Shown here in pieces: positions 1 to 64,000 of a stretch of 64,000 nucleotides of DNA. The notes below the pieces were generated by a model, which did no database searches, had not been told where the DNA came from, and saw only the letters and a list, made by a program, of their open reading frames with translations. Both the position numbers and the translations under genes were made by a program. Source of the DNA: Candidatus Zixiibacteriota bacterium (GTDB lineage Bacteria; Zixibacteria; MSB-5A5; GN15; FEB-12); contig JAOUBJ010000006.1 in NCBI GenBank assembly GCA_029860345.1, positions 62,001 to 126,000 on the forward strand, written 5' to 3'. The number at the start of each line of letters is the position of its first letter. Position 1 is the first letter of the stretch.

Positions 1-738
1 AGACAAAGCCGAGCCTACGGTGTGACAGGTGTTGGCGGAAACGTTACCACCTTCATGATCACAGTGCAGGGTCAGGTACAAGCGCATCATCTTTGCCGTG
101 TCACCCTTCTTGGGCGGCAGACCAAGCTGCCTGGCATAGTCGGCGGCCCAGTCGAGTTTTTTGGACGGCTCGATCAGGGCGCCTTTCTTGTACTTTATGC
201 GATAGACACCGGCGGCGATGGTGTGAATCGTACCCATCAGACGCATAGCATCTTCCAGGGCCGGCTCCCAGTACTCGGTTTTGTGCATGCCGGCCGTATA
301 GCGCGCACGAAAGGCCGATTCGTTTTCCATCGTCATGATGGCCGTGTCAAGCATAGCCATAGGATGCGACGATTTCGGCATCGCCCGAAGGACCTTCCAC
401 ACGTATTCGGGTACTTTGCCGGCTGCTCTCAACTCTTTCTGGAACAGTTTAAGCTCATCCGCTTTGGGAAGCTTGCCCGTGATCAACAGCCAGAAAATCT
501 CCTCCGGCAGTTTCTCGGTCAACTTCATGATGGGATAACCACGAATGATCAAACCTTTGTCGGGTTCCACCAACGAAGTGTCGCAAACCATTCCCTTCAC
601 TCCACGCATCCCCCCGAAAGCCTGCGCCACCGTAACTTCCGAGATCTTTTGAGTGCCGTGCTCTTTCATCAGTTTGCCGCGCTCGTCTCGCAGTTTCGGG
701 ATCAAACCGGCCAGGGTTTCTTTGAGTGTCTTGGCCAT
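1..738 (-). CDS. gltA: Citrate synthase, N-terminal part (runs off the left edge)
   Basis: The minus-strand frame is open from ATG at 738 to the window edge, giving 246 codons. It condenses acetyl-CoA with oxaloacetate at the entry of the TCA cycle. The N-terminal half has the family signature CDTSLVEPDKGLIIRGYPI near residue 52 and the active-site stretch LHCDHEGGNVSANTCH at the truncated end, with the catalytic-type histidine in HCDHEGGNVSA. That wording is closest to the mitochondrial-like branch (HSDHEGGNVSAH). The start is supported by GGAG seven bases upstream of the ATG. The plus-strand frame opposite is a shadow. The C-terminal CoA-binding part lies outside the window, so completeness cannot be judged. 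Confidence 0.9.
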   Translation of the reverse strand, partial: MAKTLKETLAGLIPKLRDERGKLMKEHGTQKISEVTVAQAFGGMRGVKGMVCDTSLVEPDKGLIIRGYPIMKLTEKLPEEIFWLLITGKLPKADELKLFQKELRAAGKVPEYVWKVLRAMPKSSHPMAMLDTAIMTMENESAFRARYTAGMHKTEYWEPALEDAMRLMGTIHTIAAGVYRIKYKKGALIEPSKKLDWAADYARQLGLPPKKGDTAKMMRLYLTLHCDHEGGNVSANTCHTVGSALS

Positions 739-962
739 GGGAAACTCCTTTGTAACTATCTCCTACCCAATCTACATTTTCAAGGCCGAAAAGTTGCCTT
801 TTTTACCCTCAAGTGAAAGATTTCACAATGGGGATAAATAAGGTACGGCGGATGAGATTACTTGTCAAGCTCCTCTGCAAAAAAAAGTGGACCTGTCATC
901 GAAGATGGAGTTTTCACTCGCCTTGCCGCAACAAAGGAGCAGTAGATTATTCCTGTAAACAC

Positions 963-2333
963 CTACCCACAGCGGATATCCGTGAATACCTTGCCCGGAT
1001 TCATGGTATTGTCGGGATCGAAGACTTTTTTGGCTCTCTTTATGGTTGCCAGGGTCGGGGGGTCAAACTCCCAGTGCAGATAGGGCGCTTTGTGCTTGCC
1101 GATACCGTGCTCACCGGAGAGAGTGCCACCAAGCTCAAGTGTCTTGTGAAAAAGTTCCTCAACTCCCTGGTGAATCAGCTTCTTCTCGTCGGGGTCACCG
1201 GTCATCGAAAGAAAGCTGACATGCAGGTTGCCGTCCCCGGCATGACCGAAAGCATTGATGCGAAGAGGGCTGTCTTCATTCATCGCTGCAACGAACGACA
1301 CCAGTGTCATAAACTCCGAGACCGGTACGGCTACATCCTCGTTGTAGCGCACCGCGGCCATCGCCTTGACTGCTTTGGAAAGATTGCGCCGCACCCGCCA
1401 CAGCCGAGCGGCTGTCTCTTGATCATCGGACCAGCTCAGATATGAACAATGATTCTGCTCGCACAACTTACGTACTGCGGCTGTTTGCTGTTCGTCTCGG
1501 TCGCCTGCTGTTTCCACCAGCAGAATTGCACCGGCCTTTTCAAGCCCGTCGATCTTCTCATACTTGTTGGAACAGTCGGCAGCGTCACCATCGATATACT
1601 CCATCACGGTCGGCACGATTCCGGCGGCGATGATAGCAGCTACCGTTCGACCGGCGTCGGTAGGTTCATCAAAAGTGGCCAAGAGCGTGCTGCCCACAGT
1701 CGGCATGGGAACAAGGCGCACCGCGATCTCGGTCACAATCGCCAGCGTTCCTTCGGAGCCGATGAGCAGGTCGTGATAATTGAAACCGCGCCGAGAACCG
1801 AAACATCCCGTTTTTAGCAACGCTCCGTCAGCCGTGACGGCTTTCAAGCCGATGATATAGTCACGAGTAACACCAAACCGTTTGCACCGTAGCCCACCGG
1901 CGTTCTCGGCAACATTGCCGCCGAGTGTACACTCTTCGTAGCTGGCCGGGTCAGGCGGATAGGTCAGCCCGTGCACGGCCGCGGCATCGAGCAGTTCTTT
2001 GGTGATGACACCGGGGCCGCAATTGGCCAGGGAGTGAGCGGGGTCTATCTCCAGTTTCTTCATTCGTTCGAGGGACAGCACAATGGACTCGTTGGTCGGG
2101 ACACATCCGCCGGAGAGGCCGGTGCCGGTTCCTCTGGCCACAATCGGCAACCCGAACTCACCGGCAAAATGGACGGTTGCGATAACATCCGATTCGTTCT
2201 CAGCGAACACTATAGCGGTCGGCCGAACGGACTCTTCCGTGGCGTCTTTGAAGTACTCCTCCCAACCATCAAGTTGCGTGATCAAGGAAGATGGATCGTT
2301 CAGATTCGCGGCGAGTTTGTCAAAATCGGGCAT
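963..2333 (-). CDS. FAD-linked oxidase, GlcD / D-lactate dehydrogenase family
   Basis: 456 residues, a normal length for GlcD-type flavoproteins that oxidise glycolate, D-lactate or another 2-hydroxy acid. The FAD-binding PCMH half covers about residues 35-215, with VARGTGTGLSGGC and the TLGGNVAENAGG loop. The C-terminal FAD-oxidase half carries INAFGHAGDGNLHVSF and SGEHGIGKHKAPYL and ends in MNPGKVF. No GlcE or iron-sulphur GlcF gene follows, so this is a stand-alone enzyme and its substrate cannot be told from sequence. No good Shine-Dalgarno is visible before the ATG. Family assignment is firm; the exact 2-hydroxy acid is open. Confidence 0.88.
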   Translation of the reverse strand: MPDFDKLAANLNDPSSLITQLDGWEEYFKDATEESVRPTAIVFAENESDVIATVHFAGEFGLPIVARGTGTGLSGGCVPTNESIVLSLERMKKLEIDPAHSLANCGPGVITKELLDAAAVHGLTYPPDPASYEECTLGGNVAENAGGLRCKRFGVTRDYIIGLKAVTADGALLKTGCFGSRRGFNYHDLLIGSEGTLAIVTEIAVRLVPMPTVGSTLLATFDEPTDAGRTVAAIIAAGIVPTVMEYIDGDAADCSNKYEKIDGLEKAGAILLVETAGDRDEQQTAAVRKLCEQNHCSYLSWSDDQETAARLWRVRRNLSKAVKAMAAVRYNEDVAVPVSEFMTLVSFVAAMNEDSPLRINAFGHAGDGNLHVSFLSMTGDPDEKKLIHQGVEELFHKTLELGGTLSGEHGIGKHKAPYLHWEFDPPTLATIKRAKKVFDPDNTMNPGKVFTDIRCG

Positions 2334-2747
2334 GTATGTATCCGCATAGTCGCATCATATTGTTGATGAAGAATGCATGTCTGCGGCCGAATGTCAAGGT
2401 TGCAACAAGGGAGTCGTTCACCCTTCGACTGCGCTCAGGGTGACACGGTCAAGCCGTGTTCCTTGCCCTTCGGGACAGACAGTAGGTCAGGACCCTTGTG
2501 GTCCTGACAATGGCGTCAGGTCCGTAAAGGACCTGACCTACAACGGCACTTCCGAGCGTGGCGGGTTCACGCCGCAACTCGCGGGCGATGACGGACCCGC
2601 CCTGCCATACTCCCCCGCCTGTCACCCCGGCGAAGGCCGGGGTCCGTCTTTTCTTGTTGCTTGGTCGGCAGGACAGAACCGCTACTGGCTCTTCCGTTCT
2701 TCATTGGCGGTGCCGCGGCGGGCCTTCCGCCCGACACGAGCCTGAGA
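2334..2747. repeat. Intergenic region built of dispersed palindromes
   Basis: No credible gene. Several inverted repeats lie in series. 2419-2442 is a CACCCT/AGGGTG hairpin around TTCGACTGCGCTC. 2482-2541 has ten-base arms GTAGGTCAGG/CCTGACCTAC enclosing a second GGTCAGGACC-type hairpin. 2561-2601 has GGCGGGT/ACCCGCC arms, a family seen again at 23441-23480 and 54281-54319. Near 2620-2650 is a CCCCGGC/GCCGGGG palindrome. The short open frames across this stretch are translations of these repeats. Confidence 0.75.
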
Positions 2748-3077
2748 TCATTCAGACGATGGCTTCTTTTTATCTGACGGCTTGGTGGCTTTGGAATCGG
2801 ATGTTGACGATCCGGTTGAACTCTTTGACGAATCCGACGATGACTCACTCTTTACGCCACCGCCCTTGTCAGCCGCGGCCGCCTTCTTGTATGAATCGCT
2901 ACGGTAGTCGGTTTGGTAGAAGCCCGATCCTTTGAACAGAAAACCTGCACCGCCGGAGATTACACGTTGGACCTGACCCTTGCAGGTGGGACAGACTTCG
3001 AGTGGTTTCTCGGTGATCGATTGGAACTCTTCGAATTCATGTCCACAATCGTTGCATCGATAGACGTATGTCGGCAT
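2748..3077 (-). CDS. FmdB/CxxC zinc-ribbon protein
   Basis: 109 residues. The N-terminus is MPTYVYRCNDCGHEFE, with the second CxxC in EVCPTCKGQV and the family ending GAGFLFKGSGFYQTDY. This is the FmdB regulatory-type zinc ribbon (about 60 residues), found in most bacteria and without a settled molecular role. The last 45 residues are a low-complexity Ser/Lys/Asp tail (SESSSDSSKSSTGS). GGAG sits eight bases before the ATG. It lies 58 bases downstream of the aminotransferase and may be the last gene of the prfB-pta-aminotransferase run. Confidence 0.88.
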   Translation of the reverse strand: MPTYVYRCNDCGHEFEEFQSITEKPLEVCPTCKGQVQRVISGGAGFLFKGSGFYQTDYRSDSYKKAAAADKGGGVKSESSSDSSKSSTGSSTSDSKATKPSDKKKPSSE

Positions 3078-3135
3078 CTACCAAACTCCAAACATAACTA
3101 GTTGACGTGTAAATGTAGAACAGCAACCGGTCGCA

Positions 3136-4353
3136 TCAACCCCAACTCCTTCTAACTGTACGGCCACCCATTTTGATTTCATCGACCGAGTCACAGCCCA
3201 GCGCCCACTTTATGCGCGCTAACGCCTCGTTAATCTCCTCCGGTTGGCCGCAGTAAGTCAGTCTAAGATGACCGGGAGCGCCGAACTCGGATCCGGGGAC
3301 AGTCACGACCAGCGCTTTTTCGAGCAGGAATTCGGCAAGTTTGACATCGTCTTTCTCATAAGCGGAGAAGTCGGCCAGACAATAGAAAGTTCCATCGGGG
3401 GGCACACAACTGACACCGTCAAAACTGTCGATTAACGCCACCATGTTATCACGGTTCGCCTGAAGTTCAGCCCTCATCTTCTCGACACAACTCTGATCGC
3501 CGGTCAGCGCCGCCGCAGCTGCCTTCTGCAGCGGACCGGAAAGACAGGTTGTGTTCTGTCCGGATACCTTTGCCAGGGCACTTGACACTTGCGGGTTGGC
3601 AATCGACCAGCCGATGCGAAAGCCGGTCATACCGTATGACTTGGAGACACCGTTCACCACGATGATATATGAGTCATCGGTCATGCCATCAGTGAAATCG
3701 AAACAGGGCACCGCCTTGGCCCCGTGAAACACAAGCCGGTGGTAGATGTCGTCCATTATCAGGTAGATCTTCTTCTTCTGGCAAAGTTCCACCAGGCCGC
3801 CAATAAGGTCGGGGGGATAGATGACTCCTGAGGGATTGTTGGGACTATTGACAATGATCGCCCTGGTCGACGGGGTCACTGCGCTTTCGATGTCTTCCAG
3901 CCTGGGCGTGTGAGTGCCATCGGCAGGTTGGACCGTCACCGGCCGTGCGTGAACCAGTCGGACCATTTCAGGGTAGCTCACCCAGTAAGGTGAAATCACG
4001 ATCACCTCCTCTTTGGGATTCACCAAAGATACCAGGAGGTTGTAAAGTCCATGCTTTGCACCGGCGGTGATCATGACATTGCTGGAATCGATCTGCGTGT
4101 TGTAGTATCGTCTGGTGTAGTCAACCACCGCATCTATCAGCACCGGTTCACCCCTGCACGGGCTGTAGTGTACGCGGCCGGTTGCCAGTGCCTCACTGCC
4201 GACTTTAACAGCTTCGTCGGGTGTTGTGCGAAACGGTTCACCGGCGGCCATGGAGATTACCGGTTCGGCTTTTTCGCGCAGGCGGCGCGCCTTTTCCGTC
4301 ATGACCAGGGTGGCCGATTGTTTCAGTTCTTTGGCGAGTTGACTTATGCTCAT
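3136..4353 (-). CDS. PLP-dependent aminotransferase, class I (aspartate aminotransferase-like)
   Basis: 405 residues, full length for fold-type I aminotransferases. Visible motifs are NSPNNPSGVIYP (substrate/PLP loop), the PLP-phosphate/Schiff-base segment NGVSKSYGMTGFRIGW with the PLP lysine in VSKSY, and the C-terminal arginine segment GHLRLTYCG. It probably exchanges amino groups between aspartate or a related amino acid and 2-oxoglutarate; substrate range cannot be read directly. The start lies 4 bases after the pta stop, and AAAGGCTGA at the pta end acts as its ribosome site, so the two are likely co-translated. Confidence 0.9.
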   Translation of the reverse strand: MSISQLAKELKQSATLVMTEKARRLREKAEPVISMAAGEPFRTTPDEAVKVGSEALATGRVHYSPCRGEPVLIDAVVDYTRRYYNTQIDSSNVMITAGAKHGLYNLLVSLVNPKEEVIVISPYWVSYPEMVRLVHARPVTVQPADGTHTPRLEDIESAVTPSTRAIIVNSPNNPSGVIYPPDLIGGLVELCQKKKIYLIMDDIYHRLVFHGAKAVPCFDFTDGMTDDSYIIVVNGVSKSYGMTGFRIGWSIANPQVSSALAKVSGQNTTCLSGPLQKAAAAALTGDQSCVEKMRAELQANRDNMVALIDSFDGVSCVPPDGTFYCLADFSAYEKDDVKLAEFLLEKALVVTVPGSEFGAPGHLRLTYCGQPEEINEALARIKWALGCDSVDEIKMGGRTVRRSWG

Positions 4354-4357
4354 TCGC

Positions 4358-5350
4358 TCAGCCTTTCATCAACATGGCTATGGCGGTGACATCAACGATG
4401 TCGTCCACCGAACAGCCACGGGAAAGATCGTTTGCCGGTTTGGCCAGTCCCTGGATAATCGGGCCGGTAGCAGTGGCGCCGGCCAGGCGCTGGGTTAGTT
4501 TATAGGCAATGTTGCCGGCATCAAGGTCGGGAAAAACCAGGATATTGGCATCGCCTGCGATAGCCGAGCCGGACGCTTTGCTGTCGGCGATTTCCGGGAC
4601 GATTGCGGCGTCAACCTGAAGTTCGCCGTCCGCCTTGATATCGGGATAGCTCTTTTGGAACAGCTTAAAAGCTGTTACAACTTTATCGACGTCGTCATGG
4701 TGTGCGGAACCCTTTGTTGAGAACGACAAGAATGCGACGCGCGGCTCCTCACCGAGCAGGTTCTTCATCGTGTCAGCCGTGGCGGCAGCGACCGACACCA
4801 GTTGCTCCGAGGTCGGGTTGGGAAGCACGGCGCCGTCGGCGTAGAGGAACACTTTGTCGAGCTGATCGCGATACTTCGGTAAGGTCATCATAAAGCAACT
4901 GGAAACGGCGGAGATTCCTTCCTTGAGACCGAGCACCTGGATACCCGCACGGATGACGTCGCCGGTAGTGTGAATCGATCCGGCCACTGACCCGTCTGCT
5001 TTGTCATGGCGTACCAGCATGGCGCCGAAGTAGAGCGGTTTTAGCATGGTCGCTTGCGCGTGCTCCTCGGTTAGCCCACGTTCTTTGCGCAGCTCCAACA
5101 ACTCGTCAACATAGCTGTTGTAGTCTGGTGAGTGAGCCGGATTGACAACTTCCACACGCGAAAGATTGACTCCATGCTCCGATGCCAACTTGGCGATCTG
5201 GTCTTGGTCCCCCAAAAGTGTCACCGCTGCGACCCCTTCCGAGAGTATCTTTTTGACCGCCTGGATTACGCGCGGCTCGGTTCCTTCGGGCAACACCACG
5301 CGCCGTTTGGCTGATCTGGCTCTTTCTTTGATTCTACTAAGCGCTTTCAT
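4358..5350 (-). CDS. pta: Phosphate acetyltransferase
   Basis: 330 residues, the length of the short, single-domain Pta. It interconverts acetyl-CoA and acetyl phosphate. Typical segments are VVLPEGTEPRVIQAV at the start, ADGSVAGSIHTTGDVIRAG in the middle, LPNPTSEQLVSVAAATADT, and the family ending LSRGCSVDDIVDVTAIA. No acetate kinase gene is adjacent; the neighbours are prfB (42 bases upstream) and the aminotransferase (4 bases downstream). An AMP-forming or ADP-forming partner elsewhere in the genome may complete acetate metabolism (inference). Confidence 0.92.
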   Translation of the reverse strand: MKALSRIKERARSAKRRVVLPEGTEPRVIQAVKKILSEGVAAVTLLGDQDQIAKLASEHGVNLSRVEVVNPAHSPDYNSYVDELLELRKERGLTEEHAQATMLKPLYFGAMLVRHDKADGSVAGSIHTTGDVIRAGIQVLGLKEGISAVSSCFMMTLPKYRDQLDKVFLYADGAVLPNPTSEQLVSVAAATADTMKNLLGEEPRVAFLSFSTKGSAHHDDVDKVVTAFKLFQKSYPDIKADGELQVDAAIVPEIADSKASGSAIAGDANILVFPDLDAGNIAYKLTQRLAGATATGPIIQGLAKPANDLSRGCSVDDIVDVTAIAMLMKG

Positions 5351-5392
5351 GTACCATGTCCGTCGTTCTCATTTGGTTTAGCCGGTTACCGT

Positions 5393-6512
5393 TCAAGCAT
5401 CCTGCCGAAACTGCGGGTCCGAGAGGTAGGCTTCGATAAACCGATCGATATCTCCATCCATCACCGCCTGCACGTTTCCGGTTTCGGTCGAGGTACGATG
5501 GTCCTTGACCATGTTATAGGGGTGGAAGACATACGAACGAATCTGCGAACCCCACTCGATCTTCTTCTTTGTCTCGGCAAACTTGGCCATCTTGGCCGCT
5601 TCTTCCTCTTTTTTCAACTGGTACAGCCGCGACTTGAGCACCGTGAAGGCGGCATCCTTGTTGCGATGCTGACTCCGTTCCGACTGACAGGTGACCACGA
5701 TCCCGGTCGGCTCGTGGGTTAGGCGAATGGCCGACGAGGTTTTGTTGACATGCTGGCCACCGGCGCCCGAGGCGCGATAGGTATCCACCCGGACGTCTTC
5801 GTCGTTGATTTCGATTTCGATATTGTCGTCAACCACCGGATAAACATACACCGACACGAACGAAGTATGTCGTCTGGAGTTGGCATCAAACGGCGAGATA
5901 CGTACCAATCGATGCACGCCGGATTCGGCCTTGAGGAAACCGTAAGCATAGTCGCCCTTGACTTCTAACGTGGCCGATTTGAGTCCGGCTTCCTCGCCCA
6001 GTTGGTAATCCATCAGGTCGGCGTTGAAACCGCGCCGCTCGACCCAGCGGTTGTACATGCGGAACAGCATGTCGGCCCAGTCCAGAGACTCGGTCCCGCC
6101 GGCTCCCGGATGGATGGTCAAAATGGCGCTTCGGAAATCGTCGGGGCCGCTCAGAAGGGCGTCGAATTCGAGTTTCTCGAATCTGATCGTCAACTCGCTC
6201 AATGCAGCATCGAGTTCTGCGACGTCATCGGTTCCGGGTTCGGCTTCGGCCAGTTGGAGAAGCTCCTCGATATCGTTCAATTCCGTCTGCACCTCGGCGT
6301 GCGACTCGACCCACCTCTTGTGTGCTGTGGTTTCTCTGAGCACAGCTTGCGCGGAACGGTTGTCGTCCCAGAATCCTGGTTGGGATGTTTGCTTCTCCAA
6401 GCGAGCTATCTCGGCTGTCCGCCTGGCGAGGTCAAAGATACCTCCCGAGCTTGTCCAGTCTCTCTTTTAGCTCGGGTAGCCGAGTTGTCAGTTCCGCAAT
6501 TGTCACGCTCAC
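5393..6512 (-). CDS. prfB: Peptide chain release factor 2, with programmed +1 frameshift
   Basis: RF2 ends translation at UGA and UAA. The gene is in two frames. A 26-codon leader starts at GTG 6512, after GGAGGTGAC, and reads to an in-frame TGA at 6434-6432. A +1 slip there continues in the frame 6433-5393 (346 residues), giving 372 residues in all, the usual RF2 length. The main frame has the peptide anticodon SPF in VRISPFDANSRR and the catalytic GGQ in ASGAGGQHVNKTSSAIR. The neighbouring bases (AGG TAT CTT TGA C) are the conserved recoding site, so this is autoregulation rather than a broken gene. Annotating only the downstream frame would lose the first ~37 residues. Confidence 0.96.
6431..6446 (-). 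promoter_or_regulatory. prfB +1 programmed frameshift site
   Basis: Read on the minus strand, the site is GGG AGG TAT CTT TGA C. It has the internal Shine-Dalgarno-like GGGAGG, the spacer TAT, the slippery CTT and the UGA followed by C, matching the canonical bacterial element (AGGGGGTATCTTTGAC) except for one base. When RF2 is scarce the ribosome pauses at the weak UGA-C and slips from CUU to UUU, making more RF2. Confidence 0.95.
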
Positions 6513-6813
6513 GCGTCACCTCCGTAATTTGAGGCGCCAAATATACGGGTTTTGGCGGGTGGGGTCAATCAGGAAAAGTGATCTTCTTCACATACTGTGT
6601 TGGGAAAGACGCTGTCGGAGGTGACCCGTCAACTTATTGGACCCAAGTGATCGATTATGTTGTGCTCGTTGCGGCGGGGCCACACCTGCCACGGCTTCGT
6701 ATGTTGGGTGGCACCCTCAAAGCCGCTTTGGGGGTGATTATTGGATGGCAGATGCTCCGCCCCAAGCAAGGCTTGAGGCGGCCACCCGACGTAGGTGACA
6801 AGCCGGCCCAACC
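6513..6813. repeat. Intergenic region with one ~85-nt GGGTGGC element
   Basis: No gene is seen between prfB and the YccF-like gene. 6706-6790 is a copy of a dispersed element with terminal inverted repeats GGGTGGC/GCCACCC, an inner CACCCTCAAA and GCTTGAGGCGGCC, and TTTGGGGGTG. A second, inverted copy is at 50397-50469 and a half copy at 54367-54399. Confidence 0.7.
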
Positions 6814-7194
6814 CTAGCGCACATCTACTACCTCCTTGCCAAAAGGCACCAGTGCCAGCAGGGCCAGTTTCATGTGCTGAACTGCGAAAGGGATTCCGAT
6901 GACAGTGATGGCACAAACCAACGCGAAGAACAGATGTGTCATAGTAATCAAAATGCCTCCCAGCAGAACCCAGATGACATTCATAACTGTCGAGAGACAT
7001 CCCGATGATCTCGGCGCTTCGCGTATTTCTTTTCCAAAGGGGACCAGCGCCAGAAAAGAAAGCTTCATACACTGGATGCCGAACGGAATGCCGACTATGG
7101 TCATACAAAGCAGGGCGCCACAGATCAAGTATTCGAAAAACAGGACGATGCCGCCACCGACGATGATCCACAAGATATTTCCAAGTAAACTCAT
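6814..7194 (-). CDS. YccF-family (DUF307) inner-membrane protein
   Basis: 126 residues from ATG 7194, chosen because AGGAG lies five bases upstream; the frame is open further up but has no ribosome site there. It has two tandem copies of the YccF repeat: GNILWIIVGGG with GIPFGIQCMKLSFLALVPFG, then MNVIWVLLGG with GIPFAVQHMKLALLALVPFG. Each copy gives a pair of hydrophobic segments ending in VPFGKE. The family is widespread in inner membranes and its function is not established. Confidence 0.85.
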   Translation of the reverse strand: MSLLGNILWIIVGGGIVLFFEYLICGALLCMTIVGIPFGIQCMKLSFLALVPFGKEIREAPRSSGCLSTVMNVIWVLLGGILITMTHLFFALVCAITVIGIPFAVQHMKLALLALVPFGKEVVDVR

Positions 7195-7377
7195 TCGAAC
7201 TCCTGCCATTTTCTTGTATACGCTGCAGCCGATCTGGATATTCGATCCGGCGCAGGGTACTTCCACGACCATCGAGTTTGGCCACTTGAGCTTGCCCAGC
7301 CTGACTACATTATAACAGCGCACGATTGCAGGTCAATCACAAAACCGGTGACAAGGGAACATGGATAAACATACTCG

Positions 7378-7405
7378 TTGACAATGACCGCTCAGCCGCT
7401 ATCTT
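7378..7405 (+). promoter_or_regulatory. Candidate promoter of the MBL hydrolase gene
   Basis: A perfect -35 box TTGACA (7378-7383) is followed after 16 bases by TATCTT (7400-7405), a four-of-six match to the -10 box. The start codon at 7415 is only 9 bases beyond the -10 box. A transcript from here would have almost no leader, consistent with the weak Shine-Dalgarno. Confidence 0.4.
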
Positions 7406-7414
7406 CGGGGCCTA

Positions 7415-8056
7415 ATGAAACTGGAAACACTTGTTGTCGGACCATTCGAGGTCAATTGCTACCTCTACTATAATGAGCAGAACGGCGACGGCGTCATAAT
7501 CGATCCCGGCGCCGATCAGAACCGAATTGCGAATACAATCGAGCAAGCCGGCATTACACCCAAAGCGATCCTGTTAACCCATGGCCACGGCGATCACATT
7601 GCCGCGGTCGAGGCGGTCAAGAATCAGTATGACCTGCCGCTATATATCGGTGCCGGTGAGGAAGAGCTATTGCGCAATCCTTCGGCCAACGTTTCGGCCC
7701 TGGTCGGTCATCCGATTGTCGCGCCTGATCCCGATGTCGTGTTGGCCGACGAGCAGGTGATCACTGTAGGTTCGATAACGCTCCGGGTTCTGGCTACGCC
7801 GGGTCACTCGCCGGGTGGAATCTGTTATCTCGATGAACGGCACAATCGGTTGTTCTGTGGTGACACTTTGTTCTATGGGTCCATCGGTCGCACCGATCTG
7901 CCGGGCGGGTCGACGGAAGTGCTGCTTGAGTCGATTCGCGTGAAGATTCTCACTCTGCCGGATCAGATCGTTTGCCTGCCGGGTCACGGACCGCAAACCA
8001 CTGTCGGCGCCGAGCGGGTGAACAACCCATTCCTGGTCGGCGACTACCTGGCCTGA
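7415..8056 (+). CDS. MBL-fold metallo-hydrolase (glyoxalase II-like)
   Basis: 213 residues, the compact YcbL/GloB-like form. Metal ligands are visible in THGHGDHIAA (HxHxDH), in the later ATPGHSPGGICY histidine, in the FCGDTLFYGSIGRTDLPGGS aspartate, and in LPGHGPQTTVGAERVNNP. Such enzymes hydrolyse thioesters such as S-lactoylglutathione or its analogues, but the short class lacks the C-terminal helical glutathione-binding domain, so the substrate is not certain. The ribosome site is poor. Confidence 0.88.
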   Translation: MKLETLVVGPFEVNCYLYYNEQNGDGVIIDPGADQNRIANTIEQAGITPKAILLTHGHGDHIAAVEAVKNQYDLPLYIGAGEEELLRNPSANVSALVGHPIVAPDPDVVLADEQVITVGSITLRVLATPGHSPGGICYLDERHNRLFCGDTLFYGSIGRTDLPGGSTEVLLESIRVKILTLPDQIVCLPGHGPQTTVGAERVNNPFLVGDYLA

Positions 8057-8105
8057 GGTGAACACCTGATCGGGTCGGTTTTTTGCAATCGGTATCCAGT
8101 GTCCC

Positions 8106-8690
8106 ATGAGTGCCAAGAAGCTAAAACGCTCGTTTTACAACCGCCCCACGCTGGACGTAGCAGCGGAGATCATCGGCAAATTCATCGTGTTCAATACACC
8201 ATCGGGAAAACTCTCGGCGCGGATAGTCGAGGTGGAGGCGTACATCGGTCAGGACGATCCCGCTTGCCACGCTTCGCGCGGTTTGACCAAGCGTAACCGT
8301 CCCATGTTCGGGCCGGCCGGTTTTACTTACGTTTATTTTATCTACGGCATGTACCACTGCCTGAATTTTGTGACCGAACCCAAAGACAGCCCGGCCGCAA
8401 TCCTTTTGCGTGCCGCCGAACCGGTCGAGGGATGTGATCGGATGCTGCAAGCTGCCGGAAAACCAAGTTCTACCGGCCTGCTGAGCGGCCCCGGCAAGTT
8501 CTGCCGCGCTTTCGGATTCACCACCGAGCAGAACGAACTTGATCTGACCGGCGACCTGATCTATATTGAAAACCGCAATGTAGAAGTCTCAAATATCCAA
8601 AGGTCACAGCGCGTCGGCATCCGCGAAGGCCGGGATTTACTCTGGCGATTCTACGATGCCGACTCGACCGCGGTATCCAAACCTCGGTGA
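8106..8690 (+). CDS. 3-methyladenine DNA glycosylase, AAG/MPG type
   Basis: 194 residues. It removes alkylated and deaminated purines by base flipping. Family motifs are NRPTLDVAAEIIGKFIV, RIVEVEAYIGQDDPACHAS with the catalytic-water glutamate in EVEAY, AGFTYVYFIYGMYHCLNFVT (intercalating tyrosine region), and LLSGPGKFCRAFGFT. Length is that of bacterial AAG (about 190-200). It lies 49 bases after the MBL gene and may share its transcript. Confidence 0.92.
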   Translation: MSAKKLKRSFYNRPTLDVAAEIIGKFIVFNTPSGKLSARIVEVEAYIGQDDPACHASRGLTKRNRPMFGPAGFTYVYFIYGMYHCLNFVTEPKDSPAAILLRAAEPVEGCDRMLQAAGKPSSTGLLSGPGKFCRAFGFTTEQNELDLTGDLIYIENRNVEVSNIQRSQRVGIREGRDLLWRFYDADSTAVSKPR

Positions 8691-8719
8691 ACCAGGACCG
8701 GTACAAAGGACAGACACTT

Positions 8720-10048
8720 ATGGCCAAAGCGACTAAGAGCAAGAAGAGCAAATCGACCCGCAAGCGCCATCCGCGCAGTATGGTGCAGCGCAAGAATACG
8801 ACTATCCCGATCTCTGTCTTCGATAACGTCATGAAGCAGTTCGATACGGCGGCACGCAAGCTCAAGTTGGACAAGTCGCTTTTGGAATTCATCAAGATGC
8901 CTCGGCGGAGTTCTATTGCCAAGCTGCCGGTGCGCATGGACGACGGCAGCTATCAAATCTACACAGGTTATCGCGTACAACACTCCATCGCACGTGGTCC
9001 CGCCAAAGGAGGTATCCGCTACCATCCCGGCGTGACTCTGGATGAAGTGCAGGCCTTGGCCTCATGGATGACCTGGAAAAGTGCGGTGGTGAATATACCT
9101 TTCGGTGGCGGCAAAGGCGGCATAATCTGCGACCCGCAAAAAATGTCAGAAGGGGAGTTGGAACGACTGACCAGACGGTACGCCGCTGATATGATTGACC
9201 TGTTCGGTCCCGATGTTGATATCCCGGCGCCGGATGTGGGCACCGGCCCGAAAGTGATGGGCTGGTTTATGGATACCTACTCGATGAAAGACAGCCACGT
9301 GACACCGGCCGTGGTCACCGGCAAGCCGATCGCCCTGGGTGGTTCGCGCGGACGGGCCGAGGCCACCGGACGCGGTGTCATGCTGACCGTTCGTGAGGCG
9401 GCGGCACATCTTAAACTCGACCTCAAGAATGCGACCGCTTCGGTCCAGGGTTTCGGCAACGTCGGCTCGGTCTCGGCTCTTTTGCTGCAGGAGCTTGGAG
9501 TGCGCTTCACACATGTCTCCGATGTAACGGGCGCGATTTGCAATCCCTCAGGCATTGATATCAAAGCACTGGTTCAACACGTGGCGGCAACAAAGTCTGT
9601 GCTGGGCTTCGCGGGCACAAAGAAAATCCGACCCAAGGACATTCTCTACGCCAAGGTTGACATCCTCATCCCCGCCGCCCTGGAAAACCAGATCACGGAG
9701 GCCAACGCCCACCGTGTGCGCTGCAAGATCATCGCCGAAGGAGCCAACGGACCGACTACACCGGAAGCCGACCGCATCCTCAAGAAGAATGGTATCATGG
9801 TCATCCCGGATATTCTGTGCAACGCCGGCGGCGTCACGGTCTCGTATTTTGAGTGGGTGCAGAATCGGATAGGTTACTTCTGGCCCGAGGAAGAGGTCAA
9901 CCGTCGCCTGGAGGAAAAAATGGTGGCCGCTTTTCACGACGTGCTCAACATGTCTCGCTCCAACCGCACCAGCCTGCGTATCGGCGCTTTCATGCTGGCT
10001 ATCACTCGTGTGATCGAAGTCGTGCAGATGCGTGGAATCTACTCGTAG
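8720..10048 (+). CDS. gdhA: Glu/Leu/Phe/Val dehydrogenase (glutamate dehydrogenase)
   Basis: 442 residues from ATG 8720, which has AAAGGA nine bases upstream; an in-frame GTG at 8687 overlapping the glycosylase stop has no ribosome site. It catalyses reversible oxidative deamination of glutamate. The dimerisation/substrate half has GPAKGGIRYHPGV and the catalytic lysine in PFGGGKGGIICDP; APDVGTGPKVMGW follows. The Rossmann half has QGFGNVGSVSA. The first 25 residues are an unusual Lys/Arg/Ser-rich extension. Glutamate as substrate is the family default; a branched-chain preference cannot be excluded. Confidence 0.92.
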   Translation: MAKATKSKKSKSTRKRHPRSMVQRKNTTIPISVFDNVMKQFDTAARKLKLDKSLLEFIKMPRRSSIAKLPVRMDDGSYQIYTGYRVQHSIARGPAKGGIRYHPGVTLDEVQALASWMTWKSAVVNIPFGGGKGGIICDPQKMSEGELERLTRRYAADMIDLFGPDVDIPAPDVGTGPKVMGWFMDTYSMKDSHVTPAVVTGKPIALGGSRGRAEATGRGVMLTVREAAAHLKLDLKNATASVQGFGNVGSVSALLLQELGVRFTHVSDVTGAICNPSGIDIKALVQHVAATKSVLGFAGTKKIRPKDILYAKVDILIPAALENQITEANAHRVRCKIIAEGANGPTTPEADRILKKNGIMVIPDILCNAGGVTVSYFEWVQNRIGYFWPEEEVNRRLEEKMVAAFHDVLNMSRSNRTSLRIGAFMLAITRVIEVVQMRGIYS

Positions 10049-10063
10049 TCACCCGGAGTCGGC

Positions 10064-11470
10064 GTGGAATACTTTTGGGTTATAATTGCATACCTGGTCA
10101 TCTTGATCGGCGTCGGTGCCTGGCGCAGTCGCTCGGTCAAGACACAGGAAGACTTTATGGTGGCCGGGCGCGGGCTTTCGGCCAAAGTACTGGTCGGGAC
10201 GTTGCTGGCCACCTGGATCGGTTCCGGCTCGATCATCGCCGGGGCGGGGCTGGCCTACGACAGAGGTATCCCGGCCCTATGGTTCAACCTCGGCGTCTGG
10301 GTGGCCCTCGTTGTCCTTTACCTGGTAGCGGGGCGGGCACGCGCCTTCGCCCAGTTCACGGTGCCGGACATTCTGGAGGCGCGCTACAACAGCACGGCTC
10401 GTCTGCTGGGCACCCTGGTTACGATCATTGCTTACACCGCTATTGTCAGTTATCAATTCAGAGCCGGTGGCATGGTGCTCAATCTTGTAACCGGCATCAG
10501 TGTCGAATGGGGTATGATCATCACGGCCGCGTTTGTGATCGGCTACACGATTCTGGCCGGGATGTTGTCGGTGGCCTACACCGATGTCGTCAACGGCGTC
10601 ATCATGGTGATTGGATTGCTGATCGCACTACCGTTTCTTCTGGACAACGCCGGTGGAATCGAAGGCGTCATACAAGCCCTGCCCGACGCGCACCTGCAGC
10701 CGCTGGGTGATATGACCTTGTTGGAAGCGCTCGGCTATTCGCTACCGGCCATGCTGCTACTGTTGGGCGAGTCAGGAATGTATCAACGGTTTTTCTCGGC
10801 AAAAGATGAACGGACGGCCAAACGTTCGGTCGTTGGGTGGATCATCGGTACGATCTTTGTCGAAGCGCTGATTGTCGTTCTCGCTATTATTGGCAGCGCC
10901 GTCTTTACAGACATCGAATCGGAGATGGTCATCCTGCACGTTGTCCGTTTCGGACTGCCGCTGTTCGTCGGTTGCCTCTGCCTGGCGGCAATAGTAGCGG
11001 TGATAGTCTCGACCGCCGATTCTTTCTTGCTGGTTCCGGCGACCAACATCATGCGCGACATATATCAGCGCTTCATCAACCCTAAGGCTTCACAAGAGCA
11101 GATGGTGCGATACTCGCGATACGTTGTCCTGCTGTTAGGTCTGTTTGCTTTTGCTCAGGTGCGCTTTTTTGAAAAAGTGCTTGAGATGGCCATTTACGCT
11201 TACACCATGTACGGCGTCGGCATTACGCCCGCCGTAATGGCCGCGTTCTTCTGGAAACGAGCTACAGCCTCAGGCGGTGTCAGTTCCATTGCATCCGGCA
11301 TGACCGTAACGATTATCTGGGAACTGGCGGCGCAACCGTTTGACATCCCAACCGTGTACCCCGCCCTGCTGCTTTCACTCGGTTGTCTTATCATCGTGAG
11401 TCTGCTGTCCAAGCCTCCCGACCGCCGTCAGTGGGAACCGTTTCAGGAACAGACCGGAGTTGTAAAGTGA
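10064..11470 (+). CDS. Sodium:solute symporter family protein
   Basis: 468 residues beginning at GTG 10064 with CCGGAG five bases before. It has about 13 hydrophobic segments of the SSS family (proline/pantothenate/sugar Na+ symporters). Family cues are the TM1 region YLVILIGVGAWRSRSVKTQEDF, the GTLLATWIGSGSIIAGAG stretch and the later CLAAIVAVIVSTADSFLL (equivalent to the A-x-S-T-x-D-S-x-L Na+-site helix). The substrate is unknown. It starts 15 bases after gdhA, so import of an amino or organic acid feeding the dehydrogenase is a reasonable guess. Confidence 0.88.
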   Translation: MEYFWVIIAYLVILIGVGAWRSRSVKTQEDFMVAGRGLSAKVLVGTLLATWIGSGSIIAGAGLAYDRGIPALWFNLGVWVALVVLYLVAGRARAFAQFTVPDILEARYNSTARLLGTLVTIIAYTAIVSYQFRAGGMVLNLVTGISVEWGMIITAAFVIGYTILAGMLSVAYTDVVNGVIMVIGLLIALPFLLDNAGGIEGVIQALPDAHLQPLGDMTLLEALGYSLPAMLLLLGESGMYQRFFSAKDERTAKRSVVGWIIGTIFVEALIVVLAIIGSAVFTDIESEMVILHVVRFGLPLFVGCLCLAAIVAVIVSTADSFLLVPATNIMRDIYQRFINPKASQEQMVRYSRYVVLLLGLFAFAQVRFFEKVLEMAIYAYTMYGVGITPAVMAAFFWKRATASGGVSSIASGMTVTIIWELAAQPFDIPTVYPALLLSLGCLIIVSLLSKPPDRRQWEPFQEQTGVVK

Positions 11471-11524
11471 GGGACAATGTTTTCGCGTATGCGTCAGATT
11501 GGCAATTATGGAAGGATACTGATT

Positions 11525-13606
11525 ATGAATCGTCAATGGTTGATACTGCTGACTCTAACCGCGCTTCTGCTGGCTGAGGACGACACTGTGGCCCAGTCGC
11601 GCTACATAAATGACGAGCAAGTGGCCGCGGTTGTAGGCCAGCTTGTTGAGATGCATGGTTCGCCGGCGAATGAACATATTGCACGAGGCGTTCGACAGGT
11701 GGCCGAACGCTGGAGAGAAAGTGACGGTACAGCCGAACAGTTTGCGCAGTTTTGCACCTCGCAGTATATAGCCGATCCCGATCAGCGCCAAGTTACCGCG
11801 GACCGCTTTGAAGATGCCTTTGCAACCATGTGGGGACACTTTCGAGAGATGGGCCGTGACCTGAGTTGGCATTTGGACATCGCCACCGGACCTTTGCAGC
11901 CGATTGACTACATGTTTGCCCGCTATTCGGCCTCGGCCCATTGGACCGAGGACATGTTCACCTCGAAAATAGCTTTCGTGGCGTTGTTGAACTATCCACT
12001 GTACAGCCTGCCTGAGCTGCTGGAAGGTGGTCCGGCCTGGACCCGCGACTACTGGGCGCAGGCTCGATTGGCCTCGTCGTTCTCGGCTCGGGTACCGGCC
12101 GAGGTATCTCAGCACATCAGCAGTACGTACACAGCAGGCGATGCCTATATCGGTGCCTACAACATTTACATGCATCATCTGCTGACTGCGGACGGCCGAC
12201 GCCTCTTCCCCCGCGAACTCAAACTGGTATCGCATTGGAACCTGCGCGATGAACTCAAAGCAGCCTACGCCGAACCGGACGGACTTGAGCGCCAGGAGAT
12301 GATCTATGAGTTGATGCTCAGAATTATCCGGCAAGAGATACCTGAGGCGGTCGTCAACAACCCGGCTGTCGACTGGAATCTGTCGACCAATGAAGTGACT
12401 CTGGCATCAGATATTGACGGCCAATTGCCGACCGGCTGGACGGCCGAAGGCGCTCCCGGAGACAGCTATGACAATCAACGCGAACCCGACACGCGGTACG
12501 GGCATCTGTTGGCCATGTTTCACGCTCAGGGAAAAGCCGACCAGTACTATCCACATCTGCCGACATTGATGGACCGTCGCTTTGAACGGGATCGCGAGAT
12601 GCCTGAACACGACGTTGAAAAAATACTCATTTCGGTGTTGTCCTCGGATGTCGTGGCCAAGGTCGGGAAACTGATCGAGCAACGACTGGACCGCAAACTT
12701 CGCCCCTTCGATATATGGTATGCCGGATTCAAGTCGCGCGCGGGTATCTCAGAAGATGAGTTGGACAAAATTGTCGGCGAGAAGTATCCCACTGCTCAGG
12801 CCTTCCAGAACGACATGGTACGGATTCTGACCACGCTCGGTTTCGATGACGAAACCGCGGCTTTCCTGGAGGAACACATTGAGATCGATCCGTCGCGCGG
12901 AATCGGTCATGCTTCCGGCCCCGGACGACGGGTCGACAAAGCGCGCCTGCGCACGCGGATCGGCGACGACGGTATGGATTACAAGGGCTACAACATCGCC
13001 ATCCACGAGTTCGGACACAATGTCGAGCAGGTTCTGTCGTTGACCAAAGTTGACCACACTTTATTGCGCGGCGTTCCCAACACCGCCTTCACCGAGGGAT
13101 TCGCCTTTGTATTCCAGTCGCGCGACCTGGAACTGCTGGGCGTGGCCGAACCCGACGCATCGACCGAGCATATCAAGACATTGGATGTTCTCTGGTCGAC
13201 CTACGAGATCGGCGGCGTGGCTTTGTTAGACATGCGCGTATGGAATTGGATGTACGACCACCCCAAGGCAACACCGGCGGAGTTGCGCGACGGCGTAATC
13301 AGTCTGGCCAAAGAAATATGGAACGAGTATTATGCACCGGTCTTTGGATCATCGGATAGCGAGATCCTTGCTATCTATTCGCACATGATCGACGCTGCGC
13401 TCTACCTGCCCAACTATCCGCTGGGCCATATCATCGCCTTTCAAGTAGAGCAACACTTGAAACAACACGGCCTGGCCTCGGAAATGGAGCGCATGTGCAG
13501 GATCGGTTCGGTCACGCCGGACCACTGGATGTACCAGGCGGTCGGCACCGGGATCTCCACCGAACCGCTTTTGCATGCAGCCGAGGACGCCCTGAATGCC
13601 CTTTAA
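11525..13606 (+). CDS. Exported zinc metallopeptidase-like protein (HExxH gluzincin)
   Basis: 693 residues from ATG 11525, chosen for AAGGA eight bases upstream and because it then begins with a signal peptide (MNRQWLILLTLTALLLA, cleavage likely near AQS). The zinc site is H494-E495-F-G-H498 in IAIHEFGHNVEQ, and a probable third ligand is E524 in FTEGFAFVF, the gluzincin pattern. The rest is helical, with no domain I recognise, and no transmembrane segment beyond the signal. It lies directly after the symporter (54 bases). A peptidase supplying substrates for that transporter is plausible but unproven. Confidence 0.72.
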   Translation: MNRQWLILLTLTALLLAEDDTVAQSRYINDEQVAAVVGQLVEMHGSPANEHIARGVRQVAERWRESDGTAEQFAQFCTSQYIADPDQRQVTADRFEDAFATMWGHFREMGRDLSWHLDIATGPLQPIDYMFARYSASAHWTEDMFTSKIAFVALLNYPLYSLPELLEGGPAWTRDYWAQARLASSFSARVPAEVSQHISSTYTAGDAYIGAYNIYMHHLLTADGRRLFPRELKLVSHWNLRDELKAAYAEPDGLERQEMIYELMLRIIRQEIPEAVVNNPAVDWNLSTNEVTLASDIDGQLPTGWTAEGAPGDSYDNQREPDTRYGHLLAMFHAQGKADQYYPHLPTLMDRRFERDREMPEHDVEKILISVLSSDVVAKVGKLIEQRLDRKLRPFDIWYAGFKSRAGISEDELDKIVGEKYPTAQAFQNDMVRILTTLGFDDETAAFLEEHIEIDPSRGIGHASGPGRRVDKARLRTRIGDDGMDYKGYNIAIHEFGHNVEQVLSLTKVDHTLLRGVPNTAFTEGFAFVFQSRDLELLGVAEPDASTEHIKTLDVLWSTYEIGGVALLDMRVWNWMYDHPKATPAELRDGVISLAKEIWNEYYAPVFGSSDSEILAIYSHMIDAALYLPNYPLGHIIAFQVEQHLKQHGLASEMERMCRIGSVTPDHWMYQAVGTGISTEPLLHAAEDALNAL

Positions 13607-13656
13607 CAGTAGGTCTCCCCAGCTTTCGCAATGATGTCGCCTTGAAACATTCAGTG

Positions 13657-14880
13657 ATGCATATCTCCCCGTCGGCCGCGAAACGGCTGGCGCTGCACCG
13701 TCAACTACTGGACGGACGCACAAAACTCGCACACGGCAAGGAGGGTGTTGCGCAGGTGATCGAGAAACTCGGTTACGTGCAACTCGATACCATCGCGGTT
13801 ATTCAACGCGCTCACCATCACACTCTCTGGACCCGGCACCCTGATTACGAACTCAACATGCTGCACGAACTTCAGGCCGTGGATCGACGCATCTTCGAGT
13901 ACTGGGGTCATGCCGCATCGTATTTGCCGATGATCGATTATCGCTACTATCTGCCGAGGATGCGTCGCTCCGATGATCCCCATAGCAAATGGGAAAAACA
14001 GCGGCTGGAGAAGTGTGGTCACCTCATGCCGGAAGTACTGAAAAGAATTCGCAACGAAGGTCCCTTGAGTTCTGCCGACTTTGCACGAACTGATGAACGC
14101 AAGCGGGGTCCCTGGTGGGACTGGCGACCTACCAAAGTGGCCTTGGAATTGTTGTTCGTCAGGGGTGAGTTGATGATCACCGAACGACGCAACTTTCATC
14201 GCGTCTACGACCTGACCGAAAGAGTGCTGCCGAGCGACACCGACACAACCGTTCCTTCCAATGCCGAGTGGGGACGGTTTCTGGTACGTCGCGCCCTGGA
14301 GGCCTATGGTGTCGCGAACGAGTACGACATTCGTTTCCATATTCACGGCGCCGGCAAGGAGATCATCGCGGCAGCTATCAACGACCTGGTCGAGTCGGGG
14401 GAGGTTGTATGCGTCACTGTCGGTCGGGACAGGGATAGCCGATGGTATGGTCTGTCGGATTGTCTGCATAGTTTCTCCCTGCGTAAGAACCGGCCGCGCC
14501 TGCACCTGTTGTCACCGTTTGACAACATGATCATTCAACGTGAGCGCCTAAAGCAACTTTTCAACTTCGACTATACGCTGGAATGTTATGTCCCGGCGCC
14601 GAAGCGTAGGTATGGATACTTCAGCCTGCCGATTCTTTGGGGTGAAGCGTTCGTCGGCCGCCTTGACGCCAAAGCGGTGCGCAAGAAGCGTCTGTTGATC
14701 GTTCGTGCGTTGCATCTGGAGCCGGATTTCATCTCCGACGATCGATTCCTGAGCGCTTTGGCCACCAAGTTGTGGGACATGGCTGCTTTTAACGAATGCG
14801 ACGAGATTCAAGTCAAATCAACGTCGCCTGGAAGAGTCAAGAAGTCCCTCCAAAAGCAACTCAAGCTGAAGCGGCGTTAG
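13657..14880 (+). CDS. YcaQ-like winged-helix protein (crosslink-repair glycosylase family)
   Basis: 407 residues from ATG 13657; the longer frame overlaps the peptidase gene and has no start signals. It matches the HTH_42/YcaQ family: LGYVQLDTIAVIQRAHHHTLWTRHP near the N-terminus, the EYWGHAASYLPM segment, and the later LLSPFDNMIIQRERLKQLFNFDY. E. coli YcaQ unhooks interstrand DNA crosslinks, with catalytic QxD/QxQ-type residues; here QLDT is present. Many relatives in this family are uncharacterised. The C-terminus is strongly basic (KKSLQKQLKLKRR). Confidence 0.8.
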   Translation: MHISPSAAKRLALHRQLLDGRTKLAHGKEGVAQVIEKLGYVQLDTIAVIQRAHHHTLWTRHPDYELNMLHELQAVDRRIFEYWGHAASYLPMIDYRYYLPRMRRSDDPHSKWEKQRLEKCGHLMPEVLKRIRNEGPLSSADFARTDERKRGPWWDWRPTKVALELLFVRGELMITERRNFHRVYDLTERVLPSDTDTTVPSNAEWGRFLVRRALEAYGVANEYDIRFHIHGAGKEIIAAAINDLVESGEVVCVTVGRDRDSRWYGLSDCLHSFSLRKNRPRLHLLSPFDNMIIQRERLKQLFNFDYTLECYVPAPKRRYGYFSLPILWGEAFVGRLDAKAVRKKRLLIVRALHLEPDFISDDRFLSALATKLWDMAAFNECDEIQVKSTSPGRVKKSLQKQLKLKRR

Positions 14881-15285
14881 GTAACGTCACTTATGCCTCG
14901 ACTGCGCTCGGCATGACATAGACGGCAGATGTGGACACCCGCCGGTCCTCACTTGTGGCCTTGGGCGACCCCGCCCGACGAATGCGATGCGTGCCACAAG
15001 CTGTCAGGCGAGTCGCCTTATAGCACCTGCATCTCATACCGCTCGCCGGCAATGACGACGGTTGAGGCGCTCAAGGCAATGCGCACGATGCGCGAGAGAC
15101 ACGGCTTGTCCGTGTGTTGTGTCGGGTCTTGGACACACCAAAGGTGTGGGTGTGACCCGACACGCAAGTACATGTGGGATCTGCGCGGCAGGTCACACAA
15201 ATTCGCTTGCACGAATTCGCAAGACCTGCCGCAACAAGCCATGGTGGTTTCATCAAAGACTCCGTGGCCCCTGTGCTGTGCGCCG
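14881..15285. repeat. Intergenic region with three palindromic repeat families
   Basis: No gene is supported. 14893-14914 is a CTTCGACTGCGCTC-type hairpin with ATGCC/GGCAT arms. 15003-15018 is half of the palindrome GTCAGGCGAGTCGCCTGAC, preceded by GGGCGACCCCGCCCGA, a combination that recurs at 63600-63680. 15115-15165 has nested GTGTCGGGTC/GACCCGACAC arms. 15185-15232 has perfect ten-base arms GCGGCAGGTC/GACCTGCCGC. The convergent pbpC and ycaQ-like genes end on either side, so some of these hairpins may stop transcription. Confidence 0.7.
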
Positions 15286-17748
15286 TCAATCCTTCATCAA
15301 CACCGTAAAGATACGCTCAGAACGCGCGCCATCCTCATCCACCAGTACCAATTTGTGCTCACCCGGTTTGGGCGCCAATGACATCTGATGCAGGTCAACC
15401 GTCGACCCCAGGTAATCGCCGTCAAGGTGCCAGAAGATCGTGGTGCGAGGATCGCGGTGGGCTGCTTCGAAAACTGTCCGCCCCCTGACGCCGTCAAGCT
15501 GGGACGGCACGTAGATATTTCCCTTCCAGCCGGGGTAAACAACAGCCATGGGACCTGACCGACTGTCGGCGCCGGACTCGTTACAATCCGGACGGAATGG
15601 CGGCAACGGTTTGTAATCGACATGGCTCTCCCGGTAATACCACTCCATCGCGGGCGGCAGTACGAACCACGGCACGGATCTGAGAGCGGCCAGGCGTTCA
15701 CAGTCGGTGCTGATTTGCCAGGCCAAAGTTGAGTCGCAGTGAACGAGGCGGCAATACGAACATGAGCTGTTGTGCAATCCGGACGGCGGCACCAATGTCG
15801 ACACAGTTGATGCACAATCGGGACCGATGCGACACCCGCTCTTTGCACAGACGTCGATCTGCACCAGACGGCTTTCGGGGCAGTCGAACCAGTCGGACGC
15901 AGGTAGCAACCCGAACAGATCGAACAGAATCGGCGCGGCTGCGGCAAGCCCGGTCAAGCCGGGTCGTCCTTCGCCATCGGCGTTACCGACCCACACGCCG
16001 ACGGCATGGGCGGGCGTCACACCGATCGCCCAGGCATCGCGAAAACCCTGGCTGGTAGCGGTTTTCCAGGCCACCTGGCGCGACGACGTGAACTCGCGCC
16101 AGGTGCTCTCTTCATCCGGACGGGTGACTTCAAGCATGGCTTTCAAGGTCAGCCAACAGGCGGCTGCATCCAGAGGTGCGGCGGTGATCGTGGAGCGCGA
16201 CGACCGGATACCACCTGCCGGTTTGTCCGATACCGTCCCCGACAATGTATCATACAAAGGCGCAAAGAAAACGCGCGTGTCTTCTGATTTGGATATGAAG
16301 TGATTATTGACCTGGCGGGCCATACCGGCGTAGATCCCGGTAAGGTCCCACAAAGTACCTTCGGCTCCACCCAGAATAAGTGACAGTCCGTAGTCGGTGG
16401 CCTTACGGTGCAAGGTTGACATGCCCAGTCGACTCAAAAGAGAGTAAAAGCGACTGCCGCCATAAGAGTGGAGCATTCGAACAGCCGGAACATTCAATGA
16501 ACGGGCCAGAGCCGCCGAGGCGGGAACGGCTCCCTGGTAAGTTCGGCTGTAGTTCTCGGGGGCGAAACCGGCAATGCGTATGGGGACGTCGGCCACCAGC
16601 TCCTCCGGAAGTAGTTCTCCGGACTGCATCATTCCGCCGTACAACAGAGGTTTGAGAATGCTGCCGGTACTGCGTGGCGAAGTTATCACATCGACATGGT
16701 GATGGTGATCCGCCGACACACTGTCCCAGGCGTTACCAACGTAGGCAATCACCGCACCGGTAGAGACATCCAGAATAATCGCCGCGGCGTTATGGACACC
16801 GTTACCGGCCAGTGATTCAAGATGCTTGGCTACGACAGCGGAGGCTCGTCGCTGTATGTATCCATCCAAAGTCGTGGTCAAACGTGATGCGCCGGTGGTG
16901 GCTGCTCTCGCGGCTCCGTCGTATTCATTTCGTCGTTTGGTTTCAGCTTTGTGCCGAGCCAACAGGTGCGGCGCCGCGCTCGGCAGAGGATGCGGTTTGA
17001 GCGGAAGAGGTTCCATCCGAGCCAGCGCGCAGCTTACGGAATCAATAACACCTTGCCGCCACAACCTGCCCAGAAGTCGATCACGCTTGCCCAACAACGC
17101 ATCTCGGTTGCGACCGGGATGGATAAGGGCCGGACTGTTCGGCAAGACCGCCAGCATGGCCGCCTCGGCCCAGGAGAGTTGCTCGGGTCGACGTCCGAAA
17201 TAGCGCCAGGCGGCCGCCTCAAGTCCGACCACGTTACCACCGAACGGCGCGTGCGAACTATACAGAGACAGAATACGTTCTTTGTCGGTCGACAACTCCA
17301 ACCTGAGCGCCATAGCCATCTCCAGCATCTTCTCAACGACCGTGCGCGCCCGGCCACGTCTGGACAAACGGATCGTCTGCATGGTGAGCGTGCTGGCGCC
17401 TGATACCACCCGTCGGGAACTCACATTCTGCCACATCGCACGGACCAACGCCAGTGGGTCCACACCGGGATGTCGGTAGAACCGTTGGTCCTCAAAGGCG
17501 ATCAAGGCTTGAGCGAATCGATTGGGAACCGATGCACCCGGCGGGAAGCGCCACTGTTCATCGGCGGCGATAGTAGCCCCCAACAGTCCACCCTCGCAAT
17601 CCAGAATGACCGTAGAGTATGGGTCCTCAAACAACGGCGACGGCAAGCAGGTCCAGAACCAGACCAGGCAGATACAGACCAAAGCTGCGATGAGTATCCG
17701 TCGAGGTGTGACTATCAAAGCCCCGATGTGCCATGGTCTGACTATCAC
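15286..17748 (-). CDS. pbpC: Penicillin-binding protein 1C
   Basis: 820 residues, bifunctional peptidoglycan glycosyltransferase/transpeptidase. After an N-terminal membrane anchor (ILIAALVCICLVWFW) the GT51 domain has EDQRFYRHPGVDPLALVRAM and GASTLTMQTIRL. The transpeptidase domain has SILKP (SxxK), SLN and WKTATSQGFRDAW. The last motif is KTA rather than the usual KTG. The PBP1C hallmarks follow: a cysteine-rich insert (CAKSGCRIGPDC, SCSYCRLVHC) and a BiPBP_C-type beta domain. It starts inside the stop of the alpha-2-macroglobulin gene (ATGA overlap), the conserved pairing in which the inhibitor protects the periplasm and PBP1C repairs the wall. Confidence 0.95.
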   Translation of the reverse strand: MIVRPWHIGALIVTPRRILIAALVCICLVWFWTCLPSPLFEDPYSTVILDCEGGLLGATIAADEQWRFPPGASVPNRFAQALIAFEDQRFYRHPGVDPLALVRAMWQNVSSRRVVSGASTLTMQTIRLSRRGRARTVVEKMLEMAMALRLELSTDKERILSLYSSHAPFGGNVVGLEAAAWRYFGRRPEQLSWAEAAMLAVLPNSPALIHPGRNRDALLGKRDRLLGRLWRQGVIDSVSCALARMEPLPLKPHPLPSAAPHLLARHKAETKRRNEYDGAARAATTGASRLTTTLDGYIQRRASAVVAKHLESLAGNGVHNAAAIILDVSTGAVIAYVGNAWDSVSADHHHHVDVITSPRSTGSILKPLLYGGMMQSGELLPEELVADVPIRIAGFAPENYSRTYQGAVPASAALARSLNVPAVRMLHSYGGSRFYSLLSRLGMSTLHRKATDYGLSLILGGAEGTLWDLTGIYAGMARQVNNHFISKSEDTRVFFAPLYDTLSGTVSDKPAGGIRSSRSTITAAPLDAAACWLTLKAMLEVTRPDEESTWREFTSSRQVAWKTATSQGFRDAWAIGVTPAHAVGVWVGNADGEGRPGLTGLAAAAPILFDLFGLLPASDWFDCPESRLVQIDVCAKSGCRIGPDCASTVSTLVPPSGLHNSSCSYCRLVHCDSTLAWQISTDCERLAALRSVPWFVLPPAMEWYYRESHVDYKPLPPFRPDCNESGADSRSGPMAVVYPGWKGNIYVPSQLDGVRGRTVFEAAHRDPRTTIFWHLDGDYLGSTVDLHQMSLAPKPGEHKLVLVDEDGARSERIFTVLMKD

Positions 17749-20700
17749 AGTTTATTACCCGGCTTTACGACTTCGACCCACCTGCCCGGCTGACGAGCGT
17801 TGATCGTGGCGTCATACATTGCTTCGACGTGCACCATCGGCATGTAGAATCGTCCAAGGTAACTGGCGTTCATCAGAAAACGATAGGTCCTGGACTTGTC
17901 CCTGCGAAGGTCAAAGTAGGTGTAAACACGGTCGTCACGAATGTCCTGAAAGTTGAACCGGGAATTGGTAGTGGCCGATTGACTCTCCATGCGTTGGTTA
18001 CGAATCTCCCATCCGGAGGGCATGATAGCGGCCAATGCGAGCTCGCGGTAGTGACGATAGTCGTTGCCCGAGTGAGTCACCGTGACCTCGGCGACGATAT
18101 CCGTCCCCTGCTCCAACTTTGAGACCGCCAGCGTCTCCCCTTTGGGTGTCGTATACCGCACCTTAAGCGTCAGTCCATTGGCGGCAGCCTTCTCCCGACC
18201 GGCCGGCGGCGTACCTTCCAAAACCAGGCGCGCGAAAAGCGGATAGTCCATTTTGTTGATGACTGTCACGACTCCGGTGGTATCGTCGGTGACGGGGAGT
18301 GGCAACTGCACCAGCGGTGCCGATTCGGTAACCAGTCGGGGCGGATCATGATTCCAGGTGTAGCGAAAGCCCCACTTGTCATCCAACCTGGTGATCCCGG
18401 CATAGCGGGCCATTGCGATCAGAGCAAAAGCCGTCGACTGGGTGCTGAGGTATCTTCGGGCGCACAACACGCGAGAAATCTCCTGCACAACCGGCATGGC
18501 CCGATCCATCTGCTTCAACAAGCACAACGTTTCCAGTATCATCGCCTCGTCACGAACGTTGGAGCCGTAGGTATAAGAAAGTTCCTGATACTCTTTAACG
18601 GTTACGTCGAGATTCTCTACCATCTGTTCCGCCACCTCCGGCTGCCCGGCCAACTGGTAGGCTGCAGCCAAACGCCAGATGGCTGCCTCAGGCAGCGACG
18701 ACTCCTCTTTCAGTCGGTTCATGGCTCCCAACTCCGGCACACCGGCCAGGGCCAGCGTATAGAGTCGATATGCCTGAGCAAGCTCAGATCGCGTCTCATG
18801 CCTGACCCACGCTGCCGCTGCTTTGCGTTGATATTTTTCCCACTGCTCCATCACGCCACTGGGCAGGGCGTAACCGATGCGGGCCGCCTCCAGCAGAAAG
18901 TGTCCGGCATAACTGGAACACCAGTCGTTGGAACTGCCGGCCCCTCGCCAGTACCCAAAACCACCGTCGGACGCCTGGAATCTTGGTAGTTTGTGGATAG
19001 CCGCTTGGATATTGTTCTGGATCGCATCCTGGCGCTTCGGTCTCAGGTTCAACAGAGCGCTCAAATAGAGTTGTGGGAAAGCAGCGGATGTTGTCTGCTC
19101 CACACAGCCATGCGGGTATCGTATCAGGTAACTCAGTCGTTGGGCTAGATTCAATGGCGGTATTCGCGACACTTCGAGCGTCGCCGAATTGGTGCCGGGT
19201 GAGCCGGGCAGCGACAGTTTTGACGTCCAGGTCTTGTCCGCACCCACCGCCTGATCGACCACATCGACGACCGGGAAACCGGGCGGCTTGACCTCAAGCT
19301 CTATCACCTGTTCGGCTGTTTCACCGCCGCCGGTGGCGCGCATGACCACCTTGGCCGGACCGGGTATGAATCCAGACTTTAGTTTGAACGTGACCAGTTG
19401 ATCGCCAAGCGAGGAGAATGTGATGCTTTCAGTTGTGGCGCCCTCGACACTCAGAGCACCTTCGACATCGACGCTAACATCGACATTGTTCACCGATGGC
19501 TCCAAAGCGAACACCGAGATCGGCAAATCAACGGTTTCTTCGGTAACCATAGAGCGTGGCAGGGTGCCCAGAATCATCAACGGCTTCCGCACCGGCATTG
19601 TCTTTTCGGTGGCGCCGAAAGCGCCGTCTCGTCCAGCCACAACCATCATCCGGACCGATCCGACATATTGCGGGATATCGACCCGGTGCGTCCGGCTGTC
19701 TTGGGCCGGTAGCGCAAACGGACCCATAAACCTCACCATAGGCACAAATCGGTTAGCCTTCCTGCTTCCTTTTTCGCCGGCCGACTCACCACCGCCGATA
19801 GCCAGCAACTGTTCGAGCTTTCCGCCATAGGCGCCGGCCACCATGTCGAATAGATCCCAAGTCTTGACCCCCAGCGCTTCACGCCTGTAGAAATGGTTCC
19901 AGGGGTCCGGCGTGGGAAAGCGGGTAAGGTCCAGGAGACCCTCATCGACTATCGCCACAGTATAGGTCATGGCCCGCCCGCTTGCCTCACTCACGGCGAA
20001 TTCGGCCGTATCCGAGGGTGTTAGCACACTCGGTGCGGTGATCATCGGCGCGAGTTTCGTCCCCGGATCAGTGACCTTGATCGGAATGACACCGTACATG
20101 CGAATGGGTAGATCGTTTCCGGCTTGTAGATGTGGTTGCACGAATGTTACGTGGGCATAAACGTTGGGCGCCATATCCTCGGTTGCCGCAAACTGGTAGC
20201 GCGTCGGTTCCTCGCCCGCCTCGATCCAATCCGCTTTAACAACGCGGCTGCCGGACTCGATACTTACCAGGGCGCGACCGGCTTGACCGGTGGGAATATT
20301 CAAGACGACCTGCTCCCCCACTTGGTACTCCTCCTTATCAGACGAGAAGGTCAGCACATTGGCCGCCCCCGGCGCATCTTTGCGGGCTCGTCCGGCCCAG
20401 CCCGGCCAGTCGGCGTAGAATATCTTACCGGTCTGGTGGTTCTCTTCAAGATCACGGGCACGCACCAGGAAACGACCCCAGTTGGGATGGTTGACTCGGA
20501 AATCGTATTCTGCTAAGCCTCCCTTGATCCGGACCGTGTCAACATCGAGCGGTTCATAGCCGGTGCGTCCTATATAGTCAGCCGGTGATTCGTCACCCTT
20601 CTCCCACCACCAGCGCCAGTGGATTCTGTACAGCTTCACTTCGACCGTCCCGGAGGACACCGGTTCACCCGACCGATCTACCATGGCCAACTTGATAGTA

Positions 20701-23303
20701 TGAGTAGTATCGGTCAATAGCATACCGCGCCTGCGATCTCCTCTGGGCACGCGAAGGCCGACATAGCGAGTAAACGGGTGGTAGCGCTTGCTGCTGTAGT
20801 CCACACTGAAAGCGCCGCCCGGCTCGTAAACGCGGGTGCGAAAGGCCGCTCTCAGCATACCGGGAGCCGTCATCTTGATTTGAACCGACGGTTGAAGCGA
20901 AGTATACCCGGTGTCGTCCAGATTGCCTTCCCACAGCATGTGGCTTTCCGGCCTGAACCGCGCTGCCTGATCATCGAAAACAAACTCATCGTAGCCTTCA
21001 AACCGAGTGCGCGTCGATGCAAAAGTGACTTCGATATCCGATTTTAGTTGCTTAGCCGGTGCGCCGTGCAACCAGGCTGCCGAGAGGCTGCCGTCCAGAG
21101 TATCACCCCAGATATAGTCGGGCTCATCTCCAAAGTCGAGATTGACTTTGAGTCGGTTTGGCATGACTGTTTCGATCTTGAGTTTCTTCTCAAAGGTGGC
21201 GCCGCCCAGCTTGACCCGGGCCTTCCAGTTTCCGGTGGGAGCGTCGGGCGATGTGGCCAGCCTGAAAACATAGCAGCCGTTCTGCGTTTGTTTGCGATTG
21301 AAGGAAGTTACAAGCTGACCGCGTGAGTCGTGCAACTCGAATCTCAGCGGGTGCGTAAGGGGCAGTTGGCCTGTTTTATCCATCAACAAAAACGTGATGA
21401 ACAACGAGTCACCCGGACGCCACACGCCCCGTTCGCCGTACAGAAAACCCTTGAAGCCACCGGCTACCGACTCGCCGGCTACATCAAAATGACTGACCGA
21501 CAGCGATGTTCCATCGGCCAGGCGCAGGTACCCGGTTTGGTCGCCTCGTTTGGCAACCAGCAGAAAAGGCGTTTGCTCGGTATGGATAACAGCCATGCCC
21601 CGCCCGTCGGTGACGGCACTGCCCACACCGGTCTGCGCGTAATCATACAGCGTGACATCAACACCGCTCAACGGCTTGGTTGTTCCGATATCGGTGGCCA
21701 CCACCAGTACACTGTCGTTGGCGCCTTTCTTGGCGATCAGTCCCATGTCCGACATTAGAACATTGCGCGAGACGGTGTGACCCTGTGACCAATAGCCCTT
21801 GTAGTAGGCCGGATGGCAGGGATCGTTGCGATGCTCGTTCATTTCGCGCCATCCGATCCCGGCGGCTGTCTCCATGGCTTCCCAATTGGAGTTCTCAAGC
21901 GGGCTATCCCAACCACTTTGCCACAACTCGTTCGGTCGCCAGTCGGCGTCGGTGTCCCGGCAGGGATACATCACGTGGCGGCGCTGGAAACTTAGGGTAA
22001 GATGATACAGCCCGGCCGGATGGTTCTCAACCAGCGGACGAACGTCCAGACCGTAACGAATCCACTCGTTAACCCGACCCATGACCAGGTCCAACGGCAC
22101 CGTCTCCTTCCAAACAACGCGACCGACCCTTCGCATCTCCCGTCCACCTTTCAGATCATTGACCTGCAAAAACTGCGACATACTGCCCTCAGCGATCGGC
22201 GTAGCTTCCACCACCACCGCACGCAGATTGACCGCCTCGAAGGGCACAGTCAGTCCTTCGGTGCCCGGGACTATCACACCCTGCCCAACGAATCTGAGAG
22301 CCGGATTGGTCTGTGGGAAACTGACGCTTTGCGAAGTTACACCGCGAAGCTTCTGGCCCAGACTATTTTGCACACCGGCTGCGATAGTCACGCTGACATC
22401 CCCAATCCATTGATTCTGATTGTAGACGCGCACTACGTTGCCGTCGATACTGAAACGTGGGCGCTGCACTTTCTCAACAGTGATCAACCCGCCCAGGCTT
22501 TGATCTTTTTGAACCGGATCACTGAACCGAATCTCTACATACTGTTCTCTATCCTGCACGGCTCGAAACTGCGTAACGCTGAATGTGTTGACCGGCGGGA
22601 TAACCACCTCCTGCCTGCCTTCAAGATCGACACCAATGGGATCGCCGTCCCATTCCAAAAGGACCAGCGATGAGTCGTCACCCCTGAAGACGCTATCGAC
22701 TACAAAGACGTGCATCCGTTGATCGTCATCGTGGCGCCAGCTAATCGGCAGTTCTCTACCTGCCTGCTCGGCTATGAGCAGTTGCTCGACACCCGAGGCA
22801 TACTCGGCATCAGCCGTTAGCAGGCGGCCGTTCAACTGTTGTATGGCCAGTACCTTCTCATCCACGATCTGCAAGCCCTCGACGTTGACCGTGAACGACT
22901 GGGTCATAACGGTGAACTCAAAACTGAATCTGTCCTGCCTCAACTGTCCTTCAACAAAGTCCGCCAGGAACACAGTGACATGATAGGTTTGCCCGGCCGG
23001 CAGCCGTTCAGCGGGGCGAAATTCAAGACGGTTCTTGTCACTGAACAAAAGCACACCCTCAAGCTCCGGTTCAAAGATCAGCTGCGAACCTGTGAGCGGC
23101 AGGTTGACTTCGCTGGTATCGACTATGTCGTTAACAAAACGAATTCCGATACTACTTTCGCGCGAGATCACTCCCGATGTGTGTGCCGAGATGATCTCCT
23201 CCGGCGCCGGGATGATTTCCCCAGTGTCCTTGTCGCCCGTGCACGAGACAAAAAGCAGACCAAGGCACAGAATGACGCCCGCCAAATTGATTGGGTTTTG
23301 CAT
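17745..23303 (-). CDS. Bacterial alpha-2-macroglobulin lipoprotein
   Basis: 1852 residues from ATG 23303, preceded by GGAGGTG eight bases upstream. The lipoprotein signal peptide ends in LLFVSC-T, so it is anchored in a membrane, probably facing the periplasm. The macroglobulin-like beta domains fill the N-terminal two thirds; FLYGERGVWRPGDSLFITFLL is the typical MG segment. The thioester motif is HGC-V-E-Q at C1400, opening the alpha-helical TED region (SSNDWCSSYAGHFLLEAARIGYALP). Such proteins trap proteases that cleave a bait region, through a reactive Cys-Gln thioester. The overlap with pbpC matches the E. coli yfhM-pbpC pair. Confidence 0.95.
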   Translation of the reverse strand: MQNPINLAGVILCLGLLFVSCTGDKDTGEIIPAPEEIISAHTSGVISRESSIGIRFVNDIVDTSEVNLPLTGSQLIFEPELEGVLLFSDKNRLEFRPAERLPAGQTYHVTVFLADFVEGQLRQDRFSFEFTVMTQSFTVNVEGLQIVDEKVLAIQQLNGRLLTADAEYASGVEQLLIAEQAGRELPISWRHDDDQRMHVFVVDSVFRGDDSSLVLLEWDGDPIGVDLEGRQEVVIPPVNTFSVTQFRAVQDREQYVEIRFSDPVQKDQSLGGLITVEKVQRPRFSIDGNVVRVYNQNQWIGDVSVTIAAGVQNSLGQKLRGVTSQSVSFPQTNPALRFVGQGVIVPGTEGLTVPFEAVNLRAVVVEATPIAEGSMSQFLQVNDLKGGREMRRVGRVVWKETVPLDLVMGRVNEWIRYGLDVRPLVENHPAGLYHLTLSFQRRHVMYPCRDTDADWRPNELWQSGWDSPLENSNWEAMETAAGIGWREMNEHRNDPCHPAYYKGYWSQGHTVSRNVLMSDMGLIAKKGANDSVLVVATDIGTTKPLSGVDVTLYDYAQTGVGSAVTDGRGMAVIHTEQTPFLLVAKRGDQTGYLRLADGTSLSVSHFDVAGESVAGGFKGFLYGERGVWRPGDSLFITFLLMDKTGQLPLTHPLRFELHDSRGQLVTSFNRKQTQNGCYVFRLATSPDAPTGNWKARVKLGGATFEKKLKIETVMPNRLKVNLDFGDEPDYIWGDTLDGSLSAAWLHGAPAKQLKSDIEVTFASTRTRFEGYDEFVFDDQAARFRPESHMLWEGNLDDTGYTSLQPSVQIKMTAPGMLRAAFRTRVYEPGGAFSVDYSSKRYHPFTRYVGLRVPRGDRRRGMLLTDTTHTIKLAMVDRSGEPVSSGTVEVKLYRIHWRWWWEKGDESPADYIGRTGYEPLDVDTVRIKGGLAEYDFRVNHPNWGRFLVRARDLEENHQTGKIFYADWPGWAGRARKDAPGAANVLTFSSDKEEYQVGEQVVLNIPTGQAGRALVSIESGSRVVKADWIEAGEEPTRYQFAATEDMAPNVYAHVTFVQPHLQAGNDLPIRMYGVIPIKVTDPGTKLAPMITAPSVLTPSDTAEFAVSEASGRAMTYTVAIVDEGLLDLTRFPTPDPWNHFYRREALGVKTWDLFDMVAGAYGGKLEQLLAIGGGESAGEKGSRKANRFVPMVRFMGPFALPAQDSRTHRVDIPQYVGSVRMMVVAGRDGAFGATEKTMPVRKPLMILGTLPRSMVTEETVDLPISVFALEPSVNNVDVSVDVEGALSVEGATTESITFSSLGDQLVTFKLKSGFIPGPAKVVMRATGGGETAEQVIELEVKPPGFPVVDVVDQAVGADKTWTSKLSLPGSPGTNSATLEVSRIPPLNLAQRLSYLIRYPHGCVEQTTSAAFPQLYLSALLNLRPKRQDAIQNNIQAAIHKLPRFQASDGGFGYWRGAGSSNDWCSSYAGHFLLEAARIGYALPSGVMEQWEKYQRKAAAAWVRHETRSELAQAYRLYTLALAGVPELGAMNRLKEESSLPEAAIWRLAAAYQLAGQPEVAEQMVENLDVTVKEYQELSYTYGSNVRDEAMILETLCLLKQMDRAMPVVQEISRVLCARRYLSTQSTAFALIAMARYAGITRLDDKWGFRYTWNHDPPRLVTESAPLVQLPLPVTDDTTGVVTVINKMDYPLFARLVLEGTPPAGREKAAANGLTLKVRYTTPKGETLAVSKLEQGTDIVAEVTVTHSGNDYRHYRELALAAIMPSGWEIRNQRMESQSATTNSRFNFQDIRDDRVYTYFDLRRDKSRTYRFLMNASYLGRFYMPMVHVEAMYDATINARQPGRWVEVVKPGNKL

Positions 23304-23925
23304 TTGAACACACCTCCACAATTACGTTAAGTATCTTCAACATTGAGGGTGTTAATCATTATACCGCGCTAACTTTCTAACGGCAAGATTTTTGTTGGAA
23401 TTATCTATCTTTGAGACAGGCGAGCGGAGACGAGTAGGTCGGGTCCGTCTGCGCCTGCGCGACGTGGCGTGAACCCGCCAATCCTGGAGGATCACGGCTT
23501 GACCGTGTCGGAACCGCAATGGTACTGACCTACAACAGCAATCCGGCCACCCCCTCATGGTGAGCGGAGTCGAACCATGAACGCTCGGTAGGACTCACGG
23601 AACGCCATCTAGAGCGAAGCAACGGGTGGATTCTTAGTGTCATTCCGGCCAAGGCCGGAATCCAGGTCTGTATTCGAAGCCTCTTGTAGGTCAGGTCTCT
23701 CTTCTCATGAAGAAGGGTGGCCACGCTACTAAGAGAAGATGGATTCCCGCCTGCGCGGGAATGACAAATTGGGCGCGGGAATGACAAATTGGGCGCGGGA
23801 ATGACAAATGGGCGCGGGATTTACAATTTGGATGCGGGAATGGCTCGGCCACGGCATCCGGCGCGATCCGAAGATCACTCCGGCACACTCAAGGGGCGTA
23901 GCGCCAGAAGGCGGTTTATCGCAGT
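23304..23925. repeat. Repeat-rich intergenic region, including a 20-nt tandem repeat
   Basis: No gene is supported. 23441-23480 is a copy of the GGGTCCGTC...GTGAACCCGCC repeat. 23566-23589 is a CTTCGACTCCGCTC-type hairpin in inverse orientation. 23640-23664 is an ATTCCGGCC/GGCCGGAAT palindrome. From 23753 to about 23834 a 20-base unit (GCGCGGGAATGACAAATTGG) is repeated about four times, the last copies degraded. The AT-rich 23330-23410 part probably holds the alpha-2-macroglobulin promoter, but I cannot place clear boxes. Confidence 0.7.
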
Positions 23926-25125
23926 CTACTCACCGGTCATGAGAAACAGCGGTTGCATTTCGAAACTTTTGTACTGAGGGCGCAGCCGGTTTGTGTCGTA
24001 ATGCTTGGCCACGTCGACGTATTTCTTGGAACTGGTAACAACGTCGAGAGGCATGTCATCATAGCGACCGTTCTTCAGCACCACCAGTCTGCCATGGATC
24101 CCTTTAAGCACCAAATCGAGAGCCAGATTACCGTAGGCCATCGGCACAACAGAATCGATAGCATCCGGATCACCGCCCCGCACCAGGTAGCCCAGTTTTT
24201 GATTGATGACATTGATCGGCTTGCCTTTGTTGAACTCCGAAGACATGTCCTTCAATTGTGCCGACACCAACTCGCCGATACCGCCCAGTTTGGCATGACC
24301 GAAAGCGTCTTTTTCATGGTCTTTGAACACCATCTCGCTGCCTTCAAAGATGGCTCCTTCAGACACGAGGACAACCGAGTAATTACTGGGATTGACCCGT
24401 CGATCATGGGCCAGCAATTCCGTCAGTCGTCCGACATCGAACTTGTGCTCGGGGATAACACAGCGATTGGCCGCCCCGGCCATAGTGGGCAGCATGGCCG
24501 TGAAGCCTGCATACCGCCCAAATACTTCAAGAACGAGAAACCGCTCATGCGAACCGGCCGAAGTTCGTAGCGAGTTGGTCATCTGAATGGTGCGGGTGAC
24601 GCAGGTGCTGAAACCGATGCAATAATCGGTGCCGGGTACGTCGTTGTCCATCGTTTTTGGAATTGCGAGAACCTTGACGCCTTCCTTGTAGAGACGCACA
24701 CCGTAGCTGAGAGTGTCATCGCCGCCAATCGGTATAAGAAAATCTATCCCCAGAAAGTCGAGATTCTTGAGCACCTCGCCGGTCAGATCGTTGATCTCGT
24801 CGTTGTAATCCTTCCGCAAGTGTTCCGGTACGCCCGCTTTGGCCACCCGGCCCGGATGTGTGCGAGATGTGTGCAGGAATGTACCGCCGGTCCGCCCGGC
24901 TTTGTTGACGATTTCCTCGCTGAGAACCTGAAACTGATTGCTGTTGTCAACCTGGGGATCGCGAATGATCTCCATGATACCGGACCAGCCCCGCCTGAGG
25001 CCCACCACCTGATATCCTTCGCGGATAGCTCGGATCGTGACAGCTCTGATGGCCGGATTCAATCCGGGAACATCGCCACCGCCGGTTAAGATACCTATCA
25101 CGCCTTTTTTATCGGACCCTGACAT
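23926..25125 (-). CDS. 6-phosphofructokinase, pyrophosphate-type active site
   Basis: 399 residues. It phosphorylates fructose 6-phosphate in glycolysis. The first motif is GILTGGGDVPGLN. The donor-specificity positions read GGDD (D137, where ATP enzymes have GGDG) and IPKTMDND (K157, where ATP enzymes have G in PGTIDND). Asp plus Lys at these two positions is the known signature of PPi-dependent enzymes. Substrate residues are in TMDNDVPGTDYCIGF and EVFGRYAGF. This suggests a reversible, PPi-using step rather than the ATP enzyme. Many databases would call it simply PfkA. Stand-alone gene on the minus strand; no clear regulatory site. Confidence 0.88.
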   Translation of the reverse strand: MSGSDKKGVIGILTGGGDVPGLNPAIRAVTIRAIREGYQVVGLRRGWSGIMEIIRDPQVDNSNQFQVLSEEIVNKAGRTGGTFLHTSRTHPGRVAKAGVPEHLRKDYNDEINDLTGEVLKNLDFLGIDFLIPIGGDDTLSYGVRLYKEGVKVLAIPKTMDNDVPGTDYCIGFSTCVTRTIQMTNSLRTSAGSHERFLVLEVFGRYAGFTAMLPTMAGAANRCVIPEHKFDVGRLTELLAHDRRVNPSNYSVVLVSEGAIFEGSEMVFKDHEKDAFGHAKLGGIGELVSAQLKDMSSEFNKGKPINVINQKLGYLVRGGDPDAIDSVVPMAYGNLALDLVLKGIHGRLVVLKNGRYDDMPLDVVTSSKKYVDVAKHYDTNRLRPQYKSFEMQPLFLMTGE

Positions 25126-25311
25126 ATTCGAATCTCCTTTTTGAAACCCAAGCCTGTATCATACCGATCTCAGCCTCCTATGTAACCAATATCCGACGTT
25201 TTCGCAATCACTGGATTAACAGACAGACAGCCACGAGTTATAAGTTGACTAATCCTCTTCACTTTACTACCCGTTGTTCGCAACTGAAGACCTGGCCTTG
25301 AAAGGAATATT

Positions 25312-25764
25312 GTGAGCAACACTGTTTTGAGTTGGCTGCTGGATAAAAAGCAGGATCGCTATCGTCGGGCGCAGGTGGATTTGGGGCTGCTGGTGCTCCG
25401 AGTAGGTTTGGGATTGATGATGGCCTTCAGTCATGGTTGGGGGAAGTTGATCGGATTTGCCGAGAGGTCAGAAAGCTTTTCGGACCCACTGGGGGTTGGT
25501 TCGGCGCTGTCTCTGGGACTGACTGTATTCGCCGAGTTTTTCTGTGCTCTGGCCATACTGTTGGGCCTGCTTACCAGGGCGGCAGCTATTCCCTTGATCG
25601 TGACCATGATGGTCGCCGCCTTTGTTGTCCACGGCGCTGATCCCTGGGCTAAGAAGGAGTTCGCGATGCTCTATCTGGTGCCTCTGCTGACTATTCTGAT
25701 GGCCGGACCGGGGAAGTACTCGCTGGATCACAAGCTCTTTGGTGGCAGTGATCGGCAAACCTGA
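25312..25764 (+). CDS. DoxX-family membrane protein
   Basis: 150 residues from GTG 25312, with AAAGGA five bases upstream. It has four hydrophobic segments of the DoxX/SURF4 type, opening with DLGLLVLRVGLGLMMAFSHGWGK and continuing with VFAEFFCALAILLGLLTRAA and IPLIVTMMVAAFVVHG, then KEFAMLYLVPLLTILMAGPG. The family includes inner-membrane oxidoreductase-associated proteins, but the role of this branch is unknown. Confidence 0.82.
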   Translation: MSNTVLSWLLDKKQDRYRRAQVDLGLLVLRVGLGLMMAFSHGWGKLIGFAERSESFSDPLGVGSALSLGLTVFAEFFCALAILLGLLTRAAAIPLIVTMMVAAFVVHGADPWAKKEFAMLYLVPLLTILMAGPGKYSLDHKLFGGSDRQT

Positions 25765-25775
25765 GCCGGAAAACA

Positions 25776-26615
25776 TCAGATCGTGTCGGCGGTAAACAGG
25801 TAGTTTGGGCGGATATAGGCTACCTCGAATCCGTAGCGTACCATATTACGATACGACGGCGCCGATTGTTCAGCCGTCTGTTCGGCGGTTTCAACCACTA
25901 ACCACTTACAGCCAAGGTCGGTTGCATCTATCGCCCGCTGCGCCAGCAGAGCCGCCTGCCCGCCGCGTCCGCGGTAATCCGGCAAGGTCGCAGCGAAGTC
26001 AATCCAGGCACATTCCTCTTGAAAGAACGCAGCCGCCGTGGCCACCGGCGTGTCACCGTCAAACGCGATATAATGCCGCCATCCGGGACGACCAATCGAT
26101 GACGCCACCCAAGGCACCAACGGCTGCGGCCACTCGAAACTATCCACTACTATCTGTCCGAAAGCCTCGGCATGTTCGGTGGTGATCTGCAGAACTTCGA
26201 GATCGCTTGTGAATTTGGGAATAGGCTCGGCAGCGCGGTACAGTTTTACCCAGTTGTTATAATGATAAAGCCCGGCTTCCTCGATAGACGCGACCAAACC
26301 AGGTCCCACCACCGGAAGACATGCCTGGATGAAGAATCGTGGTACGCCGCGCTGCTTGTATTGGGCGATCAACGCGAACAGATCGGATGTCGATGTCGGT
26401 GCTCTAAGCCCAAGCCCTATCACGCGGTTGAAAGCGAGGACATTGACTTTCGACGCAGCCGCGGCACAGACGTTGTCTATGGGCAGCAGGTCCACACCGC
26501 ATGCAACTGCTACTTCGACCGTGGCCGCCCGGTGGAAATCCGACCAGGCTGCTACCTCAATTCGCTCAAGACTTCGGATGAATTCCAGGTCGCGCATCTG
26601 GTTACGTTCCATCAT
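25776..26615 (-). CDS. GNAT-family N-acetyltransferase
   Basis: 279 residues. The acetyl-CoA binding core is in the C-terminal half: DGDTPVATAAAFFQEECAWIDFAATLPDYRGRGGQAALLAQRAIDAT, where RGRGGQAAL is the pyrophosphate loop (Q/RxxGxG/A), followed by the VVETAEQ strand and YRNMVRYGFEVAYIR. The N-terminal 120 residues form a second, degenerate GNAT-like half. The acceptor substrate cannot be inferred. Convergent with doxX, with 11 bases between the stops. Confidence 0.82.
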   Translation of the reverse strand: MMERNQMRDLEFIRSLERIEVAAWSDFHRAATVEVAVACGVDLLPIDNVCAAAASKVNVLAFNRVIGLGLRAPTSTSDLFALIAQYKQRGVPRFFIQACLPVVGPGLVASIEEAGLYHYNNWVKLYRAAEPIPKFTSDLEVLQITTEHAEAFGQIVVDSFEWPQPLVPWVASSIGRPGWRHYIAFDGDTPVATAAAFFQEECAWIDFAATLPDYRGRGGQAALLAQRAIDATDLGCKWLVVETAEQTAEQSAPSYRNMVRYGFEVAYIRPNYLFTADTI

Positions 26616-26762
26616 TACACGGGGACCACACGGTCCTGGCTTATTGATACACCCTCGTCAACCTCATTGCGGACCACGCGGCCATAAATGGCTTTCAAGT
26701 TGCGTGGTGCGGCAATCTCGATTCGTTGCACACGTGTCATGCCGGGGCGGAGTCGAGGCAAG

Positions 26763-26810
26763 AGATTGCCGCACTCGTCCCACGCGACGCGGGACTCGTT
26801 CGCAATGACG
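26763..26810. repeat. GATTGCCGCACTC/GCAATGAC intergenic repeat
   Basis: This stretch between two minus-strand genes reads GATTGCCGCACTCGTCCC, then GGGACTCGTTCGCAATGAC, with GTCCC/GGGAC arms. It is the type of imperfect palindrome dispersed in many bacterial genomes. The small frame across it (a 70-residue peptide containing RLRPGMT) is a repeat translation. Confidence 0.5.
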
Positions 26811-26857
26811 ACCGAAAGGACTTTCACGACCGGTTGGGTCGGCGTTGGGCGACCGCT

Positions 26858-27349
26858 TTAGAACGACCAGTTGACAATCGGGAAAACCGGAAACTGTCCG
26901 CCCTGTTTGATGATATTCACCAGGCCAATCTGAAGCCCGTGCATGGTCACCGCATAGTTTACAAGTCCAAGCTGGACCCCGCTTACATGGTTGGCGTGGT
27001 TAACCAGTCCCGACTGGAAGCCTTCCATAGTACCTTTGGTCACGTTGACAAAACAATCCTGCCAGCCGGTGAAATCCGAGTCAGCCATACCGACAGCACC
27101 CCACTGATAACCGAGAAACGGCCCGGTAGTGGTGTGATTGACCAGACCGAGGTCCACTCCGGTAACGCTGACATTGCGACCATAAATCATGTTCAGCCGC
27201 AAACCCTTGATGGTTATTGCTTCCGGAAAAAGTTGCACCGGGTTGAACAGTGCAAGCTGTATAGGTTTTTCCTGAGCCGAGGCCGGGACACCGACCAACA
27301 TTAGGGCCACCAGGGCCACCCCACCCAGCACCATCAGTTTCCTAGTCAT
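26858..27349 (-). CDS. Secreted protein with GLVN-type repeats, function unknown
   Basis: 163 residues from ATG 27349, set by AGGAGG five bases upstream. A signal peptide (KLMVLGGVALVALMLVGVPASA) is followed by about five repeats of the form G-x-x-x-G-L-V-N, for example VDLGLVNH, FQSGLVNH, VQLGLVNY and LQIGLVNI, with a degenerate copy (DCFVNV). The protein ends VFPIVNWSF. Short repeats of this kind are known in surface proteins of Leptospira and other groups and may form a beta-structured outer-membrane or surface element. The terminal aromatic residue suits an outer-membrane location, but this is inference. Confidence 0.65.
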   Translation of the reverse strand: MTRKLMVLGGVALVALMLVGVPASAQEKPIQLALFNPVQLFPEAITIKGLRLNMIYGRNVSVTGVDLGLVNHTTTGPFLGYQWGAVGMADSDFTGWQDCFVNVTKGTMEGFQSGLVNHANHVSGVQLGLVNYAVTMHGLQIGLVNIIKQGGQFPVFPIVNWSF

Positions 27350-27497
27350 CTGATCCTCCTGATTTGACCTCGCACACGCCGACTCCTTCACCGATCAGTC
27401 AAGCCGGCCGCCTGCATTTTTGAACTTCCTGTTGTTCCCATACTGTCATAGTGGATGCACATTGTCAATCAAAATCGACGCCAGCTTGCTCCGGGGA

Positions 27498-29021
27498 TCA
27501 CCCTGGGCTGATGCCGTAGATATCCGCATACTTGTCGTACAAGTATTCTATCAGCGGTCGATGCGACAGCGGTTTGCCGGTAACGTGCTTGCACAAGTCG
27601 GCGGCGTAGTATCTGGCGCCCTGGCCGTGAATCTTCTCCCCCAGCCAGCAGAACAACCGATCGAATTTCCCGTTTGAGAAGTCATCCAGCAAGCCGGGGA
27701 GATCTTTCTGTGCCTGCGTCCAGTATTGGGCGGCATGCATGTTGCCAAGAGCGTAGGTCGGGAAATAACCGAAAATCCCGTGCGACCAATGAACATCCTG
27801 CAAACAACCGTTGGCATCCTTGTCGACTTCAAAACCAAGATAGTCCTTGAATCGTTCGTTCCACTGACCTGGGATGTCGGCAACCTTGATATCGCCCGCG
27901 ATGATAGCTCGCTCAAGTTCAAAGCGCAGCATAATGTGAAGATTGTAGGTGGCTTCGTCCGCTTCCACCCGGATATATGACGGCGACACCCAATTCATGG
28001 CGGCGTGGAAATCGTCAAGGCCGACGCCTTGAGTTTCCTCCGGGAAAAGGCGTTGCAACTGCGGAAAGAAGTAGACCCAGAACTGGCGCGAACGGCCGAC
28101 CATATTCTCCCACATCCGGGACTGCGATTCGTGGATAGCCAGAGAGTCCGTTTCACCCATCGGCGTACCCCAATGCTCTTTGTCCGGGCGCGTCATGTCA
28201 TACAGAGCGTGGCCGGCCTCGTGCATACCACCGGTCAATCCCTCGGCGATGTCATTTGGATAGTACCGAGTGAGAATCCGCGTATCAAGCGGACCCAGTT
28301 CGTTGCATGAAGGGTGCACGGTTTCATCAACCCGACCCGCCTGGAAATCATAGCCTATTGCTGCCGCTACAGCCTCAGAAAATACGCGCTGACGGTCGAC
28401 GTCGTAAGGGCGTTTGAGAATTCCAATATCCGGTTTTCTGGGCGCATCCTTTATCTTGCCGATAAGTTCCACCAGATCACTGCGCAACCCCTTGAAAGCC
28501 GTCTCCACCTCCTGGACTTTTGCCCCCGGTTCGAATTCATCCAGCAAGGCGTCATACGGTTCGGTGGTGAAGCCTATGTAATCAGCTTTGCGGCGGCACA
28601 GATCGATGATCTTCTCAAGAATGGGAGCAAACTGGGCAAACTGGGAGTCTTTGCGAGCCTGTGCCCACACTTCCGACGCTTTTGATGTCGTCCGTGCGAA
28701 TTCTGAGACAAACTCGGTCGGCAGTTTAGTTTCACGATCATACAAACGCCGCCACTCGCGAACATTGACCGCGATCGGAGTGTCGGGATCGGCCACCAAG
28801 TCCGACTGCTGGACGGTAGTAAGCAACTCGTCGATTTTGGTATCGGTGAACCACTGATGCGTCAACCGGCTGATCTGAGCCATTTGTTCAGCACGATGAT
28901 CAACGGCTTTCCTGGGCAGGTAGGCTTCCTGATCCCAGTATAAGACGCCACCGGTTGATTGAAGGATAGCTATCTCTTTCATGTGGCTGATTAGTTCTGC
29001 ATAAGCTTCCTGAGCAGTCAT
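27498..29021 (-). CDS. Thermostable carboxypeptidase, M32 (Taq) family
   Basis: 507 residues from ATG 29021; the ATG six bases upstream would leave no spacing to AGGAG. M32 metallocarboxypeptidases remove C-terminal residues, except proline, using Zn or Co. The zinc site is HEAGH in GGMHEAGHALYDM; the helix with the third ligand is IHESQSRMWENMVGRS. The segment HPSCNELGPLDTRILTRY corresponds to the usual HPF...D.RITTRY motif, with Ser replacing the Phe of HPF. WSHGIFGYFPTYALGNMHAAQ is also typical. Cytosolic, stand-alone. Confidence 0.93.
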   Translation of the reverse strand: MTAQEAYAELISHMKEIAILQSTGGVLYWDQEAYLPRKAVDHRAEQMAQISRLTHQWFTDTKIDELLTTVQQSDLVADPDTPIAVNVREWRRLYDRETKLPTEFVSEFARTTSKASEVWAQARKDSQFAQFAPILEKIIDLCRRKADYIGFTTEPYDALLDEFEPGAKVQEVETAFKGLRSDLVELIGKIKDAPRKPDIGILKRPYDVDRQRVFSEAVAAAIGYDFQAGRVDETVHPSCNELGPLDTRILTRYYPNDIAEGLTGGMHEAGHALYDMTRPDKEHWGTPMGETDSLAIHESQSRMWENMVGRSRQFWVYFFPQLQRLFPEETQGVGLDDFHAAMNWVSPSYIRVEADEATYNLHIMLRFELERAIIAGDIKVADIPGQWNERFKDYLGFEVDKDANGCLQDVHWSHGIFGYFPTYALGNMHAAQYWTQAQKDLPGLLDDFSNGKFDRLFCWLGEKIHGQGARYYAADLCKHVTGKPLSHRPLIEYLYDKYADIYGISPG

Positions 29022-29446
29022 TCTCATCTCCTGTGTCTGTGGACGTTGCCACCGCCTCGTATAACCTTAAGCTGTGTTATACAGGTAACAAAATCCACAG
29101 CCACACTCAAGCTCCAAATCGGCATGCAACTGATGTGAGCAGGTACCGTCCGGCACCTAATTGCCGGATCAAAGACTGAGGCATTACATTGGCTGAGAAG
29201 TTGAAACTGTGGAATCAGTATCGGTCAGAAAAAAGACGGGCGCGTGGCCGGGGGGACGACCACACGCCCTGTGGGGGAGGGCTAACGACTCCATCCAAGA
29301 AGCAAGAGGAGTTCAGGCAGCAGAAGTCCCGGGTCTGCTGCACCTCGCTCCGCAGACCCGGAGTGCACAACCGCTCCGAGCCAATGACTCAGGTAGCGTC
29401 GCCGGTTCCCTTACACAAAACATCAAGCACACACTTCTGATTCCAT
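29022..29446. repeat. Intergenic region with one strong inverted repeat
   Basis: No gene is supported. 29329-29361 is CCGGGTCTGC/GCAGACCCGG, ten-base perfect arms around a 13-base loop. A short plus-strand frame here shows no ribosome site or family similarity. The AT-rich part (29040-29100) is likely the promoter region of the M32 gene. Confidence 0.55.
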
Positions 29447-31126
29447 TCAATCCGTTTTCGATACTTTGAAACGCGCCACCATCTGCTCAAGACCCTCGGC
29501 TTGACGATTCAGTTCCTCGGCGGCAGCCGACGACTGGTCGGCCCCCTTGGCTGAGTCCTGAACTATTGAGGCGACGTTTTCAATGTTCTTCGATATCTGT
29601 TCAGCGGCGGTTGACTGCTGCTCGGAGGCGGTCGCGATCTGCTGAATCATGTCCATGACGCGCTCCGAGACATTCACGATCTCATTGAGACTGGCGCCGG
29701 CTTTGTCGGCCAGTTCGCGGCCGTTGTCGACCTCTTTGACGCCGGTTTCCATCGATTGCACCGCTTCGTTGGTCTCGCTTTGGATGCCTTTGATCATGCT
29801 GGTTATTTCACCGGTCGCTTGTCCGGTCCGCTCGGCCAATTTGCGAACCTCGTCGGCCACTACGGCGAAACCACGACCCTGCTCACCGGCTCGGGCGGCC
29901 TCAATGGCGGCGTTCAAAGCCAACAGGTTTGTCTGGTCGGCGATGTCGTCAATGACTGAGACAATCTCACCGATCTGATCGGCCGATTTGGCCAGTTTAC
30001 CGATAGACTGGGCCGACTCGCGAACGACGTCGGCGATAGCCTGCATACCCTGGATAGTGTCACTGACAATCTGGCCGCCGGTTCCGGCGGTATCGGCCGC
30101 GTTCTTTGAGGATTCTTTGGCGTCGGCGGCGTTTCGGGCCGACTCTACAATTGTCGCACTCATCTGTTCGACAGCCGTTGAAACCTGACCCACTTGCTGC
30201 GCCTGATCGTTGGCGCCGCGTGACATCTCCTCCGACGAAGATGCGATTTCGCGGGCAGCCGTCACCAGTTGCATGGAAGTCTCGGCGAGTTGCCTTACTA
30301 TATCGGTCAGGTTACTTGTCATAGACTTAAACGATTCACCCAGGACATCCTGCTCCGAGCGCGGCTGCACGTCGACAGTCAAGTCGCCTGAGGCTATTCG
30401 TTCGGAGGCCTCGCTCAACTCTCGCAAGAAAGCTATTAGTTTCTCAAACGACTTAGACAGCAATCCCACCTCGCCCTTGGACTTGGTGTTGGGCGCCCAG
30501 CGAATGTCGCCTAAGGCCACCGCTTCGGCAGCTTTGGCCATTTCAGAGATCGGTCGGCCTATATGATTGCCGAGGGCGACGCCTAACACGACGGTCATGA
30601 CCGTCGCGGCCAGAGCGACCAGCAGAGCCAGCAACGAATTGGCCGAGGCTCGGTCGGCCAGGAAGCGTTTGGAGAAATCTATCTCGACGAATCCGACCAT
30701 CGCGCCGTCGGAATCACGCAGCGGTGCGCAGGTCATCGACAACTCATCGGTCTCCTGCACGACCAGCTCGGTCACATCCTGAAAGGAGCCGCGACTTCCT
30801 TCCTGGCCGTTGAGGCTGCGCAGAAAGTTCCGGTCGCGGTCGTAGACCCGTACATCGGAGACAGTGGCGTGGTCCATGTTGTCTTCCTGCCGAGCTGCGG
30901 CAATGCTGTGTTCCAGCGCGGCGCCGTCATCGAACTCCATCGTCTGAATGCCCAGGGCCAGGTTCTCGGCCATCAGGTCGGCCATGAAACGGATATCGTT
31001 GGCCAGCACCTCCTCGCCAAGCGAGCGGGCCTGCCATGGCGCCACCAGCGACATGTAGAGCCCAAGCACCACGCCTATGCCGACCACCACACCGACCAGT
31101 TTGAACCTTATTGAATCAGTTTTCAT
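29447..31126 (-). CDS. Methyl-accepting chemotaxis-type transducer with CHASE8-like periplasmic domain
   Basis: 559 residues. TM1 is about 10-29 and TM2 about 165-185. The periplasmic part between them ([22 protein letters not shown], then [21 protein letters not shown]) resembles the CHASE8 sensor of YfiN-type proteins. A HAMP domain ([21 protein letters not shown]) follows, then the coiled-coil signalling domain with the conserved tip [20 protein letters not shown] and [18 protein letters not shown]. There is no C-terminal NWETF-type pentapeptide, and no che genes are nearby. It is last in a four-gene run with TonB receptor, porin and YfiR-like protein. AAAGGAG precedes the ATG. Confidence 0.93.
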
Positions 31127-31188
31127 TATCTACTCCTTTGTCCGAGTGAGCTACACCACAAAGGTGTGCTGCACGACGGTCGTCCCGT

Positions 31189-31707
31189 TCACTTGACGGT
31201 CTTTGCAATCTTCATGATGGCCGGATTCCAGTCCCGTCCCTCCGCTTTGGAGGAAGCCAGATTGAGTGTTACCTGCGGCTTGCCGTCATCACCTACGCCC
31301 AGGGCGAGAGTGATTCCATCGGTTGCCAGGTCGGGCTGATTGGTAACGCTCAGCACTTTCTCAGCTTGGGTGTAGGCGGTTACGTCAGCCACTTTGGCCG
31401 CGTCGCCCAAACAGAGGATCGACGGTTTGTCAGTCGGCAGTCCGTCCCCATGGTCTACTGAGGCCAGGGTGGCCTTGCCGATCTTCTGACCAACGGCCCC
31501 CTTCAATTTGGCCGCCCACTCCTGAGCCCCTATCACGTAGATGGCGATGTCCCCACCGGCGGCCACCGTTTTCTCGAAACCGACCAGTTTCACGATCAAG
31601 GCAGCAGCTAATTCCGGCGGGGCGTCGGCGGCTTCCACCTGGCTCGGTACTGTCGACAAGAACAGCACCGCCACCAGTGTGCCCAGGCAAATAACGCGTA
31701 ACATCAT
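31189..31707 (-). CDS. YfiR/DUF4154-like periplasmic protein
   Basis: 172 residues with a signal peptide (VICLGTLVAVLFLSTVPSQVEA). The mature part has the YfiR order: a KLVGFEKTVAAGGDIAIYVIG strand, a Cys in PSILCLGD, a KVLSVTNQPDLATDGITLALG segment (the family's vLTVsd..fa..GG.i.l), and a NLASSKAEGRDWNPAIMKIAKTV ending (iN...a...gl.issklLkla). YfiR proteins bind and silence the periplasmic domain of a CHASE8-HAMP partner. Here the neighbour 62 bases downstream is such a transducer. An AAGGAG site precedes two consecutive ATGs; either may start. Confidence 0.72.
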   Translation of the reverse strand: MMLRVICLGTLVAVLFLSTVPSQVEAADAPPELAAALIVKLVGFEKTVAAGGDIAIYVIGAQEWAAKLKGAVGQKIGKATLASVDHGDGLPTDKPSILCLGDAAKVADVTAYTQAEKVLSVTNQPDLATDGITLALGVGDDGKPQVTLNLASSKAEGRDWNPAIMKIAKTVK

Positions 31708-31824
31708 ACTATCTCCTTTAGTGCAGTCAGCCTATCTTCACTCCCCCACACCCGGGCGGCAGCGCCCAGGTGGCCGGCCGCCGCGTAATCCCGAACGGCC
31801 GACCGAGGGATCATGTCGACGCCA

Positions 31825-33129
31825 TCAATTGAACAAATAGGACACGTCAAACCGAAACTCGGGATAGCTCTCGGTATTGCCGTTGAACTTCTGGATGTGG
31901 GCGCTGTGGTCCAACTTGATGGCCACTTTGTCGACCGGCTTGTAAGACATACCTACCGTGTACTTGTAGAATTTGCCGTCGTCGGCCACACCCGACTCAT
32001 TGTCGCCGCCGTAAGTTTTCTTGGCGATAGTCTCCGGGTTGTTCATCCAATCCCAAAAAACAAAGGGCGCAAAGGTGCCGTGTTCACTGTAGATAAAATA
32101 GCCCAACCGGACATAGCCGGTCTTGACGTCATAACTACCGTCGACGACCACATCGTCCACAGTGAGCGCATCGGTCGCCAGGTCTGAACTGGCGCCGAAG
32201 AAACGTCCCCGCTGCAATCCGTTCAAGGTTGTGCTCTGAGCCACGGTCAGGACGGCTTCCGGATCTCTTTTGAATTCGTGGTGAGCCTTCCAGTAGGCGG
32301 CTTTGATGAGCAGGTTCTTGACCTGCACCTCGGCGAAACCACCGATGACGTTATAATTGTCGCTGGCCATCCAGGGCAGCACACCACCGGAGGGTGAGCC
32401 GTCACCGACGCCTTCGGACGGCGTTACATCGGCTGAGCCGATATTCGATAGATAACCGGACAGGCCGATGACGGCCTTGCCGTGGATCTTCGCCCGCAAA
32501 TCCCATCCGAGCGGGATCAAGTCTTCAGCCGGGCCGTTTTCACCGTTGTCGGTCGAGAGACTGTAGGACCATGTGGTCGACTTACCGGGGAATTGGCCGT
32601 GCACCTCGAAAGTGGTCAGACGAGGCAGGATCAAATGGTCACCGTCGAAAAGTTCCGGCGGCTCGATGCCCAGATAGGTCGGCACTTCGTCCAGTTTCTC
32701 GTTGAATAATCCAAACTTGCGGTACATCTTACCGAGCTTGAATTGAAGAGCATCGCGGACTTTGATATTACCCCACATATTACGCACTTCCATCTCCTCG
32801 GTGGCGACGTTGACGAAAGTCTCGATGTTCTTGGCCGGATTGGCGCGCACAAACAGGTGAAAGTGCGGCAGACTCCACTCGTGTGGTGCCGTCGTCTTCA
32901 CCGTTTGGCCGTTCTCAATCGACAGTTCACCGAAAACCTTCTCCACGTTGGCGCTCATGTAGCCGTAAATGGTCAAGCCTTCTTTCGCCTCCTCGGTGAA
33001 CTCCATGCCCATTAGTTCCTCAATAGACAGGTCGAGCAGGTTCCCTTCCTCGGCCATGACCGGCGGTGTTGCCATTAGCACCACTGCAAACAGTCCTGTC
33101 AGAAACAAGCTGGTGTGTTTGGTAGCCAT
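31825..33129 (-). CDS. Porin-like outer-membrane beta-barrel protein
   Basis: 434 residues. A signal peptide (SLFLTGLFAVVLMATPPVMA) is followed by LLDLSIEELMGMEFTEEAKEGL, then a long alternating-hydrophobic region with barrel-like segments (LTIYGYMSANVEKVF, LQFKLGKMYRKFGLFNEK, KTGYVRLGYFIYS, YTVGMSYKPVDKVAIKLDH), ending FRFDVSYLFN with a terminal-strand-like aromatic pattern. It looks like the family of outer-membrane proteins found beside YfiR-like and TonB genes. A substrate cannot be named. GGAAGGGAT lies before the ATG. Confidence 0.72.
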   Translation of the reverse strand: MATKHTSLFLTGLFAVVLMATPPVMAEEGNLLDLSIEELMGMEFTEEAKEGLTIYGYMSANVEKVFGELSIENGQTVKTTAPHEWSLPHFHLFVRANPAKNIETFVNVATEEMEVRNMWGNIKVRDALQFKLGKMYRKFGLFNEKLDEVPTYLGIEPPELFDGDHLILPRLTTFEVHGQFPGKSTTWSYSLSTDNGENGPAEDLIPLGWDLRAKIHGKAVIGLSGYLSNIGSADVTPSEGVGDGSPSGGVLPWMASDNYNVIGGFAEVQVKNLLIKAAYWKAHHEFKRDPEAVLTVAQSTTLNGLQRGRFFGASSDLATDALTVDDVVVDGSYDVKTGYVRLGYFIYSEHGTFAPFVFWDWMNNPETIAKKTYGGDNESGVADDGKFYKYTVGMSYKPVDKVAIKLDHSAHIQKFNGNTESYPEFRFDVSYLFN

Positions 33130-33229
33130 GAGTGTATCCCTTCCTCTAGATTAGTGTATTCCTCTCAATACCGAATCTACCGTCCTTGTTAATCCCTGCG
33201 TCCATTTGTGTTATCTGCAGCCCTGCCCG

Positions 33230-35650
33230 TCAAATGTCCAACGACATTCCAAGTCCGAACTTCGCACCGATCTTACTCAAGGTAGTGTTACCCAGGGGAT
33301 TCGTACTGACTACCCTGCCTTTGTTGAACACATCGTTTCCAAAGGCGAATGCGGTCAACCTATCGTCCATTAACATCTTTTCCAGCCGGACATTGACAAT
33401 CGTCCGAGCGCCGTCCGTGGCCACTTCGGTGCCGGTGGCTGCAAGCAGGCTTGGATATCTTTGCCTGATGTAATCATAATTGCTCTGACTTGAGTATTCG
33501 GTGGCGTGGATGAGTCCGACATTCATACCGATTTCCCCGGGCACACGGAACATACCGCGGACCTTCCACAGGTGCTTCGGCATCACGGAAGTCTCTGGTG
33601 TGTTGTCGATTTCGCTGGGACTCAACAGACTGATGTCGAATTCATCGTTCTCTTGGTATTCCCACTCAGAGTGAGTGTAAGAATGGGCCACTTCGAACTT
33701 GGTTCCTTTCGAAGGCACGAATCTGAACATTGACTCGACTCCGTAGGTGGTTCCTTTGATGTAATTCCCATACAGGTAGTAATCCACACTCTGGCCCGCA
33801 ACGACCGGGGATTCCGTATCATCCAGGATCGGAGCTGCCGAAGCCGCGATACCATCGGTAATATTCGAGTAGTACAGGTTCGATTCGAACGAGTATCTCT
33901 TTTCAAGGTTTGCCCTGAAGCCCAACTCAAATGTCTGGAACCGGGTAGGTACGGTTTTATTACCATTGATGACACCAACGTTGTCGGGCAATCCCGCCCT
34001 GATTCCTCCGGCGGCAGCGGTGATCGCGGCTTGTCCAGCTTCGGAGGCAACAAATGCCGTGGCCGCAGCGGTGGCCGTTGCGTCGGCCGTACCCGCGTCT
34101 CCTCCGGCAGCCAGTACGCCGTCATACGCTTGCTGATACACATTGTCGTACACCCCCTGGGTGGCCATTCCAAAAACAGTCTCATCGGAAAGAGTCTGCA
34201 ATAATAGCAGATCGATATTCGTGTTGTTGTAGCCGGGGGTGGTATAGGATTGCGTGAAACCACCCCACAGGGTAAAGTCCCTGGAAGGAACAAAAGAGAA
34301 TTTCGCCATCGGTGACAGGTAATAGTCATCGTCCAGCAGCTTATAGTTTTCCGCCTTGAGCCCCAGGAGCAGGTTGACCTTGCCATCGAGCAGCTTGATT
34401 TTGTCCTGGACAAACCCACCACTCAAGGACTCCTTGTTATTCGGATCGAGATACCTGACGGCGTCCACGGCATTAACGTCATGTATATCAAAACTCACTA
34501 TCCGGTAGTTGACTCCCAGGCTGAAATCGTGGAGTGTGCCAACAGGGAAATTGTCCTGCGCCTCGATGTCAACAATGGAGTTCCTTACTTTGTAGCCGCC
34601 CAACAGATTCAGAAAATCGTTTTCGACGTTTGTTGATACGCGGGCAAAGAGACTGTGGTTATCGTTGAACCTGTGATCATATCTCACATTTCCGACAAAT
34701 CTGTTTCGATTGATATCATTCTCAACCAGAACATCCTGACCGTGAATCAACGATAGTTCGGTGTCATAGTTCGTATAGGTGGTCTGCGCTGCTGAATTAT
34801 AGTGTCCGCCGAAGGACATCTCGGTATTCTCTCCCAGTTGATACGCAGCTTTGGCGCCGCCACTGTACATTGTTGACGTCTCAAAGTCGGAGGAAAATCT
34901 ATTGGTAATCAAAGTGTCGTTTCCGGTCTCACCATTGGGGACCTCTATCGTCTCTCCTTGAAACTCCGGTAGAACACCATACCCGTCAAACTTCCTCACT
35001 TTTGCATATACAGACGCAACCAAACGGTCATTAACCTGGCCTCCGGCTCTTGCGGTGAAATTGCCGTAGGTCGGAGATGCACCGTCGACGCGCAAGCTGA
35101 GTCCATCACTGTTTTTGGGAGACTTGGTGAAGATATTTACAACGCCCGTGGCGGAATTGGCGCCATATACCGTGCCACCCGATCCTCTAATCACTTCGAT
35201 TCTCTGTACTTCATCCAGCGGTATGTCGAAATTGTGAAAGGAGAATGATGATGCCATATTGTCCAGGATTGGTGTACCATCCAACAGATACAACACGGTA
35301 CCACGGTTGCCGTTTACGGCCGGTGAATTTCGAATGACAGGGGCCACATGGCTGTATTCATCCTGAATGCCCCAGTAACCGGGCACGGTCATCAAGACCT
35401 CATGCAACGATGTTGCTCCACTGCTTTTGATATCATCCTCGGTCAGTACATACAAAGACGAGGCTACATCCTGAAGACGTTCCGCCTTTTTTGAAACCGA
35501 TGAGACTTCCAAATTGAGAAGATCATCCAAAGACATCTCCATCATGTCTTCTGTTGATTGAGCGTAGACTCGCGTTGATTCTGTGTTCATCAACGCCGGT
35601 CCGACCATAAGCAGGCCGATCAGAAACCGAGTGATCCGTTTTGCGGTCAT
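33230..35650 (-). CDS. TonB-dependent outer-membrane receptor
   Basis: 806 residues with a signal peptide. The N-terminal motif MSLDDLLNLEVSSVSKKAERLQDV precedes the plug (AASSLYVLTEDDIKSSGATSLHEVLMTVPG, LYLLDGTPILDN, VQRIEVIRGSGGTVYGANSATGVVNIFTK). The 22-strand barrel follows and ends KIGAKFGLGMSLDI. The extracellular part has an Ala-rich insert (AGGDAGTADATATAAATAF). It imports a scarce ligand (siderophore, cobalamin or other) with TonB-ExbBD energy; the ligand is not identifiable. First gene of the receptor-porin-YfiR-transducer run; GGAAGAGG lies before the ATG. Confidence 0.93.
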   Translation of the reverse strand: MTAKRITRFLIGLLMVGPALMNTESTRVYAQSTEDMMEMSLDDLLNLEVSSVSKKAERLQDVASSLYVLTEDDIKSSGATSLHEVLMTVPGYWGIQDEYSHVAPVIRNSPAVNGNRGTVLYLLDGTPILDNMASSFSFHNFDIPLDEVQRIEVIRGSGGTVYGANSATGVVNIFTKSPKNSDGLSLRVDGASPTYGNFTARAGGQVNDRLVASVYAKVRKFDGYGVLPEFQGETIEVPNGETGNDTLITNRFSSDFETSTMYSGGAKAAYQLGENTEMSFGGHYNSAAQTTYTNYDTELSLIHGQDVLVENDINRNRFVGNVRYDHRFNDNHSLFARVSTNVENDFLNLLGGYKVRNSIVDIEAQDNFPVGTLHDFSLGVNYRIVSFDIHDVNAVDAVRYLDPNNKESLSGGFVQDKIKLLDGKVNLLLGLKAENYKLLDDDYYLSPMAKFSFVPSRDFTLWGGFTQSYTTPGYNNTNIDLLLLQTLSDETVFGMATQGVYDNVYQQAYDGVLAAGGDAGTADATATAAATAFVASEAGQAAITAAAGGIRAGLPDNVGVINGNKTVPTRFQTFELGFRANLEKRYSFESNLYYSNITDGIAASAAPILDDTESPVVAGQSVDYYLYGNYIKGTTYGVESMFRFVPSKGTKFEVAHSYTHSEWEYQENDEFDISLLSPSEIDNTPETSVMPKHLWKVRGMFRVPGEIGMNVGLIHATEYSSQSNYDYIRQRYPSLLAATGTEVATDGARTIVNVRLEKMLMDDRLTAFAFGNDVFNKGRVVSTNPLGNTTLSKIGAKFGLGMSLDI

Positions 35651-35956
35651 GCTGATACCTCTTCCTTAAGATTACACTATTCTCTTTTGCTTCAAATACT
35701 GCCGTCCTTGAAAGACACTCGTCTTGATGTCTCTCATTCCCTGTTTCGATTTCCGAATCCTCTCTATCCCCGGCCTTCAGGCGCCATTTGTCAGCACGAG
35801 GCGCCCGTTGGCCGATGACTCGATCGGCCGTAAAGCAGAAGTGCAACTGCCATGACGACTAATCTAGAGTCTTTAGTCGGTAGTAGAGTCCTACAGTTGA
35901 CGGGCAAACTTAGGGTAGCGAATGGGTAGCCCAGTCCCTGTCGATTGCGCCTGATT
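35651..35956. promoter_or_regulatory. Upstream region of the TonB receptor operon, with repeats
   Basis: No gene is present. 35856-35879 is an inverted repeat with arms CGACTAA/TTAGTCG and a 10-base centre. 35912-35929 has two GGGTA units 11 bases apart (TACCC on the minus strand). Both lie upstream of the receptor start on the minus strand, so they are candidate operators. The repeated TACCC motif recurs upstream of the hybrid kinase and the giant PAS regulator. Confidence 0.4.
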
Positions 35957-36925
35957 CTACTGTTCGCCATCCTCCGTGCCTTGCTCCAAACGCTTAAGCG
36001 ACTTCTCCAGCGATACCCGCTTGCTGCGAATCCCCAGCTTTCGTCTGATATTCTTGCGGTGGGTCTGAACCGTTTGATTGGAGAGGCTCAGCACCGAAGC
36101 AATCTGCTTGGTGGCGAAACCCTGTCGGACCATATTGCATATCTGGATTTCGCGGGAGGTCAACCCTTCGCAGACTCGCTCCAGGTTCACGGCCGACGGT
36201 GAAAGCACCGACTTGAGGCAACTTTCCAGCACCTCGATAGAATGCCTTTCTGAGTCGCGGCAGCGTTCTTTCAGCTGCAGCAAAAGCGGCTCGACGACGC
36301 GTGAGATGTTGTGTTCGTAGACAGAGGCGACAGCTTGCTTCTCGATCTCGACGGTGGCAACAACTTCCTGCAGGGCGATAGACTTTCGCTTCAATTCCAG
36401 CCGGCTTTTGGCCAGGTCACGCTGAGAGTCCTCGAGCGCCTGGCCCAACGAGCCCTCGCCGGTCAGGTCCCGGCCGACGACAACGTAGAAACACTCGTCG
36501 GAGTGCCTGGCCGAGGTCAGCGAACACTTCCAGGTCAATGTCCGTTCTACCTCACTGCCTTTTCCCGGTCGTGAGTGACCCAGATCTATTGTCTGGCCCA
36601 ACTCAAGATTTCTGAGACCCTCGCGGACGCGGCTGGGCAGGGGGCCCTTTCCCTCCGACAGCACCTCCCATATCGGTTCGGACGGTCCGTCGTCCACCAC
36701 CGCCCCAAAGACCGACTGCCAATGGCTGTTGGCCGATACAATGCAGCCTGTGGCATCGACCACCGCGCAGCACAGATTCATACTGTCCAGCAGCCCCAAC
36801 GGCACTTGAACGCCGGATGACTCTATTTTGATCGAGTGGGCTGTCTGCCTTTCAGGGTCGGCTCCGGGTTCGGAACACCGGGTACTGTCACATTCATTTT
36901 CAGGAAACTCGCGCTGTCGGCTCAT
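35957..36925 (-). CDS. PAS-domain LuxR-type transcriptional regulator
   Basis: 322 residues. A PAS-like sensor domain is at about 45-155 (LLDSMNLCCAVVDATGCIVSANSHW). A long coil (about 160-235) contains ALQEVVATVEIEKQAVASVYEHNISRVVEPLLLQLKE. The LuxR/FixJ helix-turn-helix closes the protein (about 250-310): LTSREIQICNMVRQGFATKQIASVLSLSNQTVQTHRKNIRRKLG. There is no receiver domain, so ligand binding by PAS, not phosphorylation, should control DNA binding. It sits between the TonB receptor operon and the hybrid kinase, in the same orientation. Confidence 0.9.
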   Translation of the reverse strand: MSRQREFPENECDSTRCSEPGADPERQTAHSIKIESSGVQVPLGLLDSMNLCCAVVDATGCIVSANSHWQSVFGAVVDDGPSEPIWEVLSEGKGPLPSRVREGLRNLELGQTIDLGHSRPGKGSEVERTLTWKCSLTSARHSDECFYVVVGRDLTGEGSLGQALEDSQRDLAKSRLELKRKSIALQEVVATVEIEKQAVASVYEHNISRVVEPLLLQLKERCRDSERHSIEVLESCLKSVLSPSAVNLERVCEGLTSREIQICNMVRQGFATKQIASVLSLSNQTVQTHRKNIRRKLGIRSKRVSLEKSLKRLEQGTEDGEQ

Positions 36926-36972
36926 GATGTCCTATATCCTATGCTAAAACTGTTAACTCTACCGGGCGCAGG

Positions 36973-37058
36973 CAGGCGACTCGCCTGACTGTCTGTACCC
37001 GTTTGCGGCAGGTCTTGTCCGCCGCAGAGGAGACCAACAGATTCGTGTGACCTGCCGC
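36973..37058. repeat. Two palindromic repeats before the PAS-LuxR gene
   Basis: 36973-36989 is CAGGCGACTCGCCTGAC, a near-perfect palindrome found also at 15003 and 63615. 37005-37058 has identical ten-base arms GCGGCAGGTC/GACCTGCCGC, as at 15185 and 54214, with conserved flanking TTG and TGT inside the arms. Confidence 0.7.
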
Positions 37059-37205
37059 TTTGGTCTGACATGTACTCAGGTGTCAGGTCACAATCCAAGC
37101 CTTCAGCGTGGCTCAAGATTCGATTCAATTTTGCAAAACTGTTGTTGTATCTGCGCACTATCATACTCCGAATTACAGTTCTGGTCCGTGTTGCCCCCAC
37201 CGGGC

Positions 37206-39503
37206 TTACTGACGCACCTTTCCCTTCAGCAACTCGGCCAGCACCTGGTCGAAAGCTCCCGATCGGAATGGTTTGTTCATGATCGCTTGGCAACCGAATC
37301 TCTCCGGTTCGTGGACCATCAGCAGATCGGAATTCCCGGCCAGGATAATAATCAAGTCAGGGTCTATCCGATGCAGTTGCGTGACCGCAGATTCGTCGGT
37401 TTCGTCGGCCACCACTTTTTCATCGATCACCACGACATCCACCGGTTGGTCGGACAACATTATGCTGCCTACTCTATCCAGGGCGGCCCGGGCCGTTTTG
37501 ACCAGGAGCGGCTCATAATTCAGATATCGCAGGATGGCCGCAGCCTCATGCCGGATGTCTTCGTCCGGATCGACGACCATTATCAGACCGCCACGGGAAG
37601 CCCCCTCATCCCGGGCAGGTCTCTCCAATTCGTTTGCGGTCAAAGCGAGCGGCAGGAGAATGGTGAAAGTGGTTCCATGCCCGAGGCGCGAGTCTACCGT
37701 TATGCGACCTCGACACTCGGCGACGATACTGCGCACCGAAGCCAGGCCCACTCCGCGGCCGTTCACTTTGGTGGTGAAATATGGTTCAAAGATGCGCTCA
37801 AGCCGGCTATCGGGAATGCCCAATCCGGTATCGGCGATGGTAAGACGCAAATAGGCGCCGTCCGGTGTCACACCACTGATAGTCTCTCGTGCCATATCCA
37901 CCGAACAGGAGACAGACAGACGACCACCGTCGGGCATGGCGTCAACGGCGTTGGCCAAAAGGTTGTTCAGGATACGGTACACTTGGCATTCTTCTATTGC
38001 CACAGGGGGTAAGTTGTCCGGCACCGATAGCGACAGTGAAACCGCCGATCCCATTAAGACTTGTCGCGTTACTTCGCCGATTACCGAGGCGACATCGTCG
38101 GTCCGATGGTGACTGGTTGGACTGTCGACCTGGTTGTGAAGTTTTCGAACGATCTGTTCCGCCCGCTCGATGGCCACCTCCGCCTGTTCCAGCAGAACCA
38201 GGGTATCCGGTCGGCCTGCCTGGTCCTCTTTGGCCAGAGAGATATTCCCCGATATGGCGTAGAGTACATTGTTAAAATCATGAGCAATTTCGGCCACGAC
38301 AGCAGCCGGCGAGTCCTTTTGAGCGGAGGCGGACACCTCGTCTCCGGTTGCCTGAGCGGTGCTGACATCCAGAACCAAAGCGAGACTGCCGCAGTATTGA
38401 CCACTGGCGAAGCGGGGTGACACCGACAGCATGATTCGTTTCTGACGACCCAGGACGGTAGTGATATCGAGTTCATACCGTGAACTCTCACCCTGCCGTC
38501 GTCGCTCGTTTTCCTGCTCCACGGTGACCCTCTGCCGACCCGGAATGAAATCGAGAAGACTTCGGTGGACCAGCTCGGCGGGCGTATCGAAATCAAAGAC
38601 CTCGGCCAAGGCGGGATTACAAAACTGCACGATCTCGTTTTTGTCGACTAAAGCGACCCCTTCGTTCAGAGAGTTGACGAGGTCCCGATAGCGCTGCTCC
38701 GATTCTTGAAAAGCTGCCTCGGCTTTTATACGGTCGGTGATGTCCTCGGCTACACCCAACAGTAGCTCGGGTCTTCCCCGTTGATCCACAATCGGCACCC
38801 TCCTGGTCCGCATAATCCGGTCGCCGACCGGGGTGGCAATTGTCTCCTGGTCCCTCGATATCGGAACTGATTGTTCCAGTGCCTGCCGATCCAATTCGGC
38901 AAACGGTTGCGACTCAAGTGTACTTCCCGACGGTTCACCCGGGTTGTCCGACGATTGCAGGTTGATCAATTGTAGCCCGGCGCGGCTGGCCAAAACGATT
39001 CGCTCACTTTGGGCATCCCTGACATATAGAACATTCGACACGTTGTCGGTGATTGCCTTGACCAGTCTTTCCAGCCGCCAGCACTTGTCAGCGGCCTGGC
39101 GGTGCTGCCTGGCTAATTGCCATTTGCACAGGATGCGGTTGACGATGCGCGGCATGGCCGCCAGGGCATGGTTGGCCCGAGATATCGGTTCTACGGTGAC
39201 CGGCGGCAAGTCCGATGATGACTGAAGAGCCTTCTCATCCTCAGCCAGCAGAAGTAACGGGAACGGTCCCAACTCTCCTTCGCCGCTCACCAAATCAAGG
39301 CCCCGGCCGTCGGAAAGGTCACTGTCGGCTATTACGGCGTCGGGCACGATGGTGGCCAGAAACCGCCGGGCATCGCTCAGGCTACGAGCCACCGACAACG
39401 TGGTTCCGCTGCCATGGCCCTCAAAAGCACGTTGCACCGATTCGATGCAAGACTGCGATCCGCTGACCAAGAGGATATCTACCTGCATTTCGTCCAATCC
39501 CAT
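37206..39503 (-). CDS. Hybrid sensor histidine kinase with receiver domains at both ends
   Basis: 765 residues from ATG 39503 (an ATG at 39488 is equally possible; the open frame runs on to 39617 without ribosome site). Order: receiver-like domain (VDILLVSGSQ, DAVIADSDLSDGRGLDL); a PAS domain ending GVAEDITDRIKA; a second PAS (LVNSLNEGVALVDKNEIVQFCNPAL); kinase core with H-box EIAHDFNNVLYAISGNI, N-box NNLLANAVDAMPDGG, G-boxes DTGLGIPD and GRGVGLAS; and a C-terminal receiver (VVVIDEKV, IMNKPF). It is likely a phosphorelay sensor. Its receiver output has no DNA-binding domain, and the two neighbouring LuxR proteins lack receivers. Confidence 0.88.
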   Translation of the reverse strand: MGLDEMQVDILLVSGSQSCIESVQRAFEGHGSGTTLSVARSLSDARRFLATIVPDAVIADSDLSDGRGLDLVSGEGELGPFPLLLLAEDEKALQSSSDLPPVTVEPISRANHALAAMPRIVNRILCKWQLARQHRQAADKCWRLERLVKAITDNVSNVLYVRDAQSERIVLASRAGLQLINLQSSDNPGEPSGSTLESQPFAELDRQALEQSVPISRDQETIATPVGDRIMRTRRVPIVDQRGRPELLLGVAEDITDRIKAEAAFQESEQRYRDLVNSLNEGVALVDKNEIVQFCNPALAEVFDFDTPAELVHRSLLDFIPGRQRVTVEQENERRRQGESSRYELDITTVLGRQKRIMLSVSPRFASGQYCGSLALVLDVSTAQATGDEVSASAQKDSPAAVVAEIAHDFNNVLYAISGNISLAKEDQAGRPDTLVLLEQAEVAIERAEQIVRKLHNQVDSPTSHHRTDDVASVIGEVTRQVLMGSAVSLSLSVPDNLPPVAIEECQVYRILNNLLANAVDAMPDGGRLSVSCSVDMARETISGVTPDGAYLRLTIADTGLGIPDSRLERIFEPYFTTKVNGRGVGLASVRSIVAECRGRITVDSRLGHGTTFTILLPLALTANELERPARDEGASRGGLIMVVDPDEDIRHEAAAILRYLNYEPLLVKTARAALDRVGSIMLSDQPVDVVVIDEKVVADETDESAVTQLHRIDPDLIIILAGNSDLLMVHEPERFGCQAIMNKPFRSGAFDQVLAELLKGKVRQ

Positions 39504-39999
39504 CTCCAAACTACCCGGTCGTCGGTTTTCGAGGCACCCAACTCCTGCACAATCTCGTTGGCGCCCTGCAAGGGTCCTGTTGTCGGCGTCGCAGTTCGGA
39601 CCCTGCGCGTTACACACAAAAAGTCGACTTTGAAGAGTACTAAATCAACGCTGGTTTACTGGGTAGAAACTGGGTATACCCGATGGGTAAGGGTATATTT
39701 GCCAATCCCACAGCTCGTCATCGAGAGATCACGCGGCCACAAGCGGCTTCTAACGCTCCTGGTCGCGGCGATCGCGATCACTTGTGGGCGGGCGGACGGC
39801 CTCGGTTTGCCCCTTTGGAAACATGTCCACCCACTCGAATCCGTTCACCCTTCGATTTCGCTCACCCTTCGACTCCGCTCAGGGCGAGGTTGTGGTGACC
39901 ACGTTGAGGTCATAAGCCTCGGAGCGCATGAGACCCCTCCAGGGTGCTTTATCACCTCGCGTGACGGCTCACGGGGGACCTGTTTAATCCTTCCGGCAG
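39504..39999. promoter_or_regulatory. Intergenic region with TACCC direct repeats and a palindrome
   Basis: No gene is present. At 39660-39695 the minus strand has repeated TACCCA units: TACCCAGT twice at 11-base period, plus GGGTATACCC (39672-39681), a perfect palindrome, and two more TACCC units. They lie about 160 bases upstream of the hybrid kinase start, a fitting place for an operator. 39863-39886 is a CTTCGACTCCGCTC hairpin of the dispersed family, with a partial copy just before it. Confidence 0.45.
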
Positions 40000-42900
40000 C
40001 TACCTGGATCGAAGGTAACTGGCCAGATTGACCTTTTTGTGCTTTATCTGGAGTTTCTTTCGGACAGCGGCACGGTGCTTTTCCACCGTCTGCAGGGTAA
40101 CGCTTAGATCATCGGCGATCTCTTTGGATGAGAGTCCCTGTCGGATACGATCACAAATATCCCGCTCACGCGGGGTCAGCTTGTCGTAGTTCTTGGCAAA
40201 TACATCCAAATCGCTGCCGGCCAAAGATAAGATCGTATCTTCCAGCAATTCGAGATCGGTCTCTGAGATCGAACCACTACTATCGCGCAACTTCTGCACA
40301 AACGGAGTCAGAGCATGCTCGACGTTGCTTGAGAGCTCGTGCTTGAAGTCGAACTTTTCCTGCTCGACATGGTTGAGGACTTCCTGTAAGGCCATGTGTT
40401 TGGCCGTCAAGGCCTGATGTTCGGATTCGAGTTTGGTGGCTGCTTCACGCAACTCTTCCTCGGCTCGCTTGCGTTCGGAAAGATCGCGAATGGCTGTGAC
40501 TCGAACCATCCGGCCCTCCAGAGGTATTGTTCTGCCGCGAACTTCAACCGGAATCACGGAACCGTCTTTCTTCATAGCCAGATGCTCGTATGCACCTTCG
40601 TGGCGGGCGGCGATGTGTTTTCTGACCAGGCTGCGCGACTCGGGTGCAACCATGTCTTCTACCCGCATGCCCCGCAGTTCGTCCAACGAGCAACCCAACA
40701 TTCCCGCCATCTGTCGATTGGCATCAAGGACTACGCCTCTTTCCGACATCACAATCCCTTCATGAGACGCCTCAGCCAGCCGCCGGTACCTCTCCTGGCT
40801 CTCGCGCAAGGCCCCTTCGGCCCGCTTTCGCATAATGGCATTAGCCATCACCTCACCTATGAGCCGGATTTGCCGCGGTAAATCGTTGGGCCAGGATCGT
40901 TCTTTCTCCAGTGTACTGAGAGAGAGAGTCCCGATGAGAACACCACTACCTTCCAAGGCCACCGAAATGTTGGACTTTACACCGTACTTTTTAAGAGCCG
41001 CTTTGTCGGCGTTCGCCTCCCCGGGCAAATCGTCCAGCCGTTCTATCACGATCGGATCACCGGACGTGAGTTGTTGTGCCATCCAGGGGAAATCGCCTGA
41101 TACCGCTTCGTATCTCTGATCGAAATCGGGCTTGGTGAAGCGGTACTCGGCCCGGTGGTCTGAACCGTCCTGCGCCGGAAGCCACATGCTGCATCGATCG
41201 GCACCCGCATACTGAATGATGTGTGGCAGCCACTTGGTGACCGTAGCGTCGATTTCAGTGGGGTCCGTTTTCACGAGGTCGGCAGATAACTCGGCCAGTA
41301 AGCTCTCGAGCCGAAGACGCGCCGCCAGCGCCTCCTCGTCCCTTTTACGCTCGGTGATATCGGTCATGGCGCCGATCATTCGGATCGGTTGTCCCTTGTC
41401 GTTGACCACAAGTTTGGCGATGCTGCTCACCCATTTCACCGAGCCGTCGGGCCAAATGATCCGGTATTCGGTATTGTATGGAGCCTTCTTACCCAGGGTC
41501 TCCCTGACCTCAGTCTGTGCGCGCTCCCGGTCGTCCGGGTGGACCGAAACAAGCCAGTCCTCCTCGGAGAGCATGCGTTCCTGAGGTTTCAAACCGAATA
41601 GCCCGAAGTATCGTTCGTTGCAGACGGCCAGGTCATTCTCTATGTCCCAGTCGAACATACCCATTCCGGCGGCACCATGGGCCAACTCCAGTCTCTGTTC
41701 ACTCAGGCTGAGCGCCTCTACGGTCTGTTTGCGCTCGGTTATATCACGCGAAACATTGGCAAGATAGACCAGAGCCCCGGTTGATGGGTCTTTGACTACA
41801 AACGTCATCGCATGTACATCCGTAATCTCATTTGTCTTGATATTGCGATACTGTAATTCACCCTCCCACGTCTTGCCCATCAGCAAGGCTGCCACTACCT
41901 CGTTTTTGACCATCTCTTTCAAGTGGTCCGGGATGACCTCCATGATGTTGGTGGACTCGACTTCCTCAGGCTCTATCCCCAGCATACTTCCCCCGGCCTG
42001 ATTCAGGAAGATCATCTGTCCATCAGGCGTAGCCAAATTGACAAGCTCACTACTGTGCTTTACCACCTCGGCCAGCTTTTGTACTTCCTCCTCAACTTGC
42101 TTGCGCTCGGTGATGTCCCGACCAATCGAAATGACATACTTCGGGTTGCCGTGCTCGTCACTCATCATCGAGGCCCGGTACTCGGTCGGAATACGTCGTC
42201 CGTCCTTGGTGATAAGCGACATCTCTACCGTGGCATGTCCTTCGCTGGCCACCTTCCCCAGTGCCACCGCCGCCCCTGCCAGTTCTTCTTTGCTGTACCA
42301 GTCATCCGGCGCTTTCATCGTGAGTATTTCATCATCGCTGTAACCCGAAACCTCGGAGAACGCCTTGTTCCAACGAATCGGCTTGCCGGTCTCGGGTTCG
42401 AAGACGAAGAATGTGTCCATCTGAGCGTCAATGGCGGTCCGTGTGAACTCTTCAGCGATCTTGAGCTTTTGAGTGGCCTGTGTCTGTTCGGTGATATCAC
42501 GAGCATAGATGGCCAGGGCCTTGACCCTGCCCTCGTCGTTGAAGACCGGGTAGATGTTATTGTCGTAAGTTCTTCCAGCTCGCTCATCCTGGAAGCGAAC
42601 GCTCTGACCGGTGCGAACAACCTCATCACCTTTGGCTTTTCTTGAGGTAACGACCTCATCCGGGAGATAGGCCCACAATCCCAGACCGATCATCTCTTTG
42701 ACACTCTTCCCCAGCCTCTTGGCTCCGATCTCGTTGATGGCCAGTATACTGCCCTCCAAGTCAACCAGAATCGCAGTTTCGGTAGGGGCGTTGAGCAGGG
42801 CTCGAAGGGTCTCCTCGTTTTCTCGAAGCGTCTCTTCCGCCTTTTTACGCTCGGTAATGTTCTCAAAGGCCACACCCAGCATAGTTTCCGACATACGGAA

Positions 42901-45009
42901 GACGGTGATCTTGAAAGCACCTTCCAACCTCTCGTCTCGGTAGTAGGTATCCTCGGTCTCATAAGTTTGCCCGGTTTTCATCACTGACAGGAAGGAGTCG
43001 GAAATCCCGCGTTCCTTGGCTTCCGGCCAAATCTCATTGAACTCTTTGCCGATCCACTCATTCACTTTTATGCCGGTCTGTTGTTCGGCGGCTGGATTGC
43101 CATCGAGTAGAATCAACCGATCGGGCGGTTCGTACATGTAAGTGAAAAGCCCGCTGGAGATCGATTCGACAATACCCGCTTTGGTGCGCAGAGAGTCCTC
43201 AAGTTCTTCCCCTGCCCGCTTCTGCTCGGTAATATCTCTAACGGTTGCCACCAGGCAGGCTTCGCCGTTGAGCTCTATGACTCCCGCCGACAACAAGCAA
43301 TCACGTAACTCTCCCGCCGGGTTTGCAAACGGAATCTCCATATCTGTCACATATCCACTCTTCTCCAACGCTTCTTTCATCCGTTCCCGGTCTTTGGGAT
43401 CGACCCACATGGCCATGTCGGTGGACAACTTACCGACCACGTCTTCTCGCTTATATCCGGTAAGGCGCTCAAAGCCCTCGTTGACGTCAAGGTAGCAGCC
43501 GTCGGACAGACGGCTAATAGTGATGGAATCGGGCGAGGAGCGAAAAGCCTGTTTGAACTTCTCCTCGGATTGACGGATGGACTCTTCCATCTGCAACCGC
43601 TCAGTAACATCTCGCACGATGGCCAACAAGAGGTCTCGACCCTCAATTGTGAAAACATTCAGCGATACTTCGGCGTCGAAAGTGACGCCATCCGGCTTGA
43701 TATGTTGCCAGTAAAACAGTTGCGGCTCTCCGCCGTAGGCCGCTTCGAGGAGTTTCCGTGCTTTCCGCTCCGAGGGCTGCCCGTCCGGCTGCATCGGCGG
43801 AGAGAAATCCATCGGTGAGTGACCGACGATCTCATCCAACTTGTCGCATCCGAACATTGTCAGTGTTCGTTCATTACATTGGACAAACTTCAGACCGTCC
43901 ATCGTAACAATGGCGTCGTCGGCCGACTCGAACAAGACGCGGTACTTCTCTTCGCTGCTCACCAGAGCCTCGTGCGCCTGGATACCATCGGTAACGTCCG
44001 GAAACACCACCACCCCGGCCACGACTTCACCATGAGCATCTCGGACCGGTGCGGCATTGGCCAGCACCCAGCGATCATGGCCGTCGTCACGCCGGATACG
44101 CATGACCACATTTTGCGATGTCTCACTCTTCAAGACAGCCCGAGAGAGCGGCAACTCTTCCGGCTCAAACATCGTGCCGTCTTCGCGAAAGGTCTGCCAG
44201 TGCGAAGGATGTGCTTCGACCGGAATCTCCGTTAAGAGTTGGTCGGATTGGCCCCTAATACTCAAAGCGGCGGAGTTTGCCAGGCGAATGCGTACATCGG
44301 GAGCATCGGCAATGAGGATACCGGCCGGACTCTGTTCGATGGCGGCCAGCAAAAGTGATTTGGTCTCAGCCAACTCTGTTTCGGTTTCAAGGCGAACCAG
44401 AAGGTTGGCGAACATCTGCGCAGCAACATGGAGCCACTGTACCAGTTCCTCCGGCCACTGTCGTTCGGAACGCACGGATGCCAAAACCGCCGCACCGATT
44501 ATCGAGCCCCGGGCCTTCAGCGGAATCATCAGTCCACCCCGATTGCCATGTTCCTCAAAAAACGCGACATCGGTCGAAGCCTCGGGGGGCAACTCTTCAA
44601 GCCGCTCCGCGCGCACGATGCGACCAGCCAGGATCTCTCGAACCGCCCAGGGTGTTTGGTCGTAATCAATGACCGACCTTGGCGGCAAAATACCGGGACG
44701 CTCCCATGATTGAGTGGACCGAAAACAACGATCCTGTGAATAGTGCCTGAAAAGCGTGACCCTGTCAGTATCGATCAAGTCCCCGATGCGGCCGAGCCAG
44801 TCTGCTATACCTGCATCTACCTGGTCGATTGTTAGTTCCAAGAGCGCAGTCCCCATTTCCGCCAGGAAATGCTCCATGCGCAGACGCTGGTTGACATCGC
44901 GATGTTTTTGTTCGCTGACCGAGGCCTCGTGGTCAAGCTCCTCTACCCGCCGCTCCAGTTGGAGAACTCTTTCGACTAATTGCTGGCCAGCGGGTTCATC
45001 TTGGTTCAT
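40000..45009 (-). CDS. Giant multi-PAS/GAF sensor with LuxR-type DNA-binding domain
   Basis: 1669 residues. Order: coiled coil (about 10-40); GAF1 (about 45-210); eight PAS domains, each closed by a D-I/V-T-E/D linker (DVTDGIQ, DVTERLQ, DITEQKR, NITERKK, DITEQTQ, DITERKQ twice, DITERKR); GAF2 (about 1245-1415); a ninth PAS ending DLSERKRA; a coil ALQEVLNHVEQEKFDFKHEL; and the helix-turn-helix KLTPRERDICDRIRQGLSSKEIADDLSVTLQTVEKHRAAVRKKLQ. There is no kinase, cyclase or receiver domain. No signal peptide or membrane segment is visible, so it acts in the cytoplasm, integrating many signals into one DNA-binding output. Codon use and reading frame are uniform, so it is not a misassembly of separate genes. 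Confidence 0.93.
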   Translation of the reverse strand: MNQDEPAGQQLVERVLQLERRVEELDHEASVSEQKHRDVNQRLRMEHFLAEMGTALLELTIDQVDAGIADWLGRIGDLIDTDRVTLFRHYSQDRCFRSTQSWERPGILPPRSVIDYDQTPWAVREILAGRIVRAERLEELPPEASTDVAFFEEHGNRGGLMIPLKARGSIIGAAVLASVRSERQWPEELVQWLHVAAQMFANLLVRLETETELAETKSLLLAAIEQSPAGILIADAPDVRIRLANSAALSIRGQSDQLLTEIPVEAHPSHWQTFREDGTMFEPEELPLSRAVLKSETSQNVVMRIRRDDGHDRWVLANAAPVRDAHGEVVAGVVVFPDVTDGIQAHEALVSSEEKYRVLFESADDAIVTMDGLKFVQCNERTLTMFGCDKLDEIVGHSPMDFSPPMQPDGQPSERKARKLLEAAYGGEPQLFYWQHIKPDGVTFDAEVSLNVFTIEGRDLLLAIVRDVTERLQMEESIRQSEEKFKQAFRSSPDSITISRLSDGCYLDVNEGFERLTGYKREDVVGKLSTDMAMWVDPKDRERMKEALEKSGYVTDMEIPFANPAGELRDCLLSAGVIELNGEACLVATVRDITEQKRAGEELEDSLRTKAGIVESISSGLFTYMYEPPDRLILLDGNPAAEQQTGIKVNEWIGKEFNEIWPEAKERGISDSFLSVMKTGQTYETEDTYYRDERLEGAFKITVFRMSETMLGVAFENITERKKAEETLRENEETLRALLNAPTETAILVDLEGSILAINEIGAKRLGKSVKEMIGLGLWAYLPDEVVTSRKAKGDEVVRTGQSVRFQDERAGRTYDNNIYPVFNDEGRVKALAIYARDITEQTQATQKLKIAEEFTRTAIDAQMDTFFVFEPETGKPIRWNKAFSEVSGYSDDEILTMKAPDDWYSKEELAGAAVALGKVASEGHATVEMSLITKDGRRIPTEYRASMMSDEHGNPKYVISIGRDITERKQVEEEVQKLAEVVKHSSELVNLATPDGQMIFLNQAGGSMLGIEPEEVESTNIMEVIPDHLKEMVKNEVVAALLMGKTWEGELQYRNIKTNEITDVHAMTFVVKDPSTGALVYLANVSRDITERKQTVEALSLSEQRLELAHGAAGMGMFDWDIENDLAVCNERYFGLFGLKPQERMLSEEDWLVSVHPDDRERAQTEVRETLGKKAPYNTEYRIIWPDGSVKWVSSIAKLVVNDKGQPIRMIGAMTDITERKRDEEALAARLRLESLLAELSADLVKTDPTEIDATVTKWLPHIIQYAGADRCSMWLPAQDGSDHRAEYRFTKPDFDQRYEAVSGDFPWMAQQLTSGDPIVIERLDDLPGEANADKAALKKYGVKSNISVALEGSGVLIGTLSLSTLEKERSWPNDLPRQIRLIGEVMANAIMRKRAEGALRESQERYRRLAEASHEGIVMSERGVVLDANRQMAGMLGCSLDELRGMRVEDMVAPESRSLVRKHIAARHEGAYEHLAMKKDGSVIPVEVRGRTIPLEGRMVRVTAIRDLSERKRAEEELREAATKLESEHQALTAKHMALQEVLNHVEQEKFDFKHELSSNVEHALTPFVQKLRDSSGSISETDLELLEDTILSLAGSDLDVFAKNYDKLTPRERDICDRIRQGLSSKEIADDLSVTLQTVEKHRAAVRKKLQIKHKKVNLASYLRSR

Positions 45010-45133
45010 GACCGAGCCTCAGATTCTGCCGGTTCTTTGAGTGGAGCGACGACCCTCGGGTTGAACGAGAAGCTTCCGGATGCGGATACAGAATGTCGCG
45101 CTCGTTTGACACAACCATCTTATATAAGGTCTA

Positions 45134-45172
45134 GTTGAGTACCCAGTCAAGCCAAAAGCCGGGTATCTCAAC
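45134..45172. promoter_or_regulatory. Inverted repeat upstream of the giant PAS regulator
   Basis: GTTGAGTACCC (45134-45144) pairs with GGGTATCTCAAC (45161-45172), one bulged base, with a 16-base spacer. It lies about 125 bases upstream of the start at 45009. It includes the same TACCC/GGGTA core as the candidate operators at 35912 and 39660. Confidence 0.4.
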
Positions 45173-45254
45173 TGTGCAGCGCGTGCGCCACACAACGTTA
45201 ACGGCATTCACCAGGCAAAGGTTTGGGTTTTGGGCCCCCCTTTGTCCCACATAC

Positions 45255-45284
45255 AACAAACCCTTCAACCTGGTCGTTGAAGGG
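45255..45284 (-). terminator. Rho-independent terminator of tRNA-Gln
   Basis: On the minus strand the stem CCCTTCAAC/GTTGAAGGG (nine pairs, six-base loop) is followed by TTTGTTGT. It begins 19 bases after the 3' end of the tRNA. Confidence 0.75.
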
Positions 45285-45302
45285 GGGTCGAGTGATATAA
45301 AG

Positions 45303-45373
45303 CTGGGACACAGGGATTCGAACCCCGATTACACGGTCCAGAGCCGCGTGCCCTACCATTGGACGATGTCCCA
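45303..45373 (-). tRNA. tRNA-Gln (anticodon CTG)
   Basis: 71 nt without an encoded CCA. Acceptor arms TGGGACA/TGTCCCA with discriminator G pair perfectly. The D arm contains AATGGTA. The anticodon stem CGCGG/CCGTG encloses CTCTGGA, so the anticodon is CTG, reading CAG. The T arm is CGGGG/CCCTG with TTCGAAT. The 5' half (TGGGACATCGTCC) is typical of bacterial tRNA-Gln. Confidence 0.95.
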
Positions 45374-45611
45374 GTTCAATCTTTGTATCGGCAGCTTACA
45401 GGCTAACTGGATACCACCCGAAAGCTTCGGCCCGAATATACAAAGCTGGAAAAGTTTGTCAACAGCCAAAAGGCAGGAGAGCCGGCACCGACAGATGAGC
45501 AGGTCAGGACCCTCGTGGTCCCGACACAATTGGCGGGTTCGACCCAGGACGAACCCTACAAGATTCACCCTTCGACTCCGCTCAGCATGAACAGCCACCC
45601 GTTGCGCCCGG
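45374..45611. repeat. Short intergenic region with dispersed repeats
   Basis: 45566-45588 is a CTTCGACTCCGCTC hairpin. 45505-45535 has a GTCAGGACC/GGTCCCGAC pair and 45529-45560 a GGCGGGTTCGACCC segment resembling the repeats at 2482-2601. No gene is seen. Confidence 0.5.
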
Positions 45612-46268
45612 TCACCTGCGCTTCGAAAAGTAATGAACCACCAGCGCCTCCCCCTCAACTCCGATGGACGCTCGTTTGGCCGTGATCCGGTTGCGCAGAC
45701 TCTGGGTGTGGCCGCGTCTGACTCGTAAACGTTCGGCAGGATATTCGGTGCCGCGACAACTGAGTTTGATACTCGCCGACATCGGTAGCACCGAAAGACC
45801 ATCACCGACGCAATTGACAATTGATCGTTTGGTATCGTGCAGCCAGAGAATCTCATAATCGACATTGACGATTCTGACTCTAACGTCGCCTGACGATTTC
45901 AGTCTCTTGTTAAACAACCCAAGAAGCATCAGATTGCCGAGAAAGTGATCCACCTGGCCGATGGATGGATTGACGATATCTATCTGCCGCGCTTTTTGAG
46001 CCAGGCAATGCTCAAAGGCCAACTGCAAATCGCTCTTGTCTTTGTTGACCGGAAAACGGAGCAGTTCGGCTTTGTCCCTGAACTGCGTTGGAATCGACTT
46101 GACACTGTCCAGATCGCCGATGATCAGGCTCGGAGTCAGTCCACTAGCGGCAAAAAACCGACAGCCGCCATCCACGGCCACCAGTCGCGCCGCGCCGCAG
46201 AGTTTTCGGTAAAAACCGATCTGCTTTTTACGGTATAATCCCGGCAGGAATAAGACCCAGCGTTTCAT
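45612..46268 (-). CDS. Thiamine pyrophosphokinase (ThiN-like)
   Basis: 218 residues. It makes thiamine diphosphate from thiamine. Signature segments are RLVAVDGGCRFFAASGLTPSLIIGDLDSV, the FPVNKDKSDLQLAFEHCL stretch with the D-x-x-D metal-binding part, and NPSIGQVDHFLGNLMLL (usual GxxGGRxDH). The C-terminal domain has SIKLSCRGTEYPAERLRVRRG. The variable linker is basic. The ATG lies 4 bases after the glucokinase stop, so the two are co-transcribed. No thi genes or thi-box motif are visible. Confidence 0.88.
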   Translation of the reverse strand: MKRWVLFLPGLYRKKQIGFYRKLCGAARLVAVDGGCRFFAASGLTPSLIIGDLDSVKSIPTQFRDKAELLRFPVNKDKSDLQLAFEHCLAQKARQIDIVNPSIGQVDHFLGNLMLLGLFNKRLKSSGDVRVRIVNVDYEILWLHDTKRSIVNCVGDGLSVLPMSASIKLSCRGTEYPAERLRVRRGHTQSLRNRITAKRASIGVEGEALVVHYFSKRR

Positions 46269-46272
46269 GCTG

Positions 46273-47235
46273 TCAGCTTTTCAACCCGGCCGCAGCCGCA
46301 CCCAAAAGAGCGGTCTCTTTTTCGAGAATGACGCCAACCGGCATCTCGGAAAGCAAAGACCCCATCTTCCCTTTTTTGACAAACCTGCTCATGAACCGCC
46401 CCTGATCCAGATGGGTCGCAATCTGTGGGGCGATAGAACCGCACAGGTAGACGCCACCGGTTGTCATGCCGCACAGGGCCAGGTTGGCCGCCTCAGAAGC
46501 GTAGCTGTCGACAAGCATGTCAAGCGTCTTCACCGCGACGTCATCGGCATCGGCCAGGGCCTTTTCAATAATGGCAGCCGGTTTGTCGCGCGCCTTTTTG
46601 AACCAGTCACCGGTCACCATGCGATCGTGTTCGATCAAGAACCGGTAGATCGTTTCAAGGCCGGGCAAACTGACCACATCCTCCACCTCGACATAGCCGC
46701 GATGAGCATAGATGTACTCCCACAGCTCCGCCTCCAGTTGGCTACCGGGCGCGAAATCGGCATGGCCGCCCTCGGATGCATACGGCGTGTAGGTGCGACC
46801 ATCGAACGATATCAAAGCCTCGCCCAACCCGGTTCCGGCCGCCACCATACCTATATTCCCCTGACCTTTGCCGGCCCCTTCATTAATAGTGTAGAAGCTG
46901 TCATCTTTCAAAAGAAAGAGACCGTGGGCCGTGGCTTCCAGATCGTTTATCAACCGCACCTGTTTGAAGCCGAACTCCCCGGCGATGTCCGCCGTATCCA
47001 GGCGCCAGGGGATGTTGGTGGCCGTGACGGCATTGTTGATTACGGGACCGGCTACACCGAAACAGGCGGCGGCGCTGTCTGAATGAACGCGCTTTCGGTA
47101 GAGTTTGAGAATCGACGAAAAGTCGGAGAAGTCGCAGTTGTCGAAACTCATCCGGTCAAGCAGATGCAGTTCCCCCTTGCGTTGGGTGGCGCGGGCCAGC
47201 TTGACCTGGGTGGCCGTGATGTATCCGGCTATCAT
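46273..47235 (-). CDS. Glucokinase-like protein with altered phosphate-binding loop
   Basis: 320 residues, the length of bacterial Glk. The catalytic core is present: GVAGPVINNAVTATNIPW, the catalytic aspartate in LINDLEATAHGL, phosphate-2 GMVAAGTGLGEALI, and the sugar-binding YASEGGHADFAP. The N-terminal ATP phosphate-1 motif, normally GDIGGT followed by N or K, reads GYITAT. Both the acidic residue and the double glycine are lost, although the rest of the gene is intact and collinear. It could be a glucokinase with altered ATP handling or a non-catalytic glucose sensor. Same run as rpe and thiN. Confidence 0.82.
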   Translation of the reverse strand: MIAGYITATQVKLARATQRKGELHLLDRMSFDNCDFSDFSSILKLYRKRVHSDSAAACFGVAGPVINNAVTATNIPWRLDTADIAGEFGFKQVRLINDLEATAHGLFLLKDDSFYTINEGAGKGQGNIGMVAAGTGLGEALISFDGRTYTPYASEGGHADFAPGSQLEAELWEYIYAHRGYVEVEDVVSLPGLETIYRFLIEHDRMVTGDWFKKARDKPAAIIEKALADADDVAVKTLDMLVDSYASEAANLALCGMTTGGVYLCGSIAPQIATHLDQGRFMSRFVKKGKMGSLLSEMPVGVILEKETALLGAAAAGLKS

Positions 47236-47337
47236 TGTATGTTATACGTAAGTTTCATCTCAACCGATCCGAGGCCAGCATACGTTGGGGCAAGAAAGAT
47301 AGCAAGAGGAAAGTGGGGCTAAACCGGATTGATATGA

Positions 47338-47985
47338 CTACAATTCATGCACCAACTCGGCCAGCCCGGCGCGGTCGGTGGCCTTGAAAAAAGCCGATCC
47401 CATCACCAGAATATCAGCACCGGCGGAGACAACGTCGGCGGCATTGCTGCTGTCGACACCACCATCGACCATGATCTCTGTTGGCAGGTTGTTCTTGTCT
47501 ATGTGCGCGCGTGCTGCCTTGATCGTGTCAAGAGCGGACGGGATAAAACTCTGCCCACCGAAACCGGGAAAGACCGACATCACCAGCAACAGATCAAAGG
47601 CATGCAGATACGGCAGAACCTGGTCGGCCGTCGCATCCGGGTTAAGCGAGATACCTGCCTTGATCCCCAGCGCATGAATCTGTTCGGCCAACGGTTCCGG
47701 CTGGGGATGTACCTCGATGTGAAAAGTGATAGCATCGGCGCCCGCTTTGGCGAACGGCTCGAAGTATTTCTCAGGCTGGGACAACATCAGGTGGACATCC
47801 AGATGCAGATCGGTCAGCTTGTCGATAGTGCCTACGATACCGGGTCCGAACGAGATGTTCGGCACGAAGTGGCCGTCCATGATGTCCAGATGGAGCAGGT
47901 CGGCAGAGGCTTGTTCACAGCTTTTGATTTCGTCGCCGAGCCGTGCAAAGTCGGCGCCCAAAACTGATGGCGCGAGCTTAATCAT
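47338..47985 (-). CDS. rpe: Ribulose-phosphate 3-epimerase
   Basis: 215 residues from ATG 47985, the normal length; the open frame extends 23 codons further but those residues match nothing in the family. It interconverts ribulose 5-phosphate and xylulose 5-phosphate. Motifs are MIKLAPSVLGADFARL, LLHLDIMDGHFVPNISFGP with metal ligands, and VMSVFPGFGGQSFIP followed by IMVDGGVDSSNAADV with the catalytic aspartate. The ribosome site is weak. Upstream of glk (102 bases) and thiN on the same strand. Confidence 0.92.
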   Translation of the reverse strand: MIKLAPSVLGADFARLGDEIKSCEQASADLLHLDIMDGHFVPNISFGPGIVGTIDKLTDLHLDVHLMLSQPEKYFEPFAKAGADAITFHIEVHPQPEPLAEQIHALGIKAGISLNPDATADQVLPYLHAFDLLLVMSVFPGFGGQSFIPSALDTIKAARAHIDKNNLPTEIMVDGGVDSSNAADVVSAGADILVMGSAFFKATDRAGLAELVHEL

Positions 47986-48054
47986 GCGGCCAAGGTCGGG
48001 GTTCGTTCGAAGATTGGCAATGAAAAACCTGACTGCGTTCCCCCGGTGGCCCAT

Positions 48055-48438
48055 CCGCTACGGCGGGTGGAAATGGGTTCGTTTTGGTGATAAATCACTT
48101 TCTCGAGCTTCGCGCGTTGCCTATGTCAGACATCGCTTTAGCCAGCTCCGGCTTGTTATTTGAAATGGGTTTGTTCTCCGTATTTTTAAGTTTGCAAAAT
48201 GGAATCGATAGTGAGTCTGAAACGGGCATGGTAAAGTGGTGATAAATGCGGATATCTGTTTTGCTTCAGTAGTCATTGGTTGCTCCTTTACCAAAGGGAC
48301 CGGAGTCTCATTTTGCGTTGATGTTGGATTGCTTATGTATGGGTCCATTCAGCCCGAAGAACCCACCTGCCGCAAGGCTCAGGTGGGGTACCGAAGAAAG
48401 AGCGTGCTACTGAACTAACGTGTGTTAACGGGTTGGAT
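48055..48438. other. Intergenic region, possible 51-codon frame
   Basis: Mostly non-coding. On the minus strand an ATG at 48276, six bases after AAAGGAG, opens a 51-codon frame to 48121 whose product (MTTEAKQISAFITTLPCPFQ, then a basic end) matches nothing I know. The good ribosome site is the only support. 48360-48386 is a CCCACCTG/CAGGTGGG hairpin. The 48062-48100 part repeats a GTGATAAATCACTTTC sequence also seen near 50500 and 50620. Confidence 0.3.
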
Positions 48439-48858
48439 CTACTCGAATGGCTCTGTTCTACTTCCACCCATACCACCCATGAGACCAAGCATCGTACCAA
48501 GCCCCCCAGAGATGAGGCCAGACGCCGCCACTGGCTGGGCGCTGAAAATAAGAGTATATATTCCACCCATGAAGGCGGCAACGGCGGCTGTGATCACAAT
48601 GTACATCACCCGGTGCTCGTGGACCTGCTGCCTCTTATGCGAGTCTACGGTCGCTACTATCCGCTGTTTCTTTTCGTCTGTCCTGTTTTCGAAATGTTTG
48701 GCAACAAGATCACTGATCCTATTCAGCGATTGAAAAATACCTTTGATGGGGTCCACTTCCTCAATGATCTCTACGGGTGACTCAGAAACCACTGCTCCCT
48801 TGTTTTGTTCACTCCCACTGGGATCATCTGGGTCTTTTGGACTGTTAGTATTACTCAT
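48439..48858 (-). CDS. Small membrane protein of unknown function
   Basis: 139 residues with AGGAGGTGTC before the ATG. The first 60 residues are hydrophilic (Pro, Asp, Ser, Glu-rich) and lead into VDPIKGIFQSLNRISDLVAKHFENRTDEKKQRI, a probable amphipathic coil. Two hydrophobic segments follow (VMYIVITAAVAAFMGGIYTLIF and VAASGLISGGLGTMLGLMGGMGG). The domain order resembles small inner-membrane proteins of the DUF2335 kind, but I cannot confirm it. Base composition and codon use are more AT-rich than the neighbours, and 48860-49140 upstream is strongly AT-rich, suggesting acquired DNA. Confidence 0.6.
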   Translation of the reverse strand: MSNTNSPKDPDDPSGSEQNKGAVVSESPVEIIEEVDPIKGIFQSLNRISDLVAKHFENRTDEKKQRIVATVDSHKRQQVHEHRVMYIVITAAVAAFMGGIYTLIFSAQPVAASGLISGGLGTMLGLMGGMGGSRTEPFE

Positions 48859-49175
48859 GACACCTCCTTATGTCCGATTCTCTCAGTATACACTCACTGT
48901 ACGTCATCAGCACCGCTCTTGCTTTTGTAGCTTGAATCAATTTACGGAAATTTCGAAGACACACAAAAAAAATTGTTCAGATAATACAAGTAAATACTAT
49001 TATACTCCATGGGCATTGTCTGAATAGCCTCCTGAACGTAGCGCGTCTTCCATTTTCACCAATCTGTTACGTACACCTCTTTCCAACAATTTCCTAACAA
49101 AACTAGCCAAAACACCCCAAAACAAGAAGATACACCAGACACTGTGTTTCCTGTTTTTAATTGTGAGATGGACCT
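48859..49175. other. AT-rich intergenic region
   Basis: The stretch is markedly richer in A and T than the rest of the window, with A-runs near 48965-48975 and 49090-49125. It holds no frame with support. It probably contains the promoter of the small membrane protein and perhaps marks a junction of acquired DNA. No direct repeats or integrase remnants are visible. Confidence 0.45.
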
Positions 49176-50156
49176 TCAATCTTGTTTCGGGGCATTCCCC
49201 AGCACAATTCTCGCATTGCGTATTAGGCCGTCGAGTTTCGGACGGGTTAACGGCGTACCGGCGGTCAGTTCCAAAAACGATTCGTTGCCCTCAAGCGCGA
49301 CTATCCGCTTACAGTCGATAAACTCCCCCACGCCGTGAGGCGGCAGCAATTCCTCGTGCGGTGTCGGGATCGCACGCTTCTGGTTGAACGGGCAGACTTC
49401 CTGACAGATGTCGCACCCGAACAGGAGATCGCCATGCAAAGAAGCGAGATCGTCCGGAATGTCGCCGCGATGTTCGATCGTCAGATACGAGATGCAGCGT
49501 CTGGAATCTACCACGCCGTCACCGACTATAGCGCCGGTCGGGCAGGCATCAATACATCGCGTACACTTGCCGCATCGTCCGTGGAGGTTGTCCGGCACTG
49601 TGTCGCCCTCCAACTCAATCGAAGTAACGATTTCAGCCAGAAAGAACCATGACCCGAACTCCCGGTTGATCAGCATACTGTTCTTGCCGATGAACCCCAT
49701 GCCTGCTTTCTCGGCGTAGGCTCGTTCGAGGAATGGTCCGTAGTCGACCCACCATTTAAAGCGAGCCTCTGCCTCATTCTGCACGACAGCGTCGCGGTTG
49801 ATCGCTGCCTCGATACGTGCTATAAACGCCTTGATCTTCCGCGCTACCACTTTGTGGTAGTCCCGCCCACGAGCGTACCGAGAGACGCGAGCGTGTCCCT
49901 TTGGTGTCGGCTCTGAGTTCTCTTGATAGTAGTTCAAGCCTAACATGATGACCGAGCGCACGCCATCCATCAAGTGTGTGGGGTCACTCCGTCGCTCCTT
50001 CGATGCGGCCATCCAGGCCATGTCGCCGTGATACCCCTGTTCAAGCCACTGTCGATAGCGCTCGGTGGCGTGCGGGATCTGTTCAGGCGACGTAACTGCA
50101 CACAGATCGAATCCTGAGGCTTGGGCCAGTCTTTTGATTTCATCGGCGGTGATCAT
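49176..50156 (-). CDS. queG: Epoxyqueuosine reductase
   Basis: 326 residues. It is the last step of queuosine tRNA modification, a cobalamin and 4Fe-4S enzyme. N-terminal DUF1730 part: ATERYRQWLEQGYHGDMAWMA and SVIMLGLNYY. Middle: VDYGPFLERAYAEKAGMGFIGKN with the conserved catalytic aspartate. Two ferredoxin clusters: CGKCTRCIDACPTGAI, with the extra Cys in RRCISYLTIEHRG, and CDICQEVCPFNQ. The typical C-terminal HEAT-repeat extension is missing, which is common in short forms. Stand-alone on the minus strand. Confidence 0.94.
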   Translation of the reverse strand: MITADEIKRLAQASGFDLCAVTSPEQIPHATERYRQWLEQGYHGDMAWMAASKERRSDPTHLMDGVRSVIMLGLNYYQENSEPTPKGHARVSRYARGRDYHKVVARKIKAFIARIEAAINRDAVVQNEAEARFKWWVDYGPFLERAYAEKAGMGFIGKNSMLINREFGSWFFLAEIVTSIELEGDTVPDNLHGRCGKCTRCIDACPTGAIVGDGVVDSRRCISYLTIEHRGDIPDDLASLHGDLLFGCDICQEVCPFNQKRAIPTPHEELLPPHGVGEFIDCKRIVALEGNESFLELTAGTPLTRPKLDGLIRNARIVLGNAPKQD

Positions 50157-50684
50157 GTTGCGATAATGATAGAAGCGGTTTGCGGCCCAGTCAAATGAAT
50201 AGTGGCAGGGTCAAGCCCTGTCTCTCGCGCTTCGCGCACGAATGTCATGCTGAGCGCAGTCGAAGCATGAGCGTACTCTCTCTGACACCCCACCTGAAGC
50301 GTCACGCATAAGACCCGTTTATGGGCAGGTGGGCTCATTACGTGAAGATGTGAATCCCACCCGGCGCAAAGCCTCGTCGCGAACAAACCCCCATCCGGGT
50401 GGCCGCCTCAATTCTTCTTTGGGGCGGCGGGCAAGAAACACCCCCAAACCGAGTTTGAGGGTGCCACCCAGTCGCTCAAGGTGAGGTTGCAAACTAGAAA
50501 GCGATTTATCGCCGCGTAGCGCGAAAGAGTGATTTATCACCTGGTTGCTAGGTCAATGGAATAGTTGGGTGCTGCTGCTTCACCCTTCGACTCCGCTCAG
50601 GGTGAGGCTGCAAACTGGAAAGTGATTTATCACCCCGTACTCGGCGCTTGCTTTTTTCGGGCCGTGGCTGTTTCTTAGTGCCCT
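50157..50684. repeat. Repeat-filled intergenic region
   Basis: No gene between divergent queG and the TPR gene. 50246-50269: CTTCGACTGCGCTC hairpin, inverse. 50325-50365: GGTGGG/CCCACC arms. 50397-50469: inverted copy of the GGGTGGC/GCCACCC element of 6706-6790. 50478-50512 and 50599-50634: two similar 35-base segments (GTGAGGTTGCAAACT, then GATTTATC). 50581-50604: another hairpin of the CTTCGACTCCGCTC family. Promoters of both genes must lie here, but the repeats hide them. Confidence 0.75.
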
Positions 50685-51320
50685 ATGTTCAGACCATTCG
50701 ATGAACCAGCCGACCAAACCGCTCAACATCTCGCCTCAAGCGGTTATTGGCCCGCCTCTGCCGCTGTCTATCTGGCTGAGGGGAAGTATTCGCGTGCTGT
50801 AGAGGTATGTAAGGCCAATCTGGCCGAGCAGCCGGACCTGATTTCGGGACGGTTGATTCTGGCCAAGGCGCTTTTGAAAGCCGGTCAGATCGAGTCGGCG
50901 GCAGTTCAGTTTTCTCAGGTGCTGTCGCGAGATGCCGACAACCTGGTGGCCCTGAAGTATCTCGGTGATATCAAGTTCGCGGAGGGAGACTCTGCAGGCG
51001 CGATGGCCTTGTATGGCCGAATTCTTGAGATAGACCCGGAGTGCCGTGGTATCCGAAGTTCACTTGAGCGTTCAACAACCGAGACAACTCGCACCATTAC
51101 GCTCAAACGCACGACCGAGTCCAAAGCCACCCAATCAACATCGGCCGGCACCCATGCAATTCCGTTTTTCACCGAGACAATCGGTGATCTTTACCTCAAG
51201 CAGGGCCACCCACGTCTGGCCGCCCAAGTGTTCCAGGCAATCACCCAACGCAACCCCAGTCCTCGTATCGCCGACAAACTGGCCGAGGCAGAACAACGCA
51301 TCTCAGAGAAGGACAATTAA
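50685..51320 (+). CDS. TPR-repeat protein, unknown function
   Basis: 211 residues with tetratricopeptide-like helices: YWPASAAVYLAEGKYSRAVEVCKANLAEQP, SGRLILAKALLKAGQIESAAVQFSQVLSRD, ALKYLGDIKFAEGDSAGAMALYGRILEIDP, and a further one near the C-terminus (TIGDLYLKQGHPRLAAQVFQAI). A Thr-rich linker is at about 125-155. No signal peptide or membrane segment, so probably cytosolic. It ends 1 base before the Xaa-Pro peptidase ATG, so the two are likely co-transcribed. Confidence 0.78.
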   Translation: MFRPFDEPADQTAQHLASSGYWPASAAVYLAEGKYSRAVEVCKANLAEQPDLISGRLILAKALLKAGQIESAAVQFSQVLSRDADNLVALKYLGDIKFAEGDSAGAMALYGRILEIDPECRGIRSSLERSTTETTRTITLKRTTESKATQSTSAGTHAIPFFTETIGDLYLKQGHPRLAAQVFQAITQRNPSPRIADKLAEAEQRISEKDN

Positions 51321-51321
51321 C

Positions 51322-52407
51322 ATGTCACAAAAGCGAATCGCCGCGCTCAGAAAACAATTCATGAAAGAAAACCTCGACGGCATGGTTGTTACACGCCTCG
51401 ATCACGTATTCTACCTGTGTGGCTATACCGGCTCCAACGGCCTTTTGGTCGTCACCAACAAAACCGCGACTTTCCTGACCGATTTTCGCTATACCGACCA
51501 GGCCAAGAAAGAAGTCCGCGGCGCGAAAGTTCATGTAATGTCCAAAGGCGACCTGGTGGCTTGTCTGCCTGAGTTTACACATTTGATGAAGAAGAACCTG
51601 AAACTTGGCGTGTCGGGTGAACATCTTTCGGTTTCGGGACAAGCTAAGCTGGCCTCTGCCCTTCCCAACTCGCTGATCGTATCGGCCGACTCCGTTTTGG
51701 CCGAGCTGGGCTGGGTCAAGGATGCTCATGAAATCAAACAGATCGCCAAAGCAGCCCAGATCGGCGATGTCGCTTGGGGGCGGGTACTCGGGTTGCTGAA
51801 ACCGGGTGTGCGAGAACGTGAGATTGCAGCCGAGCTTGAGTATCAAATGAAAATGCTCGGCTCGACCAAACCGGCCTTTGACAGCATTGTCGCCTCCGGC
51901 TACCGCTCGGCCATGCCGCACGGAGAAGCATCGGACAAGAAGATCGCCAAGGGTGATTTCGTGACTTTTGATTTTGGCGCCGTCGTCAACCGATATGTGT
52001 CGGATATGACTCGGACGGTCGTGGTCGGTAAAGCGACTGCTCGCCAGAAAAAGATCTACAATATTGTGCTTAAGGCACAGAAGGCGGGTGTTGCCAAAAT
52101 CAAGGCCGGGGTCAAAGCGCAAGCAATCGACGAGGCTTGCCGTAAGATCATCACCCGGGCCGGCTACGGTAAAGAGTTCGGGCACGGCACCGGACACGGC
52201 ATCGGAGTTTACTTTGACCCGATCCACTCAGGGCCCCGCCTGTCCACGATTTCTGATGATAAGTTAAAGGTCAACAACGTGATAACGGTCGAGCCCGGCA
52301 TCTATATCTCCGGCTGGGGGGGCGTGCGAATTGAAGATGACGTGGTAGTGACCCGCACCGGCGGTCGGGTGCTGACCGAGTCGCCAAAATACTTGTTGGA
52401 ACTGTAG
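51322..52407 (+). CDS. Xaa-Pro peptidase family protein (M24)
   Basis: 361 residues from ATG 51322; the open frame extends upstream into the TPR gene but has no start signal. M24 metallopeptidases cut dipeptides or N-terminal residues before proline. The N-terminal creatinase-like domain ends near 125. The metal-binding domain has VTFDFGAVVNRYVSDMTRTVVVG (two aspartates), FGHGTGHGIGVYFDP (His), NVITVEPGIYISGWGGVRIEDDVVVT (two glutamates). Length suits PepQ/YqhT-type enzymes. Follows the TPR gene and precedes accB. Confidence 0.9.
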   Translation: MSQKRIAALRKQFMKENLDGMVVTRLDHVFYLCGYTGSNGLLVVTNKTATFLTDFRYTDQAKKEVRGAKVHVMSKGDLVACLPEFTHLMKKNLKLGVSGEHLSVSGQAKLASALPNSLIVSADSVLAELGWVKDAHEIKQIAKAAQIGDVAWGRVLGLLKPGVREREIAAELEYQMKMLGSTKPAFDSIVASGYRSAMPHGEASDKKIAKGDFVTFDFGAVVNRYVSDMTRTVVVGKATARQKKIYNIVLKAQKAGVAKIKAGVKAQAIDEACRKIITRAGYGKEFGHGTGHGIGVYFDPIHSGPRLSTISDDKLKVNNVITVEPGIYISGWGGVRIEDDVVVTRTGGRVLTESPKYLLEL

Positions 52408-52498
52408 GGGCTTGAGATTATACTCTTTTGTCAGAGTAAGCAAAAAGAACTGTGGCTAAGTCCGCCCGACCGGGGCGGTTTGGTTGCTGAGGTGTTGG

Positions 52499-52999
52499 AT
52501 GAACACAAGTTTTATTAAGAAGCTCATCAAATTGGTCGAAGAATCTGATATAGGTTCGCTCGAAGTCTCCAGTTGGGGGCGACGGGTAAAGATAGTGCAC
52601 AAACTTGGGCACACCGACAACGGACATAGCGGCGAAACAGTTGTCCTCGCAAGCAGCCCGCCGCCCGCTCCGGCTCCGGTCGCAGCGCCGCCCCCAGTGG
52701 CGGCACCGGCACCGATTGAGGCAGCGGCCCCCCCGGCGCCGGCTGAGGACACCGGCAAATATGTCGAGGTCAAATCGCCTATGGTCGGCACCTTTTATGC
52801 CGCACCAGCGCCGGATGCTTCGTCTTATGTCTCGTTGAATGAAAAAATCGGTGTTGGCCAGGTCGTGTGCATCGTAGAGGCCATGAAACTGATGAATGAG
52901 ATCGAGTCCGAAGTTTCGGGAAGAGTTGTCAAGATATTGGTCGAGAACGCTCAACCGGTAGAGTTTGGGCAGGCCATGTTTCTGATCGATCCCGAATAG
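52499..52999 (+). CDS. accB: Acetyl-CoA carboxylase biotin carboxyl carrier protein
   Basis: 166 residues from ATG 52499, with GAGGTG four bases upstream. AccB carries biotin between biotin carboxylase and carboxyltransferase in fatty-acid synthesis. The C-terminal biotinyl domain has YVEVKSPMVGTFYAAPAPDA and the biotinylated lysine K130 in VEAMKLMNEIES. The middle is the usual Ala/Pro-rich flexible linker (about 58-90). accC lies 1.5 kb downstream with pilT between, a separation from the usual accBC pair. Confidence 0.93.
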   Translation: MNTSFIKKLIKLVEESDIGSLEVSSWGRRVKIVHKLGHTDNGHSGETVVLASSPPPAPAPVAAPPPVAAPAPIEAAAPPAPAEDTGKYVEVKSPMVGTFYAAPAPDASSYVSLNEKIGVGQVVCIVEAMKLMNEIESEVSGRVVKILVENAQPVEFGQAMFLIDPE

Positions 53000-53029
53000 C
53001 GGTCGCCGGTCGCCGGAAGGGACGCCAGT

Positions 53030-54190
53030 ATGAATCTCAAACAGATGCTGGTCGAGATGCTGAACCGTAAAGCATCCGACCTTCATATCAGGGTGGGCAA
53101 CCGACCGCATTTGCGGGTCAACGGAAAACTGGAACAGATCGCCACCGATCCGGTGACAATTGATCTTATGGACCAGATCGTGTCACAGATTCTGAACGAA
53201 AAACAGTTGGAGCGTTTCAACCGCAAGCGTGAAATGGACCTGGCCCTCTCGGTGGCCAAACTGGGACGTTTCCGGATAAACCTGTTTCGTCAGCGCGGCA
53301 CCTCGGGCGTGGCCATTCGCGCCGTAAACACTCAGGTACCCGGATTCGAAGAACTCAACCTGCCCCCGGTCATAAAAAAACTGGCCGCCGAACAACGCGG
53401 GCTGATAGTCCTCACCGGCACCACCGGTTCCGGCAAGTCGACCACCCTGGCTTCCATGATCGAGCACATGAATTCAAATCGTAATTGCAATATCCTCACT
53501 GTCGAAGACCCGATAGAGTATATCTACCGCGATAAGAAATCGATAATCGGTCAACGCGAAGTGGGCGGCGACACCGACACTTTCGCCTCGGCCTTGCGTC
53601 ATGCTTTCCGTCAGGACCCGGATGTGATTCTAATCGGTGAGGTGCGTGATCTGGAGACCATGTCAATCGCGCTTACCGCCGCCGACACCGGTCACCTGGT
53701 TCTGACCTCGCTGCATACACTCAATGTGGTGGAGACAGTGACGCGTATCATATCGTTCTTCCCGCCCCATCAACACCAGCAGATTCGCCTCCTGCTCGGT
53801 GGTACGCTCAAGTCTATCGTTTGCCAGAGACTGCTTGCCCGATCCGACATGCCGGGCCGGGTACCGGCTTTGGAAATCCTGATCAACACCGGCGCCATCC
53901 GCGAGTGCATTCTTGATCCGGAGAAAACCTCCGACTTTCCCGAACTGATGGAGCAAGGCGGCGTCCAGTATGGCATGCAGACTTTCGATCAGTCTATCAT
54001 GGGTCTTTATAAACAAGGGATGATCTCGTTCGAAGAAGCGATGATACAGGCTACTAACCCGGACGATTTCGACCTACGTGTCCGTGGCGTCACCGGTACG
54101 TCCGACCGTTGGGGAAGCGACGATCAGCAGGACGCCCCCGCCGAGGAGTCTTCATCCACCGATCTCGGCGGAGAATTCACTAAGTACTAG
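53030..54190 (+). CDS. pilT: Type IV pilus retraction ATPase PilT
   Basis: 386 residues, slightly longer than usual. It depolymerises type IV pili for twitching motility. Signature parts: MLNRKASDLHIRVGNRPHLRVNG; Walker A GTTGSGKSTTLAS; Asp box VEDPIEYIY; Walker B DPDVILIGEVRD; His box GHLVLTSLHT; and LARSDMPGRVPALEI. The C-terminal 40 residues (acidic, Ser-rich) follow TNPDDF. No other pil gene is in the window. It starts 30 bases after accB and the only other link to accC is position. Confidence 0.92.
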   Translation: MNLKQMLVEMLNRKASDLHIRVGNRPHLRVNGKLEQIATDPVTIDLMDQIVSQILNEKQLERFNRKREMDLALSVAKLGRFRINLFRQRGTSGVAIRAVNTQVPGFEELNLPPVIKKLAAEQRGLIVLTGTTGSGKSTTLASMIEHMNSNRNCNILTVEDPIEYIYRDKKSIIGQREVGGDTDTFASALRHAFRQDPDVILIGEVRDLETMSIALTAADTGHLVLTSLHTLNVVETVTRIISFFPPHQHQQIRLLLGGTLKSIVCQRLLARSDMPGRVPALEILINTGAIRECILDPEKTSDFPELMEQGGVQYGMQTFDQSIMGLYKQGMISFEEAMIQATNPDDFDLRVRGVTGTSDRWGSDDQQDAPAEESSSTDLGGEFTKY

Positions 54191-54544
54191 TCGCGCATAT
54201 AGCGTGCAAAGTTGCGGCAGGTCTTGTCCCGCTCTGGCGGGATGTGACCTGCCGCTTTCGTTTGGCTTTTCCAGGGGGGCGGGTCCGTCTTCGCCTGCGC
54301 GCCGCGGCGTGAACCCGCCAAAACGTCAGGTCTTCAAGATAAGAGAGACCCGACCTGCAGCGACCACCGCCCCAAACAGGGTTTGAGACGGCCACCCGAC
54401 GTTTGTTGTTATGTAAGCAGCTTTGTTGGGCGGGTCCTCCGCGCCTTAATTCTAGTTGTACCAAACCCCACTTTAGCGTATATTGATAAACTGTATAATG
54501 GCAGGGATTGTCCTGCCGTGACTGTTAATGGAGAGTGTTTTAGT
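54191..54544. repeat. Intergenic region with three repeats
   Basis: 54214-54255: ten-base arms GCGGCAGGTC/GACCTGCCGC around an inner CCCGC/GCGGG hairpin, followed by TTTCGTTT; it may terminate the pilT transcript. 54281-54319: GGCGGGTCCG...GTGAACCCGCC repeat. 54367-54399: half copy of the GGGTGGC element. Upstream of accC, near 54475-54505, an AT-rich part (TATTGATAAACTGTATAATG) may contain its promoter. Confidence 0.7.
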
Positions 54545-56026
54545 TTGTTTGATAAAGTCCTGATAGCCAATCGCGGCGAAATCGCCCTGCGGGTAATCCG
54601 CGCCTGTCGCGAACTGGGTCTGACTACCGTGGCCGTCTATTCGGAAGCTGATCGGGATGCTCTGCATGTTCGATTTGCCGATGAAGATGTCTGTATCGGC
54701 CCGGCCCCACCCAATTTGTCCTATCTTGATACAAGGCAGATTATTGCCGCGGCTGAAGTAACCAACGCCGGCGCGATCCATCCCGGTTATGGGTTCTTAG
54801 CGGAAAACGCTGACTTCGCCGACATCTGCGAGTCCTGCGGCATCGTGTTTATCGGTCCCACCGCCGACCAAATCCGCAAGATGGGTGACAAAATCGCCGC
54901 CAAAGAACTGATGAAAAAAGCCGGTGTCCCAGTCACGCCGGGTTCCGATGGTGTGGTTGGGACTTTTCAGGTGGCCCGCGAAGTGGCCAGGGAAATCGGC
55001 TACCCGGTCATGCTCAAAGCGGTGGCCGGAGGCGGTGGCAAGGGGATGCGCATGTGTCGCGACGATGCCGAACTGGAACGCGGTTTTCATATAGCATCTA
55101 CCGAAGCGGCCAACTCGTTCAGCAACCCCGACCTCTATCTTGAGAAACTTATCCTGAGTCCGCATCATGTAGAGATTCAGGTCATCGGCGACACCCACGG
55201 CAATTACTTCCATTTCGGTGAACGTGACTGCTCGGTACAGCGTCGTCACCAGAAACTGATCGAAGAAACACCCTCCCCGCTAATGACGCCCGAGTTGCGC
55301 ACCAAGATGGGCGAGGCGGCGGTCAATGGGGCCAAGAGAGTTGGGTATCGCGGCGTTGGGACGATTGAGTTCCTGGTTGATGCTGATCGCAATTTCTATT
55401 TCATGGAAATGAACACCCGGATACAGGTGGAGCATCCGGTAACCGAAGAAGCGTATGAGATCGACCTGGTCATGGACCAAATTCGGGTAGCCATGGGTGA
55501 AGAGTTGAAATATAAGCCGGAAGAACTACAGCCCAAGTGGGCCGTTATCGAGTGTCGAATCAATGCCGAGGACGTCGAGAAGTCCTTCCGGCCTACGCCG
55601 GGCACGATTGTCGGCCTGCACATACCGGGCGGTCCGGGTGTGCGCGTCGATCGGGCCGTGTACACTACATACAAAATCCCCCCCTACTACGATTCCATGA
55701 TCGCCAAGCTGATTTGCAAAGGACGTGACCGGCAGCAGGCATTGATCCGAATGAAGAACGCGCTGAAAGAATTTATTATTGAAGGTCTCCCGACCACGAT
55801 CCCGTTTCATCAACAGGTGATCGACCATCCGGACTTCGCCAGCGGGAATTACAATCTGGATTTTGTTGAAAAGATGATGACAACTCAAAAAGCAACTCCA
55901 CCGGCCAAACTGACATTGCAGCGATCCGGTGAGGGCGACGAGAGTAAGACCGAAGACAAGACTAAAGACAAGGATGTCGAACCGGTGGCCGAAACGGCGA
56001 CCTCAACCGGCGAGGACTCAAGCTAA
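54545..56026 (+). CDS. accC: Acetyl-CoA carboxylase, biotin carboxylase subunit
   Basis: 493 residues from TTG 54545, chosen because the family begins (M)[24 protein letters not shown] lies 11 bases before. The frame is open to 54383, and a GTG at 54518 is an alternative. It carboxylates biotin on AccB with ATP and bicarbonate. ATP-grasp motifs: [44 protein letters not shown], and the [15 protein letters not shown] catalytic segment. After the normal end there is a 40-residue Lys/Glu/Asp/Thr-rich tail ([15 protein letters not shown]), unusual for AccC. Confidence 0.93.
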
Positions 56027-56039
56027 CACGGAGGACAGA

Positions 56040-56420
56040 GTGAACATCCCGGCCGATCTTAAATATACCAATGAGCATGAGTGGCTCCGCACGGAAGACA
56101 AAACAGCTACCATCGGCATCACCGACTGGGCGCAAAGTGAATTGGGCGACATCGTCTTTATCGAACTCCCGGAAGTCGGCAGCACCATCGGCAAGGCGCA
56201 ACCGTTTGGAACTATCGAAGCGGTCAAGGCGGTGTCGGAGCTTTTTGCACCGGTGACGGGAACGGTGGTCCAGATCAACAGTGCCCTTGAGGATGATCCG
56301 ATGGCTATCAATCGTGATGCCTATGGCGACGGCTGGATGATCAAAGTGGAATTGTCGAAACCGACCGAGCTGGATCAATTGCTGGACGCAGGAGGTTACC
56401 AGAGTATCATCGACGGGTGA
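56040..56420 (+). CDS. gcvH: Glycine cleavage system H protein
   Basis: 126 residues from GTG 56040, with GGAGGACAGA before. It shuttles the aminomethyl group on lipoyl-lysine between P, T and L proteins. Motifs: LKYTNEHEWL, ATIGITDWAQSELGDIVFIELPEVG, and the lipoylated lysine in GTIEAVKAVSELFAPVTG, then NSALEDDPMAINRDAYGDGWMIKVE. Starts the glycine cleavage run, 13 bases after the accC stop. Confidence 0.96.
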   Translation: MNIPADLKYTNEHEWLRTEDKTATIGITDWAQSELGDIVFIELPEVGSTIGKAQPFGTIEAVKAVSELFAPVTGTVVQINSALEDDPMAINRDAYGDGWMIKVELSKPTELDQLLDAGGYQSIIDG

Positions 56421-56471
56421 ACCGGATTGATATGATGCTCCCAATTCAATAGGAATCCGCCTCGACCGAAT

Positions 56472-57827
56472 ATGCCTTACGTACCGAACAGTGACGACGA
56501 CCGTCGCACCATGCTCAAAGAGATCGGCGTCGACCGCATCGAAGAGTTACTCACCGATATTCCAGCCAAGCTGCGGCTGAATCGCCCCCTCGACATCCCG
56601 GCCGCCTCCGAACTGGAACTGCTCAACCAGATCCATACAATGGCCGCTCAGAAGGTCACCACGTTGGCCTGTTTTGCAGGCGGCGGGGTGTATGATCACT
56701 TTATACCCTCAGCGGTTGCCACAATCATTTCGCGGCCGGAGTTCATGACGGCCTACACTCCCTATCAGCCCGAAGTAGCCCAGGGCACGTTGCAGGTCAT
56801 GTATGAATTCCAGACACACATTTGTCGATTGACCGGGATGGATGTGGCCAATGGTTCCATGTACGACGGCGCCACGGCCGCCGCCGAAGCTGCCGCCATG
56901 GCCTGCCGGGCGACACGTCGAAATCGGGTAGTGGTTTCGGAAACAGTCAACCCCCTGTATCGCCAGGTGCTTCAGACCTATCTATCGGGACGCGATACGC
57001 AATTGGTAACAGCGCCCATGGCGTCCGGCCTCACCGACACAGACAGACTGGCCGAGATAGTTGACGACGAGACTGCTTGCGTAATAGTCGGGCAGCCGAA
57101 CTTCTTCGGCCGGCTTGAAGACCTGACCGGCATGGCTGAAACCGTTCACACCGTCGGCGGAAAACTGGTGGCATGCGTCGATCCAATCGCCCAGGCAATC
57201 CTGAAAACCCCGGCCGATTGCGGCGCCGATATCGTCGTCGGCGAGGGGCAACCACTGGGCATACCAATGTCGTTCGGCGGACCGCTGCTCGGATTCTTTG
57301 CCACCCGCAAAGAGCTGATCAGGTCGCTACCGGGCAGAGTAGTTGCGCGCACGACCGATGTCGATGGACGGGACGGGTTCGTGCTGACCCTGCAAACAAG
57401 AGAGCAACACATACGACGAGAAAAAGCAACCTCCAATATCTGCACCAACCAGGCGTTGTGTGCCGCAGCCGCTGCCGTATACATGTCATTGCTGGGCAAG
57501 TCCGGGCTCAAGCAGGCGGCCCTGCTGTCGGCCGAGAGAGCTCAGACGGTAGCGCAACGTTTGGCTGAATTGGACGGATTCGAGCTATGGTTCGATGGAC
57601 CTTTCGTGCGCGAAGTTGCCATCAAGACGCCGCTACCGGCCGCACGGATAATCCAGGAGTTGGTCACGCGAAATATCCTGCCGGGAATCGATGCCGGTCG
57701 ATGGTATCCGGGTATGGAAAACTGTTTGATTCTTGCCACTACCGAAAAACGCACCGAACCGGAGATTGATCGCCTGGTCAGTGAAATGGGAAAGCTCGCC
57801 TCAAGTCATGTTGTGTCCCGAATGTAA
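56472..57827 (+). CDS. gcvPA: Glycine dehydrogenase (decarboxylating) subunit 1
   Basis: 451 residues, the N-terminal half of the two-subunit P protein. Typical parts: MPYVPNSDDDRRTMLKEIGV, FAGGGVYDHFIPSAVATIISRPEF, YTPYQPEVAQGTLQVMYEFQTHICRLTGMDVANGSMYDGATA, and GEGQPLGIPMSFGGPLLGFFATR. The PLP lysine is on the other subunit. The last 20 bases overlap the start of the next gene, so translation is coupled. gcvT and lpd are not in the window. Confidence 0.95.
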   Translation: MPYVPNSDDDRRTMLKEIGVDRIEELLTDIPAKLRLNRPLDIPAASELELLNQIHTMAAQKVTTLACFAGGGVYDHFIPSAVATIISRPEFMTAYTPYQPEVAQGTLQVMYEFQTHICRLTGMDVANGSMYDGATAAAEAAAMACRATRRNRVVVSETVNPLYRQVLQTYLSGRDTQLVTAPMASGLTDTDRLAEIVDDETACVIVGQPNFFGRLEDLTGMAETVHTVGGKLVACVDPIAQAILKTPADCGADIVVGEGQPLGIPMSFGGPLLGFFATRKELIRSLPGRVVARTTDVDGRDGFVLTLQTREQHIRREKATSNICTNQALCAAAAAVYMSLLGKSGLKQAALLSAERAQTVAQRLAELDGFELWFDGPFVREVAIKTPLPAARIIQELVTRNILPGIDAGRWYPGMENCLILATTEKRTEPEIDRLVSEMGKLASSHVVSRM

Positions 57828-58155
57828 AGTAGAGATTGCGGACGGCCAGGTGAATTGCTCAATCTGCGGCTGGGAACATGCCAAAGAGACGGAGCAGGAG
57901 TGGGTGGTACTGGGTACCATTGAAGATCGCCCCTTTGCCGATCTCGCTCGCGAGACGTTGAAGTCATTGGATATCCCGGCCGTTGTCGTCTCCCGCGCAG
58001 GTTTTTTTGGGAACATTGGTTTGCCGCTCAATTCTGTTTTCGATGGCGGTAAACTTGGCGTCTTCGAGATTTCGGTGCCGCAGTCATTCGTCAGGGAAGC
58101 AGCCGACACCCTGGACATGACGCTCGGCGACAAATGGCGAAGGGAAGGTGTCTAA
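57808..58155 (+). CDS. Zinc-ribbon DUF2007-like protein (first of two)
   Basis: 115 residues from ATG 57808, within the end of gcvPA. An N-terminal zinc ribbon, CPECKVEIADGQVNCSICGWEH, is followed by a DUF2007-like domain (WVVLGTIEDRPFADLARETLKSLDIPAVVVSR, then FEISVPQSFVREAADTLD). The family is called a putative signal-transducing domain, without experimental role. It stops 1 base before the next GTG; in this cluster it lies between gcvPA and the thioredoxin-like gene. Confidence 0.7.
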   Translation: MLCPECKVEIADGQVNCSICGWEHAKETEQEWVVLGTIEDRPFADLARETLKSLDIPAVVVSRAGFFGNIGLPLNSVFDGGKLGVFEISVPQSFVREAADTLDMTLGDKWRREGV

Positions 58156-58542
58156 GTGCCGTTTTGCCCCAAGTGCAAATATGTGTTTCAGAACGGTATC
58201 GGAATCTGCCCGGACTGTGACGAACCGCTGGTGGAACATTCGCTCACCGGTAAAGGCGCGGCAATGATGCCCGACGACAGTTGGATGGTGGTCGGAGGAG
58301 TTGTCAATCACGACCAAACACGGGTGGCAAAAGGCTCGCTCGACTCATCCAATATCCCGTCGATGGTACTGCCTTCGAAGTTCGCCGTCTTCGGAACCGA
58401 AAACCCACAACCGCCCATTGATCCTAACGGCCCGGATGATGGAAGCCTGATTATGGTGCCACGGGAGTTTCACGATGAAGCCCTGGCCATTCTCGAAGCG
58501 GTTCTGGGGGATGAACTGTACGGCGAGCAAGCTGATGAATAA
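58156..58542 (+). CDS. Zinc-ribbon DUF2007-like protein (second of two)
   Basis: 128 residues from GTG 58156, immediately after the previous stop. It begins with a ribbon (FCPKCKYVFQNGIGICPDCDEPL) and ends with the same fold as its neighbour (SWMVVGGVVNHDQTRVAKGSLDSSNIPSMVLP, then SLIMVPREFHDEALAILEAV). The pair is probably an old tandem duplication. No ribosome site of its own beyond the upstream gene end, so translation depends on the first gene. Confidence 0.68.
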   Translation: MPFCPKCKYVFQNGIGICPDCDEPLVEHSLTGKGAAMMPDDSWMVVGGVVNHDQTRVAKGSLDSSNIPSMVLPSKFAVFGTENPQPPIDPNGPDDGSLIMVPREFHDEALAILEAVLGDELYGEQADE

Positions 58543-58570
58543 ACGACACTTGATATAACAAGGAGTTATT

Positions 58571-59452
58571 ATGCGACATGTTTCCATCGTCTTGCTTCTG
58601 ACGGCTCTGATAATAATGGCGGTCGCCTGCGGTCAACAGGAGGTTGAGACCACCAATGTTATGTCTTCGCCAACTGTTTACTCCAGCATAGAAGAAGCCA
58701 AAGCGGCGGTGGGCGAGTCCGGCCGACCGATTGTCGTCGATTTCTATACCGAGTGGTGACCGGGCTGCAAGATGATCGACACGGTCGTGTTGAGAGATTC
58801 TGCTGCTATTAAGTTCTTTAATAATGAAATGGCTTTCGTGAGAATAAACGCCGAAGAGGATACTATCCTTGCCCAGGAGTACCGCATCTCCGGTTACCCC
58901 ACTATCGTGATGCTGGGTGCCGACGGTAAGGAAGTTGATCGGCTGATCGGCTATATCCCCCCGGTACCGTTTGTCCAGAAGTTTCGTGATTACGCTAACG
59001 GGATCGGTACGCTTGAGGACCTGCTGAATCGGGCCGCCGCCAAAACCGACCGTGCGCTTTTCATGGAGATTGGCATGAAGTATAAGTATCGGGGCGGCAC
59101 CGAGGATGCCACCTACTGGTACACCCGGGCGCTTGAGGAAGGGGATGCACTCGACAGCTTGTCGGGTGAGTGCCGGATCGCCCTGGCCGACATGCACCGG
59201 CGCGCCAAAAACTACGACAAGGCGCTGGCCGACTATGCTCAAATCACAGCGGACTTCGGTGACCTGCCCGCCGGTACCGACGCCGAGATATGGACAGCCA
59301 TCATATATCGAAAAACGGGTGACACAGCCAAGGCGGTGGCCCAGTTCGAAGCATTCATAGAGAACCACCCAAATCATGGTGATGCCGAATACTGCAGGCA
59401 ACAGATCGTGAAATTGACGACACCGGCTGAGGAGGATGATCAGTCACACTAA
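58571..59452 (+). CDS. Selenocysteine-containing thioredoxin-like lipoprotein with C-terminal TPR-like part
   Basis: 293 residues if the in-frame TGA at 58757-58759 is read as selenocysteine (residue 63). AGGAG precedes the ATG. The signal peptide VSIVLLLTALIIMAVAC is a lipobox (Cys20), so it is membrane-anchored and exported. The thioredoxin fold reads VVDFYTEW-U-PGCKMID at the active site, where thioredoxins have WC-G-P-C; here the motif is U-P-G-C. The cis-proline segment SGYPTIVMLGADGKEVDRLIGY is intact. Residues about 150-290 look like helical repeats (YWYTRALEEGD, YDKALADYAQITADF, AVAQFEAFIENHP). The frame continues 230 codons past the TGA, and other genes here use TGA as stop, so this is recoding, not a pseudogene. 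Probably a periplasmic thiol-disulphide or selenol redox protein. Confidence 0.85.
58757..58793 (+). promoter_or_regulatory. Candidate bacterial SECIS element after the in-frame UGA
   Basis: The stem 58776-58782/58787-58793 (UCGACAC pairs with GUGUUGA, one G-U pair) closes the tetraloop GGUC at 58783-58786. The loop begins 23 nt after the UGA. Bacterial SECIS hairpins bound by SelB lie within the coding region just after UGA and have a GGUC-type apical loop, as in E. coli fdhF. Only a fold by eye; energy not computed. Confidence 0.7.
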
Positions 59453-59484
59453 GTTTGGGACCAAGCCTGTAAGACAAGACTGTT

Positions 59485-60936
59485 ATGAAACATCGAACTC
59501 TGATATATGAGAAGTCCGCTCCCGGACGCAAAGGCTACACACTTCCCAGGTGTCAAAAAAGCGAAACCGATATCCTCGCCGCTATCCCGGCTGAGTTACG
59601 ACGTGGCGACGATGCCGCGTTACCTGAAGTAACCGAGGGTGAGGCCATGCGTCACTTTGTCGAACTTTCGATCAAGAATCATCATATCGACAAAGGGTTC
59701 TATCCGCTGGGGTCCTGCACGATGAAGTACAACCCCAAGCTAAACGATGCGGCGGCATCAATGCCCGGTTTTGCCAACCATCACCCCCTCTCTCCCTGCA
59801 GTACCGCGCCGGGAATCCTGCATCTCATGTGGGACTTAGCCGCCTGTCTCTCGGAGATTTCAGGGCTGCCCTCAATGTCCTTGCAACCGGTAGCCGGTGC
59901 CCACGGTGAGTTTGCCGGGCTGCTCGTCATGCGAGAGTATCACAAGGGTAAGGGTGAACAACGGCATCGGATTATCATACCCGATTCTGCGCATGGTACC
60001 AACCCGGCCTCGGTCACCACGGTCGGCTACACGGCGCTGCCCATAGCGTCCAACGAACAGGGCGTGGTGTCACCCGAAGCGGTGGCCGAAGTGATGGATG
60101 AAACAGTGGCCGGAATGATGCTGACCAACCCCAACACGCTGGGGATTTTCGAAAAGCATGTTGAACAAATCGCCGAGATCGTACACGCCAAAGGTGGCCT
60201 GATGTACATGGACGGCGCCAACTTGAATGCCAACATGGGTATCTTCCGACCCGGCGATGTCGGTTTTGACCTCATGCATTTCAACCTGCACAAAACCTTC
60301 TCCACACCGCATGGTGGCGGCGGGCCCGGCGCCGGCGCTCTGGGCGCCACGGCGGAGCTTGACCGATTCCAGCCGCTGCCGGTGTTGGACAAGGACAAAG
60401 ACGGCGGCCTGTTTTTCAACTATGACCGACCGGACTCTATCGGTCGCTTACACAGTTTCTACGGAAATTTCGGCAACATGGTGCGGGCCTACGCATACAT
60501 CCGCACCCTGGGCGGTGAAGGACTCAAGCGGGTCAGCGAAGTGGCCGTGCTCAACGCCAACTATCTCAAAGCACTCTTGCGCGATGACTTCGAGATTCCA
60601 TTCGATGGACCCTGCATGCATGAGTTTGTCGCCTCGGGCAGCCGTCAGAAAAAGCTGGGCGTGCGGACGCACGATATGTCAAAACGTATGCTCGATTTCG
60701 GCATTCATTCCCCCACCAATTACTTCCCGCTGATCGTGCCCGAAGCACTCATGATCGAACCGACCGAAACCGAGAGCAAAGAGACGCTTGATGAGTTTGC
60801 TCGCATCATGAAACAGATCGCGCGCGAAGTCCAGGAGAATCCCGACCTGGTCAAAACCGCGCCGCACGATACTCCTGTCCGTCGTCTTGACGAAGTACAC
60901 GCCGCCCGCACCTTGGATGTGTGCTATAAGGGGTGA
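59485..60936 (+). CDS. gcvPB: Glycine dehydrogenase (decarboxylating) subunit 2
   Basis: 483 residues, the C-terminal half of the split P protein, carrying PLP. Opening region YEKSAPGRKGYTLP, then KGFYPLGSCTMKYNPKLND, and the PLP-lysine segment MHFNLHKTFSTPHGGGGPGAG. Other segments: PDSAHGTNPASVTTVGY, DGANLNANMG, and KRMLDFGIHSPTNYFPLIVPEALMIEPTETESKETLDEF. It decarboxylates glycine together with GcvPA and passes the aminomethyl group to GcvH. It lies 32 bases after the selenoprotein gene; its leader has no clear ribosome site. Confidence 0.95.
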   Translation: MKHRTLIYEKSAPGRKGYTLPRCQKSETDILAAIPAELRRGDDAALPEVTEGEAMRHFVELSIKNHHIDKGFYPLGSCTMKYNPKLNDAAASMPGFANHHPLSPCSTAPGILHLMWDLAACLSEISGLPSMSLQPVAGAHGEFAGLLVMREYHKGKGEQRHRIIIPDSAHGTNPASVTTVGYTALPIASNEQGVVSPEAVAEVMDETVAGMMLTNPNTLGIFEKHVEQIAEIVHAKGGLMYMDGANLNANMGIFRPGDVGFDLMHFNLHKTFSTPHGGGGPGAGALGATAELDRFQPLPVLDKDKDGGLFFNYDRPDSIGRLHSFYGNFGNMVRAYAYIRTLGGEGLKRVSEVAVLNANYLKALLRDDFEIPFDGPCMHEFVASGSRQKKLGVRTHDMSKRMLDFGIHSPTNYFPLIVPEALMIEPTETESKETLDEFARIMKQIAREVQENPDLVKTAPHDTPVRRLDEVHAARTLDVCYKG

Positions 60937-61064
60937 GGGGGAATAAACACGTTGTTGATAGCACAATGAGTATGACCCGCCACGCTCTTGTCGGACCCTG
61001 TCACAAAGCGTCACATTTACTACATCTCCCAGCCTAACAGTCCAAAAAAAGACATCCTAATCTA

Positions 61065-61094
61065 TTGACAATTCTGCCCAGCGATCTTTCTTAT
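61065..61094 (+). promoter_or_regulatory. Candidate promoter before the small membrane-protein pair
   Basis: A consensus -35 TTGACA at 61065-61070 has a possible -10 TCTTAT at 61089-61094, spacer 18, only four of six matches. The stretch 60937-61110 is AT-rich, non-coding and downstream of gcvPB. Confidence 0.35.
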
Positions 61095-61144
61095 GTTTTT
61101 ATACGTAGAATGTGCCGGACCGTTATTCCATAGGGGTTACCCAA

Positions 61145-61387
61145 GTGCTCGACGTGTGCAAACTTATTATCACAATCTTGAGTGCTCTGCTTGTATTGCA
61201 TGAATTGATAAAAAGGCGCTCAAGGAAGTATAAGCAGAATGAGTACAAGGAGTACCGGGAGGACATGGAGGACAAACACACGAAACTTACAGATCAAACA
61301 GATTGGCCAAACCAGTACTTCATCCCCATAATATTCCTTATGCTATTGTTACTGACAGTCCTACTCGTTTACGACTATTTCCGGTGA
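61145..61387 (+). CDS. Small membrane protein of unknown function
   Basis: 80 residues from GTG 61145, set by AGGGG eight bases upstream; a GTG at 61112 would add 11 residues. Two hydrophobic segments (VCKLIITILSALLVLHEL near the start and YFIPIIFLMLLLLTVLLVYDYF near the end) flank a highly charged linker (RRSRKYKQNEYKEYREDMEDKH). No family recognised. Base composition is more AT-rich than the neighbours. A second membrane protein follows, so a two-gene unit is likely. Confidence 0.5.
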   Translation: MLDVCKLIITILSALLVLHELIKRRSRKYKQNEYKEYREDMEDKHTKLTDQTDWPNQYFIPIIFLMLLLLTVLLVYDYFR

Positions 61388-61397
61388 AAGGTGGTTA

Positions 61398-61868
61398 GTG
61401 GTGATTATTCAGGTTTACAGACTGGCAATTGTGGGGCTCCTTGTGGTAGGGGCTTATGATCTATTCACGTCATTTGTCGGGGCAGTTTCACTCTTCAATT
61501 TGAGCGGTGAATCGCCACTATATTTCTGGGGGTTGCCGGCAGCCATTGGGATAGGAGCGTTTTCCCTTAACCTGATCACTCAGGCAATCTGGGACAAGCG
61601 TCAAGGTATGCGCGGTATAATGCTGGTGTGGGGAGCTTTCCTGATCTACGATTACTATACATCCTACCTTGGGCTGGCCAACATCGTCAGAGGTGGAGAA
61701 CCATGGAAGATGAACCTCGCAAGCATTGAAACAGTTATCCAGGTGCTGTCCTTGGAACAGGTAGCTGCGATTACTATCATCGCGCTGATTGTCGTTGTCA
61801 GTCCGATGACCGCTTTTGTCGTGATCAGGAGACTGAGCGAATTGCAGAGAAAGAACGATGACACCTGA
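61398..61868 (+). CDS. Membrane protein of unknown function
   Basis: 156 residues beginning at GTG 61398 (GTG 61401 is equal), with AAAGG before. Four hydrophobic segments: YRLAIVGLLVVGAYDLFTSF, LYFWGLPAAIGIGAFSLNLI, GIMLVWGAFLIYDYYTSYLG, and VAAITIIALIVVVSPMTAFVVI. No family recognised. It is adjacent to the previous small membrane protein and has similar composition. Confidence 0.6.
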   Translation: MVIIQVYRLAIVGLLVVGAYDLFTSFVGAVSLFNLSGESPLYFWGLPAAIGIGAFSLNLITQAIWDKRQGMRGIMLVWGAFLIYDYYTSYLGLANIVRGGEPWKMNLASIETVIQVLSLEQVAAITIIALIVVVSPMTAFVVIRRLSELQRKNDDT

Positions 61869-61930
61869 CAAGCTGATTGGATACGCCCATGAAGCCTGCT
61901 TACCGGCCTGCCGCCGCACGAAATACGAAG

Positions 61931-61956
61931 ATAGATTCCCGCTTTCGCGGGAATGA
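61931..61956. repeat. Palindromic repeat, GATTCCCGC type
   Basis: GATTCCCGCTTTCGCGGGAATGAC, with arms ATTCCCGC/GCGGGAAT. It belongs to the same dispersed palindrome family as the copies near 23640 and 23741. Confidence 0.55.
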
Positions 61957-61977
61957 CAGAGGGGCGCAGGAATGACA

Positions 61978-62000
61978 CCCCGCGCTACGCGGGGTTTCTT
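61978..62000. terminator. Hairpin terminator between convergent genes
   Basis: CCCCGCG/CGCGGGG, seven GC pairs with a three-base loop, followed on the plus strand by TTTCTT. It lies between the plus-strand membrane protein and the minus-strand membrane protein and could stop the plus-strand transcript. Confidence 0.6.
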
Positions 62001-62006
62001 GCACCG

Positions 62007-62540
62007 CTACCCCGCGCTCGGCCTGACGAACTCCTTAAGCTTCTCCTCCGATACTTTGTGGAACGAATACTTGTATCCGTAATACAAAGCCAGCCCGTAG
62101 AACAAAATATCGAGCGGGCTGAAAGTGTCAATCAGCAACTCCATAGTGATCTGAAGATCGAGATGTGAGATAACTTCGGATACCTGAACACCTTCTTCTT
62201 TCGCGATGAAGATACAGTAGGTGAGGATGTTGCCGGACAAACAACCGATCAGCGACAGCACCGCCCCGGCAATCCCAAAACTGACATCGACCCCGGCTCC
62301 AAATTGACGTATCGCCAAGCCAACCAGGAAACCGATCCCAACTGCCATCCAGGCGATCTGGTATTCGGTAGCATAAGTGACTCCTGCCCAGATCAAAGCG
62401 CCAACGGCCGCAGCCGCCAACCCGGCCATCACCCCCATACCAAGGTTCTGGTTGTCGCGCACTTCCTGCATGTACATCTCCAGTTTCATCTGGTCGATTT
62501 CGACCGGAACACTCGCCTGCCCGCTTTCTGATGGTTCCAT
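62007..62540 (-). CDS. Membrane protein of unknown function
   Basis: 177 residues from ATG 62540, nine bases after AGGAG; the ATG at 62549 would abut it. The first 30 residues are soluble (VEIDQMKLEMYMQEVRDNQ). Hydrophobic segments then follow: MGVMAGLAAAAVGALIWAGV, YQIAWMAVGIGFLVGLAIR, and FGIAGAVLSLIGCLSGNIL, with a charged C-terminal third ending KVSEEKLKEFVRPSAG. Resembles small multi-pass proteins of unknown function in related genomes; I do not recognise a named family. Confidence 0.65.
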   Translation of the reverse strand: MEPSESGQASVPVEIDQMKLEMYMQEVRDNQNLGMGVMAGLAAAAVGALIWAGVTYATEYQIAWMAVGIGFLVGLAIRQFGAGVDVSFGIAGAVLSLIGCLSGNILTYCIFIAKEEGVQVSEVISHLDLQITMELLIDTFSPLDILFYGLALYYGYKYSFHKVSEEKLKEFVRPSAG

Positions 62541-62678
62541 ACGATGCATCTCCTAGGATTCGATTTTTCTCTCTGCCCTGCCTGTCGAATCTGGATTTTG
62601 GGGGGGTGTGTCGGCGGTCGATTTAGTCCCCCCGCACCGCTGCAATATAGTCGTGGCTGGTTTGGGGTGCAAGAAGAA

Positions 62679-63530
62679 TCAGAGCGAGTCTGTCGTCCGG
62701 CCGCCGCTAGTATCCGGCAATGGTTTGGGCATCAGGCGCAACTCGAACTCAACGCCGCCGTTGTGGAAGTCAATCCGCCGGATCGGTAGGTTCCTGGCCG
62801 CGGGGTCCACACATTGTTTCGGTGCACCGAGACGGGTGGGAAAGATACTCTCGGTTTCATGGTCAGGTACCGGGTAATAGTCATATAGTTGACTTGACAT
62901 CGATAGAGTATCTCCTCTTACACCGGAGATACTGTTGTCCGAGCATCGTTCCCAAAAGAAGTAAACGGCCGCCGTAGTGTCGGGGACCAGCTCAACATGC
63001 TCGCTTGAGACTATCAGCCGCACCAGCGAGGCCGGTCGTTTGAATCCGAAACAGGCCGGCCTGGTTTCGTCCGGAATAACTTCGGCCAGCGCCACCACGT
63101 GCCATACCGATCGGGGACAGTTCTCACGCTGGGCCGGTTCGACCATTTTGGCATTGAAGAACTCCCATGAACAGGAATCCAGAATCTCACCCGGCAGAAT
63201 GTTGAGAATCTCTATGAACTCGCTTTCGACGCCCACCCGAAAATCGAAGCCGGCCATAAGATTGTTGCCGGGTTCCAGGACAATTTCCAGCGTGTCCATA
63301 ATCCGACCGGTGTGGATGGTTACACGTTCGATAGAAACCACAAAATTCCGGCTTGAGTCGACCGACGCCGAAGACTCTTGAGTGCTATCTTCGGACAAGA
63401 CTCTATTGCTGTCCAACTCTTGGGCGGCCGTGCCATCCTGGTGAAAGGCATTCAGTGACAAGAATAGTAGACCAATCAGGCACAAGCCTGTGCCTTGACG
63501 GAAACCACATCTTGGCTTGGCAATAATCAT
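62679..63530 (-). CDS. Secreted protein of unknown function
   Basis: 283 residues from ATG 63530, which leaves a signal peptide (GTGLCLIGLLFLSLNAFHQDGTAAQ); no ribosome site is clear. The mature chain is beta-rich: VVSIERVTIHTGRIMDTLEIVLEPG, then LMAGFDFRVGVESEFIEILNILPGEIL, SLVRLIVSSEHVELV, and PIRRIDFHNGGVEFELRL near the end. Six or so cysteines (DSCSWEFF, RENCPRS, RPACFGFK, ERCSDNS, KQCVDP) could form disulphides. The MAGFDFRVGVESE part recalls cohesin-like beta-sandwiches; that is only a suggestion. Confidence 0.55.
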   Translation of the reverse strand: MIIAKPRCGFRQGTGLCLIGLLFLSLNAFHQDGTAAQELDSNRVLSEDSTQESSASVDSSRNFVVSIERVTIHTGRIMDTLEIVLEPGNNLMAGFDFRVGVESEFIEILNILPGEILDSCSWEFFNAKMVEPAQRENCPRSVWHVVALAEVIPDETRPACFGFKRPASLVRLIVSSEHVELVPDTTAAVYFFWERCSDNSISGVRGDTLSMSSQLYDYYPVPDHETESIFPTRLGAPKQCVDPAARNLPIRRIDFHNGGVEFELRLMPKPLPDTSGGRTTDSL

Positions 63531-63551
63531 ATCGACACAAAAAAAGCCCAC

Positions 63552-63739
63552 CGGTTAGGGTGTATTGACAAACCCTGTGCGTCGCCAGGTGCAGCGCGTT
63601 GCGGTGGCGGTGCTGTCAGGCGACTCGCCTGACAGCCGACGGGTTTGACGGCAGGTGTCGGGCGGGGTCGCCCAACACCACCCCGCGATCCAGGGGTTTA
63701 TCAACAAGCCCGGTAGGGTGGGCTTTCAGATTCGGTGGC
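63552..63739. repeat. Intergenic region with palindromes
   Basis: 63615-63633 is GTCAGGCGACTCGCCTGAC, a perfect palindrome apart from its centre. It is followed by GGCGGGGTCGCCC at 63661-63673. The same combination, in inverse orientation, is at 14960-15018. No gene is seen. Confidence 0.6.
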
Positions 63740-64000
63740 TTATTTGACCACTTTGAATTTGTACGGTCCACCCCAGCTCGGTGAGGTCGAAACACCCAGC
63801 CTGGCCGGTGCTGAGTATAACCACTTACCGCCCGGCGGGAAAAAAGCTGAATCGATTACGATGGTACCGGCCTGAGGCACCATGACGTCGAAAGACAGTT
63901 TCTTTTCGGCTTTGTGAGCGGTGTATTTCTTCTTCACCGACAGACCACCAAAACCGAGCGTGTCCGGAAGCTTGCCGTCCCAGTCCGTCTCACGCACAAA
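63740..64000 (-). CDS. C-terminal part of a protein of unknown function (runs off the right edge)
   Basis: The frame is open to the edge, so the start lies outside. The visible 86 codons are beta-rich: LPDTLGFGGLSVKKKYTAHK, then KLSFDVMVPQAGTIVIDSAFFPPGGKWLYSAPARLGV and a C-terminal SWGGPYKFKVVK. This looks like the last beta-sandwich domain of a larger protein, perhaps secreted. No family can be named from so little. Confidence 0.45.
   Translation of the reverse strand, partial: FVRETDWDGKLPDTLGFGGLSVKKKYTAHKAEKKLSFDVMVPQAGTIVIDSAFFPPGGKWLYSAPARLGVSTSPSWGGPYKFKVVK

Follow-up and report, generated by a model that had tools for sequence, protein, structure and literature searches.

Is the TGA codon within a thioredoxin gene of a Candidatus Zixiibacteriota genome a stop, or is it read as selenocysteine (Sec), and what would the resulting protein do among the genes of glycine cleavage? 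We analyzed a window of 64,000 nucleotides, to which all positions refer and which lies on contig 6 of a 4.76 Mb genome (99.3% complete). The gene, here called Trx-TPR, starts at ATG 58571 and carries TGA as codon 63, in the motif EW-TGA-PGCK. A first-pass annotation had placed this TGA where the first catalytic cysteine of thioredoxin would stand, in a frame that continues past it, and we find the same: Pfam recognizes a thioredoxin and a TPR domain, the TGA at 58757-58759 is codon 63, and the frame is open until TAA at 59450-59452. The gene order that it gave (gcvPA, two small CxxC proteins, Trx-TPR, gcvPB) also holds. The features of the locus are:

56472-57827, + strand: gcvPA, glycine decarboxylase P-protein subunit 1 (PF02347, 4.8e-125)
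57760-58155, + strand: small protein with an N-terminal CxxC pair, zinc-ribbon-like, start approximate (Zn_ribbon_3, 0.0022, below the curated cut-off)
58156-58542, + strand: second small protein with CxxC pairs (open reading frame without a Pfam match)
58560-58565, + strand: Shine-Dalgarno-like AAGGAG (from the sequence)
58571-59452, + strand: Trx-TPR gene, 293 aa, probably exported, with Sec63
58571-58630, + strand: signal sequence with a possible lipobox AVA-C at Cys20 (from the sequence and the N-termini of homologues)
58676-58987, + strand: thioredoxin domain, residues 36-139, with U63-P-G-C66 and with Y109-P110 at the cis-Pro place (PF00085, 2.3e-14)
58757-58759, + strand: TGA codon as Sec63 (alignment column and Sec/Cys switches on the tree)
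58776-58793, + strand: bSECIS hairpin TCGACAC-GGTC-GTGTTGA, apical loop GGUC at 58783-58786, 23 nt after the UGA
59012-59425, + strand: C-terminal TPR helical domain, residues 148-285 (TPR_6, 7e-9; all-helical in the model)
59485-60936, + strand: gcvPB, glycine decarboxylase P-protein subunit 2 (PF21478, 5.9e-25)

The AlphaFold model of the Trx-TPR protein is confident (pLDDT 93.2), and by structure comparison its domains match thioredoxin/DsbD-gamma folds and TPR/BamD folds. The protein thus combines the thioredoxin fold, the C/U-X-X-C motif and the cis-proline by which thioredoxin-fold oxidoreductases are defined, and the invariant columns of the family alignment are C63 (with Sec shown as C), C66 and P110. 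A shorter open reading frame of 226 aa starts at ATG 58772, a few codons past the TGA, and lacks both the signal sequence and the first beta strand.

To place codon 63 in its family, we searched 133 Ca. Zixiibacteriota genomes, found homologues in 121 of them and extracted 127 gene copies with TGA read through. Codon 63 could be scored in 125 copies (the other two were left out because of Ns or because they were cut off): it is TGA in 68, Cys in 54 and Ser in three. Each of the 68 TGA copies contains exactly one internal TGA, always in the codon-63 column, a pattern well outside what chance would produce, so that an in-frame UGA aligns with Cys in homologues, as is characteristic of bacterial selenoproteins. 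On a family tree built with this column masked, Sec and Cys have switched at least 19 times. The U/C-X-X-C motif is retained in 118 of the 125 scored copies; the three with Ser at position 63 read S-X-X-S (G010 and G118) or S-X-X-C (G115), and four further copies keep Cys63 and have Ser66. These Ser variants suggest that redox activity is not essential everywhere in the family. Downstream of the TGA, dN/dS was about 0.05-0.15 in four pairs whose dS is at or past 1; in one of the comparisons (G000 against G044), it was about 0.1 (0.23/2.2) with dS near saturation.

These data bear on the rival readings that the TGA truly ends translation, that it arose by sequencing error or that it signals a different genetic code, with the frame behind it being a remnant or a separate gene. 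Gene calling could indeed yield the 226-aa frame from ATG 58772, but that frame would do without the signal sequence and first beta strand of the fold. The same TGA column recurs in 68 copies with Cys in 54, selection acts on both sides of the TGA, and the covariation and Sec machinery described below add to this. A misread TGC or TGT, which the first-pass annotation had named as a possible flaw, does not account for a TGA shared by 68 genomes. The homologues do not end at this codon. They read through it and alternate between Sec and Cys. The neighbours gcvH and gcvPB and the two following open reading frames end in normal TGA stops, as had been said of other genes in the window, which argues against a recoded genetic code. 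We therefore give these readings a very small chance and regard them as ruled out by the family alignment; even a misread base in this one strain would leave the result for the family intact.

Published limits for bacterial SECIS elements are a loop of 3-9 nt with G in its first two places, a stem of 4-16 bp, a distance of 16-37 nt from the UGA and an energy of -7.5 or below (PMC13188914). The hairpin in the window fits these limits with its GGUC loop, its 7 bp and its spacing of 23 nt; the fold of 58757-58805 has an energy of -12.5 kcal/mol, and the bare 7-bp hairpin by itself -7.0. For the window gene alone, the hairpin was no stronger than expected from synonymous reshuffling (p=0.175), and single-sequence shuffles were not significant either (z from -0.2 to -1.0), so the case for a SECIS is made at the level of the family. 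There, the mean best hairpin energy is -5.85 in Sec copies versus -1.89 in Cys copies (p=7e-11, uncorrected for kinship). Among the 32 Sec copies that belong to the window gene's own family, all seven stem pairs form without exception, and we counted 10 double-change cells, a number reached by none of 500 shuffles. Codons 71 (ACG) and 72 (GTC) are invariant in all 32 of these genes, while each of 73 other conserved codons varies among them (mean 1.43 bits). Moreover, codon 69 ends in G in the 22 copies where residue 74 is Phe (TTC) and in C in the 10 where it is Leu (TTG); in this coupling, the protein residue tracks the RNA pair.

Several Cys copies retain the hairpin (e.g. G054, with TGT, beside its Sec sister G053), which reads as a relic of Sec-to-Cys loss. 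Under a simple rule, the hairpin is absent from nine Sec copies of divergent families. Hairpins with a G in the loop also occur in SelD and in most Sec relatives from Neomarinimicrobiota and Aminicenantes. SECIS_1 (RF00031) matched neither the genome nor any control; we take this model to be eukaryotic and hence uninformative for a bacterial genome.

The first-pass annotation had pointed to the sel genes as a check. The genome encodes the complete machinery that goes with bacterial selenoproteins (SelA, SelB, SelD and tRNA-Sec): the SelA and SelB genes adjoin, and the tRNA-Sec scores 69.4 bits and has the anticodon TCA according to ARAGORN. The genome's own SelD carries an in-frame TGA in its catalytic site CAGUASK (L147, 1941-2867), followed 20 nt downstream by a GUU-loop hairpin, which independently indicates that this organism reads UGA as Sec. 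By hand count, SelA or tRNA-Sec was found in 64 of the 68 genomes with a Sec form; searches for both were negative in the other four. Three of these, G069, G095 and G098, are drafts of 79-94% completeness; the fourth, G128 (L143), is listed as 100% complete and contains a Sec-form copy. Taken together, the alternation at codon 63 (68 TGA, 54 Cys) and the SECIS covariation across the family turn what had been annotated as a probable selenoprotein into a strongly supported one, with the UGA at codon 63 read as Sec on these comparative grounds.

Where would such a protein work? A hydrophobic export segment is present in 118 of 120 usable N-termini of homologues, and a lipobox-like motif in 46 of the 120. 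Export of the Trx-TPR protein is therefore likely, and some members of the family may be anchored to lipid; of the lipoprotein that had been annotated, the predicted export applies to nearly all members and the lipobox to fewer than half. DsbD is the usual electron carrier to periplasmic thioredoxin-like proteins, and this genome encodes a full-length DsbD. The explanation that we consider very probable from the sequences is that Sec63 is inserted through SelB and SECIS into an exported Trx-TPR protein that would act as a periplasmic thiol-disulfide reductase or oxidoreductase. By the comparative evidence, SelB and tRNA-Sec decode the UGA at codon 63 under the direction of the downstream hairpin; the product is exported, in some members with a lipid anchor, and joins a thioredoxin fold that has Sec-X-X-Cys as its active site to a TPR tail. 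Its selenolate would attack disulfides of client proteins, Cys66 would resolve the mixed bond, the TPR domain may hold clients or partners, and electrons could come from the DsbD of the genome. If the gene forms one operon with gcvPA and gcvPB, its dose would be tied to glycine cleavage. A point against this explanation is that it is hard to see what a protein outside the cytosol would do for glycine decarboxylase, a cytosolic enzyme.

The main rival to the periplasmic reductase model is an exported chaperedoxin similar to CnoX, in which the TPR domain holds unfolded or oxidised clients, Sec or Cys forms a protective mixed bond and catalysis of reduction is secondary. CnoX (YbbN) chaperedoxins likewise have an N-terminal thioredoxin domain followed by TPR, and E. 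coli YbbN/CnoX (3qou) is the PDB entry that best matches the two domains together, but the full-length rmsd is 22 A, so that domain order is shared and packing differs. Members of both groups have lost an active-site residue: E. coli CnoX has SXXC in place of CXXC (PMC8129009), and the Trx-TPR family includes the three copies without the first nucleophile and the four that keep the first Cys and have Ser for Cys66. However, U/C-X-X-C persists in nearly all scored copies, and CnoX lacks Sec, is cytosolic without an export signal and passes its clients to GroEL, whereas the Trx-TPR family has hydrophobic N-termini almost throughout. We regard a holdase role as possible but unlikely, about one chance in several.

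We compared the protein with other known families. The C-terminal (gamma) domain of DsbD, also periplasmic and thioredoxin-like, is among its best sequence and fold matches; unlike DsbD, the Trx-TPR protein has no transmembrane electron conduit. The best NCBIfam match of the thioredoxin part is the TsoB rhodanese/DsbD fusion-like selenoprotein (NF045694, 2.8e-17), which we rejected because its 62 bits fall far short of the cut-off (805), the match is confined to the final 137 of 572 positions and the architecture differs. The Trx7/PDZ (seleno)protein (NF041199) shares a Sec-containing thioredoxin-like fold and was rejected as well (18.9 bits where 300 are required, with CxxU and PDZ in place of UxxC and TPR), and no NCBIfam model comes near its cut-off. 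Among the 119 prokaryotic selenoprotein families inventoried in 2026 are UxxC thioredoxins (PF00085) and thiol:disulfide interchange proteins (PF13098) (PMC13188914). These share UxxC in a thioredoxin fold and Sec/Cys alternation with Trx-TPR but are domain and motif entries without a TPR tail or a link to gcv genes, and no Trx-TPR lipoprotein is among the 119 families. A literature search that covered few subscription papers found no comparable Zixibacteria selenoprotein. The domain arrangement, annotated as new, is not entirely so, given CnoX/YbbN, and what is new is the exported Sec form. Sec-containing relatives outside the phylum (L176-L182 and L243) are Trx-TPR proteins with longer TPR tails in Neomarinimicrobiota and, in Aminicenantes, a fragment of a related thioredoxin lipoprotein with Sec (L180); Cys-form Trx-TPR relatives occur in records titled Calditrichaeota and Bacteroidetes (L199 and L175).

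Within the phylum, gcvPA and/or gcvPB adjoin the Trx-TPR gene and share its strand in 119 of the 127 copies and in nearly all families, usually in the order gcvH, gcvPA, small Cys-motif genes, Trx-TPR and gcvPB, which indicates that the link is old and conserved. The eight copies without it are paralogues or stand-alone copies and all are Sec forms. The stand-alone Sec copies lie on L143, L145, L139, L137, L144, L102, L118 and L121, and in six genomes (G010, G126, G127, G128, G130 and G131) a stand-alone Sec copy is accompanied by a gcv-linked one with Cys or Ser in place of Sec. One or both of the small CxxC proteins (57760-58542 in the window) occur in many, though not all, relatives; PHROGs and NCBIfam gave no name for either, and the second has a weak, sub-threshold match to zinc ribbon (seleno)protein DG.

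This neighbourhood might suggest that the protein takes part directly in glycine cleavage, for instance by regulating the P-protein or the lipoyl H-protein or by serving as redox partner to either. Such a role accords with the conserved adjacency, whose only exceptions are the paralogous and stand-alone Sec forms, but sits poorly with the nearly universal export segment and with the relatives in Neomarinimicrobiota and Aminicenantes, which have no gcv genes in the flanks examined; we consider it improbable. More speculative still, and with little expectation that it is right, the UGA between gcvPA and gcvPB could act as a selenium-sensitive valve, with the exported protein reporting the periplasmic redox state to glycine metabolism. 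If that were true, failed Sec insertion would stop the ribosome at codon 63, polarity would lower gcvPB, and glycine cleavage would follow the supply of selenium and redox equivalents.

On the reading of a Sec-containing exported oxidoreductase, the Trx-TPR proteins would constitute a new selenoprotein family with UxxC, which is phylum-wide and also present in Neomarinimicrobiota and Aminicenantes, and whose genes ordinary gene calling would truncate. With its many Sec/Cys switches, its SECIS covariation and the relics in Cys genes, the family offers a natural data set for the evolution of selenocysteine. Lastly, its phylum-wide placement with the gcv genes, mostly between gcvPA and gcvPB, raises the question of whether glycine metabolism in these bacteria may be under redox control.
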